Source of the DNA: a virus
IMG/VR virus record: IMGVR_UViG_3300036851_000114
Location: 1 to 39,690 of that record
Length of the DNA stretch: 39,690 nt
Reading direction: 5' to 3' (one strand)
The notes beneath the pieces were generated by a model. That model was not told the DNA's origin. It did not search any database and saw only the letters and a list, made by a program, of their open reading frames with translations. Shown here piece by piece: positions 1-39,690 of the stretch. The position numbers and the translations under genes are program-made. How positions within the stretch are numbered: the first letter of the stretch is position 1; each line of letters begins with the position of its first letter.

Positions 1-249
1 GGTTAGCTAAGAACGCAAGTTCAACAAGGTATCTTTCAAATACTGGAACTTCCAATAATCCCGCTTGGGCTCAGGTAAATGTTACTAATGGTATTACCGG
101 AGCAGTGCCTATTGCCAATGGTGGGACTGGTCAAACTACGGCAACAGCAGCCTTTAATGCACTAGATCCTTTAACTACCAAAGGGGATTTAGTTGCACAC
201 GACGGAACGAATAGCGTTCGTCAAGCCATCGGCACCAATACTCAAGTCT
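1..249. repeat. Left copy of 249-bp terminal direct repeat
   Basis: Bases 1-249 match 39442-39690 except at one site (T at 122, C at 39563). The difference is synonymous in the fibre gene (GGT/GGC, Gly). The reading frame is preserved across the join because 39441 is a multiple of 3. The simplest reading is an assembly overlap of a circular or circularly permuted genome of 39441 bp. A true short terminal repeat is less likely because it would cut through a coding gene. Confidence 0.95.
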
Positions 250-344
250 TAACAGCCGATTCAACAGAAACAAATGGGATGAAATGGGCAGCAGCTCCAG
301 CAGCTACCGTAAACGATATTTTAATGGTTCAAGTGTTTTCATAG
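1..344 (+). CDS. Tail fibre protein, C-terminal part (gene continues from 38706)
   Basis: This is the 3' end of the fibre gene that starts at 38706; joined across the circle it encodes 359 residues. The window opens inside the frame at base 3 (TTA GCT AAG). The segment carries the AVPIANGGTGQTTATAAFNAL motif, a hallmark of phage tail-fibre and tail-collar proteins that often lies near a trimerisation region. It ends with a short Ala-rich tail and a TAG stop at 342-344. The next gene starts 7 bases later, so it belongs to the same rightward late operon. A GTG at 105 is in frame but internal and is not a real start. Confidence 0.85.
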   Translation, partial: LAKNASSTRYLSNTGTSNNPAWAQVNVTNGITGAVPIANGGTGQTTATAAFNALDPLTTKGDLVAHDGTNSVRQAIGTNTQVLTADSTETNGMKWAAAPAATVNDILMVQVFS

Positions 345-351
345 GGAAATT

Positions 352-699
352 ATGGCAACTTATACAAAAGCAAAGTTTTCGGGTTCAACTAATGGTAAAG
401 GGGTACAGGTTGCGGCGACAGCAAGTACAGGAACAACAATCCATACCGCAGTTAGCGGAACAACCTCATGGGATGAGATCTGGATGTGGGCTATAAATCA
501 AGATACAGCAGACAGAACCTTAACGATTGAATATGGGGATGTTGGGGCAGCTAATGAGATCAAGGTTGTTGTTCCTCCAACATCGGGATTGATGCAGACA
601 CTCCCTGGTATTATTCTTAACAATGCTAAAATAGTAACGGCCTATGCTTCAGTAACCAACAAAATTACTCTTTTTGGGTATGTAAATCAGATAGTTTAG
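352..699 (+). CDS. Small beta-rich virion/fibre-associated protein, tandem paralogue A
   Basis: 115 residues, with a GGAAATT ribosome site before ATG 352. Its pattern is shared with the next two genes: a start MATYTKAKFSGSTNGKG, then TTSWDEIWMWAINQ, a Gly/Val-rich middle, PGIILNNAK, and an end in G(Y)VNQI. The composition (Thr, Ser, Gly, Val, almost no charge clusters) suggests a beta-sandwich. Its position directly after the tail fibre suggests a fibre tip, fibre-attached or baseplate-like protein. No family is recognised. The three genes arose by tandem duplication. Confidence 0.75.
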   Translation: MATYTKAKFSGSTNGKGVQVAATASTGTTIHTAVSGTTSWDEIWMWAINQDTADRTLTIEYGDVGAANEIKVVVPPTSGLMQTLPGIILNNAKIVTAYASVTNKITLFGYVNQIV

Positions 700-700
700 T

Positions 701-1051
701 ATGGCGGTTTTTACTAAAGATAAGTTTAGCGAGAGCGTTGATGGGAAGCCCATCTATGTTCAATATGACGGAGTTACCCACTTTGGATATTCTTCAATTC
801 ATTTTGGTCCGCCTAACACTACCGATTGGGATAGGGTGTACTTGTGGGTTTGTAACAATTCTTCTAGGGAAGTCCCTGTTACTGTCGGGTTTGGGAATTT
901 TAATAATGTGGTGGTCATATCACCGTATACGGGGCTTAGAAAGTTATTTGACGGTCAAATATTACGAAATAGTAAAGAGGTTTATCTTTGGGATACGAAT
1001 CAAACTAATGCGTTAGTAGTAGTGGGGTATGTTGAAAAAATAAGAGGATGA
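701..1051 (+). CDS. Small beta-rich virion/fibre-associated protein, tandem paralogue B
   Basis: 116 residues and the most diverged of three tandem paralogues. It keeps MAVFTKDKFSESVDGKP at the N-terminus, NTTDWDRVYLWVCNN in the middle, a GLRKLFDGQILRNSKEV segment and a final GYVEKIRG. It starts one base after the previous stop, and its own TGA overlaps the next ATG (ATGA), so translation is probably coupled. Two Trp residues in the DWDRVYLWV stretch line up with DEIWMW in copy A and DEIWVW in copy C. A structural role at the fibre is inferred from location only. Confidence 0.72.
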   Translation: MAVFTKDKFSESVDGKPIYVQYDGVTHFGYSSIHFGPPNTTDWDRVYLWVCNNSSREVPVTVGFGNFNNVVVISPYTGLRKLFDGQILRNSKEVYLWDTNQTNALVVVGYVEKIRG

Positions 1052-1413
1052 CTACATACGCAACTAATAAATTATCGGCTTCGACGGATGGAGATGGTAT
1101 TACTATTACCGCCTCTGCGACTCCAGGCACGTTAGTTCATACGGCAGTATCAGGAACAACTGATTATGATGAAATTTGGGTCTGGGGAATTCGTTCAAAT
1201 TTTTACCAGCTGGACGGACAACAAGATCGAGCATACTCAGAAGATGCTGTAATTGAATATGGGGGAAGTTCGGTAACAATAATTCCCTATATTCCGGTTT
1301 TGCCGGGTTCTCTTTTTCTTTTAGTTCCTGGGCTAATATTAAATAACGCTCAAGAACTTAGAATGTATAACGCAGGATCTGTCCTTGGGTATATTATTGA
1401 GATAAGAAACTAA
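1048..1413 (+). CDS. Small beta-rich virion/fibre-associated protein, tandem paralogue C
   Basis: 121 residues, third of the tandem set. It is closest to copy A: MTTYATNKLSASTDGDG, TLVHTAVSGTTDYDEIWVWGI and PGLILNNAQELRMYNAGSVLGYIIEI align clearly with it. A short insertion (about 15 residues, rich in Gln, Asp and Tyr) follows the WVWGI motif. The start overlaps the previous stop by 4 bases and the stop overlaps the next ATG by 1 base. Function is unknown; a surface-exposed virion component is likely from context. Confidence 0.75.
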   Translation: MTTYATNKLSASTDGDGITITASATPGTLVHTAVSGTTDYDEIWVWGIRSNFYQLDGQQDRAYSEDAVIEYGGSSVTIIPYIPVLPGSLFLLVPGLILNNAQELRMYNAGSVLGYIIEIRN

Positions 1414-1958
1414 TGTTTGATGATATCACAAGAAATAAACGACGACACTTTGGCCCTATAGATTCCGTTGCGTACAGAAAGTATTCAAATATTTGTTTGT
1501 TTAACATTGAGTCCTTAACTACAGCTTTTGCAGCAGCATCTTTAGATAATCTTCTTATCATAAGAGTTGGATCGGTTTTTCAAGCACCAAAGTCAGGAAC
1601 CATTACAGAACTTGGATATGGACTTGTTAGTGTTACCAGTCCTCCAACTTATGAGATTCGTCTTGAAACCGTAACAGCAGCAACAGCAGCTAGAAAATAT
1701 CCAATACCAAGCGGCACTCTCTGGGCTGCAAATACTAATATAACTTTTACGCCTTCTGGTTCTAATAAATTTGTTTGGAATACTATGACTGCTAGTGCTT
1801 CGGTTACCGTAGGAGATAAATTAGGAGTGTCGATTAAATATAGTAGTGGTACCTTTGGTGAATCTAACTATGCTGATTTTCGAGTAACCGGAGCAACACA
1901 TACAACATTATATCGCGGCTTGCCTTTTGGGCTTTATGCGGAGGGGGATATACTTTAA
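1413..1958 (+). CDS. Fibre-like duplicated protein, N-terminal half (probably split by frameshift)
   Basis: 181 residues, beginning MFDDITRNKRRHFGPIDS. Its body aligns with the N-terminal half of the 396-residue protein at 2538: both have an RxETVTAA segment, a PSGTLxAxN segment, a VxxGDxxxxxxxYSSGxxGxSNY segment and a GxPxxL segment near the break. The DNA shares the run TTGAAACCGTAACAGCAGC. The frame stops at TAA 1956-1958, just after a run of five G (1943-1947). Removing one G would join this frame to the downstream 1960-2538 frame and give a single product of about 374 residues, close to its 396-residue paralogue. It may be a real gene fission, a phase-variable frameshift or a homopolymer error. 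Confidence 0.75.
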   Translation: MFDDITRNKRRHFGPIDSVAYRKYSNICLFNIESLTTAFAAASLDNLLIIRVGSVFQAPKSGTITELGYGLVSVTSPPTYEIRLETVTAATAARKYPIPSGTLWAANTNITFTPSGSNKFVWNTMTASASVTVGDKLGVSIKYSSGTFGESNYADFRVTGATHTTLYRGLPFGLYAEGDIL

Positions 1959-1959
1959 G

Positions 1960-2538
1960 ATGGTGTTAGGCTCTCCGAATTGGTTTACAGTTGATAATGT
2001 TCCCATAACTGCTGCAAAGTACGACGACGGCGAGGTAATTTCGTATTATCAAACAAACGATGCGTTTTCTACTATCTCATTTAATAGTTCAAGTGAGCCA
2101 GATGAGCGAGGTGTTAAATGGACTCAGCCTTTTGGGGCCATAATTTATAGAGTTTTTTGTTACATTACATTTTCAAGTTTAACAAGTGACTGCGACATTG
2201 TTCTTTATGACGGAGATTCAACTACGGAGTCAGCATCTATTTCTCTTCAACCCGACTTTTGCACAACTGCTTCTTTAAGTGGAAGATTTCTTAAACATCC
2301 CTTTCCTAGGGTTAAATTACAAGAAGGAAGAACTTACCGATTAGTCTTTAAGCCCACAACAACAGAAAACATTACAATTAATAGTATGGTGTATTTAGAT
2401 CAAAATTCAAGGCAAAGTGCTTTTGGTATTGGGCATCTTACCTATAGAACTAACGCTGGTGCTTGGACGGATGTTTTAACAGAAGCGTCTCAAATTACGC
2501 CCATAATAGGCGAAGTTGGGACAGGTAGGATTTTTTAG
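1960..2538 (+). CDS. Fibre-like duplicated protein, C-terminal half (probably split by frameshift)
   Basis: 192 residues from ATG 1960; the frame is open back to 1927. It matches the C-terminal half of the 396-residue protein at 2538: NWFTVDNVPI against GWGLNSNQAPI, PFPRVKLQEGRTYRLVFKPTTTENITI against PFPETRLRAFERYLLAFKPTTTDTVTV, and a shared end ASQITPIIGE / STWSITPTFK. A GGAGGGGG stretch 12 bases upstream could serve as a weak ribosome site if the halves are made separately. The last base of its TAG stop is the first base of the next GTG start. Likely a receptor- or fibre-associated virion protein. Confidence 0.75.
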   Translation: MVLGSPNWFTVDNVPITAAKYDDGEVISYYQTNDAFSTISFNSSSEPDERGVKWTQPFGAIIYRVFCYITFSSLTSDCDIVLYDGDSTTESASISLQPDFCTTASLSGRFLKHPFPRVKLQEGRTYRLVFKPTTTENITINSMVYLDQNSRQSAFGIGHLTYRTNAGAWTDVLTEASQITPIIGEVGTGRIF

Positions 2539-3728
2539 TGAAAAACTGGAATATACCAGACAAACGACATAGGTCGGCTGGGCTGATTGATAATTCGGTT
2601 TTGCCTGTTAGGGATGTTTACTCCATGAATCTTTGCTGGCCGCATTATCGGTTCGTAGGAGAGACTACTATTAACATGGACAGTACTACAAAAAAAACAG
2701 CAGCAATTTATCGAGCTATGAGAACAGGAACTATAGATAGAATTTATTACGGTCAAAGGACCGGGGTATATTCAGGGCCTTCTATCACTTATAGTTTTAG
2801 AGTTGAAACCGTAACAGCAGCGGCTTCTACAAGCGGATTTCCAGCTCCTTCGGGGACATTGTTTGCAACTAATAGTTACAATAATGTAACCATTACGAGT
2901 GCAGGGAACAATCAATATGTATCGACTTCAAGTTTCGTTGGTCAATCGGTAAGCGTAAACCTTGGTGATTATTTTGCTATAGTAGTTCAATATAGCTCCG
3001 GCTCTCCGGGAGCAAGTAATTATTTAAAGCTTGGATTAGAAGGTCAGCCCGTAGATACCGGAGTTCATGGTTTCCCAATTAGCTTAATTGATACCGGGGG
3101 AGGATGGGGATTAAATAGTAACCAGGCCCCCATATTGGGATTTAGATATGTCGGGGGTTCTTTTGTTGCTGAAACTTGGGCGGAATGTCCTACAAGGGGA
3201 TTAACAACTGACGAAATCGCTTTATCTACAAGCGCAACTTATCGAGAAGCGGGGACTGCTTGGAATAATTTTTTTGATTGTGTTCTTAATGGCTTTCTTT
3301 TCGTTGCGAAATTTCAAGATGCCAGCACCGCCTTTGATGTTATTTTATATAAAGTTACTAGCCAAGATACCACCGTAGACTTTGAAGGAAGTGGGGCAAC
3401 AGTTGTTTCAGTAGCAAGCCAAAGTTTTAGTTCTGGCACAGCGTCTAGCGATTGGTCTAGCTATCAATATATGTGGCTTCCTTTTCCAGAAACGAGACTA
3501 CGAGCTTTTGAAAGATATCTTTTAGCGTTTAAGCCCACTACTACTGATACAGTTACAGTTGTTGGGTTTGAGCATGAAAGTTCTACATCAAATGCAAGAC
3601 GACGGTTTTATGGAGCTGGTTTTGCTATGAGGAAGACTAGTACTACTTGGTATGGAAACTGGCTTGCTAGTACATGGAGCATTACTCCTACTTTTAAACA
3701 AATAACTAATAGGAGGTTTTGGAGCTAA
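2538..3728 (+). CDS. Fibre-like protein, intact two-domain paralogue
   Basis: 396 residues, GTG start overlapping the previous TAG. It has two beta-rich halves joined near residue 200 by a Gly/Trp linker. The N half carries FRVETVTAAASTSGFPAPSG and a VNLGDYFAIVVQYSSG core. The C half carries a FLFVAKFQ core, the FPETRLRAFERYLLAFKPTTTDTVTV segment and a Trp-rich end. It is the unbroken version of the gene pair immediately upstream and so shows what that pair should look like. No enzymatic motif is seen. The location after the tail fibre suggests an adsorption or tail-tip component, which remains an inference. Confidence 0.78.
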   Translation: MKNWNIPDKRHRSAGLIDNSVLPVRDVYSMNLCWPHYRFVGETTINMDSTTKKTAAIYRAMRTGTIDRIYYGQRTGVYSGPSITYSFRVETVTAAASTSGFPAPSGTLFATNSYNNVTITSAGNNQYVSTSSFVGQSVSVNLGDYFAIVVQYSSGSPGASNYLKLGLEGQPVDTGVHGFPISLIDTGGGWGLNSNQAPILGFRYVGGSFVAETWAECPTRGLTTDEIALSTSATYREAGTAWNNFFDCVLNGFLFVAKFQDASTAFDVILYKVTSQDTTVDFEGSGATVVSVASQSFSSGTASSDWSSYQYMWLPFPETRLRAFERYLLAFKPTTTDTVTVVGFEHESSTSNARRRFYGAGFAMRKTSTTWYGNWLASTWSITPTFKQITNRRFWS

Positions 3729-4024
3729 TGGCAGATGGAATAAAAATAGAAAGAGTTAAAAATGAAGATCGCTCTGATACGGGTATGGTTCATATTACTT
3801 TTGAAAACGGCATAGGTATTGTATTTCCAAGCGGTGGGATCGCAGCGGGGATTCATAGTTCATTAGAAGATAGTATGTACAGACTCCGTGATTATCTACG
3901 TAGGATAGAAAAAAGGGACAACAAGAATCTACTTACTTGGGATGATGTGCTAAGGGATCCCGTTGTAATTGAAGAACTAAAAATAACTAAGTTTTTAGAA
4001 CCGCTTCCAATAAAAGGTCCGTGA
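3728..4024 (+). CDS. Hypothetical protein, 98 aa
   Basis: The ATG at 3728 shares its first base with the preceding TAA stop and follows AGGAGG at 3711-3716. The N half (DTGMVHITFENGIGIVFPSGGIAAG) looks like beta strands and is followed by a charged helix (LRDYLRRIEKRDNKN). The C-terminus ends in a Pro-rich tail, EPLPIKGP. It contains no Cys and no membrane segment. The 4-base overlap with the next GTG indicates translational coupling with the Cys-rich protein. Function not recognised. Confidence 0.65.
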   Translation: MADGIKIERVKNEDRSDTGMVHITFENGIGIVFPSGGIAAGIHSSLEDSMYRLRDYLRRIEKRDNKNLLTWDDVLRDPVVIEELKITKFLEPLPIKGP

Positions 4025-4323
4025 CGCATAAAGAATACTGTATGAATATCTGCCATGCTAAATGTTGTAGGGTTTGGCGAGAAGGTAAGGAGTTTGCAGT
4101 TTGTGAGCACCAAAACTCTGATTATAGCTGTGAGATTTACCACATACGATTTAGAGAAGGGGCAAGACCCGCAGAATATGTAAAGATGAATTTAACAAAT
4201 GGAGGGAAAGGAACTTCCTTGTGTAGTAACATAATAACTGTTTTTGGTGATAATAGTATGCATCAGTGGATGAAAGACCAATGCTGTTATGCTAATCCAT
4301 CTCTGCTTTTAGCCGTTGATTGA
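4021..4323 (+). CDS. Cys-cluster protein, possibly YkgJ-like metal-binding
   Basis: 100 residues from GTG 4021, overlapping the previous TGA. It contains CMNICHAKCCRVW, then FAVCEHQNSDYSCEIYHIRF, then a late C and a CC pair. The order C-x3-C-x3-CC, C, C resembles the Cys cluster of YkgJ-type proteins thought to bind zinc or iron-sulphur, but the match is by eye only. Eight or more Cys in 100 residues is unusual in a cytoplasmic phage protein and argues for bound metal. It lies between the fibre genes and the probable lysis genes. Confidence 0.6.
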   Translation: MTHKEYCMNICHAKCCRVWREGKEFAVCEHQNSDYSCEIYHIRFREGARPAEYVKMNLTNGGKGTSLCSNIITVFGDNSMHQWMKDQCCYANPSLLLAVD

Positions 4324-4361
4324 ACTTTTAAACACCCACGAGGAAGAGAACAAGGAGGCAG

Positions 4362-4409
4362 TTGAAAAATCCAAATGAACCTAAAAAAGGGGAGGGGGAT
4401 CCCCCTTGA
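4362..4409 (+). CDS. Possible 15-residue leader peptide upstream of the DUF5675 gene
   Basis: TTG at 4362 follows AAGGAGG (4352-4358) at a short spacing and opens a 15-codon frame ending in two prolines. Its TGA (4407-4409) overlaps the TTG start of the next gene (4406-4408). This would couple translation of the DUF5675 gene to the leader and would unwind the GGGGGATCCCCC hairpin that sits inside the leader. Without it, the best Shine-Dalgarno in this gap has no obvious purpose. The frame is very short, so it could be chance. Confidence 0.35.
   Translation: MKNPNEPKKGEGDPP
4394..4405 (+). promoter_or_regulatory. GGGGGATCCCCC palindrome masking the ribosome site of the next gene
   Basis: A perfect 12-base palindrome (14 with the flanking A-T pair) ends one base before the TTG start at 4406. 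Its left arm is the only purine-rich Shine-Dalgarno-like stretch available to that start. In RNA the two arms would pair and hide it, so translation probably needs a ribosome arriving from upstream. Confidence 0.5.
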
Positions 4410-4822
4410 AACTAAAGATACTAAGATTCGCTAAAGCTGATTCAGAGCATCCAATTTTTGGCCTTCTCTTCTTTGATTATCTCCCTATGTTTACTACCTT
4501 AGAACTTCCTTATTTAAACAACCAGCCTAATATAAGCGCTATTCCTTTAGGACATTATAAACTCTCCCTTCGTAGTGCTTTTTTATCTAAAACAGCTAAT
4601 ATTGGCAAGGCCTATGAAATTAGAGACGTTGCTAGTCGCTCTGATATACTTATTCATGTGGGTAACACTACTAAAGATTCTAATGGATGTGTGCTCTTGG
4701 GCATGTCTTACGGCCTTGTAGGAGATATATTCGGTATTACCGATTCTACGAAAGCATACAGGCGCTTCATGAAATTACTGGATGGTCAAGGAGAGCTGTA
4801 CCTTGATATTATCCAAGAGTGA
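4406..4822 (+). CDS. DUF5675 family protein
   Basis: 138 residues from a TTG start; a stop lies in frame at 4382 and no ATG or GTG is available before residue 28. Family features are the strand pattern MFTTLELPYL, the IPLGHYKLSLR segment (usual form IPxGxYxV), a conserved RSDILIHVGNTTKDSNGCVLLG block with His, Asn, Asp and Cys, and a C-terminal helix. DUF5675 proteins are common in phage tail-to-lysis regions. The HxGN...D..GC pattern recalls the active site of L,D-transpeptidase-like folds, but no activity is established. The stop overlaps the next GTG by 4 bases. Confidence 0.85.
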   Translation: MKLKILRFAKADSEHPIFGLLFFDYLPMFTTLELPYLNNQPNISAIPLGHYKLSLRSAFLSKTANIGKAYEIRDVASRSDILIHVGNTTKDSNGCVLLGMSYGLVGDIFGITDSTKAYRRFMKLLDGQGELYLDIIQE

Positions 4823-5037
4823 CCCTTAGAGAACAAATTCTAGACCTTAAAGAGTCTAGCGAAGCTGTTATTGAAAAACTCCATAAATTGGACTTACTAA
4901 TCAATACCCTTACCTCTCACTTAGAAAGCGAGATGGGTAACAATGTTAGAAGAGAGGCTGAGTTTTTTAAAGCTCTATCCCACATAGAAACCGATCTTTG
5001 CGGAGAAAATGGCCTAAAAAAAAACTTGATAACCTAG
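4819..5037 (+). CDS. Coiled-coil protein, zero-frame part of a probable holin/XhlA-like protein
   Basis: 72 residues from GTG 4819. The N-terminal 60 residues are strongly amphipathic helix (REQILDLKESSEAVIEKLHKLD), then an Asp/Glu-rich stretch. The frame reaches a run of nine A at 5016-5024 and stops 12 bases later. The -1 frame carries on with more coiled coil and a C-terminal membrane segment. The joined protein of about 112 residues has the layout of XhlA-type haemolysin/holin accessory proteins: soluble coiled coil first, one TM helix last. The zero-frame product alone has no membrane anchor. Confidence 0.7.
   Translation: MTLREQILDLKESSEAVIEKLHKLDLLINTLTSHLESEMGNNVRREAEFFKALSHIETDLCGENGLKKNLIT
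5019..5025 (+). promoter_or_regulatory. Candidate -1 frameshift slippery site A AAA AAC
   Basis: In the frame of the 4819 gene the codons read CTA AAA AAA AAC, which gives a canonical X XXY YYZ heptamer (A AAA AAC). Slipping back one base joins the coiled-coil frame to the 5025-5156 frame. A single missing A in the run would give the same joined product, so sequencing or assembly error is the alternative. Confidence 0.5.
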
Positions 5038-5156
5038 AAGACAAAGTCAACACCCTTGAACATATCGAGGAAAATCGTAAATGGCTTTTTCGGTCATTAG
5101 TAGCAGCAGTTATAACAATCTTAGGAACACTCTTAATAGGCGCGATTAAGAAATGA
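5025..5156 (+). CDS. Coiled coil plus TM segment, -1 frame continuation of the holin-like protein
   Basis: 43 codons in the -1 frame relative to 4819: LDNLEDKVNTLEHIEENRKW, then a hydrophobic helix FRSLVAAVITILGTLLIGAI, then KK and TGA. Its TGA (5154-5156) overlaps the next ATG (5153) as ATGA, the same coupling used by neighbouring genes, so this frame is translated. If made alone it would have to start at TTG 4998 (52 residues), which lacks a ribosome site. I therefore regard it as the C-terminus of the gene at 4819. Confidence 0.65.
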   Translation, partial: LDNLEDKVNTLEHIEENRKWLFRSLVAAVITILGTLLIGAIKK

Positions 5157-6214
5157 TTATAGGTTTTGACTATCTCGGGTTGAGTCACAAACTTTTCCCT
5201 ATTAAAAAAACAATCGAACTAACACCCGCCGGCTCTGCTATCGGCTTTTTTCATAATGTTTTTTCTAACTCTGTAATGCCTAACCTTAGAAAGCTTTTGG
5301 TTAGTGGAAAGTTCCCTGTCTATAGGTGTCAGATGTATTGGGATCCATCTCATAAAATAGCTCCTCTATCTCACACTAAGAAAGTTGCTCCTCTATATGA
5401 AAAGCTAGCTTTGGAGTTTCCAAATACACAACTACTTCTCAGTTTTTCTTGTGAGCACAATTCTCAAAACTTAGATGAAATTAAAAAACATGTTGAAGTA
5501 ATTCACAACCTAGCTCCGTCTTGTATCCCCGTTAATACTATATGGCAGGGCAAGGTTTTGCCTGGAATTATTAATGAAAAGCACGGTGGTAAAGATTTAA
5601 AGGTTAGTGCTAATTGGATAGCCTCACTAGATGGGATTTCGGCTTACGATACTGATATCTCAGCTTGGCTAGAACATAACAAGAATGCTGAAATCTGCTT
5701 TCTCTGGGGCTTGCGGTACAACCTAGCTCAAAACAAAAAACCAGAAGACCCCTTTATTCCTCCAATGAAGCGTACAGCTAAGCCATCTCTTGAATACCTA
5801 AAAGCAATGGTTAGGTTATCTCTCCCCGAGGGGTCTCCCCCTGTTCCTATTTTTAGCGGCAATATTCGACCAATTAAAAACCCATGTCTTTGGAAATCTT
5901 TTGGGGAGGATTCTCAAGGCTCCGACTCTCCTCGCGAGAATCGGCCATTATTTATCTGTCCAGTTAAGCAAGATTCTATTGAGATAGTTTGTTTTAATGG
6001 AGTTAAAATAGGAAGACTTGCCTATGGTGGTAGTTATACAGGAGGTCTTCATAGGTATTACTCTGGTATTCCTGGCGGCATTGGGCTTTATGGTTACCAA
6101 ATCGGAAATAAAGCAAAGTCAAAAAGCGGTTCGGAATGGATATGGCTAAAGACTAAAAGTGGTTATTACGGTAGCGTCAATCCAAGCTTCAGGAAGGGTT
6201 ATTTTAAGCTGTGA
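5153..6214 (+). CDS. Possible TIM-barrel hydrolase with C-terminal beta domain, lysis region
   Basis: 353 residues. Residues 1-250 alternate short hydrophobic strands and helices (VYRCQMYWDP, TQLLLSFSCEHN, CIPVNTIWQG, LKVSANWIASLDGIS, EICFLWGLRYN), the rhythm of a TIM-barrel glycosidase. Acidic residues at strand ends (CEHN, SLDG, YDTD) could be catalytic. From about 260 a separate Gly/Tyr-rich beta domain (RPLFICPVKQDSIEIVCFNGVKIGRLAYGG) could bind a polymer. It has no signal peptide. Sitting between holin-like genes, it is the best endolysin candidate here, but no known endolysin family is recognised. Confidence 0.6.
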   Translation: MIIGFDYLGLSHKLFPIKKTIELTPAGSAIGFFHNVFSNSVMPNLRKLLVSGKFPVYRCQMYWDPSHKIAPLSHTKKVAPLYEKLALEFPNTQLLLSFSCEHNSQNLDEIKKHVEVIHNLAPSCIPVNTIWQGKVLPGIINEKHGGKDLKVSANWIASLDGISAYDTDISAWLEHNKNAEICFLWGLRYNLAQNKKPEDPFIPPMKRTAKPSLEYLKAMVRLSLPEGSPPVPIFSGNIRPIKNPCLWKSFGEDSQGSDSPRENRPLFICPVKQDSIEIVCFNGVKIGRLAYGGSYTGGLHRYYSGIPGGIGLYGYQIGNKAKSKSGSEWIWLKTKSGYYGSVNPSFRKGYFKL

Positions 6215-6460
6215 GTGAAAAAGAAAAAAACCAGAGATGAAAAGCTTCGTGATTTAGTCGAACATGCTGTTGAAATAATTCAAACACGCCTTGATGCCGC
6301 CTTTTATGTCTTCCTCTGGGGTATGTCTATTAAAAACGATAGGGCTATAGATAAGTTAGAGTTTATAGAAGCCTTTCTTTATGAGCTAGACCTTGCCACT
6401 AGGCTACTTAAGAAAGCACAAGGAAGGTTGAAACGACTATCGAAAATAACCACTATTTGA
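6215..6460 (+). CDS. Hypothetical helical protein, 81 aa
   Basis: GTG start directly after the previous TGA. The N-terminus is very basic (KKKKTRDEKLRD), followed by helices (LVEHAVEIIQTRLDAAFYVFLWGM and FIEAFLYELDLATRLLKKAQGRLKRL). The AFYVFLWGM stretch is too short and polar-flanked to be a clear membrane segment. Context is the lysis region, where small basic helical proteins are often i-spanins or holin regulators, but this one lacks an N-terminal TM anchor. Function unknown. Confidence 0.6.
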   Translation: MKKKKTRDEKLRDLVEHAVEIIQTRLDAAFYVFLWGMSIKNDRAIDKLEFIEAFLYELDLATRLLKKAQGRLKRLSKITTI

Positions 6461-6491
6461 GCGTGTTCTTTGTAGGTATACTACTACTTGA

Positions 6492-6749
6492 ATGACAGAT
6501 AAGGTTTTGTTGGCGTTGGCATGTTTTGTGGTTTTGTCCTGTCAACCTGCAAGACCACAATCGCCAACGCCTCTTAGTATTAGACAAAGTTTGAGTTGTA
6601 GCCAACAGAGTAATTTTCAGGCTGATAACTTACCCATAAGTTCTGAGTGTCATGCTGAATGCCCTGTTTGTGTAGGAACTCAACCTCAAAGTTTACTACA
6701 AGTAGTAGCCGGTGCAGTAGGATTTTTTATTAAAACGTTAGTGGATTAG
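6492..6749 (+). CDS. Small outer-membrane-type lipoprotein, Rz1/o-spanin candidate
   Basis: 85 residues. The N-terminus is MTDKVLLALACFVVLSC, a short charged start, hydrophobic core and lipobox VLSC, so Cys17 should be lipidated. The mature part opens with a Pro-rich stretch (CQPARPQSPTP) typical of Rz1-type o-spanins, then has several Cys (SCSQQ, ECHAECPVC). It ends in a hydrophobic helix (LLQVVAGAVGFFIKTLVD), which is not typical of Rz1. A holin-like gene follows, supporting a lysis role in a Gram-negative host. Confidence 0.6.
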   Translation: MTDKVLLALACFVVLSCQPARPQSPTPLSIRQSLSCSQQSNFQADNLPISSECHAECPVCVGTQPQSLLQVVAGAVGFFIKTLVD

Positions 6750-6763
6750 AATGGAGGGTGTAT

Positions 6764-6937
6764 ATGTGGACATCTAAGGGATATGTAAGAACACTTGGAT
6801 TAGTATTTTTAATAGTTGGACAGTTTATGACGGGTCATCCTCTTGACCTTTCAAGCTTACCAGAGATTTTACAAGCAATCGGGCTTCCTATTGGGTTACT
6901 TGGGATTATAAACGCAATGCTACCCACTAAGAAGTAA
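6764..6937 (+). CDS. Small two-TM holin-like membrane protein, 57 aa
   Basis: ATG 6764 follows GGAGGG at good spacing; TAA at 6935-6937. The protein starts MWTSKGYVRTLG, has a first membrane segment LGLVFLIVGQFMTG, a short loop HPLDLSS, a second segment LQAIGLPIGLLGIINAML and a basic tail PTKK. Two TM segments, short length and a basic C-terminus fit a class II holin. It is the last rightward gene before the strand switch, next to the Rz1-like lipoprotein. Confidence 0.62.
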   Translation: MWTSKGYVRTLGLVFLIVGQFMTGHPLDLSSLPEILQAIGLPIGLLGIINAMLPTKK

Positions 6938-6943
6938 TTAAGT

Positions 6944-7165
6944 TTACGGTAGCCAAGCTGAGAGCCCTATCATAAGTACACACGCCACTAGCCAAACCAG
7001 CAATGTACCAACTATTACCTTCCACTGCTGGCGGAAGCACGTAGAGATATAAGATTTTCTTAGAGTAGCCAGCCTTTCGTCTCTCCTCTTTGAAGTACTG
7101 TAACCTAGCGGGTATTTCCGAGAGCGAGTTAAATTCTTGCGTGGAGTCTTGTGATTTCCATTCAT
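6944..7165 (-). CDS. Small membrane protein with basic N-terminus, 73 aa
   Basis: The N half is strongly basic (KTPRKNLTRSRK, SKRRDERLATLRK) and the C half is one membrane segment (WKVIVGTLLVWLVACVLMIGLSAWL) with N-in topology. The stop lies 6 bases from the end of the convergent rightward gene. There is no clear ribosome site before ATG 7165, so the start or the gene itself is uncertain. It would be the last gene of the leftward operon. The spacer 7166-7318 upstream holds only a small hairpin, CTCGAA/TTCGAG at 7227-7242. Confidence 0.45.
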   Translation of the reverse strand: MNGNHKTPRKNLTRSRKYPLGYSTSKRRDERLATLRKSYISTCFRQQWKVIVGTLLVWLVACVLMIGLSAWLP

Positions 7166-7318
7166 AAATAACTTAGAGGAAGAGGGAATGGAGTTGATTC
7201 CCTTCTAAATAGCCTACCAGGATCAGCTCGAAGTTTTTCGAGTCGCAAGGTCCGGCTTTCTTCCACCCACTGCTTGGTCCCTCAATCAAATCCTTTCTAA
7301 TCTCCATCCCTCTTAATA

Positions 7319-7534
7319 TCATCCTAACTCTTCTTTAATTGGTGACGTAAGGGTGATTTTATCGTCCCTTGGAATATCAACTCCAAATTCAATTACTCCG
7401 CAAAGAAGACATGAGCGACCGTCGCGCCTTCTCTGCCAATTATGAACACAGATTTTTGGTGTCGAGTGTAACTCGATCGATATAATTCCTTTGGTTCCTT
7501 CATTTAACAATGCAATGTGTGATTTCGTACCCAT
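7319..7534 (-). CDS. Small zinc-ribbon-like protein, 71 aa
   Basis: ATG 7534 lies one base after the stop of the upstream gene and behind AAGGGG, so this start is preferred over an in-frame codon at 7651 that would overlap that gene completely. The middle carries ICVHNWQRRRDGRSCLLCG, a C-x2-H...C-x2-C pattern that suggests one zinc knuckle. The N half is a beta-type stretch (ISIELHSTPK). The genes at 7536 and 8198 also have Cys knuckles, so zinc-binding small proteins are a theme of this operon. Function unknown. Confidence 0.6.
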   Translation of the reverse strand: MGTKSHIALLNEGTKGIISIELHSTPKICVHNWQRRRDGRSCLLCGVIEFGVDIPRDDKITLTSPIKEELG

Positions 7535-7535
7535 C

Positions 7536-7718
7536 TTATTCCCCTTGGTAGTTGCTCCATTCTTCAAATCGTTCTTCGTAATCAATCTTTTCAGTAGCAA
7601 CGCTAAAGTCACTTTCGATTTCCAAGTTGCACTTCTTCCCACAATGAGCACAAAACCAACTCCATGATGTCAGTTTTGGAAATCGTTTGTATCGTGCCCC
7701 ACAACAAGCGCTTTTCAT
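7536..7718 (-). CDS. Small zinc-ribbon protein, 60 aa
   Basis: Starts MKSACCGARYKRFPK and carries WFCAHCGKKC, giving a CC...C-x2-C-x2-C arrangement typical of a short zinc ribbon. The C-terminus is acidic and helical (EKIDYEERFEEW). ATG 7718 overlaps the previous stop (AAATGA), so it is coupled to the 112-aa gene. Early phage operons commonly hold such ribbons as host-takeover or DNA-binding factors; no specific role can be assigned. Confidence 0.65.
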   Translation of the reverse strand: MKSACCGARYKRFPKLTSWSWFCAHCGKKCNLEIESDFSVATEKIDYEERFEEWSNYQGE

Positions 7719-8053
7719 TTCTCCTCCTCATTTAAAAGATTGTTAAGTTCACCATATAGTTTAGTTGCTTCCTTATTTATCGAACCACCGATCGCGCCTT
7801 CGAGTTTATAGAGAAACTTTAAAAGTTCGCTTGCTAGTTTCTTCATCTCCTTCCACCTCTCAGCCTCTATGAGCTTGACGGGAAGAACCTTACAGCCAGT
7901 TTTTTGATTAAATTGTTCTTTTGAAATTCCCCCATAGCCCAGTCTTCTTATAAGTTCCTTTTCAGTTCTGGGGATATCCCATCGTAAATCTTGCATTAAC
8001 ATGCACCACCCATCCACCTCCAACTCTTCCTTGCTCACTTTTCTTTCTCCCAT
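7715..8053 (-). CDS. Hypothetical protein, 112 aa
   Basis: Starts MGERKVSKEELEVDGWCMLMQD. The middle has a helix-turn-helix-like rhythm (RTEKELIRRLGYGGISKEQFNQKTG), then WKEMKKLASELLKFLYKLEGAIGG and an acidic end NNLLNEEEK that contains the ribosome site for the next gene. It is first in its sub-operon: upstream lies a gap with two palindromes that could be an operator. DNA binding is possible but not shown. Confidence 0.65.
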   Translation of the reverse strand: MGERKVSKEELEVDGWCMLMQDLRWDIPRTEKELIRRLGYGGISKEQFNQKTGCKVLPVKLIEAERWKEMKKLASELLKFLYKLEGAIGGSINKEATKLYGELNNLLNEEEK

Positions 8054-8094
8054 ATTGACCCCCGATAGTCCCAGATTTTGGTGATGTTTTCTTT

Positions 8095-8165
8095 CTTGAA
8101 AATATAACTTTCAAGGCTTGTGGTATAGCGCGCTAAGTTTTATTGGGTGTGTCATGTGTCGACAC
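8095..8165 (-). promoter_or_regulatory. Intergenic control region with two palindromes
   Basis: The gap between leftward genes 8198-8830 and 7715-8053 holds CTTGAAA (8095-8101) / TTTCAAG (8109-8115), an interrupted palindrome, and GTGTCGACAC (8156-8165), a perfect 10-base palindrome. The neighbouring gene at 8198-8830 encodes an XRE-type DNA-binding domain, which could bind here. No convincing -35/-10 pair was found, so the operator assignment is tentative. Confidence 0.35.
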
Positions 8166-8197
8166 CGCACCAAATCCCAAAGTTAATACACAATCCT

Positions 8198-8830
8198 TCA
8201 AACTCCATCAGCAAGAAAAACTTTATGCCATGCCGCGTGATGCTTTTTACAAAGCCAAATCACCTCTAACGGCTTATCATAATCATAATGATGCCCTTCT
8301 GCTTTTTTCTTTCCACAAAGTTTACAAACCTCTCTTTTTGTTTCCCCACGCTGAACTGACTCAGCTATCTTCCATACGGCCGCGTATTTCTTTTTATTCT
8401 TTTCGTAATGCTTACGATAATAACCAGCAAGTTTTCCTTTATTAGCCGCTTGCCATTTTCTAGCAACTCTTTTTGATTTTATCGGATACTTCTTTCGATG
8501 ATTAAAGGTTGCGAGATACGCCCTTGTTCTTTTGCATAACTTACATAAAGAATGGCGAGACCCTCCTTTCGGGGAATATTTATTAACAAAACCTAAAGGA
8601 CCGCCGCAACTCTTGCATTTTTCTTCTATCTTTTTTGGAAGATAAAGTTCAGGTGTTTTTTCGTAGGACTCTATAAGGCAACGCAAAGAATGCTTAGATT
8701 GGGGAGACATTCGACGTTTTCCCGTTTCCCATCTTGCAACCGTATTTTTGTTTACTTTCATTAAGCGAGCCATGTCTGCTTGAGAGATTCCAAGGACGTT
8801 TCGGAAACGCTTGATTAAATAGAAGGCCAT
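8198..8830 (-). CDS. XRE-type HTH fused to zinc ribbon and HNH-like nuclease domain
   Basis: 210 residues in three parts. Residues 1-60 are a lambda-repressor-like HTH (RFRNVLGISQADMARLMKVN, then TVARWETGKRRMSP). Residues 72-99 hold CKSC...CKLC, a zinc ribbon. Residues 100-160 are basic helices with a Tyr/Lys pattern. Residues 169-202 hold CKLCGKKKAEGHHYDYDKP, then WLCKKHHAAWH, the Cys-His core of phage zinc-HNH proteins. HNH domains nick or cut DNA; the HTH might direct binding or autoregulate. The ATG follows directly on the TAA of the upstream gene. Confidence 0.75.
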   Translation of the reverse strand: MAFYLIKRFRNVLGISQADMARLMKVNKNTVARWETGKRRMSPQSKHSLRCLIESYEKTPELYLPKKIEEKCKSCGGPLGFVNKYSPKGGSRHSLCKLCKRTRAYLATFNHRKKYPIKSKRVARKWQAANKGKLAGYYRKHYEKNKKKYAAVWKIAESVQRGETKREVCKLCGKKKAEGHHYDYDKPLEVIWLCKKHHAAWHKVFLADGV

Positions 8831-9109
8831 TTACACATCCACCCTACAAAGTACTCCGAATTGAATACAAAAAAAGCCCCAATGCCAAAACAACCAAAAT
8901 CCTGCCAACATTAAAAACAAAGGAAAGACGAGAATATAAGCTTTTGCCCACGGGTTGCCTTCTTTGGCTAGTTTAACTAAGCGTTGGCTAAATGTGAGCG
9001 AGTTTGGTTTCTTTGAAATCGCCATGTAAAGTTCCATGACAATGAAAATGATTAACCAAATACTTATTGGTGCGACTGAGAAGATGAAAAGCCATTCGCT
9101 TGCAGTCAT
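8831..9109 (-). CDS. Small two-TM membrane protein, 92 aa
   Basis: First membrane segment at residues 5-30 (WLFIFSVAPISIWLIIFIVMELYM), a cytoplasmic basic linker (SKKPNSLTFSQRLVKLAKEG), and a second segment at 57-80 (AYILVFPLFLMLAGFWLFWHW). The start overlaps the stop of the 31-aa gene (ATGA) and the stop abuts the next ATG. It sits in a coupled chain with the DUF6745, 91-aa and 31-aa genes. Function unknown; an anti-superinfection or envelope role would fit but is not shown. Confidence 0.65.
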   Translation of the reverse strand: MTASEWLFIFSVAPISIWLIIFIVMELYMAISKKPNSLTFSQRLVKLAKEGNPWAKAYILVFPLFLMLAGFWLFWHWGFFCIQFGVLCRVDV

Positions 9110-9201
9110 TTTACAGCACCTACTATAAGCATAAGGCTGACTAAAATTAACGCTACCGCCAAGATTCCCACTATTATCGGTGCTAGGATTTTAAGTTTCA
9201 T
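9106..9201 (-). CDS. 31-residue single-TM microprotein
   Basis: ATG 9201 follows AGGGGGAAGAG, a strong ribosome site, and overlaps the previous TGA (ATGA). The peptide is MKLKILAP, then one hydrophobic helix (IIVGILAVALILVSLMLIVGAV) and K. Its TGA overlaps the next ATG, again as ATGA. A double ATGA overlap plus a good ribosome site makes a real gene likely despite its size. It is probably an inner-membrane peptide acting with the 92-aa membrane protein next to it. Confidence 0.6.
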   Translation of the reverse strand: MKLKILAPIIVGILAVALILVSLMLIVGAVK

Positions 9202-9473
9202 CTCTTCCCCCTATAACTCCTAACAAGCTTGCTGGTTGCTTTGCCAATTCCCCTTAAATTCTTTCGTTTTGAGACGTAATCTTTAAGGGAGATTTCGCAA
9301 AAAGCATCATACTCATCGTAATAAAGAACGAGAACTAAACTATTAACTTCAAAATCTCTATAGAGATTTATTTTCGGATATGGTGCCTCCGTCATACAAA
9401 GTTCGTTTACCCTCCTTACCGCCGCTTCCGATCTTAAGTTTATTTTCTTTGTCTTTGCCTTAGTCTTTTTCAT
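9198..9473 (-). CDS. Basic hypothetical protein, 91 aa
   Basis: GGAG lies 8 bases before ATG 9473. The ends are very basic (MKKTKAKTKKINLRSEAAVRR and SKRKNLRGIGKATSKLVRSYRGKR) around a hydrophobic/acidic core (VNSLVLVLYYDEYDAFCEISLKDY). The basic tail suggests nucleic-acid contact. It is coupled to the 31-aa TM peptide by ATGA and follows the DUF6745 gene by one base. No family recognised. Confidence 0.62.
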   Translation of the reverse strand: MKKTKAKTKKINLRSEAAVRRVNELCMTEAPYPKINLYRDFEVNSLVLVLYYDEYDAFCEISLKDYVSKRKNLRGIGKATSKLVRSYRGKR

Positions 9474-9474
9474 T

Positions 9475-10692
9475 TCATGTCTCCATAATAAACTCTTCTG
9501 GATCTAACCCTCCATTGATTGCGGTAATTGCCTCCCGAGCAAACATCACATCCGGTGGTACTCGAAGAATGTAAGGTCGGTCAGTAGAGGGGCATTGCAT
9601 CTTAAGAAGCCGTATTGGTTCAACGTCAGCGCCTTCGGCAATGTTGTAAAGCTCGTATTCTCGCCACGAATCAATCTTCTTAGCGTTTAGCTCATGAAAA
9701 ATCTTCTCGTAGCCAAGCTCTTGAATAAGAATTCGCTTAATCTCTACATTCTGTTCCTCTAAGAGCCATTTCGATTGCCAATCTTTGTTTTTTACTGCTC
9801 CGTATTTCGAGGAAAGCCTAACGCCGTGAAAAGCGTACACTCCAAAACCATCGGGATATTCAATTGCCATTCGTCCATCAGAATTATGCAATCGATTGTT
9901 TGCGTCTCTAGATAGAAAAATAGGCTTCTCTGTTAAAATCACAGCACCCTGAAACGGCCACCACCAACCGCAACATTCCGCAAGCTCCATAAGGGGCTTA
10001 AGCGTCGAACAATAAGACAGTTCGCAAATTTCAAGAAAATAATTATAGAACCCGAGCCAATTAGAATCATGTAGGCCATATCCACATTTATAAACTTGAT
10101 CCCCTATTTGATCCCTGACTTGATCCCTGACTTGATCCCTGACTTGAGCCTTGACTTGATCCTTGACTTGATCCCAGACTTGAACCCCTATTTGATCCCA
10201 GACTTGATCCCTGACTTGATCCTTGACTTGATCCCAGACTTGAACCCCGACTTGATCCCAGACTTGATCCCTGACTTGATCCTTGACTTGATCCCAGACT
10301 TGAACCCCGACTTGAACCCCGACTTGATCCCTGACTTGAACCCTGACTTGAGCCTTGACTTGAACCCTGACTTGAGCCTTGACTTGAACCCCGACTTGAT
10401 CCCAGACTTGATCCCTGACTTGAACCCTGACTTGAGCCTTGACTTGAACCCCGACTTGATCCCAGACTTGATCCCAATTACAAAGCATACTGGACCCGAT
10501 CGCTCCTGCGAACGGGGACTCAAGCCATATAAAAATTTGTGGCTCTTTTTGATCTGCAGCTTTGTATACTGCCTTCATAGCCTCCACCGCTCGCGGCCTA
10601 TCCGCTCGCCCCGTAGAAAGCCCGACACCAAGCCATTTGTCTCGGTAAAAAACCAACTTTTCAATTTGTTCTTTCGTAAGCTCGGTAATCAT
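9475..10692 (-). CDS. DUF6745-type protein with 32 xxQV tetrapeptide repeats
   Basis: 405 residues from ATG 10692, behind AAGGTGG and just after the upstream stop; a longer frame to 10758 would overlap that gene. Residues 1-72 match the family N-terminus (YRDKWLGVGLSTGRADRPRA, WLESPFAGAI). Residues 73-200 are 32 tandem tetrapeptides of form [W/R/K/G][D/A/V]QV. Residues 201-405 are the conserved C domain (DGRMAIEYPDGFGVYAFHGVR; a CPSTDRPYILRVPPDV segment near the end). DUF6745 proteins occur in bacteria and phages with no known function. The upstream gene is its usual partner. The repeat number is probably unstable by slippage. Confidence 0.85.
   Translation of the reverse strand: MITELTKEQIEKLVFYRDKWLGVGLSTGRADRPRAVEAMKAVYKAADQKEPQIFIWLESPFAGAIGSSMLCNWDQVWDQVGVQVKAQVRVQVRDQVWDQVGVQVKAQVRVQVKAQVRVQVRDQVGVQVGVQVWDQVKDQVRDQVWDQVGVQVWDQVKDQVRDQVWDQIGVQVWDQVKDQVKAQVRDQVRDQVRDQIGDQVYKCGYGLHDSNWLGFYNYFLEICELSYCSTLKPLMELAECCGWWWPFQGAVILTEKPIFLSRDANNRLHNSDGRMAIEYPDGFGVYAFHGVRLSSKYGAVKNKDWQSKWLLEEQNVEIKRILIQELGYEKIFHELNAKKIDSWREYELYNIAEGADVEPIRLLKMQCPSTDRPYILRVPPDVMFAREAITAINGGLDPEEFIMET
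10093..10476 (-). repeat. 12-bp coding tandem repeat, 32 units
   Basis: Every unit ends in an invariant CAA GTC (twice GTC becomes ATC), with a first codon TGG, AGG, AAG or GGG and a second GAT, GCT or GTT. Because the period is a multiple of three, all six frames stay open across it, which creates false ORFs on both strands. A higher-order repeat of five units (60 bp: WDQV KDQV RDQV WDQV GVQV) occurs twice in a row plus two units, showing recent unequal exchange or slippage. Confidence 0.95.
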
Positions 10693-10693
10693 A

Positions 10694-11011
10694 TCAGTCC
10701 ACCACCTTTTTCCATCCGGAAGGTTCGTAGTTTTTCTGGATAACAACCTCGTAATCACCCTCGGGTAATTGAATCTCTCGATGCTCTTCGTGTTTTAACG
10801 CAGCATATGGAGACGTTACGCTCAGATAAGTTTTCTCATCATACTTAAATAGCCTTGCCTTTCCTTCTGCTATTTGATGGGAGTGTCCCGTAACTTCGCC
10901 ATAGGCCAAGACAATCTTCTTGACTTTCTCTTCTTTTGCCTCTTCAGGAACTGACTTGATTCGCTTTAGAATGACATCTCCCTGCCTTCGGTGATTTTTA
11001 TTAATTTGCAT
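10694..11011 (-). CDS. Conserved small partner of the DUF6745 protein
   Basis: 105 residues, AAGGAG ribosome site. It has a compact beta pattern: RRQGDVILKRIKSVP, AYGEVTGHSHQIAEG, YLSVTSPYAALKHEEHREIQLPEGDYEVVIQKNYEP. I recognise the GEVTGHxHxI / LxHEEHxxIxxPxGxYxVxxQxEY pattern as a protein commonly encoded beside DUF6745 genes. Conserved His residues (GHSH, KHEEH) could bind metal, giving a cupin-like look. One base separates it from the DUF6745 start, so the two are co-translated. Function unknown. Confidence 0.75.
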   Translation of the reverse strand: MQINKNHRRQGDVILKRIKSVPEEAKEEKVKKIVLAYGEVTGHSHQIAEGKARLFKYDEKTYLSVTSPYAALKHEEHREIQLPEGDYEVVIQKNYEPSGWKKVVD

Positions 11012-11444
11012 TTAATCTCTCCTTATAAGAAGATTTTGTTTTTTTAAATCCAAAACTACGCAAATCGCAGTTCGGTAAAATAAATTGTTTCACAAAATTG
11101 GAAATAGTCTTTTGGCTACATCCGATTAGCAAAGCAATTTCAGTACAATTCTTGGTTTTAAATAGTTCAAAAATGGCTTCTCTGTTTAAGTTATACACCC
11201 TCGAAAATCGAGTTTGAATTCCAATCTCTTTGTGGATTTTCTTATGTTCAGCGCGAGTAACTATTTGTAAGTTTTCAACTGAATTATTAAGCGGATTGTT
11301 ATCAACGTGATGTACAAGTTCGCTCGATGAAAGCTTTCGTCCTAAATAGTTTTCCATCAGAATCCGGGCTTCAATTTTAGGGCGGCCTTCAATGTAAACT
11401 ATTTTTCTTTTATACTCTCCATTTCTATAGTGTTTTTGTTTCAT
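11001..11444 (-). CDS. Free-standing HNH homing-type endonuclease
   Basis: 147 residues, AGGAG before ATG 11444. Residues 41-71 hold the HNH core SELVHHVDNNPLNNSVENLQ followed by VTRAEHKKIH: the His45-His46 pair, Asn53-Asn54 and His67/His71 fit the ββα-metal fold. Residues 90-125 carry a second DNA-binding element, an HTH (IFELFKTKNCTEIALLIGCSQKTISNFVK). This layout is that of a phage homing endonuclease. It overlaps the start of the 10694-11011 gene by 11 bases and probably entered this operon as a mobile gene. Confidence 0.88.
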   Translation of the reverse strand: MKQKHYRNGEYKRKIVYIEGRPKIEARILMENYLGRKLSSSELVHHVDNNPLNNSVENLQIVTRAEHKKIHKEIGIQTRFSRVYNLNREAIFELFKTKNCTEIALLIGCSQKTISNFVKQFILPNCDLRSFGFKKTKSSYKERLNAN

Positions 11445-11461
11445 AATTATTCTCCTATTTG

Positions 11462-11860
11462 TTATTTTATTCCTAAATATTCTTTAATAATATCAATTCC
11501 ACCATCTACCGAATCACACCATTCAGCTTGATATCCAACTTCCTTACAATCAGAGAGCCATTCTTGTTGCTCTTTTGTTGGTTTTTCCATAGGTTTTTTA
11601 ACTTCTAACCATAGGCCCGCATAGAAATACTGATTAGCCCCAGTTTTTGAAGAAAGCACCGATTTTTTAATTGGGTAAGCCAAAAATAAATCACTAACAC
11701 CCTTCTTTAACCCTTCTGCTTTCATCTGTTTGCCTTTAACCCAAGAACGCTTACCTTCATTTGGAATTTTAATAAGCATTGTAAGTTCAGGGTATTTCTT
11801 TTCGTGCCACCTTGCCCACGAAATAATAGATTGTTGTATCTGAGATTCAGAGGGTGTCAT
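11462..11860 (-). CDS. VRR-NUC domain nuclease
   Basis: 132 residues from ATG 11860; in-frame starts further upstream (up to 11908) exist, but none has a ribosome site. The PD-(D/E)xK core is clear: IPNEGKRS at 32-39, GLKKGVSDLFL at 50-60 (Asp57), GLWLEVKKP at 82-90 (Glu86, Lys88), then KPTKEQQEWL and an aromatic GY. Stand-alone phage VRR-NUC proteins are likely structure-specific (Holliday or flap) nucleases acting in recombination or replication. Position beside the SSB-like genes supports that. Confidence 0.88.
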   Translation of the reverse strand: MTPSESQIQQSIISWARWHEKKYPELTMLIKIPNEGKRSWVKGKQMKAEGLKKGVSDLFLAYPIKKSVLSSKTGANQYFYAGLWLEVKKPMEKPTKEQQEWLSDCKEVGYQAEWCDSVDGGIDIIKEYLGIK

Positions 11861-11989
11861 GAAACGAATCATATAGTGCATTGAGCAAAACAATAACTGC
11901 TGTCGCAAAATTAATTACGGAGGGCTCGAAAAAACAAAAAATAGTCATAAATAAAAAAAGCATCCATTGTATTATGTTGATGGTTTTGA

Positions 11990-12709
11990 TCATATATAAT
12001 CCAAGTCTATTTCGTTTTCTTCCTTGCTTTCTCCATTTCCTTCGCTTCCTTTATTGCTCTCAGAAAGAACTTGTACCACTCCTTGCCCATTATCGCGTAA
12101 TCTTGCTTCTTCTTTAAGCCCTTCAATGAATTTTTCATATTCTTCTTTCTTCGTGTAGAGCGCTTTGAATTCAATCGACGCACCTTCCGGGATTTTTGTA
12201 AACTCTCTAAATCTTTTGTTGACATATTCAATTCCTAGTACATCAAAGAGGTAGTCTATTATATGTCTCCATTGCCCCTGATGTTTAATGCAGTGAGTCT
12301 CTTTTTTAACCGCCCACACTCCGCTGTTTTTATCCCCAATTTGCACCTCAATAAAGCCATCTCTTCTAAAAGATTCTGCTCTCTCTCTAGCGAGTTTAAG
12401 AGCATCACCGACAGGGACGCTTCTTTTTGGCTTTTCGTCTGTAAGCCTAAACCACTGGATAGAAAGTTCGTTATCCACCTCTTGAAACGCATCCATCTGC
12501 TTTGAGTAAAAGCCTTTTGCCGTGATTTTAACACCGAGTGATAGGATATTAACATCTCCCTTAAATTTCTGTCCCCAGCACACACATTTAGTAATTGCTT
12601 TTTTCGTTCTGACTGCAAATCTATGATATTGTTTTCCGTTTTTTGTTTCACCTGATTCTATCTCTGTACAAATTTCACCTTCTATTACTTCCCAGTGATA
12701 AGAGGTCAT
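11990..12709 (-). CDS. OB-fold SSB-like protein with acidic C-terminal tip
   Basis: 239 residues. Residues 19-36 (GETKNGKQYHRFAVRTKK), then VCWGQKF and ILSLGVKITAKGFYSKQ, resemble the strands of an OB-fold SSB. The last ten residues EENEIDLDYI form an acidic hydrophobic-ended tip like the SSB C-terminus that recruits replication proteins. A Ser/Gly/Asn/Glu-rich linker precedes the tip. The ATG overlaps the previous stop (ATGA). Single-strand DNA binding during replication or recombination is likely, but the middle domain (residues 90-200) is unassigned. Confidence 0.55.
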   Translation of the reverse strand: MTSYHWEVIEGEICTEIESGETKNGKQYHRFAVRTKKAITKCVCWGQKFKGDVNILSLGVKITAKGFYSKQMDAFQEVDNELSIQWFRLTDEKPKRSVPVGDALKLARERAESFRRDGFIEVQIGDKNSGVWAVKKETHCIKHQGQWRHIIDYLFDVLGIEYVNKRFREFTKIPEGASIEFKALYTKKEEYEKFIEGLKEEARLRDNGQGVVQVLSESNKGSEGNGESKEENEIDLDYI

Positions 12710-13335
12710 AAAACTTCATCTAGGATATCATCTAGCTTTTTATCTTTCTTTGCTTTCTTGGCTAACTCCTCTTCTGTATAAGCACCATCGGGGAGGTCAT
12801 CATCTTCGAAGCCATTACTATCCTCTTTTTCTACTACCACCGTTTCTGATGTAGTATCTTTGGGTGTAACACCGAAGAAATCAAAACAGCTTCCGTATTG
12901 TTTTTGTGTTTCCGTGTCTTTTCTAATTAGATCCATATTAACGTTAGTAAAAAGGAAGTTAGGGTTTTTGGTTCCAGCTTTTAGGGTAATAACAAGAGAA
13001 AACCATTTACCGATACAATCAAAGAGAGCTTTGGTAATTTCTTCCCTAGTGGGTTTTTCGGGGAGTGAACCATCTGTCATAGCGTTAGTGATTTTATAGA
13101 GGTGCGAATTTTTCTTTTGTGCAGCAAACACTTCTATATTTGCATAAGCTTCTGGTTTACTAAGAGACCTAAAAACAAGTCTGTAGCCTGGTCCTTGTCT
13201 TACTTTACCCTGCCAAGATTTTTTAAGTGTTATGATTTTAACATCAGTAAGCCCGTAAGTGCCCTTTCCTGGGTCTGGATTAACGAATGGTGTTTTTTCT
13301 GGCATATGTTTTAAAATTTCTTCATAAGTTGCCAT
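12706..13335 (-). CDS. Probable ssDNA-binding/replication accessory protein with acidic tail
   Basis: 209 residues, TAGGAG before ATG 13335. Residues 1-165 look like one beta-rich domain (KGTYGLTDVKIITLKKSWQ, GPGYRLVFRSLSKPEAYANIEVFAA, WFSLVITLKAGTKNPNFLFTN). Residues 168-209 are strongly acidic (EKEDSNGFEDDDLPDGAYTEEE, KLDDILDEVL), like the tails of gp2.5- or SSB-type proteins. It directly precedes the OB-fold gene with a 4-base overlap, so the two probably work on the same DNA intermediate. A terminator-like hairpin lies just upstream. Confidence 0.5.
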   Translation of the reverse strand: MATYEEILKHMPEKTPFVNPDPGKGTYGLTDVKIITLKKSWQGKVRQGPGYRLVFRSLSKPEAYANIEVFAAQKKNSHLYKITNAMTDGSLPEKPTREEITKALFDCIGKWFSLVITLKAGTKNPNFLFTNVNMDLIRKDTETQKQYGSCFDFFGVTPKDTTSETVVVEKEDSNGFEDDDLPDGAYTEEELAKKAKKDKKLDDILDEVL

Positions 13336-13350
13336 ATTTATTTTTCTCCT

Positions 13351-13376
13351 AAAAAATGCCCCTTATAGCAGGGGCC
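13351..13376 (-). terminator. Rho-independent terminator or attenuator upstream of the SSB-like genes
   Basis: On the minus strand GCCCC (13362-13358 region) is matched by GGGGC, with an 8-base loop, followed at once by ATTTTTT. It lies between the end of the 13383-13757 gene and the ribosome site of the 12706-13335 gene. It would cut leftward transcription from the 14.5 kb control region before the replication genes unless read-through occurs. Confidence 0.7.
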
Positions 13377-13382
13377 ACGCTC

Positions 13383-13757
13383 TTAACTTGGAGGATCTGA
13401 TTTTAGTATTACCTTCTCTATAAATTCTTCAATTGGAACGTTAGTACTCCAACTACTTCCGCACTCTTCTTTTCTTGAATTGTAGTATTCAAGACACTTC
13501 TCTATTCCCTGATCTATTAGGGATTCATAAGCATCTTGGTGGTTCCCGTTTAATATGTAATAAACATTTTTGCTTCCTCGAAAATCACATATGGCGGTTT
13601 CTCCATAGTTTGTTTCGCAGTCAAAAATAGCGAGTGGGGCAAGCTTTCTAGATGGCTGGTAGGAGATAGCAAATTCACCAGTATCATTGGAGGGGCGTAA
13701 AATATAATTACCTCCTCCGATAATGCCATAAGGTTGTTTTTCCCAATTCTTATTCAT
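13383..13757 (-). CDS. Hypothetical protein, 124 aa
   Basis: GGAGAGG precedes ATG 13757, which lies inside the end of the previous gene (8-base overlap). The sequence starts MNKNWEKQPYGIIGGGNYILRPS and continues with short strands (GEFAISYQP, LAIFDCETNYGETAICDF, YYILNGNHQDAYESLIDQ), giving an alpha/beta look. No motif is recognised. It is the last gene before the 13.35 kb terminator in an operon of small early proteins. Confidence 0.65.
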   Translation of the reverse strand: MNKNWEKQPYGIIGGGNYILRPSNDTGEFAISYQPSRKLAPLAIFDCETNYGETAICDFRGSKNVYYILNGNHQDAYESLIDQGIEKCLEYYNSRKEECGSSWSTNVPIEEFIEKVILKSDPPS

Positions 13758-14073
13758 TCTTAGCCTCTCCTTCTTTTTCCTTAGCTTTTTCCTTTAAAGC
13801 TCTTTGATAAAGGATAGAAGATTTAGTAGCGTTCTCTCTTAATGTTTTAAGAACCACTATTGGATCTTCATCCTCTTTGTCTCCTTCGTTCATTAAAGCT
13901 CGTTGAAAAATCGTTTCGGGCTGAAAGTCTCCTAGCTTAAAAGTTCTTTGATAATGACATTCAATTACTCTCACGGGTTTTTGCTCCTCCAATGGTTTTG
14001 ATAAATCAACATTTAGTTTCCAGACTACGGTTTCGTTTATTAGTTCAACTGGTTTTTCTCTAATTTCAGCCAT
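13750..14073 (-). CDS. Hypothetical protein, 107 aa
   Basis: Starts MAEIREKPVELINETVVWKLN, within the end of the gene upstream (34-base overlap). The N half is beta-like (VRVIECHYQRTFKLGDF) and the C half is a charged helix (LRENATKSSILYQRALKEKAKEKEGEAKNE). No ribosome site is obvious at ATG 14073, consistent with coupling to the preceding gene. Function unknown. Confidence 0.6.
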   Translation of the reverse strand: MAEIREKPVELINETVVWKLNVDLSKPLEEQKPVRVIECHYQRTFKLGDFQPETIFQRALMNEGDKEDEDPIVVLKTLRENATKSSILYQRALKEKAKEKEGEAKNE

Positions 14074-14267
14074 TCGATTTTATGTTCCTCACAAAAGGAT
14101 TTTTCTTCAGCATCAAACTCATCTTGTAAAATTTGGATGAATTTGAGTACCGCTTCACATCTGATGAAGTGTTTTTCTGGATCGGGACAACCTTTCATGT
14201 GGTATTCCTGGTTTAGTTTATCTAGCGCGTCATTTAGTATGTTGATTGCTCTAAGTAAGTCGTGCAT
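14040..14267 (-). CDS. Small helical protein, 75 aa
   Basis: AAAGGA precedes ATG 14267. Helical throughout: MHDLLRAINILNDALDKLNQEY, then a Cys/His/Pro turn (HMKGCPDPEKHFIRCE), then AVLKFIQILQDEFDAEEKSF. It could fold as a helical hairpin or dimerise. It sits second in the leftward operon. Function unknown. Confidence 0.6.
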   Translation of the reverse strand: MHDLLRAINILNDALDKLNQEYHMKGCPDPEKHFIRCEAVLKFIQILQDEFDAEEKSFCEEHKIEWLKLEKNQLN

Positions 14268-14279
14268 ATAGGTTTCCTT

Positions 14280-14483
14280 TCATATAAAAAGTTCTAGTCT
14301 GATTTCTTGGGCAGCTTCGGCGGGTGTCAAATTATTGACGTAGAGGGATTTTAGCCATTTCTCGTCTATGCCATCCCACTCTAATTCTTTGGCTTCACCA
14401 TCTGTGAATTCTTCAAGGAGTTTTTGTTCCCAATCTGCGTACTCTAATTGTTCTAGTTTCTCACTAACCCAGTCATTAGCCAT
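14280..14483 (-). CDS. Small acidic protein, 67 aa, first gene of the leftward operon
   Basis: GGAGG before ATG 14483. Very acidic (EKLEQLEYADWEQKLLEEFTDGEAKELEWDGIDEKW), with a C-terminal helix NLTPAEAAQEIRLELFI. First gene downstream of the TTGACA promoter at 14.58 kb. Small acidic early proteins are often host-takeover factors or DNA mimics; this is only a suggestion. Confidence 0.65.
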   Translation of the reverse strand: MANDWVSEKLEQLEYADWEQKLLEEFTDGEAKELEWDGIDEKWLKSLYVNNLTPAEAAQEIRLELFI

Positions 14484-14525
14484 AAAATTAAGTCCTCCAA
14501 GTTAATCTTACCCAGTCTCTTTTCT

Positions 14526-14637
14526 CTTGACTCTCAGGTCAAGAACACTCTATACTAAAAGTATCTCTTTTCTAAAACTCCCTGTCAATAACATTCTATA
14601 CATTTTATTTAAAGTACGAGTGACAAATTTTTGTCAC
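14526..14637. promoter_or_regulatory. Divergent control region: opposed promoters and two palindromic operators
   Basis: Rightward promoter: TTGACT (14527-14532), 18-base spacer, TATACT (14551-14556). Leftward promoter: TTGACA on the minus strand (14588-14583), 17-base spacer, GATACT (14565-14560). The two -10 boxes face each other 3 bases apart, so both promoters cannot be used at once. Palindrome 1, CTTGAC-TCTCAG-GTCAAG (14526-14543), covers the rightward -35. Palindrome 2, GTGACAAATTTTTGTCAC (14620-14637), lies before the XRE gene. TGTCAATAA occurs at 14583 and again at 14646. This is a classic regulatory switch layout. Confidence 0.65.
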
Positions 14638-14656
14638 ATAGTAATGTCAATAAGAT

Positions 14657-14869
14657 ATGTCATTAATAGGTGAGTTACGACGTTTTAAAAAGCTAACTTT
14701 AGAAGCTTTTGGTAAGCCTCTTGGTTGGTCAAGGCAGCAAGTTTGGGAAGCTGAGACGGAGAATTCTTGTAGTCTTATGACGTTTTTGCGGATAGGAATA
14801 AGTCACCACATCCCTGATAATGTGCTTATGAAGCTTGCAAGGGAACATTATTTGAATCGTTATAAATAA
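14657..14869 (+). CDS. XRE/Cro-like HTH transcriptional regulator, 70 aa
   Basis: Starts MSLIGELRRFKKLTLEAFGK; the HTH is in LTLEAFGKPLGWSRQQVWEAE, followed by a helix SLMTFLRIGISHHIPDNVLM. Its length is that of a Cro-type single-domain repressor. It is divergent from the leftward operon and sits right beside the palindromes, which makes it the probable regulator of both promoters. No ribosome site is visible before the ATG, which may reflect weak or leaderless translation. Confidence 0.75.
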   Translation: MSLIGELRRFKKLTLEAFGKPLGWSRQQVWEAETENSCSLMTFLRIGISHHIPDNVLMKLAREHYLNRYK

Positions 14870-14890
14870 AGTGTTAATCCAATAAGCTTA

Positions 14891-15277
14891 GTGTCTTTAA
14901 CTGATGATATTAAGCGTAGAAAGCATAATAGAAGCTTTGTTGAGTCTCTTTTATATAACGATAATCCATCCCCTGAAGTACTTCCCGAAAGAAGCCTTTT
15001 AACTCAAGTTCTTTATCGAGCGGTCTGTGATCTCTTTGAGCCTAATACTAAGCTAAGGGCAGGTGCCCGTGTATGGTTTAGTTCCTCAGAAGAGACATCG
15101 GAGAAGTTCCTTACTTTCAGGTATGTCTGTGTTGCCCTTAATATTGACCGAGAGTGGTTTTTATCCTTACTCCTAGAAGCTATAGAGGAGTCCAAGGAAG
15201 ACAATAGGCTAGTGAGGAAGAGTACCCTTAGGCGTTTAATGACTAGGGAACGTCGCCTACGCCTTATTGAGGCTTAA
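14891..15277 (+). CDS. Conserved phage hypothetical protein, 128 aa
   Basis: GTG start at 14891, 21 bases after the regulator. The central pattern LLTQVLYRAVCDLF, RAGARVWFSSSEE, FLTFRYVCVALNIDREWFLSLL fits a small phage family I know by sight (an AxxWF segment followed by FxxVCxALxxD). Members often sit next to regulators, but their function is not established. The C-terminus is basic (STLRRLMTRERRLRLIEA). No ribosome site is evident. It ends just before a run of nine G. Confidence 0.6.
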   Translation: MSLTDDIKRRKHNRSFVESLLYNDNPSPEVLPERSLLTQVLYRAVCDLFEPNTKLRAGARVWFSSSEETSEKFLTFRYVCVALNIDREWFLSLLLEAIEESKEDNRLVRKSTLRRLMTRERRLRLIEA

Positions 15278-15377
15278 TTAGAGGGGGGGGGTATACCCTA
15301 CCATGGATTTAAAAAGATAGGCCCTGGAACCCCTATTAGCGCTCATTGTTCAAGCCCTAGGATTGGCTATTAGAGGG

Positions 15378-15737
15378 TTAGTTTAAAGCGTAGTCGTTTA
15401 TCACTTGGAGTCTATGTTTAAGGTCGTCTTGTTGGTAGGTGCAAATGAGTAATGCCTTCTCTAATCCTTCTTTAGGTAAAGTACTCACAACGATTCTGTT
15501 ACCTTTACTGTCAGCCTCAATAGTCCTTTGGTACAAATCCTCCTCTATGAGATATCTTATGAGATTATCCTTTTTAAGGGCTATATAAGCCTTAGTTTCC
15601 CTGTATATTAAAAAACTACCCCAAGCTATGAGTAGAAGGAGAAAACCTGCTAGTGAGGCTCTGAGGACTTGTAGGGGCAATTTAAGCCAAGATGAGTGAT
15701 TTGGCACTACGCTAGTAAGCTCGATAGTTCTATCCAT
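15378..15737 (-). CDS. Single-TM membrane protein, 119 aa
   Basis: AGAGGG precedes ATG 15737; an in-frame codon at 15776 would run into the hairpin and is rejected. Residues 1-20 are cytoplasmic, then VLRASLAGFLLLLIAWGSFLIY is the membrane segment, followed by a helical, mostly charged outer domain (ALKKDNLIRYLIEEDLYQRTIEAD...ALLICTYQQDDLKHRLQVIND). That layout, N-terminal anchor plus periplasmic helix, resembles an i-spanin, and a small lipoprotein gene lies just upstream on the same strand. The region is far from the other lysis genes, so this is tentative. Confidence 0.65.
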   Translation of the reverse strand: MDRTIELTSVVPNHSSWLKLPLQVLRASLAGFLLLLIAWGSFLIYRETKAYIALKKDNLIRYLIEEDLYQRTIEADSKGNRIVVSTLPKEGLEKALLICTYQQDDLKHRLQVINDYALN

Positions 15738-15759
15738 AATTAATCCCTCTTTATAAACC

Positions 15760-15790
15760 CCGGTGATCGGCTCCACCGGTAGAGTTTTTT
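15760..15790. terminator. CCGGTG/CACCGG hairpin followed by T6
   Basis: CCGGTG (15760-15765) pairs with CACCGG (15774-15779) around an 8-base loop; on the plus strand TAGAG and TTTTTT follow. It reads as a rightward terminator placed to stop transcription coming from 14.5 kb, or as a leader hairpin in front of the leftward gene at 15737. The gap 15791-15939 shows no other gene. Confidence 0.5.
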
Positions 15791-15939
15791 CTCTCGAAGT
15801 TATGTTTTAAGGGTCCGTTCTCATGGACATAAGTTGGGGTTAGTTCCTAGGTAGAGTAGTCGGCCCTAAAGTTAGACCCATGTGGTACTCAAGGGTTCTC
15901 AAACCTCTAAGCCAACCTAAGAAAACTAACCCCATAAAT

Positions 15940-16110
15940 TTACTTCCTAGCTATTCTACCTCTTGGCTCAAGCTTTTGGTTATAGTCTATTTGAGTTACG
16001 GGGGTGGCATACAAACCCACATTAAACCCCGTGGTACTGCCGCAGCCTACTAACCAAGTTGATACGATGATACCAACAGCTAAAATGATTACGTTTCTTA
16101 TTCTATCCAT
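15940..16110 (-). CDS. Small lipoprotein, 56 aa
   Basis: AGGAAAGG before ATG 16110. The N-terminus MDRIRNVIILAVGIIVSTWLVGCGS is a signal with lipobox LVGC, so the mature lipoprotein would be about 35 residues (CGSTTGFNVGLYATPVTQID, then a basic end). It overlaps nothing but starts 2 bases after the 44-aa gene stop, so it is co-translated. Together with the TM protein at 15378 it could be a two-component spanin (o-spanin), or it may be a surface-exclusion lipoprotein. Confidence 0.65.
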   Translation of the reverse strand: MDRIRNVIILAVGIIVSTWLVGCGSTTGFNVGLYATPVTQIDYNQKLEPRGRIARK

Positions 16111-16112
16111 AG

Positions 16113-16247
16113 TCAACCTTTCCTTTCTTTGTTTATTAACCATTCTGCATAAGCTAAAAGTACCGGGATTGGTATTTCTAGCTCAGGCAGACTCTTACAA
16201 ACCTTCTTAAATCTACTAAGTCTCAGTAAGAGCGCTATTCCTGACAT
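16113..16247 (-). CDS. Small hypothetical protein, 44 aa
   Basis: ATG 16247 lies within the end of the SLOG gene (13-base overlap) and TGA 16113 lies 2 bases before the lipoprotein ATG, so it fills the gap exactly. The peptide is basic at the N-terminus (SGIALLLRLSRFKKVCKSL), then has PELEIPIPVLLAYAEWLINKERKG, whose last codons carry the next ribosome site. Compact operon packing is the main evidence; function unknown. Confidence 0.5.
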   Translation of the reverse strand: MSGIALLLRLSRFKKVCKSLPELEIPIPVLLAYAEWLINKERKG

Positions 16248-16618
16248 GATTCTTTCTTGGGGGTTGTTTTACCAAGCCTTACAACAACGACTGGCTTACC
16301 CTCTGCTACCATATTTGTAACCATATTGGCTGTACCAGAACTAAACCCATCCCAAATAGCTATTAAGGCATCGGCGAACTCAGCCATTTTTCTATTTCTT
16401 ACAAGCGGAGCACCTTGCCCATATCTTGAGTATTCAGGATAAAAAGTGGACCAAGTAAGTTTATTCTTTTGAGCCCAGAGGATACCAATTTCATCCATAC
16501 CCTTAGCTCCGCCTGATACGATAGAAGTAATCTTTCCCTTCCATCCTGAGCGTTCTATAGCTTCCTCGATTAGTTTATAGTTTGAGATGTTACGTGAGCC
16601 AGCTATGATTACTTTCAT
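16235..16618 (-). CDS. SLOG-superfamily (YspA/DUF2493-like) nucleotide-binding protein
   Basis: 127 residues with a Rossmann-like core: VIIAGSRN at 3-10, TSIVSGGAKGMDEIG at 31-45, WSTFYPEYSRYGQGAPLVRN at 56-75, MAEFADALIAIWDGFSSGT at 78-96. The GSR, GGAKGxD and RN motifs mark the SLOG family, related to DprA and LOG proteins, thought to bind nucleotides or nucleotide-derived signals. Phage copies are common; suggested roles include signal sensing in defence or counter-defence, none proven. The ATG abuts the previous TAA. Confidence 0.85.
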   Translation of the reverse strand: MKVIIAGSRNISNYKLIEEAIERSGWKGKITSIVSGGAKGMDEIGILWAQKNKLTWSTFYPEYSRYGQGAPLVRNRKMAEFADALIAIWDGFSSGTANMVTNMVAEGKPVVVVRLGKTTPKKESCQE

Positions 16619-16864
16619 TTATTCAAGCCTTTCAATATGAGTCTTTAGGATGTTGAGTAAGGATTGTTTTTCTAGCTCATGTGCAATGTTTTTTACTAGC
16701 GTTTCTATGTCTATTAAGGCTAGTTGATAGAGAGGATCGGTTCTACTAGAGCAGAGCTTTTTCCATGTTGTATATATAAGCTCTTCCTTAGCGTTAATCG
16801 TATCCTTTGAATTACTGATTAGTTCATCAAGAAAGCTAAGTATAGGTTCTTTGGTAAATGTCAT
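16619..16864 (-). CDS. Helical hypothetical protein, 81 aa
   Basis: AAGGAG before ATG 16864. Almost wholly helical: ILSFLDELISNSKDTINAKEELIYTTWKKL, then LYQLALIDIETLVKNIAHELEKQSLLNILKTHIERLE. First gene of the leftward sub-operon that includes the SLOG protein, and placed at the edge of the probable origin. No motif recognised. Confidence 0.65.
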   Translation of the reverse strand: MTFTKEPILSFLDELISNSKDTINAKEELIYTTWKKLCSSRTDPLYQLALIDIETLVKNIAHELEKQSLLNILKTHIERLE

Positions 16865-17206
16865 GATTTTCTCCTTTAAACAGACTTCTACCTACTAAGA
16901 TACCATACTTATCGTCTCTGTATATAAATATCTTTACATAATAATGTGTATATTTATCCATCCCTGATATCATTACATTATTTCTTTAGAACTGTGGTTT
17001 AATTGTGGATAAGTTAAAATAAAAAAATAACTTCTAGCCAGAACCCAGGAGTGAGGATAAATTAGTTAGGTATGATCTATCTCAAGGTCTGTGGATAACT
17101 AGGTTAAACCATTGAGATATAAAAGAAAAAGCACTTAAGGAGTAATGATTCTTAAGTGCTTAAAGGAAAAACTTATTAACTAACAACTAATAAAAGACAT
17201 TGAACT
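16865..17206. other. Putative replication origin region with DnaA boxes
   Basis: A 342-bp AT-rich gap between divergent genes. Two perfect DnaA boxes TGTGGATAA lie at 17004-17012 and 17090-17098 in the same orientation (86 bases apart), with a one-mismatch box TGAGGATAA at 17052-17060 between them. A hairpin lies at 17129-17161 and a winged-helix-like gene starts at 17207. Divergent transcription, clustered DnaA boxes, AT-richness and an adjacent DNA-binding gene are the usual marks of an origin that recruits host DnaA. Confidence 0.55.
17129..17161. repeat. Perfect 11-bp inverted repeat with 11-base loop
   Basis: AAGCACTTAAG, loop GAGTAATGATT, CTTAAGTGCTT. There is no T-run after it, so it is not a standard terminator. 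It lies between the last DnaA box and the gene at 17207. The loop contains GGAG-TA-ATG, which opens a 12-codon frame ending at 17183, so it might be a leader attenuating the downstream gene, or an origin structure. Confidence 0.6.
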
Positions 17207-17731
17207 ATGAATAATATACCCCCTAAACTCTTATTAATCAAGAACAAAGACATCGAGGTAGAAAGAGATTTCTATTTTGTCTCTTACGATTCTTTAACAT
17301 CAGCAATAAAAATCTGGACAAAGGAAGAGAATCATAAAAAACCTTTTATTGTTAAAGCTTTAAAGCAGTCTCTTAGAAAAATTTATTCTAAAAAAGTACC
17401 GTTAAAAAAACGTCAAAATCTATATCCAGGTAGATATCATAAGCTTTTAAAATCTGTTGTTCGGTATTGTATACGACCAGGAACATCAACTTCAGAAATT
17501 GCAGTCCTCTTATATTTCACTACTCGATTTATGGCTGATAGGGGCTACGGAAGATTCAAAATTAAATACTGTGTTCAGTGGAGCGGGTTTTCAGATAAAC
17601 AACTGAGACTCGCAGTTAAGAAGCTAATAGCATACGAAATCCTTGCCTTTCATAAGCTTCACCCAAACTTGGTTATAGCTCATGGACGCAAGTTTAGCTA
17701 CGGTCCGGGACTTATTAGTTTTAACCACTAG
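17207..17731 (+). CDS. Winged-helix-like DNA-binding protein, replication initiator candidate
   Basis: 174 residues. The N half is basic (KALKQSLRKIYSKKVPLKKRQNLYPGRYHK). Residues 90-160 look like a winged helix: TSTSEIAVLLYFTTRFMADRGYG, FKIKYCVQWSGFSDKQLRLAVKKL, IAYEILAFHKL, then a basic wing. Such domains occur in phage O-type and plasmid Rep proteins. It is flanked by DnaA boxes upstream and three GACCGGTC-type repeats downstream, the arrangement expected for an initiator with its sites. No helicase or primase motif is present, so a regulator is the alternative. Confidence 0.5.
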   Translation: MNNIPPKLLLIKNKDIEVERDFYFVSYDSLTSAIKIWTKEENHKKPFIVKALKQSLRKIYSKKVPLKKRQNLYPGRYHKLLKSVVRYCIRPGTSTSEIAVLLYFTTRFMADRGYGRFKIKYCVQWSGFSDKQLRLAVKKLIAYEILAFHKLHPNLVIAHGRKFSYGPGLISFNH

Positions 17732-17748
17732 AACAAAGGTGTTTGAAG

Positions 17749-17806
17749 AATGACCGGTCGAAGCCTTAAATATGACCGCTCGACACCCCCTAAAAATGAC
17801 CGGTCT
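17749..17806. repeat. Three iteron-like ATGACCGGTC direct repeats
   Basis: AATGACCGGTCG (17749), TATGACCGCTCG (17771) and AATGACCGGTCT (17795) occur at 22- and 24-base steps, about two DNA turns, so all three face the same side. The core GACCGGTC is itself a palindrome. They start 18 bases after the stop of the winged-helix-like gene. They are likely binding sites for that protein (iterons or operator). Confidence 0.65.
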
Positions 17807-17810
17807 ACTG

Positions 17811-17847
17811 TACTTAGATCCTATACTTAGAACCTATATTACTTAGA
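17811..17847. repeat. Three TACTTAGA direct repeats
   Basis: TACTTAGA recurs at 17811, 17824 and 17840 with 13- and 16-base steps, immediately after the GACCGGTC repeats. A second, AT-rich repeat family beside iterons could be an unwinding element of an origin. The function is inferred from position only. Confidence 0.45.
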
Positions 17848-17949
17848 TTCCCAGGTCTCATATATTTAATTTAAAAGAAGATATAAGAGAGAAGAGAACG
17901 GTTATATCACATTTAGGGTAGAATGTGGGTTACGCTTTATTAGCTTTTT

Positions 17950-17984
17950 AGTGAGGATGAGGCACGAATCCGAACTCACTTTTT
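17950..17984 (+). terminator. AGTGAG/CTCACT hairpin with T-run
   Basis: AGTGAG (17950-17955) pairs with CTCACT (17975-17980), with an inner GAT/ATC pairing, followed by TTTTT and AAAA. It would end the transcript of the winged-helix-like gene before the late operon. A weaker CACATT/AATGTG inverted repeat sits at 17908-17927. Confidence 0.5.
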
Positions 17985-18013
17985 AAAAAAATTTCCCGCC
18001 AGATAAAAAGTTT

Positions 18014-18112
18014 ATGGAGTCTTTATATAACGTTTCAGAATTAGAGCGTGAAATTAAAATGAGAGCATATTTTAAATTAACTGATGAAGAAATTAAGCTT
18101 ATAAAACACTAA
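18014..18112 (+). CDS. Possible 32-residue peptide
   Basis: ATG 18014 to TAA 18112 gives MESLYNVSELEREIKMRAYF and then KLTDEEIKLIKH, a well-formed charged helix pair with normal composition. There is no clear ribosome site. It lies in the 17732-18166 gap that otherwise holds only repeats and a terminator. Confidence 0.3.
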   Translation: MESLYNVSELEREIKMRAYFKLTDEEIKLIKH

Positions 18113-18166
18113 AAGTAATTGCGATTTTCCTATCTTTCTATAACTTAATAAGCTACCCTATCCCCA

Positions 18167-18355
18167 ATGGGCTTAATTACTCTCATTCTAACCCTAGCTG
18201 TAGTAGGTTTCATTCTCTATCTTATAATCACGTATATTCCGATGCCTCCACCCTTTAAACAGGTAATCATCGTAGTTATCGTCATTGTTCTTATCCTTTG
18301 GGTAGCTCAACAATTCGGGGTTATAGGCTCTTTAAACACACCCCTCCTTCGTTAG
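18167..18355 (+). CDS. Two-TM membrane protein of Thivi_2564-like type
   Basis: 62 residues: MGLITLILTLAVVGFILYLI as first membrane segment, the loop TYIPMPPPFKQ, then VIIVVIVIVLILWVAQQFGV. The xYIPM-K-(I/V) loop between two hydrophobic helices is the pattern of the small Thivi_2564 membrane family seen in bacteria and phages. A holin role is possible from size and topology, but it stands alone before the terminase genes rather than with lysis genes. Confidence 0.7.
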   Translation: MGLITLILTLAVVGFILYLIITYIPMPPPFKQVIIVVIVIVLILWVAQQFGVIGSLNTPLLR

Positions 18356-18401
18356 CTTTTAATCAGTTCCCGCCACAATTTTTAAATGGTAAACTATATC
18401 T

Positions 18402-18875
18402 ATGCCTGCAGGTCGTCCCACTAAATACTCTAAAGAACTAGCGCTGGAATTCTGTAGAAGGCTTCAAAACTCTCGAACCCAAAACGAAGTTTGTCAGGCT
18501 GATGATATGCCGCATCGTGACACCATCCATCATTGGAGGCGCACCATAGAAGATTTCTCCGACATGTACATACAAGCGCGTAAAGCTCAAGCCTGGAATT
18601 GGGTAGATAATATGATGGAACGGGCCTACGATGAGTCTCGCGATATACTTGAAAACGAGATTAGTTACACCACTAAAGATGGTAGTGTAAAAATGAGGAA
18701 AGAACGTCGTTCAGATAACACCGCAGTTAATCGTGATAAGTTAATTTGTGATAGTATTAAATTTCTAATTGCAAGGTTTTCTCCTAAAGATTTTGGAGAG
18801 AAAATAACTCAAGAAGTTACTGGCAAAGATGGCGAACCTTTTAAGCCTATTCTCAATATCACAATTAAAAAATGA
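18402..18875 (+). CDS. terS: Terminase small subunit
   Basis: 157 residues starting MPAGRPTKYSKELALEFCRRL, the usual opening of this phage TerS type. An HTH follows (SRTQNEVCQADDMPHRDTIHHWRR), then helices with an ARKAQAW segment (oligomerisation) and the C-terminal DSIKFLIARFSPKDFGEKI motif. TerS binds the packaging site and delivers DNA to the large subunit. The stop overlaps the TerL ATG by 4 bases. Confidence 0.92.
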   Translation: MPAGRPTKYSKELALEFCRRLQNSRTQNEVCQADDMPHRDTIHHWRRTIEDFSDMYIQARKAQAWNWVDNMMERAYDESRDILENEISYTTKDGSVKMRKERRSDNTAVNRDKLICDSIKFLIARFSPKDFGEKITQEVTGKDGEPFKPILNITIKK

Positions 18876-20350
18876 GTGGTGCGCTAGATCTCGAGCTTCA
18901 TCCAAAGCAAGGGATGGCGCTTTTAACCGAAGCTAATGAACTTGGGTACGGAGGAGCCGCAGGTGGAGGTAAAAGCCATTTAGGCAGAGTTTCCGCGCTT
19001 CATTTTTCCTATAACATCCCTGGTCTTCAAGTTTACTTATTTCGTAGACAACACAACGAATTGGTGAAAAACCATATGATGGGACCGACTTCTTTCCCCG
19101 CTCTTTTATCTCCATGGATTCAAGGCGGTTTTGTAAGAGTGGTTAAAGACGAGATTCGTTTTGCAAATGGCGCAAACAATAAAGACCCGTTTGACGGTGG
19201 TTCTAGAATTTTTCTCTGTCACTGTCAGCACGAGAAAGATGTTTTTAACTGGATGGGTCCAGAAATACATTATTTGATAATTGAGCAGGCTGAACAATTC
19301 ACACCATTCATGATAACTATGCTCAGAGGACGCAATCGCATACCGGACGCTTTGCGAATACCCGATCAGTACAAACGACTATTTCCTCGAGCTTTATACA
19401 CATTTAATCCTGGCGGCGTTGGTCATATGTTCTTTAAGAGCAAGTTTGTTAAAGCTTTAAAGCGCGACGTTGCCGGCGTATCTGAAATTGTAGAACAACC
19501 AGATGAAGAAGGAGGTAAGCGTCGGCAATTTATTCAGGCTAAGCTCGATGATAATCCTTCAGTGAGTCCCGTTGAGTATCGTAAAACTTTACGTGGCCTT
19601 CCTCCTCGTATGACTAAAGCATTAGAAGAGGGCGATTTTGACCAAGTAGTAGGCGCGTTTTTCCCCGAGATTGATAGGCTTAAACATCTTATTAGACCGT
19701 TTGCCCTAGATGATTCTTGGACTACCATAATGGGCATGGATTGGGGTGCGTGCGGGGAGGGCGATCCTTTTGCTATAGGCTGGTGGAAAGTTTTGGGCGA
19801 AAGCGTTCAAGCGTTTAATACAAGAGGGGAAGTTCTTACTTTACCTCGTAATGCCATTGTTTGTTATAGGCGCTGGTATGGGAAGGGATTACCGAAGGTT
19901 ACGGCTAGTGAAGTAGCTAAGGGAGTTCTTTTAAAAGAAGGGAAAGAAAACGTAAGTCTTAGGGTTGCTGGTGGCGACATAGATGACAAACGCGGCCATG
20001 GTCCAAGTATTTTAGAGATATTCAGAGACGAAGGTGTGTATTTTGCTAAAGCCGATAGACGTAGACCGGCAGGACATGCTCAGTTTCGTGAGCGTTTGGT
20101 AGGTAAGAATGGGCGTCCTATGATTTACTGGTTTCAACAATACGAAGATGACCTAGAATCAATTATGAATCTTCAACATGATTTACATAACGTAAATGAT
20201 TGTACCGAGAATGATGATCATAACTATGAAACAGATCGTTATGTTTGTATGGCACGACCCTGGACTGCTGAGCCTGAAGTAAAAAAGCAACAAAAAAATA
20301 CTATTACGTTCAACGACCTTTTGGAGCAGAATGATCTCTATGAGTACTGA
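18872..20350 (+). CDS. terL: Terminase large subunit (packaging ATPase and nuclease)
   Basis: 492 residues. Walker A GGAAGGGKSH at 27-36, Walker B YLIIEQAE at 134-141, the coupling motif TFNPGG at 177-182, and the RNase H-like nuclease from about 285 with IMGMDWGACGEGDP (Asp290), GGDIDDKRG near 370 and an Asp-rich C-terminal NDCTENDDHNYETD segment. The full-length two-domain motor packages DNA into the prohead through the portal. It overlaps both neighbours, TerS by 4 bases and portal by 20 bases. Confidence 0.95.
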   Translation: MSGALDLELHPKQGMALLTEANELGYGGAAGGGKSHLGRVSALHFSYNIPGLQVYLFRRQHNELVKNHMMGPTSFPALLSPWIQGGFVRVVKDEIRFANGANNKDPFDGGSRIFLCHCQHEKDVFNWMGPEIHYLIIEQAEQFTPFMITMLRGRNRIPDALRIPDQYKRLFPRALYTFNPGGVGHMFFKSKFVKALKRDVAGVSEIVEQPDEEGGKRRQFIQAKLDDNPSVSPVEYRKTLRGLPPRMTKALEEGDFDQVVGAFFPEIDRLKHLIRPFALDDSWTTIMGMDWGACGEGDPFAIGWWKVLGESVQAFNTRGEVLTLPRNAIVCYRRWYGKGLPKVTASEVAKGVLLKEGKENVSLRVAGGDIDDKRGHGPSILEIFRDEGVYFAKADRRRPAGHAQFRERLVGKNGRPMIYWFQQYEDDLESIMNLQHDLHNVNDCTENDDHNYETDRYVCMARPWTAEPEVKKQQKNTITFNDLLEQNDLYEY

Positions 20351-22487
20351 TTATGAAGAATCTATAGAAAGTGATATGGTATCACTAAAAGACGAACCAT
20401 CAGCTTATAAGCGGTGGATGACTGAACTTTCTCTTGCTGAACGTGATGCTGAGCGCTGGAAACGTGATGCTAAAACTTGTAATGATCGCTATGCTCTTGA
20501 AAATAGAGAAACAGAAGGTAGAGGAAAATATGCTTCAAGATTTCCTCTTATGTGGTCTAACATTCAAACACTCCAACCCGCTGTTTACTTAAAAGCACCA
20601 AAACCTGAAGTATCAAGAAGATTTAAAGACAAAGACCCGGTTGGTAGATTAGCTTCTCTAGGTTTGGAACGTTGTGCTTATTTTCTTAATGATAGATTCC
20701 AAAAACACCAAGTTCTAAAGCAGGTAAGAGATTCTTATCTTGTAGTTGGATTAGGTCAAGCAAGAAGTTTTTTTGATGTAGCCTTTGAAGGTGATGAACT
20801 TGCCTATGCTTATCCGTTTTCTAAATATATTCATTACTGTGATTATCAAGAATCTCCTGCAAGAAACGAAGAGGAAATCCGTTGGAAAGCATTTAAAAGC
20901 TATATGTCCCGTGATGAGTTGCGAGAACGATTCGGTAAAAAAGCTGCTAATACTTCTTTAACCAATTCTCCTAAAAACTGGGATGAAGATAGGTATGGTT
21001 CAAGACCACCATCTGCATTAAAACAAGCTGAAGTGTGGGAACTCTGGCATTTAGAATCAAAGATGGTTTTTTGGTTTAGTCCTGGTAAGCCTGACTCATT
21101 TTTGGATATACGAAAAAATCCGTTAGGGTTAGATAAGTTTTTCCCGTGTCCCAAAGCTGTTAAAGCAACCTGTTCTCTGGGCTCTATTAGACCCGTTCCT
21201 GATTTTATTTATTATGAAGATCAAGCAAAAGAAATAGACCAATTAACGCAGCGTATTTGTGCATTAGAACGAATGATTCGTTTCGCGGGTGTACATAATG
21301 CCGCAATTGCCGAGCTTGGCCGCATTGCTACCGAATCAGTTGAGAACAGACTTTTAGCTGCTAAAAACTGGCAGTTTTTTTCAGAAGCTGGTGGCCTTAA
21401 GGGCAACATGGACATTCTTCCAATTGCCGAAATGACGGAGGTTTTAGTACAACTTTATTCAGCAAGAGACGCTAAGATTCAAGATGTTTATCAGATTACA
21501 GGCATATCAGACATTATTCGTGGGCAAGTTAATGCAAATGAAACGGCTACTGCATCAAGTGGAAAGATTCAATTTGCTACTTTAAGACTCCAGGATAGAC
21601 AGGACCTAATAGCTAATTTTGGTAGAGACTTAATGGAACTTGAACTTGAAATAGCTTCGAAACATTTACCAGATGATATTTTTTCTGAAATTGCTGGTGT
21701 TTCTCAAATGGAGCCTAAAGACCAAGAGCTTTGGCCTTACGCATTAGAGCTTATTCGAAATGACTTATTAAAAGATTTTAGACTAGACATTGAGACGGAT
21801 TCTACGATTGCAATGGACGAAGAATCACAAAAACAACAACGCATAGAATTACTAAATGTTAGCGGTGCTTTTATAGACAAGGTTGCCGCAGCATCACAGA
21901 ATATGCCCGATATGGTGCCGATAGCAGGTGAAATGCTTAGTTTTGTAATGAGAACATTTAAGAATGGAAGACAACTTGAGGGCGTAGTTGATTCCTGGGT
22001 TGATGATATCAAAGCTCAAATTGAACAGGCCAAGGCTAATCCGCAACCTCCACCTCCTGACCCTGCAATGTTAAAGGTTCAACAGGATGGCCAGAAAATT
22101 CAAATGGAAGTACGGGCCGAAATGCAAAAAGCTACAATGGCAGAACAAACAAAACAAGCTGAATTCCCTGTAAGACAATTAGAGGCTGAAGCCAAACGCC
22201 AAGAAATGATACTAAAGCAACAAGAAACTCAACTGAAAATGCAACAGGTGCAGTTACAACGCGAGCAAATTGCTTTTGAACGAGAGAAACTAAAGACTGA
22301 TATAATTACTACCAAAATTGAATCGGACACGGATATTAAAAAAGCGGAGCTTGGACTAGCCACAGCAACTGTTAAAGCCAATTCTAATGGCGATAGTGAA
22401 ACATCTGATAAAAAGAAACTTACCCGCATTCTTTTTTCAGATGGCAAAGAAGCTATTATGGCTGATGAGCCAATGCCAACAGAATAA
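20331..22487 (+). CDS. Portal protein (P22-like size class)
   Basis: 718 residues; ATG 20331 follows TTGGAG and overlaps TerL by 20 bases. The N half has RDAKTCNDRYALENRETEG and FPLMWSNIQTLQPAVYLKAPKPEVSRRFKDKDP, the typical podovirus portal opening, and the central region has a long clip/stem stretch (GQVNANETATASSGKIQFATL). The last 150 residues are a Gln/Glu/Lys coiled coil (KQAEFPVRQLEAEAKRQEMI), like the barrel of P22 gp1. It forms the dodecameric DNA channel at one capsid vertex. Confidence 0.92.
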   Translation: MISMSTDYEESIESDMVSLKDEPSAYKRWMTELSLAERDAERWKRDAKTCNDRYALENRETEGRGKYASRFPLMWSNIQTLQPAVYLKAPKPEVSRRFKDKDPVGRLASLGLERCAYFLNDRFQKHQVLKQVRDSYLVVGLGQARSFFDVAFEGDELAYAYPFSKYIHYCDYQESPARNEEEIRWKAFKSYMSRDELRERFGKKAANTSLTNSPKNWDEDRYGSRPPSALKQAEVWELWHLESKMVFWFSPGKPDSFLDIRKNPLGLDKFFPCPKAVKATCSLGSIRPVPDFIYYEDQAKEIDQLTQRICALERMIRFAGVHNAAIAELGRIATESVENRLLAAKNWQFFSEAGGLKGNMDILPIAEMTEVLVQLYSARDAKIQDVYQITGISDIIRGQVNANETATASSGKIQFATLRLQDRQDLIANFGRDLMELELEIASKHLPDDIFSEIAGVSQMEPKDQELWPYALELIRNDLLKDFRLDIETDSTIAMDEESQKQQRIELLNVSGAFIDKVAAASQNMPDMVPIAGEMLSFVMRTFKNGRQLEGVVDSWVDDIKAQIEQAKANPQPPPPDPAMLKVQQDGQKIQMEVRAEMQKATMAEQTKQAEFPVRQLEAEAKRQEMILKQQETQLKMQQVQLQREQIAFEREKLKTDIITTKIESDTDIKKAELGLATATVKANSNGDSETSDKKKLTRILFSDGKEAIMADEPMPTE

Positions 22488-22492
22488 TCTTT

Positions 22493-23593
22493 ATGCGTGG
22501 TATTATTGAGTATGGATCACTTATACATTCTAGACCCCTATCTCTTCCCTATTTAAGCTCTCAATCTACATTTGACCGAGTTCAGGAAGCTCCTATAGAC
22601 GGGGTAGCTTTTGAGATTGAAAACGATTCTAGCACTCGTATTAGCCGTTTACTTTATAGTACCACTGAATACGGGATGGATGATTGTACCCAGATGCTTT
22701 CGGTAATAAAAGATCGATACAAAATTGGATGGGGACGGGTTCGATACAACTGGGCTATCATCCAATTTCTCAATAATACTATCGATTGGTTTAGTAGTGA
22801 TATTCAAATCGTTATAAACAACTTTTCTTTTGTTGCTGAATTTGTAAAAGAGGCGGGTCTTTATGGAATATTTTTCGATCCTCAACCATACGGATCAAAT
22901 CAGTGGAAATATTCTGCAATGCCTCAAAAAACTTCACATACTTTTGAACAATACGAAGCTCAAGTTTATAAATGTGCTAGACGAATTGCAGAAAATTGGA
23001 GGCGGCAGAAATCCGATATACAGATATTTTTTATTAAATCATACGTACTTTATTATGATGAGATTGTAAGTTCAGGGCAAGCCGATGCCGTCTATGGATT
23101 TTATAAAGCTTTTCTTGACGGAATCTATGATGAGTTTGGAGAAAATCAAGCAATCACAATTTCAGATCCTTCGCGTCCTCTTTCTTATGGCAAAAATTCT
23201 GGTGCTCGAATAGTCATATCAAACAATGAGTCTTTTGCTTGTAAAACATCGCCGTGTGCCGTGGATAAGTATGCTCGTATTACCGGCTCTATTGATTCTA
23301 GATATAAAGGAGGAACTGTTTATTTTGACGAGTTGAGTCAATTCTCTTTAGGAGCATGGGCGGAATATGTAGTTGCTCCTAGTGTTTTTAACAACTCCGA
23401 TCCCACCGTAAATTATCATACCGCAACTGAGTGGCGAACTTCTCTTGGTTATCTAGCCGATCAATCAATTGAGTGGTTGTGGTTGTTTACAAACGATTAT
23501 AATCTTTTTAACCACGACCCTCTTTTTTCAGTTTTGAATTCGCTATATGTGACTGCTTTAAGAAATTTTAGAGTGGATAAAGGGCTAACATGA
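22493..23593 (+). CDS. Possible glycosidase-like TIM-barrel protein inserted between portal and scaffold
   Basis: 366 residues. Alternating strands and helices: DGVAFEIEND near 37, IQIVINNFSFVAEFVKEAG, LYGIFFDPQPYGSNQWKYS at about 122-140, IQIFFIKSYVLYYDEIVSSG, GGTVYFDELSQFSLGAW, SIEWLWLFTNDYN. Carboxylates at strand ends (FFDPQ, YFDE, TNDY) and the WLWLFTND strand resemble a barrel hydrolase active site. No signal peptide. Packaging-to-capsid genes rarely carry an enzyme, so this may be a moron or a virion-associated wall/polysaccharide hydrolase. It overlaps the next gene by 4 bases. Confidence 0.5.
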   Translation: MRGIIEYGSLIHSRPLSLPYLSSQSTFDRVQEAPIDGVAFEIENDSSTRISRLLYSTTEYGMDDCTQMLSVIKDRYKIGWGRVRYNWAIIQFLNNTIDWFSSDIQIVINNFSFVAEFVKEAGLYGIFFDPQPYGSNQWKYSAMPQKTSHTFEQYEAQVYKCARRIAENWRRQKSDIQIFFIKSYVLYYDEIVSSGQADAVYGFYKAFLDGIYDEFGENQAITISDPSRPLSYGKNSGARIVISNNESFACKTSPCAVDKYARITGSIDSRYKGGTVYFDELSQFSLGAWAEYVVAPSVFNNSDPTVNYHTATEWRTSLGYLADQSIEWLWLFTNDYNLFNHDPLFSVLNSLYVTALRNFRVDKGLT

Positions 23594-24069
23594 CGCTGGC
23601 GCTCCTATTTTCACAAACCAAAGATTTTCATGATGGGATAAAACTTCCTGGCGACAGGATTAGAAAGCCCTTACCCAAAGGGTATCGTTATCTTCATGAA
23701 AGACCACTAGAAGAATCTGAAGAGTCCAAAGAAACCATTAAGAAAGTTATTAAACCACCAAAGAAGGTGGAGTTAATGCCTGTTTCTGAAATTCAGGTAA
23801 AAACCCTAGCTGAAATGTTTAAGGGAGATTTGTATCCAGGATATCTTTATAATCTCTTAGATCTTGTAGAATTAGGCTCTGAAATTCCCTTAATAGACTT
23901 ACAGCTTGCTAAATTAGAAGCGGAGCTTTATCAAAAAATTGCAAAAGAACAAGAACAAATAGGTTTACTAAATGATTTAAATCAGTGGTTATTTAAACAA
24001 ATTCAAGAACTTAGGTTCTCTGATGATGAGATCTTAACGATACTTTTTCTTGCTCGAAAAAAACACTAG
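23590..24069 (+). CDS. Hypothetical protein, 159 aa
   Basis: The ATG overlaps the previous stop. Residues 1-65 are polar and probably flexible (GIKLPGDRIRKPLPKGYRYL, EESEESKETIKKVIKPPKK). Residues 70-155 are helical (EIQVKTLAEMFKGDLYPGYL, LQLAKLEAELYQKIAKEQEQIGLLNDL, DEILTILFLARKK). It lies between portal and scaffold, so a head assembly accessory role is possible. No family recognised. Confidence 0.65.
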   Translation: MTLALLFSQTKDFHDGIKLPGDRIRKPLPKGYRYLHERPLEESEESKETIKKVIKPPKKVELMPVSEIQVKTLAEMFKGDLYPGYLYNLLDLVELGSEIPLIDLQLAKLEAELYQKIAKEQEQIGLLNDLNQWLFKQIQELRFSDDEILTILFLARKKH

Positions 24070-24106
24070 TGACAAAGAAAAAAAATAGTTCAAACTGGAA
24101 TTGATT

Positions 24107-24463
24107 ATGGCTACCTTTGGAAAGTGGCGCTGGAATAAAGAAACAAAATTATTTGAGCCTTATGACGCTCCTTCTCCAAAGGAGATACATAACGTGATTG
24201 ATGACACGATGGTTCCTTTGAAACATCCTATAAGCGGGAAGGTGTATGATTCAAAGACTGAATTTAGAAAAGAAACAAAGGCTAGGGGTTTAATAGAAAT
24301 TGGGACCGAAACTTTACCCGATCCTAATAAGCGAAAAGATGTTGATAAAGGTGATCGTAAGCAGGCAGTTATTGATGCTTATCAATTAGAGAAGGAAGAT
24401 GCAAGAAGACGAAAATACGGGAGAAGTCCCGTCGACAGAAACTACCGAGACAGAAAGTACTAA
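24107..24463 (+). CDS. Conserved phage head-region protein, 118 aa
   Basis: ATG 24107 is preferred over an in-frame TTG at 24101. It starts MATFGKWRWNKETKLFEPYD and has a conserved-looking KHPISGKVYDSKTEFRKETK segment followed by GLIEIGTE, which I recognise from small proteins before scaffold genes in podoviruses of environmental origin. The C-terminus is basic (RKYGRSPVDRNYRDRKY). It overlaps the scaffold gene by 65 bases in another frame, an unusually long overlap. Confidence 0.65.
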   Translation: MATFGKWRWNKETKLFEPYDAPSPKEIHNVIDDTMVPLKHPISGKVYDSKTEFRKETKARGLIEIGTETLPDPNKRKDVDKGDRKQAVIDAYQLEKEDARRRKYGRSPVDRNYRDRKY

Positions 24464-25475
24464 CTTAGAAACACCTTCTAAAATAGAAGTTTCTGATAGT
24501 ATACGGACGGATCCTGAGCCTACAAAACTTACTCGTCATCAAGCGATAAAAAAATCAATTAATATTCAAAAAAGCAAAAACGAAGAATCAAAAATTCCTG
24601 AACCAATTACTACACAAGCTACCTCTCAAGGGCTCCAACCTCATAAGGGTTGGAATAAAGTTTTAAAGACTAAGTTTTCTACTTGGAGCCCAGAAGAACA
24701 AAAAGAAGCGTTGGAGTGGCAAGAAAGCCGAGATAAAGACATTCAAAGTAAATTTACTCAGTGGGGAGAGAAAGCAAAAACTGCAGAGTCTTGGAACCAG
24801 ATAGGAGAAGATTATAAAGACTATTTTGAAGCAACTGGTGGTTTTGCTCCTGAAAGATTACAGAACCTAGTTCAAGCCGATATTTTTTTAGATCAAAATC
24901 CCATAGCTGCTCTTAAGTGGCTTGCTGAAACAAAGGGAATAAAAATTCAAATTCAGGGAGATAATGGCCAAACTTATCCACCGCAATTAAATCATGAAAC
25001 TTTAGCTTTAAGACAAGAGCTTTCTGAACTTAAAAAAACCACTCAAACAATTTTAGAACAAGAACAAAATAAGTTTAAAGCACAAGCAGAAGCCGAAGTT
25101 GAAAGTTTTATAAACGCTACTAACGAAGCTGGAGAGCCCATTCACCCATATCTTCATGATGAAGAATTATCAGCAGAAATAAATGCTGATATGGAGGTGA
25201 TAGTAGATAAGATATTAAAAGCCCACCCGAAAAGACCCATACAACAAGTGCTAAAGGAGGCATACACGAAAGCCGTCCGAGCAAATGATGTTGCATGGGA
25301 ACGGGAGCAACAAAAAGCAACTTCTCTAAAACAAGAGGAGTTAAAGAAAAAGGCGAAAGCGGCAAAAACTGCTGGCTCCTCTGTTAGAGGATCACCGGTT
25401 GGTTCCACTGAGTTTTCGCCTCAGGGAAAGGCAAGACGCGAGGTAATCGAGCATCTTGTAAGAAATAGAACTTAA
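24399..25475 (+). CDS. Capsid scaffold protein
   Basis: 358 residues, AAGGAAG before the ATG. The N-terminal 90 residues are low-complexity and acidic (EDENTGEVPSTETTETEST); the centre is Glu/Lys/Gln-rich helix (LALRQELSELKKTTQTILEQ) and the C-terminus is basic helix (EQQKATSLKQEELKKKAKAA). This is the composition of internal scaffolds, which bind coat protein through a basic C-terminal helix, and it lies directly before the major capsid gene. Confidence 0.8.
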   Translation: MQEDENTGEVPSTETTETESTNLETPSKIEVSDSIRTDPEPTKLTRHQAIKKSINIQKSKNEESKIPEPITTQATSQGLQPHKGWNKVLKTKFSTWSPEEQKEALEWQESRDKDIQSKFTQWGEKAKTAESWNQIGEDYKDYFEATGGFAPERLQNLVQADIFLDQNPIAALKWLAETKGIKIQIQGDNGQTYPPQLNHETLALRQELSELKKTTQTILEQEQNKFKAQAEAEVESFINATNEAGEPIHPYLHDEELSAEINADMEVIVDKILKAHPKRPIQQVLKEAYTKAVRANDVAWEREQQKATSLKQEELKKKAKAAKTAGSSVRGSPVGSTEFSPQGKARREVIEHLVRNRT

Positions 25476-25494
25476 AAAATTTTAGAGGCTAAAA

Positions 25495-26460
25495 ATGGCT
25501 GATTTAAACATTGGTGAAATAGCTGCAACAACGCTAGAGATCCGAAGTCCGGATGTTGCCGACAATATGCTCGACAACATTGCGTACTTAAACGTACTAA
25601 AACAAAAAGGAAGAATTAAACCTGTTAGTGGTGGGAATGTAGACTATGAAGCGATTGCATACCAGGATACGAGTGGTTTTGATTGGTATAGTGGTTGGGA
25701 TCCTCTTGCTACTACTCAAGTTCCTGTTGTAGACGTTCTTCAATTTTCGCTTAAACAGTGTGCTGTTCCTGTAATGATGAGCGGAAGAGAAGAGCTTCAG
25801 AACATGGGAGAAGAGCAGGTAATAGATCTTCTTGATGAGAAGATAGAAAACTCTGAGCGAACCATGAAAAATAACATGGAAGTCGGATTGTTTTCTGATG
25901 GAACTGGAACAGGCGGAGACCAGATAGAAGGCTTACAACTTTTTATTGGAGATACTCCGAGTTCTGGAACTATTGGTGGTGTTGCTGCTTCAAATTCGTT
26001 TTGGCAGAACATTGCTTATGATGTTTCATCTAGTACTTATGCAACTTTTACTTCTGCAACTGCGCAATCAATTATAAACAATGCTTATGTTCAGGCCGTA
26101 AGAGGAAACGATGCTCCGAATGCTGCTTTTGCTGACAATAACTACTTTGTGCCGTTTCTTGAATCACTTCAAGCAATGCAGAGAGTAACTAATGACAAAA
26201 CAGCAAGATTGGGATTTACCTCTGTTTGGTACATGAATATGGAGGTGTTTCTAGCTGGTGGTAGACAGGGGGCTTGTCCATCAAACCATTTTTATATGGT
26301 TAATATGGATTACATTAAGTTTAGGCCACATAGACGTAGAAACATGGTGCCACTAAAGAGAAGAGATAGCTTTAACCAAGATGGATTTATTCAGTATCTA
26401 ACTTGGGCTGGTTATCATGTGATTACAAATCGCTTCTTGCAAGTTGTAGTAAAGCAGTGA
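25495..26460 (+). CDS. Major capsid protein
   Basis: 321 residues, AGAGG upstream of ATG 25495. It starts MADLNIGEIAATTLEIRSPD and has GGNVDYEAIAYQDTSGFDWY, VPVMMSGREELQNMGEEQVIDLLDEKIENSERTMKN (a long spine-like helix), LFSDGTGTGGDQIEGLQLFIG and the C-terminal beta end YHVITNRFLQVVVKQ. This is the pattern of a group of HK97-fold capsid proteins common in environmental podoviruses. Position after the scaffold supports it. It builds the icosahedral head. Confidence 0.88.
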   Translation: MADLNIGEIAATTLEIRSPDVADNMLDNIAYLNVLKQKGRIKPVSGGNVDYEAIAYQDTSGFDWYSGWDPLATTQVPVVDVLQFSLKQCAVPVMMSGREELQNMGEEQVIDLLDEKIENSERTMKNNMEVGLFSDGTGTGGDQIEGLQLFIGDTPSSGTIGGVAASNSFWQNIAYDVSSSTYATFTSATAQSIINNAYVQAVRGNDAPNAAFADNNYFVPFLESLQAMQRVTNDKTARLGFTSVWYMNMEVFLAGGRQGACPSNHFYMVNMDYIKFRPHRRRNMVPLKRRDSFNQDGFIQYLTWAGYHVITNRFLQVVVKQ

Positions 26461-26479
26461 TAAATCGAGTAATATTAAT

Positions 26480-26932
26480 ATGTTAGAACATCGCTTTCTA
26501 TCAAAAATTAAGAAAGTCTCTTCCGGTTGTTGGGAGTGGCAATCTACTCTTCAACAACAAGGATACGGACATTTTTGGTTTGAAGGTAGGCAGATGATGG
26601 CGCATAGAATGGCATATCAACTTTTTCGTGGGGAAATTCCAAGGGGAATTTTGGTATGCCACACTTGCGATAATCCTAGATGTGTTAACCCTGAACATCT
26701 ATTTTTAGGAACTTCTAAAGATAAAGCTATTGATAGAAACCAAAAATTTAGAAATTGGGGTCGTCGAAAATTGTCGGATGAAGCAGTAAGGGAAATTCTT
26801 GAATTAATAAAAGAAGGTAATTTAGTTCAAAGAGAAATAGCTGCAAAATTCGGAGTCAATCAAGATTGTATTTCGCGGATTAAACAAGGCAGGCGATATT
26901 ACTTGAAATCACCAACGCTAAATAATTTATAG
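26480..26932 (+). CDS. Free-standing HNH endonuclease inserted in the capsid operon
   Basis: 150 residues. Starts MLEHRFLSKIKKVSSGCWEW; the HNH core is MMAHRMAYQLFRGEIPRG, then LVCHTCDNPRCVNPEHLFLG, the common phage HNH type with CH-C-N-C-NPEHL. Residues 95-140 are an HTH (KLSDEAVREILELIKEGN, IAAKFGVNQDCISRIKQG). It lies between the major capsid and decoration genes with no clear ribosome site and does not match its structural neighbours, so it is a homing-type intruder. Confidence 0.9.
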   Translation: MLEHRFLSKIKKVSSGCWEWQSTLQQQGYGHFWFEGRQMMAHRMAYQLFRGEIPRGILVCHTCDNPRCVNPEHLFLGTSKDKAIDRNQKFRNWGRRKLSDEAVREILELIKEGNLVQREIAAKFGVNQDCISRIKQGRRYYLKSPTLNNL

Positions 26933-26942
26933 GAGAAATAAT

Positions 26943-27446
26943 ATGGCTTACACAATTAACGCATTAGCACCATCAATGGGGGGGCTTCCCCCTATTGCAA
27001 GCTTTGACACTCTTGATAGTCGATATCTTGGCTATCGAGTGGTTGGGTTTGATCCTGACAGAGGATATGGGGAGTTTATTTATCTTAAAGGAGTAGCCTC
27101 AACTGCAATTGGAAGTTGGGTAACTATTTTCCCTGATGATTGGACAACTGCTCTTTTAGTAGCAAACGCTATTGGTGATGTTGGTATTGCAATGTCAGCA
27201 AATATCGTTGCCACAACCGGTGGTTGGTATCAAATATACGGCAAAGCAAGTGGTTTGGCGCTAACTGCTTTTGCCGACAATGGCCGTTGTTATGCTACGG
27301 CTACTGCTGGGAGTATTGATGATGCAGTAGTTGATGGTGATTTGGTGCATAAAGCATTAGGAGCTTCTGCTGTAAACGAAACAACGCTACTAGCGGACTT
27401 TGAAATTCATTATCCATATAATGATGACATAAACAGTAATGACTAA
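26943..27446 (+). CDS. Probable capsid decoration protein
   Basis: 167 residues, AGGAG before ATG. Starts MAYTINALAPSMGGLPPIAS and has FDTLDSRYLGYRVVGFDPDRGYGEFIYLKGVA, GSWVTIFPDDW, then a Gly/Ala/Val beta domain with GIAMSANIVATTGGWYQIYG and DFEIHYPYNDD at the end. Head decoration proteins placed right after the capsid gene share the pattern of GEFxYLxGVAxTxxGxWV and Trp-Tyr strands. It ends before a strong hairpin. Confidence 0.65.
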   Translation: MAYTINALAPSMGGLPPIASFDTLDSRYLGYRVVGFDPDRGYGEFIYLKGVASTAIGSWVTIFPDDWTTALLVANAIGDVGIAMSANIVATTGGWYQIYGKASGLALTAFADNGRCYATATAGSIDDAVVDGDLVHKALGASAVNETTLLADFEIHYPYNDDINSND

Positions 27447-27456
27447 TTAGATAATG

Positions 27457-27479
27457 GTGGGGAGTTTTTAGCTCCCCAC
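27457..27479 (+). terminator. GTGGGGAG/CTCCCCAC hairpin after the decoration gene
   Basis: Perfect 8-bp arms (27457-27464 and 27472-27479) around a loop TTTTTAG, followed by TAACTTTT. The T-run is weak, so termination would be partial: it probably lowers the level of downstream tail genes relative to capsid genes. It could also stabilise the 3' end of the capsid mRNA. Confidence 0.65.
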
Positions 27480-27498
27480 TAACTTTTGTGAGAAACAG

Positions 27499-28302
27499 AT
27501 GGAAAATGGAATGTATGACCATAGTGCAAGTGAAATGGGCCAAGATATGGTCGATGAGCTTGGAATTAATTGGTCTAACAGTGTTAAACCTACAAGAACG
27601 AATGAGTCTCAAGTTGTTTTTTATTGGGAAGGTATAGAGAACAAGAAAGAATCTGATAGGCTAGGGCATAAGTTTTATGAACAGCAAGAGTACTTAGCTA
27701 TTGAGTCTAAGGATAAGCTTTCAAAAGTTGTTAGACGCGCTACTGAAAAAGATAAAGAAGCTTATCCTAATCAGTATAAAAGATTTAGACAAACCCAAAA
27801 AAAGATAGAGGGATTCCCACTTAACAAATGGCCAGTCATTAGCCGTGTTCAAATGATGAATTTGAATGCTATTGGGATATTTTCTCTTGAGCAACTAATG
27901 AAAGCATCGGATGAAAGACTAGAATTTTTGGGTGCTGATGGAAGACAGCTTCGTGATGCTGCAATTGCATATATAGAACTTGGAAAAGATAGTTCTGTTG
28001 TAACTAGACAAGCAAAAGAGATTGCAGAATTAAAAAGTTTCATTGCTAACTTAAAAACTCAAATGGCTACGATGCAGTCTCAGTATGATGTGGTTACAAG
28101 ACAGCAACCCATGATGCAGATGCAACCTCAAGTTATACACGCTCCAGCAGCTCCACAATTTGATATTTCTGCGCTAAAGAATGAGATTTTAGCATCATTA
28201 AAATCTGAGATTAATCCAGTAAAGTCGAAGGGCAAACCTGGTAGGCCAAAAAAAGTTAAGGAAGTTTTAGAAGAGGAGATTTCAAATGAAACTAGCAACT
28301 AA
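27499..28302 (+). CDS. Conserved virion-operon protein with HhH-like segment, coiled coil and AT-hook-like tail
   Basis: 267 residues. Residues 1-90 look globular (VVFYWEGIENKKESDRLGHKF). Residues 115-155 hold LNAIGIFSLEQLMKASDERL and FLGADGRQLRDAA, a helix-hairpin-helix-like pattern. Residues 165-200 are coiled coil, then comes a Met/Gln/Pro linker. The C-terminus has SKGKPGRPKKVKE, an AT-hook-type GRP motif, so DNA contact is possible. Proteins of this layout are frequent after capsid genes in environmental podoviruses; role unknown. Confidence 0.65.
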   Translation: MENGMYDHSASEMGQDMVDELGINWSNSVKPTRTNESQVVFYWEGIENKKESDRLGHKFYEQQEYLAIESKDKLSKVVRRATEKDKEAYPNQYKRFRQTQKKIEGFPLNKWPVISRVQMMNLNAIGIFSLEQLMKASDERLEFLGADGRQLRDAAIAYIELGKDSSVVTRQAKEIAELKSFIANLKTQMATMQSQYDVVTRQQPMMQMQPQVIHAPAAPQFDISALKNEILASLKSEINPVKSKGKPGRPKKVKEVLEEEISNETSN

Positions 28303-29095
28303 AGTTTTTATATTTATTAGCTTTGTTATTGCATTTGCATATAAGGCAGAAGCTCAGAGTGATTGTGCTAGTAGGTTGATGCCAGCATTTACAACGGCTC
28401 AGGCTAACCGTATCTGTGATAGAGTTGGCCTAGCTAATGATACTTGGCTAACAATTAATAATGCGGCAAAAAGTGCTTTAATTAATGTTCTTAAGATTGA
28501 TTCAAGTGACAATACCGTAATCAATTCAAGTGCCTCGGATATTTTAAGATTACAACTTGAAGATGATGCTCAAAGAATAATTAATTTTTCAGCAGCTTCG
28601 GATACTGCAATTTTAGCAACTTTTGGAGACGGGGGTACTACAGCAGTGCAATCTTTGCTTATTACTGCTTCAACAGCTGATGCCGATGATGATGGTGTGC
28701 TCGAATTAGCAGGAGGCGGTGGAGCTTCGAATAGTCGTGGTGGCTATATAGATATTTATGGAAATGAGAATGCTCAAGCTGGAGACGTGAACGTTGTAGC
28801 AGGGAGCGCTTCAGGGAGTCGGATTCTTTTAGAGGCAGGGGCCACCAATGGTACTGTTGTTGCTACTACCAATGGCACTACCGCTTTAACTATTGAATCC
28901 GATCAGGATCTCTTAATAACTGGTGATTTGTATTTGGCAGATGGGCAGAATTTAGGATTTACCGCCGCTTCTAGCGCTAATGCTGCATGTGACACAACTT
29001 GCACAACTGGTTGTGTAGCTGGATGGGATACAGGAACAAGTGTTTTTGTGGCTTGTTCAAACGCAATTGCAGATACCTGCCTTTGTACTAAGTAG
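28286..29095 (+). CDS. Sec-signal, Cys-rich protein in the structural operon
   Basis: 269 residues, AGAGGAG before the ATG, overlapping the previous gene by 17 bases. Residues 1-23 are a Sec signal peptide (MKLATKVFIFISFVIAFAYK, cleaved after AEA). The mature part starts QSDCASRLMPAF, has a fibre-like beta region (LELAGGGGASNSRGGYIDIYG, ILLEAGATNGTVVATTNGTT) and a Cys-rich end (ACDTTCTTGCVAGWDTGTS, then ACSNAIADTCLCTK). Exported disulphide-bonded proteins are rare in head-tail operons; it could coat the host surface or be an exported fibre-like factor. Confidence 0.7.
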   Translation: MKLATKVFIFISFVIAFAYKAEAQSDCASRLMPAFTTAQANRICDRVGLANDTWLTINNAAKSALINVLKIDSSDNTVINSSASDILRLQLEDDAQRIINFSAASDTAILATFGDGGTTAVQSLLITASTADADDDGVLELAGGGGASNSRGGYIDIYGNENAQAGDVNVVAGSASGSRILLEAGATNGTVVATTNGTTALTIESDQDLLITGDLYLADGQNLGFTAASSANAACDTTCTTGCVAGWDTGTSVFVACSNAIADTCLCTK

Positions 29096-29117
29096 TTGGA
29101 ATGATTAGAGAATTGGG

Positions 29118-29399
29118 ATGTCTCTTAATATGAGCACAGATACGGCACCAGGACGAATAAAACCGATTAACTTAATGAGATATCTATGGCTAAAAAGAAA
29201 CGTAAAAAAGGCTCTCACGGTTGTTAGTTTACTAGCGTTATCGGGATGTAGCTTCTCCTACAGCTTTAATCCAAGAGGCCAAAGAGAAACTTTTAGCAAG
29301 CAAGAAATTGCTCAAGCTCTTAAAGAACGAGACGAAATGCTTCAAAGATTAGCGATTGTAGTGTCTGAACTTCAAAAAGCAAAAGAAAAGAAAAAATGA
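29118..29399 (+). CDS. Lipoprotein-like small protein, 93 aa
   Basis: The basic N region WLKRNVKKALTVVSLLALSGCSF contains a signal with lipobox LSGC at about residue 44. If translation starts at ATG 29118 the signal is preceded by about 20 extra residues; starting at M20 (29175) gives a normal signal length. The mature part ends in a charged coiled coil (KQEIAQALKERDEMLQRLAIVVSELQKAKEKKK). It follows the Sec-signal protein, so two consecutive virion-operon genes encode exported products. Stop overlaps next ATG. Confidence 0.55.
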   Translation: MSLNMSTDTAPGRIKPINLMRYLWLKRNVKKALTVVSLLALSGCSFSYSFNPRGQRETFSKQEIAQALKERDEMLQRLAIVVSELQKAKEKKK

Positions 29400-29758
29400 A
29401 AGGTAATCAAAGTCCATTAGGCGGTGCAAGGGTTCATAGATTAATTTCTGCTGCTACTACAAATGCAACATCTGTTAAAACTGCACAGGGAAATCTTTTC
29501 AGTGTTCATGTTCATAATATAAACGCTGCCGCTCGATTTATAAAATTTTATGATAAAGCATCAGCGCCTACCGTTGGGACAGATACCCCAGTTGCAACTT
29601 TTTATATAGGACCAACTACAGCCATAAGGGATATCGTATTTCCAGAGGGAATGAGTTTTGCTTTAGGTATTGCCTATGCGCTTACCGCATTAATTGCCGA
29701 TAGTGATACAACGGCAGTTGGAGCAAACGAAACAGTGGTGAATTTAACATATCTTTAG
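29396..29758 (+). CDS. Conserved small phage structural protein, 120 aa
   Basis: Begins MKGNQSPLGGARVHRLISA and contains AATTNATSVKTAQGNLFSVH, NINAAARFIKFYDKASAPTV, GTDTPVATFYIGPTT and FPEGMSFALGIAYALTALIA, then DSDTTAVGANETVVNLTYL. This TNATSVK..NxNAAxRxxKxYdKAsaPTVGTDTPv pattern is common in environmental tailed phages; the protein is probably a beta-sandwich decoration or tail protein. The ATG overlaps the previous stop (ATGA). Confidence 0.75.
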   Translation: MKGNQSPLGGARVHRLISAATTNATSVKTAQGNLFSVHVHNINAAARFIKFYDKASAPTVGTDTPVATFYIGPTTAIRDIVFPEGMSFALGIAYALTALIADSDTTAVGANETVVNLTYL

Positions 29759-29769
29759 AATTTACGAAT

Positions 29770-30156
29770 GTGGCTTTTAATCAGTTCGATCCTACTAAGA
29801 TCTATGAGACTCAAAAAGAGGGAGTAGTTCTTCTACAATCAGCTCAAGTTATAGCAGCAGCAGTTGGTACTGACAGGTTGGTTGTTTCAGCTATAACAGG
29901 GAAAAGAATTCGTGTAATGGGATGGATAGCGCAAAGTTGCACAGGAACAGTGGGGTCTTTTGCGTTTAAAAACGGAGCTGGGGGAGCTGGCTTTATGGGA
30001 TTTTTAAGTGTTCCTCCAATTACAAACGGCTTGAATGATAAACTTCCAATTACCGATTCTGGATATTTCGAAACCAGCACAAGTACAGGTCTCTATGTTG
30101 ATATTGTCACAGCAGCAATAGATTTTACTGTTTTTTACATAGCTTATACGCCTTGA
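29770..30156 (+). CDS. Conserved small phage structural protein, 128 aa
   Basis: GTG start at 29770 and no good ribosome site. Strands are LLQSAQVIAAAVGTDRLVVSA, ITGKRIRVMGWIAQSC, GTVGSFAFKNGAGGAGFMG and TGLYVDIVTAAIDFTVFYIAY. The (V/I)aaVxGkkIRVmxxx...xFkxGagg pattern recurs in short beta-sandwich proteins beside capsid or tail genes. Likely a virion surface protein; no partner can be named. Confidence 0.7.
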   Translation: MAFNQFDPTKIYETQKEGVVLLQSAQVIAAAVGTDRLVVSAITGKRIRVMGWIAQSCTGTVGSFAFKNGAGGAGFMGFLSVPPITNGLNDKLPITDSGYFETSTSTGLYVDIVTAAIDFTVFYIAYTP

Positions 30157-30162
30157 TAATTT

Positions 30163-31071
30163 ATGAGCACAATTCTTCAAATAGTCCAGGACGTAGAAAG
30201 AGAAATCGGGATTACAGTTTCTACTACTTTAGTTAGTTCTTCGAGTTCTGTTGACCGACAATTATTAGCGCTCGCTCATGACGAGTTGCAAAAACTCAGG
30301 GTTCATGAGTGGGGAGAGCTTACAAAATTAATGTCTATTACTTTATCAACTAACATCTCGGCATACACCATGCCGCAGGATTTTGATTATTTTATTAACA
30401 AGACTGCTTGGGATCAGGCAAATGATTATATGATGCTTGGGCCATTAACTCCTCAAGAATGGCAAGCCGTTTTACAAGGTAATGCTGGTACTGGATTAAG
30501 GAAGAAATTTAGAATCTCGGGGTTTTCTACTTCTCTTTTAGGGGTCGATGGAGGTTATACAACTCCCGGCCTTCAATTTAATATTAGTCCCACACCCACA
30601 TCGGCAGAGAACGGACAGATAGTTAGTAAGGAGTATATTTCAAATACTTGTATACTCCCCAAACAATGGATAACGGCTACTGCTTTTGGGGCTAATAGCT
30701 ATTGTTCGAACGCTGGAAATGTTTATAAGACCATAGCTGGTGGAACAACGGGGGCAACCGCGCCGACTCACACTTCCGGGGCAGTTTCAGATGGAACAGT
30801 GACCTGGGCTTATCAAGGATTTGCTTACGATAGGTTTTTAGCTGACACAGACTTTCCGATTCTTTCTCATAAGCTTGTTAAAGCTGGCATTAAGTGGCGG
30901 TTCTTAATGGAGAACGGCTTAGAGTTTGGAATAGCAAAAACTGAGTATGATGAGCTTTTACAGGTTGCTTTAGCTGGCATTAAAGGTGGTCGTGATTTAA
31001 ACATGGTCCCTAATTACGATGATAGTTTGTTAGGGTACGACAACATCCCTGATCGTGGATACGGGAGTTAA
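30163..31071 (+). CDS. Head-to-tail adaptor/connector protein
   Basis: 302 residues. The N-terminal helices ILQIVQDVEREIGI and DRQLLALAHDELQKLRVHEW, followed by SAYTMPQDFDYFINKTAWD, match the podovirus adaptor type (T7 gp11/P22 gp4 functional class). An insertion at about 185-225 (NVYKTIAGGTTGATAPTHTS) is a small carbohydrate-binding-like GTTG..AP.H module. The C-terminus returns to helix (LAGIKGGRDLNMVPN). It would sit between portal and tail tube protein. Confidence 0.75.
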   Translation: MSTILQIVQDVEREIGITVSTTLVSSSSSVDRQLLALAHDELQKLRVHEWGELTKLMSITLSTNISAYTMPQDFDYFINKTAWDQANDYMMLGPLTPQEWQAVLQGNAGTGLRKKFRISGFSTSLLGVDGGYTTPGLQFNISPTPTSAENGQIVSKEYISNTCILPKQWITATAFGANSYCSNAGNVYKTIAGGTTGATAPTHTSGAVSDGTVTWAYQGFAYDRFLADTDFPILSHKLVKAGIKWRFLMENGLEFGIAKTEYDELLQVALAGIKGGRDLNMVPNYDDSLLGYDNIPDRGYGS

Positions 31072-31075
31072 CTCT

Positions 31076-32158
31076 ATGTCAAGATTTAGTGATGTAGTAC
31101 AGGCGATAGCAAAGAAAAGAGCGCAAGACCAAGCTATGCAGCTTGAACAAGCAAAGCAGCAATCTATAAAAAAGCCTGGTATTAAAGATTTAGCAACTAC
31201 TATTGCAGCTCTTACTGGTGGACAATATTTAGGTAGAGAACTAGCAGAAGGAATAGGATCAGGCGCTGGCTCGATAGTTAAGGAAGGGACTAGTGGGTTA
31301 AAAGATCTTCTTTCATCTATTGGGATAGGAGGAGGGACAACTCCTACTGCTGGGTATGAAGTATCAAAAGCACTTACAACCCCCCAACTTCAAACAATTT
31401 ATAACACCGGACTTGAAACTGGGATTCCTGAACTTATGCCTGGTGGTATAGAAGCATTAGCAGGAGAAAGTTCTGCGGTACCGGCAGCAGGATTATCTGG
31501 ACTTGGAACAGCACTTTCACTTGCCGGGATAGGACACGGTGCTTACGGATTATTCGATAATTTTGGTGAAGGTGATGCTGGTAGTGGCGCTATGTCAGGA
31601 GCGGAATTAGGGGCGGGGTTAGGAACTTTAATTGGCGGTCCTGGTTTTGGAACCCTCATAGGCGGCGGAATTGGTGCACTTGGAGGAGGGGTTTTAGGTT
31701 CAATACATTCAGGTCAAACAAACCCTGGAACTCTTTTTAGGAATGATTATCGAAAGTATTTGCAAGACAAGGGAATAAGTCCCGAACTTGGGTATTTGTC
31801 TTTACCTGGCGGCGGTAAATTTGAAATGACTTCTAGTGGTGGCGGTAAAGGAAGTTACCATGTTGACCAGTCGGGCCTTGGTGGAACAGCTGTTGGTTAT
31901 CTTAATCCACTAGGCGAGTTAACTACGTCCGGCGATGATAAGTATTCGGGTCAAGCAACCGGATATTTTTCAAATGCAGCACTTGAGGGCGCTACAGATG
32001 AGCCAACATTAATGGAGAATATTAGGTTTCAGTATAACCAGGCTGGTGTTGGGCCGGAGGAAGCAAGACGGGGCATTAAAAGGCTTTTAAATGCAGGAAG
32101 AATTACTCAGCAAGAGTATGCTGCATATGAAAATGCGATTAATAAGATATTTACTTAA
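31076..32158 (+). CDS. Glycine-zipper virion/ejection-type protein, 360 aa
   Basis: ATG 31076 with GGGAG before it; an in-frame GTG at 31055 is inside the previous gene and rejected. The N-terminus is helical and basic. Residues 145-215 are a long Gly/Ala/Leu glycine zipper (LSGLGTALSLAGIGHGAYGL, ELGAGLGTLIGGPGFGTLIG) able to insert in membranes, as in ejected podovirus proteins. The rest is Gly/Ser-rich and probably flexible. Likely expelled with the DNA to help cross the envelope. Confidence 0.6.
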   Translation: MSRFSDVVQAIAKKRAQDQAMQLEQAKQQSIKKPGIKDLATTIAALTGGQYLGRELAEGIGSGAGSIVKEGTSGLKDLLSSIGIGGGTTPTAGYEVSKALTTPQLQTIYNTGLETGIPELMPGGIEALAGESSAVPAAGLSGLGTALSLAGIGHGAYGLFDNFGEGDAGSGAMSGAELGAGLGTLIGGPGFGTLIGGGIGALGGGVLGSIHSGQTNPGTLFRNDYRKYLQDKGISPELGYLSLPGGGKFEMTSSGGGKGSYHVDQSGLGGTAVGYLNPLGELTTSGDDKYSGQATGYFSNAALEGATDEPTLMENIRFQYNQAGVGPEEARRGIKRLLNAGRITQQEYAAYENAINKIFT

Positions 32159-32159
32159 T

Positions 32160-33722
32160 ATGGTTCTTGGTATTCCAGAAGCTTCAGGAGAAGCACTTTA
32201 TACGACAACTCTACCGGCTCCGGTTGGTGGATGGAATGCAAAAGATCCGCTTTCTAGAATGCCGCCAGAGGATGCTATTGAATTAGAAAATTGGTTTCCT
32301 CAAACCACACATCTTGAGATAAGAAAGGGTTATCGAATGCACTCTAAGGTTACGGGTGCTACTAGTTTTGGTAATATTTTAACTTTAGCTGAACTATCTT
32401 TACAAAATGGAACTAAAAAATTAATAGCAATTCTTATAGACACAACAGTAGTTACTTTTTTTGATGCTACCAGTACTCCAGCTACAGATATTCAAACTGG
32501 GAGTGGATTTACTTTTAATACAGCAGTATGGAGTTCTGTAAATTTCAGAAATAGAATTTTTTTTGCAAATTGGCATTCTTCTGATGATGTTGTTGATTGG
32601 AATGGTGTTACTGTTCAAGTAACAAAACCCGCTTTTACCGGTCCAGGGGGGGATGACAAGCTTTTATGTTTTGTTACCTCTTATAATGACAGGCTAATTT
32701 TTATTGAAAAAAATAGTTTTAAAATCTGGTATGGAGCTGCTGATGCAATTACCGGTGCTTTAACTTCTTTTGATTTTCAATCACGTTTCAAGTTAGGTGG
32801 GAAATTAATATTTTGTGGATCTACTACGGGACAAGATATCTCAAATCCACAAACTTTATTTGCTTTAATTTCCGATCAAGGAGAAATTGTTGTTTACGTA
32901 GGCGATAGTCCTGCATCAGCCACGTGGGCGCAAATAGGTCATTATTTCATTCCTCCATCTCTTTTTGATAGCACTAACGGTAGTCGCTCTTTTTTCTATT
33001 TAGGTGCAAATCTTTTTATTATTACAAAACGCGGCGTTATTGGCATGCCTGAAATTATTTCAAATGCTGAAATTTTCGGTAAATACAATGCTATTACAGA
33101 TAAGATCGAAAATAATTTTACTACTGCTGCTTATGCAGCAACAACGAATTCTCCTTTGTGGACCGGAATAAATAATCCTTTTGGTAAGTACATATTAATC
33201 GCTGCTGTGACTACTGCTGGGGTTACTTCTCAGTTTGTTATGAATGCTATTACCGGAAGTTGGTGTAAGTTTACTATATTAAATGCTTATTCTTTTTGTG
33301 TATATGACGGACGCGCCTATTTCGGATCTAACTATGGCAAAATAATGAAAATGGATGAAGGAACATTTGACGAAAATCCGGCAACGGATGGTGCGGCTAT
33401 AGATATGAATGTAAAAGCAAGACAAGCTTATAATTACTTAGGAGACCTTTCTAGGAAGAAGTTAATAAGGTTTCTTCAGCCAGTGCTTAAACAAGACCAG
33501 GGTTTATTTTTTGATATAGGCGTAAATCTTGATTATGAAGATACGGCTATTGCCAATAACGTAACTGATACGACAGATCTTACTTTTAAATTCTATCAAC
33601 CATTAATAAAGGTAGTTGGTTTAGGTAGAGCCATTAGCATTAGAAATGATAATGGTTTTGGTAGTAAGCAAGTCGAGTGGCATGCAACTACAATTTTTTA
33701 CGAAAAGGGTGGAGTAAGATAA
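32160..33722 (+). CDS. Tail tube/nozzle protein (P22 gp10/T7 gp12 functional class)
   Basis: 520 residues from ATG 32160; the frame is open to 32091, but the upstream part overlaps the previous gene. The opening LPAPVGGWNAKDPLSRMPPE and AIELENWFPQTTHLEIRKGY is the recognised signature of this tail protein. The rest is repeated beta blades (SVNFRNRIFFANWHSS, LLCFVTSYNDRLIFIEKN, GSRSFFYLGANLFIITKRGV), a beta-propeller-like pattern. It forms the nozzle below the adaptor. The stop overlaps the next ATG (TAATG). Confidence 0.82.
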   Translation: MVLGIPEASGEALYTTTLPAPVGGWNAKDPLSRMPPEDAIELENWFPQTTHLEIRKGYRMHSKVTGATSFGNILTLAELSLQNGTKKLIAILIDTTVVTFFDATSTPATDIQTGSGFTFNTAVWSSVNFRNRIFFANWHSSDDVVDWNGVTVQVTKPAFTGPGGDDKLLCFVTSYNDRLIFIEKNSFKIWYGAADAITGALTSFDFQSRFKLGGKLIFCGSTTGQDISNPQTLFALISDQGEIVVYVGDSPASATWAQIGHYFIPPSLFDSTNGSRSFFYLGANLFIITKRGVIGMPEIISNAEIFGKYNAITDKIENNFTTAAYAATTNSPLWTGINNPFGKYILIAAVTTAGVTSQFVMNAITGSWCKFTILNAYSFCVYDGRAYFGSNYGKIMKMDEGTFDENPATDGAAIDMNVKARQAYNYLGDLSRKKLIRFLQPVLKQDQGLFFDIGVNLDYEDTAIANNVTDTTDLTFKFYQPLIKVVGLGRAISIRNDNGFGSKQVEWHATTIFYEKGGVR

Positions 33723-34183
33723 TGGTATTATTAAGAAGGAATCAACAACAACTACAAGGTTTTCAAAATACATTAGCTAGCGGTGGGCAGTTATCGAATA
33801 GACAACAGAATCGCATGAATATGCTTCAGAATAGAGCTTCTGGTGGTCCTGCTCCTGTGCCACTACAGCCCATGGAGAGGCCAACACCTACTAATATGCC
33901 TACGCAACCTAACCCTGGTTACAATCAAGGATTTGCTCCGCTGCCACCACTTCAGCAACAACCATCGCAAACACAGGAGCAGCAGAATATGAATTATGGT
34001 TCCCAAGTTCTTGGTAGTATTGCTCAAACTCCCGGTCAAGCTAGTGTAGTTGGTCAACAACTTGGACGTTTCCCTGGTGGTACTCAGTATGGGCAAATGC
34101 TTGGTAATCGTCTTGGTATAAATCCAAGAAGTATGGGAACTATTCAAAAGTTAGGTCAAGCGATTGGAAGAAGGAGATATTGA
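33722..34183 (+). CDS. Gln/Gly/Pro-rich small virion protein sharing an N-terminal module with the next gene
   Basis: 153 residues; ATG 33722 overlaps the stop, with GGTGGAG before it. Residues 1-42 (RRNQQQLQGFQNTLASGGQL, NRQQNRMNMLQNRASGG) match the first 45 residues of the next protein. The middle is Pro/Gln-rich and disordered, the end basic (AIGRRRY). Composition suggests a flexible virion protein, perhaps DNA-contacting. Two neighbours with the same N-terminal module suggest a shared docking or export tag. Confidence 0.65.
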   Translation: MVLLRRNQQQLQGFQNTLASGGQLSNRQQNRMNMLQNRASGGPAPVPLQPMERPTPTNMPTQPNPGYNQGFAPLPPLQQQPSQTQEQQNMNYGSQVLGSIAQTPGQASVVGQQLGRFPGGTQYGQMLGNRLGINPRSMGTIQKLGQAIGRRRY

Positions 34184-35316
34184 TGGCTTTAACTAGAGGA
34201 AGACAAAGACAACTTACTAATCTTCAAAATTTACAAGCTGGTGGTGGAACGCTAACTCAGCATCAACAAAATCGTTTAAACAGACTTCAAACTAGAGCGG
34301 GTGGTGGTGGTGGAAACATAACTATTCCTCAAGGACAGGGACAGTTTGGTGCTCCTTCTTACCAGGGACAAAACGTTAATATCAATAATCCCAATTCTGT
34401 TATCGGAGCTCAGGGGCAAGAAAACCTTAATGCTGGTTATGGAACATCAACCTTAGCCAATCCGAATGTCTATCAACCTCTTGGCACGCAGACTTATAGT
34501 TTTGATGAACAAGGAAGACCGGTAATAACTCAAAGCCGAAATGCTGAACAACAAGGGCTTTATAATCAAGAAGTGGGGCTAGAGTCTCAAGCTAACCAAA
34601 TGGCTCAAGGACTCTTGCCTGGGGCTTATAATCAGCCTTTTAGTGCAACGGGAGTTCAACAAGCTTTTTCTCCTATAAGAAATGAAGTTATGGAGGGTCT
34701 TTATAAGGATTTTGAAGCTCAGTACGAGCCGCAATTTCAACAAGAACAGCAGCAGTTAGAAGAGTGGTCAAGAACTACCGGTAATCCTCCTGGTTCTCCT
34801 GGTTATAATCAACGTGCTCAGTTAATGGCTGATAATCAAAACAGGGCAAGGCAATCTGCAAGAGCACAAGCCATGCAAATGGGTACTCAAGCTGTGGAGT
34901 CTGGTTTTGGGCTGGGATTACAGGCTAGAAATCAGCCTATCCAAGAGGTAGGAGCATTAATGTCTTTAGGACAGGGAGTTCAAGAAGCAGCTTTCCCTGG
35001 TTTTACTCCTACGCAGGTTCAGCCCACTAATATAGCGGGTATTGGTAGTACCTATGCCCAGATTAAGGCTCAAGATAGGGCGTCAAGACGAGCTGCGGGG
35101 CAACAAGGAGCTAATAGAGCTTTTCAAGCAGCAGAAAACGAAAAAGACAGAAGAGAAGCTGAAAGGCTTCTTAATGAAGAACAAGACCGACAAGCAGGGG
35201 GCAGTACTGATGATTTGGTTGGTGGTACGGCTTCAGCATCGGCTCCTAGACGGGGAAGCTTTAATAATTTAGGCCGAGCGGTAAGAATTAGACGCCCAAG
35301 AAGGAGAAGACGTTAA
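34183..35316 (+). CDS. Gln/Arg-rich internal virion protein with poly-Arg tail
   Basis: 377 residues from ATG 34183, overlapping the previous TGA. The N-terminal module GRQRQLTNLQNLQAGGGTLTQ with HQQNRLNRLQTRAGGGGG is shared with the upstream gene. The centre is Gln/Ala/Gly-rich helix with repeated QQQ stretches (EPQFQQEQQQLEEWSR). The C-terminus is strongly basic (AVRIRRPRRRRR), protamine-like, suggesting DNA or membrane contact. Its position among ejection-type proteins suggests it is packaged with the DNA. Confidence 0.65.
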   Translation: MALTRGRQRQLTNLQNLQAGGGTLTQHQQNRLNRLQTRAGGGGGNITIPQGQGQFGAPSYQGQNVNINNPNSVIGAQGQENLNAGYGTSTLANPNVYQPLGTQTYSFDEQGRPVITQSRNAEQQGLYNQEVGLESQANQMAQGLLPGAYNQPFSATGVQQAFSPIRNEVMEGLYKDFEAQYEPQFQQEQQQLEEWSRTTGNPPGSPGYNQRAQLMADNQNRARQSARAQAMQMGTQAVESGFGLGLQARNQPIQEVGALMSLGQGVQEAAFPGFTPTQVQPTNIAGIGSTYAQIKAQDRASRRAAGQQGANRAFQAAENEKDRREAERLLNEEQDRQAGGSTDDLVGGTASASAPRRGSFNNLGRAVRIRRPRRRRR

Positions 35317-36482
35317 TGCCCAGCCTTGAAGAGCTTTTAGCAGCTAGTCTAATGCAAGAGCGGGAAAGAATGACCGCCCAGAATCCTTTTTCAATTGCTT
35401 CCAAGGCTATTTCTGGCCTTGATGTGAGCGGGGCGGTGTCTAGTCCTAAAGATGCTTGGAAAGCGGCATTGCTTCAAAGCCTAGCCTCTGGGTTTACAGG
35501 GGGATTAGGAGAGCAACAGGTAGAAAGTGAGTATGGAAATTTAGCTTCTAGGCTATCCAAGGCTTATGAGTCTCCTGATGTAGCAGAAGCTTTAAGAGCC
35601 GACCAAGGGCTTGAGCAATTTAGTGGTTTAGCTAATTTAATACAGAATCAGAGGCAAGCTGATATTGGTTCTAAAATTCAAGAGTTACAGAACAGAATGA
35701 AGTATGAAGTTGAAACCCAAAAACAACTTCAACCTTTGGAACTTCAGAAAATTGAAGCGCAAAGAAGAGCACAAGACATAACGCCACAAAATCCTCTTAG
35801 TAAGCAGGCTATAGAACGATTAATGTTAGGAGAGGACATTTCTCAAGAAGAAGCTAGGGCATTAAGCAATGAAAATATCAGGATCCAAAGTTTAGCTACA
35901 AGCTTAAAACAACAAACCGGGGTACAAGAACGTTTCGAAAACGCAAGCTTACCTCAAAAGACTCAAGATGTTGTTCAAGGAGCCCTTGATATAGATGAAA
36001 AAATGGCTCCTCTATTAGCTATTGCAGATAAATTAGACAAAGATCCAGCAAGTAGGGGTATTCAATTTACAAGGGATGCTTTTTTAAGCGCAATTCCAAT
36101 TGCAGACAGACAAAGACTTCAGGAGTGGCTCGGGTTTGGTGGATTAGATGTAGCTATTAGTATGCAAGGACGAAACACTAGTGATAAAGACGCTAAAATT
36201 GTCCTTGATTTCTTTTCGGGACAAGGGGCAGGAGCAACACCCGGAGAGTTACGTAAACGTTTTCAATACTTTATTGATAAATCAAAATACTCTGCAAAGA
36301 ATGCTCTTGATTTGGCAGGGAAGCAAAGGAAATATGCACAAAGCGCTAAAGAAGTTAGAAGTTTATTTGATGAAGATACTAGTGGAATTTTTTCCATTTC
36401 TAAAACTTCTCCCGGTAGCGTACCGCAACGAAACCCCGGTGAGTCTATACCAGCCTGGAGAGAGCGCACAGGGAAACAATGA
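35316..36482 (+). CDS. Helical internal/ejection-type virion protein, 388 aa
   Basis: AGGAGAAG before ATG 35316. It starts MPSLEELLAASLMQERERMT, then SASKA-type and Gly stretches (LQSLASGFTGGLGEQQVESEY), then a long helical region (IQNQRQADIGSKIQELQNRM and EVETQKQLQPLELQKIEAQR) and a helical C domain (DIDEKMAPLLAIADKLDKDP, ELRKRFQYFIDKSKYSAKNA). No enzyme motif. Long helical proteins beside the tail nozzle are usually ejected internal proteins. It overlaps the next gene by 4 bases. Confidence 0.6.
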   Translation: MPSLEELLAASLMQERERMTAQNPFSIASKAISGLDVSGAVSSPKDAWKAALLQSLASGFTGGLGEQQVESEYGNLASRLSKAYESPDVAEALRADQGLEQFSGLANLIQNQRQADIGSKIQELQNRMKYEVETQKQLQPLELQKIEAQRRAQDITPQNPLSKQAIERLMLGEDISQEEARALSNENIRIQSLATSLKQQTGVQERFENASLPQKTQDVVQGALDIDEKMAPLLAIADKLDKDPASRGIQFTRDAFLSAIPIADRQRLQEWLGFGGLDVAISMQGRNTSDKDAKIVLDFFSGQGAGATPGELRKRFQYFIDKSKYSAKNALDLAGKQRKYAQSAKEVRSLFDEDTSGIFSISKTSPGSVPQRNPGESIPAWRERTGKQ

Positions 36483-38254
36483 CAACGCTTGATGAACTGA
36501 GAGCGGCAGGGTTTACAGAAGAAGAGATTCTTGCTGATGCTGGTTTTAGTCCAGAAGAGATTCAAGCTGAATTAAAAGGCTCTAATATTTCAACCTCTGG
36601 TATTCAATCCGGTATAGATGCTTCTGATGACATGAGCATTATTGAGCCGTTAAAAAATCTATTATCAGGAGTTGCTCGTTCTATTCCTACAGCTATAGGA
36701 GGCATAGCCGATCTTAATCCATTTCAATCTTTTTCTCGTCCACCAGGGCCATCAAACTTAGAAATGGTAGAGCAAGCATTAAATAAAATTGGACTAGAAA
36801 GAGATCCTGATAGTTTGGCTCAAAGGATCGGAGAATATGCTACTCCGTTTTTACCAGGAGCCAAGATTCCCCAGATGATTGGTGGAGCTGGTGCTGCACT
36901 AGGGGAGTACTTTGGTAAAAAAGCAGCACCAGAAAGTTCTCTTGTTCAAACTATAACAAGTTTACTTGGCGGTGTTGCCGGTGGGGGGTTAGCAAGTGGC
37001 GGTAGGTATTTAGGAAGAAAAACTTTTGGTATTAAAACACCTGCTGAAGAAGTTTTAACAAGACCTGCGGTATCTAAAGCGCTAGATGTTGCTGAACGGA
37101 GTGATTACTTACCAGTTTCTAGAGAAAAAATAAAAACAATCACTCCTAAAGTCGGAGAAGCTATTTCGGAGGTAGCCGCGCAAGCTGATCCTGAAAATCT
37201 AGCTAAAAGCATTATGGCTCAATTGGAAGTTGGAGCTAAAAGTAATGCTCTTTATCAAAAACAAGCAGCAAACTTTTCAGAATCTTTACCAGTTTTAATG
37301 AAGAAAGGTGTTTTTGATAACGCAACTTCTGTTGACGATATGGCAGAAAAGGTATCAACTCGTCTTAAAGAAATTGGAATAGAAAGACAAACTACTGTAG
37401 ATAAGCTTCAAAGGGGGCTTATAGCTTTAAATCGTGGAACAACTAAAACAAAAGACATTACCGGCATAATTATGCCTAAAGATGTTACTCCGGCTGTTAA
37501 GGAGTTAAGAACACGAATAGCAAAACTTAGAACTACGGAATCTGCCGAGCCTATTGCAAACGCCATAGAAAAACAGATGAATTCTATTCTTCGGGATATA
37601 GCACCAAAAGTAGATGCTAAAGGTAATATTAGAATCACTACTCCTACGGCAGCACTTCAAATGACACAAAATTTAAATGAAGTGCGCAAAGTTTTACTAA
37701 AAGAATTTAACGCTCTTAATCAAGCAAAAGCTTTGTCAGGTGATGTGATAACTCATACTCAAGGCTCGATTGAGGCTATTAGTAAACTTCAAAAAGCTTT
37801 ATATAAAGCAATTGAAAATAAACTATCTCTCCCTGCCATAAAAAGAAACTTAGGCGTAGACCCTAAGATTTTTAATAAGCTAAATGAAGAATATGGAGCA
37901 TTAAAAAGCTTTGAAGATGTGCTTGATTCTTTTGGTCGAGAAACAATGAAGAAGCGAGTACCAAAAGATTTATCTGCTATTCCAACTTTTGATAGATCTG
38001 GTTTTAAGTATAATCTTTCTTTAAGCCCAAAAGGAAATATCGTGTCTGGTCTTTCTAGGTTTTTTAATCGACAAGAAACACCACAGGCTTTGAAAATGGC
38101 TCAATACGCAAGAGGAAGGGAAACTGCTCCGATGCAAAACATAGCCGATTTAATTAGTCTTTCTAAAACTCCTATTGATACAAGCTTTAAACCTTCTCCT
38201 TCTTATTTTAGTCCTGCAACTATGCGAGCTTTAATAGCAACCTTACAGGAATAA
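36479..38254 (+). CDS. Large internal/ejection-type virion protein, 591 aa
   Basis: Starts MTTLDELRAAGFTEEEILAD and GFSPEEIQAELKG, a repeated helix motif (GF-x-x-EEI) that is common at the start of podovirus internal proteins. Residues 135-185 hold a glycine zipper (IGGAGAALGEYFGKKA and LLGGVAGGGLASGGRYLG), suited to membrane entry. The remaining 400 residues are helical (IAKLRTTESAEPIANAIEKQ). No lytic transglycosylase or other enzyme motif is seen. Likely the largest ejected protein, forming a channel or DNA-translocation helper. Confidence 0.65.
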   Translation: MTTLDELRAAGFTEEEILADAGFSPEEIQAELKGSNISTSGIQSGIDASDDMSIIEPLKNLLSGVARSIPTAIGGIADLNPFQSFSRPPGPSNLEMVEQALNKIGLERDPDSLAQRIGEYATPFLPGAKIPQMIGGAGAALGEYFGKKAAPESSLVQTITSLLGGVAGGGLASGGRYLGRKTFGIKTPAEEVLTRPAVSKALDVAERSDYLPVSREKIKTITPKVGEAISEVAAQADPENLAKSIMAQLEVGAKSNALYQKQAANFSESLPVLMKKGVFDNATSVDDMAEKVSTRLKEIGIERQTTVDKLQRGLIALNRGTTKTKDITGIIMPKDVTPAVKELRTRIAKLRTTESAEPIANAIEKQMNSILRDIAPKVDAKGNIRITTPTAALQMTQNLNEVRKVLLKEFNALNQAKALSGDVITHTQGSIEAISKLQKALYKAIENKLSLPAIKRNLGVDPKIFNKLNEEYGALKSFEDVLDSFGRETMKKRVPKDLSAIPTFDRSGFKYNLSLSPKGNIVSGLSRFFNRQETPQALKMAQYARGRETAPMQNIADLISLSKTPIDTSFKPSPSYFSPATMRALIATLQE

Positions 38255-38257
38255 CCC

Positions 38258-38704
38258 ATGAGCCTAGATTCAGTAGCGCGTCGAGATGAAGTAGGCGGAA
38301 AGCCCGTAGCCTCTGATAATATATCTAATTATCAATATCAACTCCTAAAACTCACTCTCGGTACAATTGGCGCTAATGACGGTCCTGTTTCAAGCACAAA
38401 TCCAATGCCTGTAACATCAAGAGGCACATCCTTAACGGCTTCAGCCTCAAGCGCTGTAACCGTAGGCGTAGCGTCTGGTTTAGCATTAGCTGCAAACATA
38501 AGCAGAAAAGGTCTTTATCTTACAAATACCCACACAACAAATAGAATTTCTATAGCATTTGGAAGTACCGCCGTTTTGGATTCGGGAATTACAATCTTTT
38601 CAAAGCAAACTTTTTGGATGGATGAGTTTTCTTTTAGTACGGCTTTGATTAATGCAATTGCTTCCGGAGCATCTACGAATTTAGCAATACAGGAGTTTGT
38701 ATAA
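38258..38704 (+). CDS. Small beta-rich tail-region protein, 148 aa
   Basis: Starts MSLDSVARRDEVGGKPVASD. From residue 50 a beta-sandwich-like pattern: TSRGTSLTASASSAVTVGVA, AANISRKGLYLTNTHTTNRI, SIAFGSTAVLDSGITIFSKQ. The R(K)GLYLxN-x(n)-ISIAFG-S-TAVL pattern is common in small surface proteins of environmental phages. It precedes the tail fibre by one base, so it may be a fibre-base or decoration protein. Confidence 0.68.
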   Translation: MSLDSVARRDEVGGKPVASDNISNYQYQLLKLTLGTIGANDGPVSSTNPMPVTSRGTSLTASASSAVTVGVASGLALAANISRKGLYLTNTHTTNRISIAFGSTAVLDSGITIFSKQTFWMDEFSFSTALINAIASGASTNLAIQEFV

Positions 38705-38705
38705 T

Positions 38706-39690
38706 ATGCCGGTAGCAGGAGGGGGTGGCGTAGATAATTTCTTAGACCTTTCAGACACTCCAAATACATATACAGGCGAAAGTTTAAAACTTGTTCGTGT
38801 CAATGCTGGTGAAACAGCTCTTGAGTTTGTTGCAAGCCCAACAACATCACCTGGTGGTTCTGATACCCAAGTACAAATTAATGATGGTGGTGTATTTGGG
38901 GGTGATGCTGGATTTGCTTATAACAAAACTACAGACCTTTTAACCGTTTCAAGTAAGGCTCTTATTTCAGGAGATGGTGGGGGGCTTTACTTAGGAACTG
39001 TTGGCACAGGAGCTGAAACTACTAATATTTTTTACGGCGCAAACGCTTCTGTTGGTACTCTATGGATGAGACAGAAGTACACTTACTCCTCATCCGATAT
39101 AGTTTTTGAGCGCTCCTCGGATGGAGGAACTTCCTGGTCAAACATAATGACTCTTGATTGGTCGGATTCAAGGGTTGGTATAGGAACAGTAGCGCCAGGT
39201 GCAAAATTAGATGTTGTTGGTGATGTACGAGCCTCCACACAGCTTATTTCAACAGTCGTAACGGGAACGGCCCCATTAGTCGTTTCTTCAACTACAAAAG
39301 TTACCAATTTAAATGCGGATACTCTTGACGGATTAGATTCAACAGCTTTTCAACCAATTGATGCAACCCTAACTTCGATTGCAGCTGTGGCGGGGGTTCA
39401 AGGAGATTTGTTGTATGCCGATGCTTCAGACACATGGACTAGGTTAGCTAAGAACGCAAGTTCAACAAGGTATCTTTCAAATACTGGAACTTCCAATAAT
39501 CCCGCTTGGGCTCAGGTAAATGTTACTAATGGTATTACCGGAGCAGTGCCTATTGCCAATGGCGGGACTGGTCAAACTACGGCAACAGCAGCCTTTAATG
39601 CACTAGATCCTTTAACTACCAAAGGGGATTTAGTTGCACACGACGGAACGAATAGCGTTCGTCAAGCCATCGGCACCAATACTCAAGTCT
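38706..39690 (+). CDS. Tail fibre protein, N-terminal part (continues at base 3 of the window)
   Basis: ATG 38706 follows the previous TAA by one base. The frame is open to the end and continues through the repeat into 1-344, 359 residues in all. Early residues are a short anchor (VDNFLDLSDTPNTYTGESLK), then beta repeats (DTQVQINDGGVFGGDAGFAY, GAKLDVVGDVRASTQLIST), then NADTLDGLDSTAFQPIDATL, the tail-fibre repeat type, and finally the NGGTGQTT motif. Probably a trimeric receptor-binding fibre. No catalytic or depolymerase motif is seen. Confidence 0.85.
   Translation, partial: MPVAGGGGVDNFLDLSDTPNTYTGESLKLVRVNAGETALEFVASPTTSPGGSDTQVQINDGGVFGGDAGFAYNKTTDLLTVSSKALISGDGGGLYLGTVGTGAETTNIFYGANASVGTLWMRQKYTYSSSDIVFERSSDGGTSWSNIMTLDWSDSRVGIGTVAPGAKLDVVGDVRASTQLISTVVTGTAPLVVSSTTKVTNLNADTLDGLDSTAFQPIDATLTSIAAVAGVQGDLLYADASDTWTRLAKNASSTRYLSNTGTSNNPAWAQVNVTNGITGAVPIANGGTGQTTATAAFNALDPLTTKGDLVAHDGTNSVRQAIGTNTQV
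39442..39690. repeat. Right copy of 249-bp terminal direct repeat
   Basis: Identical to 1-249 except C at 39563 against T at 122. It carries the fibre gene in the same frame as the left copy, so closing the circle here restores one continuous gene. Confidence 0.95.

Follow-up and report, generated by a model that had tools for sequence, protein, structure and literature searches.

A phage two-gene cassette joining a DUF6745 protein with a variable tetrapeptide array to a small conserved partner

Introduction

The repeats of TAL effectors are 33-35 residues long and each contains two specifying residues, the order of the repeats specifying the target. Pentapeptide-repeat proteins have a five-residue period, diversity-generating retroelements introduce adenine-directed changes to any base of their targets, and in VNTR, or coding-minisatellite, proteins the number of units differs between close relatives. 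The closest named relatives of the protein considered here are two DUF6745 proteins, gp174 of Ma-LMM01 and gp38 of prophiGD102-1, which share its tail domain and whose small-gene neighbours are gp175 and gp37, respectively. Unlike that protein, gp174 has no array, and the array of gp38 is of the type QL[W/R/G][G/D]. A literature search found no paper naming DUF6745 or DUF7666.

We analyzed a 39,690-bp virus record, hereafter the window, which carries terminase, portal, major head protein, and amidase genes. An earlier note on this DNA had proposed a phage-borne DUF6745 two-gene cassette with a programmable-looking repeat and a His-rich conserved neighbor.

Results

Gene layout

Both genes of the cassette lie on the minus strand. 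The small gene (10694-11011) encodes a protein of 105 residues, predicted to be all-beta, which is the partner of the 405-residue product of the DUF6745 gene (9475-10692). The latter gene starts with an ATG at 10692, one base past the stop codon of the small gene (10694-10696); this is a better start than the listed GTG of the open reading frame 9475-10758, and the conserved N-domain begins there. The N-domain (10477-10692, residues 1-72) has the consensus 'LT.EQ...DR..AE....Y..AG...P..IxW..SP', and an HMM built here from this domain matches 53 of the fetched DUF6745 proteins. It is followed by the tetrapeptide array (10093-10476, residues 73-200), made of 32 units of 12 bp encoding [W/R/K/G][D/V/A]Q[V/I], and by the DUF6745 tail (PF20530, 9475-10092, Pfam E-value 5.7e-30), whose match spans residues 228-423 of the 427-residue open reading frame with 104.6 bits, against a gathering cut-off of 27. 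Elsewhere in the window, a short 24-bp tandem repeat of 2.5 copies occurs at 17749-17805.

The two genes are linked

When viral loci were fetched with the small gene as the only query, DUF6745 was present in 77 of the 80 obtained, and the small gene was the upstream member in 72; for loci with full flanks, DUF6745 lies beside the small gene in 44 of 44. Of 297 Actinomycetota genomes, 9 have DUF6745 and 9 the small gene; 8 carry the pair (Fisher p = 6e-14), and each gene occurs alone in one genome. The proposed linkage is thus confirmed, even when starting from the small gene alone, and the cassette itself is the firmest of our findings. The two genes are side by side in Ma-LMM01 and prophiGD102-1; in MW202476, the small gene comes directly downstream. 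In Mycobacterium abscessus prophages, the cassette is present in prophiGD102-1 and absent from prophiGD57-2, homology between the two restarting two bases past the DUF6745 stop codon; as these prophages differ more widely upstream, the junction corresponds to a mosaic boundary and not to a clean empty site. Phages do carry the cassette, as proposed, but so do chromosomes and plasmids.

The small protein matches phrog_27831, a family of unknown function (E-value 1.6e-16), and no Pfam family above cut-off. Its conserved residues follow the pattern G-E-x-T-G-H-x-H ... H-E-E-H ... D (C-terminal), with E39, H45, and H77 invariant and H43 and H74 conserved at 90% or more, so that the GHSH and HEEH histidines noticed earlier are indeed kept across the family. 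The protein is modelled as all-beta by AF2 (mean pLDDT 88.8), and probably binds a metal through this conserved His/Glu/Asp set. Its one confident match in a viral fold library is an uncharacterised phage protein, and a PDB fold search with the models of both proteins gave nothing at an E-value of 0.001 or better. The PADLOC models match neither the small protein nor the bacterial proteins; their sole match is a weak one in the repeat region of the window (E-value 1.7e-4).

The array of the window

Tandem Repeats Finder reports 31.8 copies of 12 bp (score 498). Gln is present in 32 of the 32 units and Val in 30, the other two having Ile, and the variable pairs are exactly seven: WD, RD, GV, KA, RV, KD, and GD. 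The units also form a five-unit, 60-bp higher-order repeat, with a unit identity of 0.44 at lag 5 against at most 0.25 elsewhere (shuffle p = 0.003). The description of the array given in the earlier note is accurate on all of these counts. Nevertheless, other arrays peak at other lags, and a fixed structural period of 60 bp was rejected on this ground; lag 5, being peculiar to the window array, looks like the product of a recent segmental duplication rather than of structure.

AF2 predicts long helices for the array, but with low confidence (pLDDT about 42-65, the repeat alignment being unreliable), compared to about 90 for the N-domain and mostly 86-97 for the DUF6745 tail. Ala-rich arrays are expected to be helical, in agreement with this low-confidence helix. 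The only PDB sequence profiles matched, Plasmodium P230 (E-value 5e-6) and weaker ones over the repeat region, were set aside as compositional.

Unit grammar across arrays

The fixed frame with two variable positions seen in the window extends to the whole family. Of 56 DUF6745-type arrays, all 56 show variation at unit base 7 and 50 at base 11; in the median array, 9 of the 12 bases are invariant (10 in AA-type arrays, described below). Base 7 specifies Trp, Arg, or Gly, and base 11 Asp or Ala (sometimes D/G, A/E, or D/V), while the fixed pair is lineage-specific (QV, SV, SL, QL, or AV). Counting changes as distinct alleles per array, synonymous alleles are depleted in DUF6745-type arrays (48/297, i.e. 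48:249, P = 7e-5) and more strongly in 87 AA-type arrays (28/318, i.e. 28:290, P = 2e-17). The window array is a looser example, having five variable bases and one synonymous allele, and shows no depletion alone (P = 0.58).

The Arg codon is AGG or CGG, never both, in 107 of 108 arrays, and Trp, Arg, and Gly occur together in 44 of 47. We read the frozen bases, the depletion of synonymous alleles, and the single Arg codon as signs that arrays grow by recombination out of a small number of founder words while the residues are under selection. Because AGG and CGG are not mixed, we rejected the idea that Trp, Arg, and Gly arise directly by random point mutation. The number of units ranges from a few to 94, part of these lengths deriving from short-read assemblies. 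Some lineages use divergent alphabets, such as AV[D/N/Y/H/R/G][G/D] in two loci (L294 and L296) and L/S/R/G in another (L027).

Unit order and turnover

In 47 DUF6745-type and 61 AA-type arrays, Trp, Arg, and Gly show no significant autocorrelation at lags 1-12. A helix code with identical residues on the same face was rejected, since neither W-W, R-R, nor G-G pairs give a signal at lag 9. In DUF6745-type arrays, an alternation of acidic residues is seen over short lags, Arg is paired with an acidic residue within its own unit (z = 6.5), and some internal order is detected in 14 of 47 arrays, including that of the window.

Unit order also differs between DUF6745 homologs. One comparison is that of two prophages (L014 and L065) whose flanks are 99.6% identical over 4.6 and 3.6 kb, and whose arrays have 46 and 19 full units, edge units excluded, with a longest shared run of 5 units (p = 0.24). 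According to the paper describing these prophages, sequencing used paired Illumina reads of 300 bases, supplemented by Nanopore for some of them (PMC8092301); since L065 and L066 come from other assemblies, assembly error may underlie this difference. With the pooled order of 47 arrays statistically random and the arrays of these prophages unrelated, the suggestion of a programmable positional code finds no support.

Arrays beyond DUF6745

A DNA-only scan for the QV word returned at least 120 loci, and in 98 of those listed the stretch fetched includes the N- or C-domain of DUF6745 or else the small gene. A similar scan for the Ala-Ala word revealed the same grammar in Imm5_like (PF21805), DUF7666 (PF24703), and unnamed phage families. 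Both scans are biased towards this grammar, because their patterns required the word to be intact in three or four units in a row. The window protein has no Pfam listing for Imm5_like or DUF7666 at E-values up to 1. A second host family, with the motif 'MCDG.IF..N' and putatively separate from DUF6745, bears a QV array in one member (L196) and an AA array in another (L401), their N-parts being 47% identical.

Members of this MCDG family, with either QV or AA arrays, were seen at L196:5350-6141, L192:3206-4012, L147:4623-5363, and L401:6168-7175, the N-part of the L192 protein differing from those of the other members. A second repeat protein ('AWGNSTVVAWENSTV') is encoded at L147:1355-2287, on a contig with a QV array, and one viral contig (L385:3641-10854) contains several paralogous genes, each with its own AA[W/R/G][A/D] array.

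Scaffold exchange and bacterial relatives

Six loci of the Chloroflexota set (L303-L308) and one, L299, of the Acidobacteriota set encode the C-half of DUF6745 alone and retain the small gene directly upstream of it. The N-part is a leucine-rich repeat (LRR) in the four of these that were inspected, by Pfam in L299, L303, and L304 and from its sequence in L305. The same layout is found in Deinococcus sp. QL22 and Methylobacterium currus, with an N-part that is LRR-like by eye, adjoining or part of the STM4011-4015 cluster. Loci L434 and L435 combine an LRR or LRR-like N-part on the DUF6745 C-half with the small gene upstream, beside STM4011-4015 genes.

Other relatives depart from the window layout in other ways. 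One (L017) is a fusion to TPR, some have no array (LMM01, L069), and in others free-standing arrays occur as one to about seven short open reading frames beside an array-less DUF6745 gene and the small gene. Overlapping short open reading frames that are each nearly all array were noted in L004, L006, L136, and L131, with a stop/start overlap ATGGTGA in L006. At L036:4305-5603, the N-domain, array, and DUF6745 tail are in three overlapping frames, as would result from a broken gene, a frameshift, or a sequencing error.

Discussion

We tentatively favor, as the best of several readings, that the cassette is an accessory pair whose binding scaffold is probably helical, shuffles rapidly, and is under selection for its composition and its heterogeneity. 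The two genes would form one accessory module, present in phages as a moron-like gene pair. The small gene would encode a compact, probably metal-binding beta-protein with conserved His, Glu, and Asp residues, and the second gene a constant N-domain and a DUF6745 tail with an exchangeable repeat scaffold, usually the tetrapeptide array in phages and an LRR solenoid in several bacterial relatives with the same partner. The array would be an interaction surface, whose composition (W/R/G by D/A, all within one array) appears to be under amino acid-level selection, whereas recombination within a small set of unit types appears to keep renewing the number and order of the units. The array would most likely bind a partner that is polymorphic or changes fast, and the tail, together with the small protein, would act on that binding. 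The presence of an LRR in the same place beside the same partner, together with the maintained heterogeneity, favors such a fast-changing surface. Against this reading, neither protein has a PDB fold match, a random unit order is odd for a specific binder, the LRR and the array may occupy one position yet differ in function, and the array is missing from relatives such as LMM01 and L069.

A serious rival, possible if rather unlikely, is that the array is a composition-driven polymer, with Trp and Arg as multivalent stickers, Gly, Ser, Gln, and Ala as spacers, and R-D charge pairs. Length and composition would then matter and order would not, the array concentrating or tethering the tail and the small protein. 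The lack of an order signal for Trp, Arg, and Gly at any lag in the 47 and 61 arrays, the pairing of Arg with an acid in its own unit, the wide range of unit numbers, and the free-standing arrays are all consistent with such a polymer. Nevertheless, the lineage-specific alphabets (L294/L296, L027) suggest that Trp and Arg stickers are not essential, the AV-type arrays weakening sticker chemistry as a universal need, and the LRR found in this position is more suggestive of a binding scaffold.

It is less probable still that the array is a selfish or neutral coding minisatellite, a 12-bp repeat expanding in tolerant loops of phage genes and functionless itself. Such an element could well appear in unrelated protein families and as separate open reading frames, be missing from many homologs, and lie often at contig ends, as these arrays do. 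It would not be expected to vary at the same two residue positions, with the same residues recurring from different founder codons, to be depleted in synonymous alleles, to keep Trp, Arg, and Gly together, or to stay nearly always in one reading frame. Finally, a TAL-like positional code, in which the variable pair of each unit reads one target element and is re-programmed by shuffling, would suit a six-letter alphabet near maximal entropy and an order that is different in every relative, as expected from an arms race, but order is not conserved, nothing correlates beyond the unit except the short-range acidic alternation, length is highly variable, and alphabets differ between lineages. Nothing favors such a rapidly diversifying recognition code, which we regard as very improbable.

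A broader proposal, which we consider doubtful, is that phages share a general device to produce variable protein surfaces: a 12-bp coding word with two free bases (three by two residues), amplified and shuffled by recombination from a few founder words, inserted into several unrelated accessory proteins and equivalent to the LRR scaffolds of bacterial orthologs, that is, a retroelement-free diversity generator.

Should the favored reading hold, a hypervariable repeat domain, renewed much more rapidly than the surrounding genome, would be present in many phages; it would come with an obligate partner and have a bacterial counterpart that bears an LRR. This would provide a tractable case of rapid protein diversification without reverse transcriptase, and a shared, testable frame for DUF6745, its partner, and STM4011-4015.

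Comparison with known systems

The STM4011-STM4015 cluster comprises two radical SAM proteins, the STM4013 hydrolase, STM4014, and STM4015. It adjoins DUF6745 and the small gene in L016, L018, L020, L022, Deinococcus sp. QL22, and Methylobacterium currus, and the several pairs adjacent to it are chromosomal or plasmid-borne, actinobacterial ones among them; none of its genes was noticed beside the phage copies examined. The LRR proteins of Chloroflexota, Deinococcus, and Methylobacterium share the DUF6745 C-half tail and the small partner with the window, but carry an LRR-like solenoid where the window protein has its N-domain and tetrapeptide array. The AA[W/R/G][A/D] arrays of Imm5_like and DUF7666 share the 12-bp unit, the variable bases 7 and 11, the one Arg codon per array, and the otherwise frozen bases, and differ in their Ala-Ala frame and host proteins.

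Compared to TAL effectors, the window unit has only 4 residues and no Pfam match. Unit order, random when pooled and unrelated in near-identical relatives, might still specify a target. The period of 4 and the absence of a corresponding Pfam match also separate the array from pentapeptide-repeat proteins. Diversity-generating retroelements would not leave Arg as AGG only or CGG only within an array, and no RVT_1 was found in the window or in the records, some of them fragments, of 8 relatives. The likeness to VNTR proteins lies in the unit number varying between close relatives; unlike them, the arrays described here shuffle a tiny set of words, keep their synonymous sites mostly frozen, and recur in unrelated phage families.
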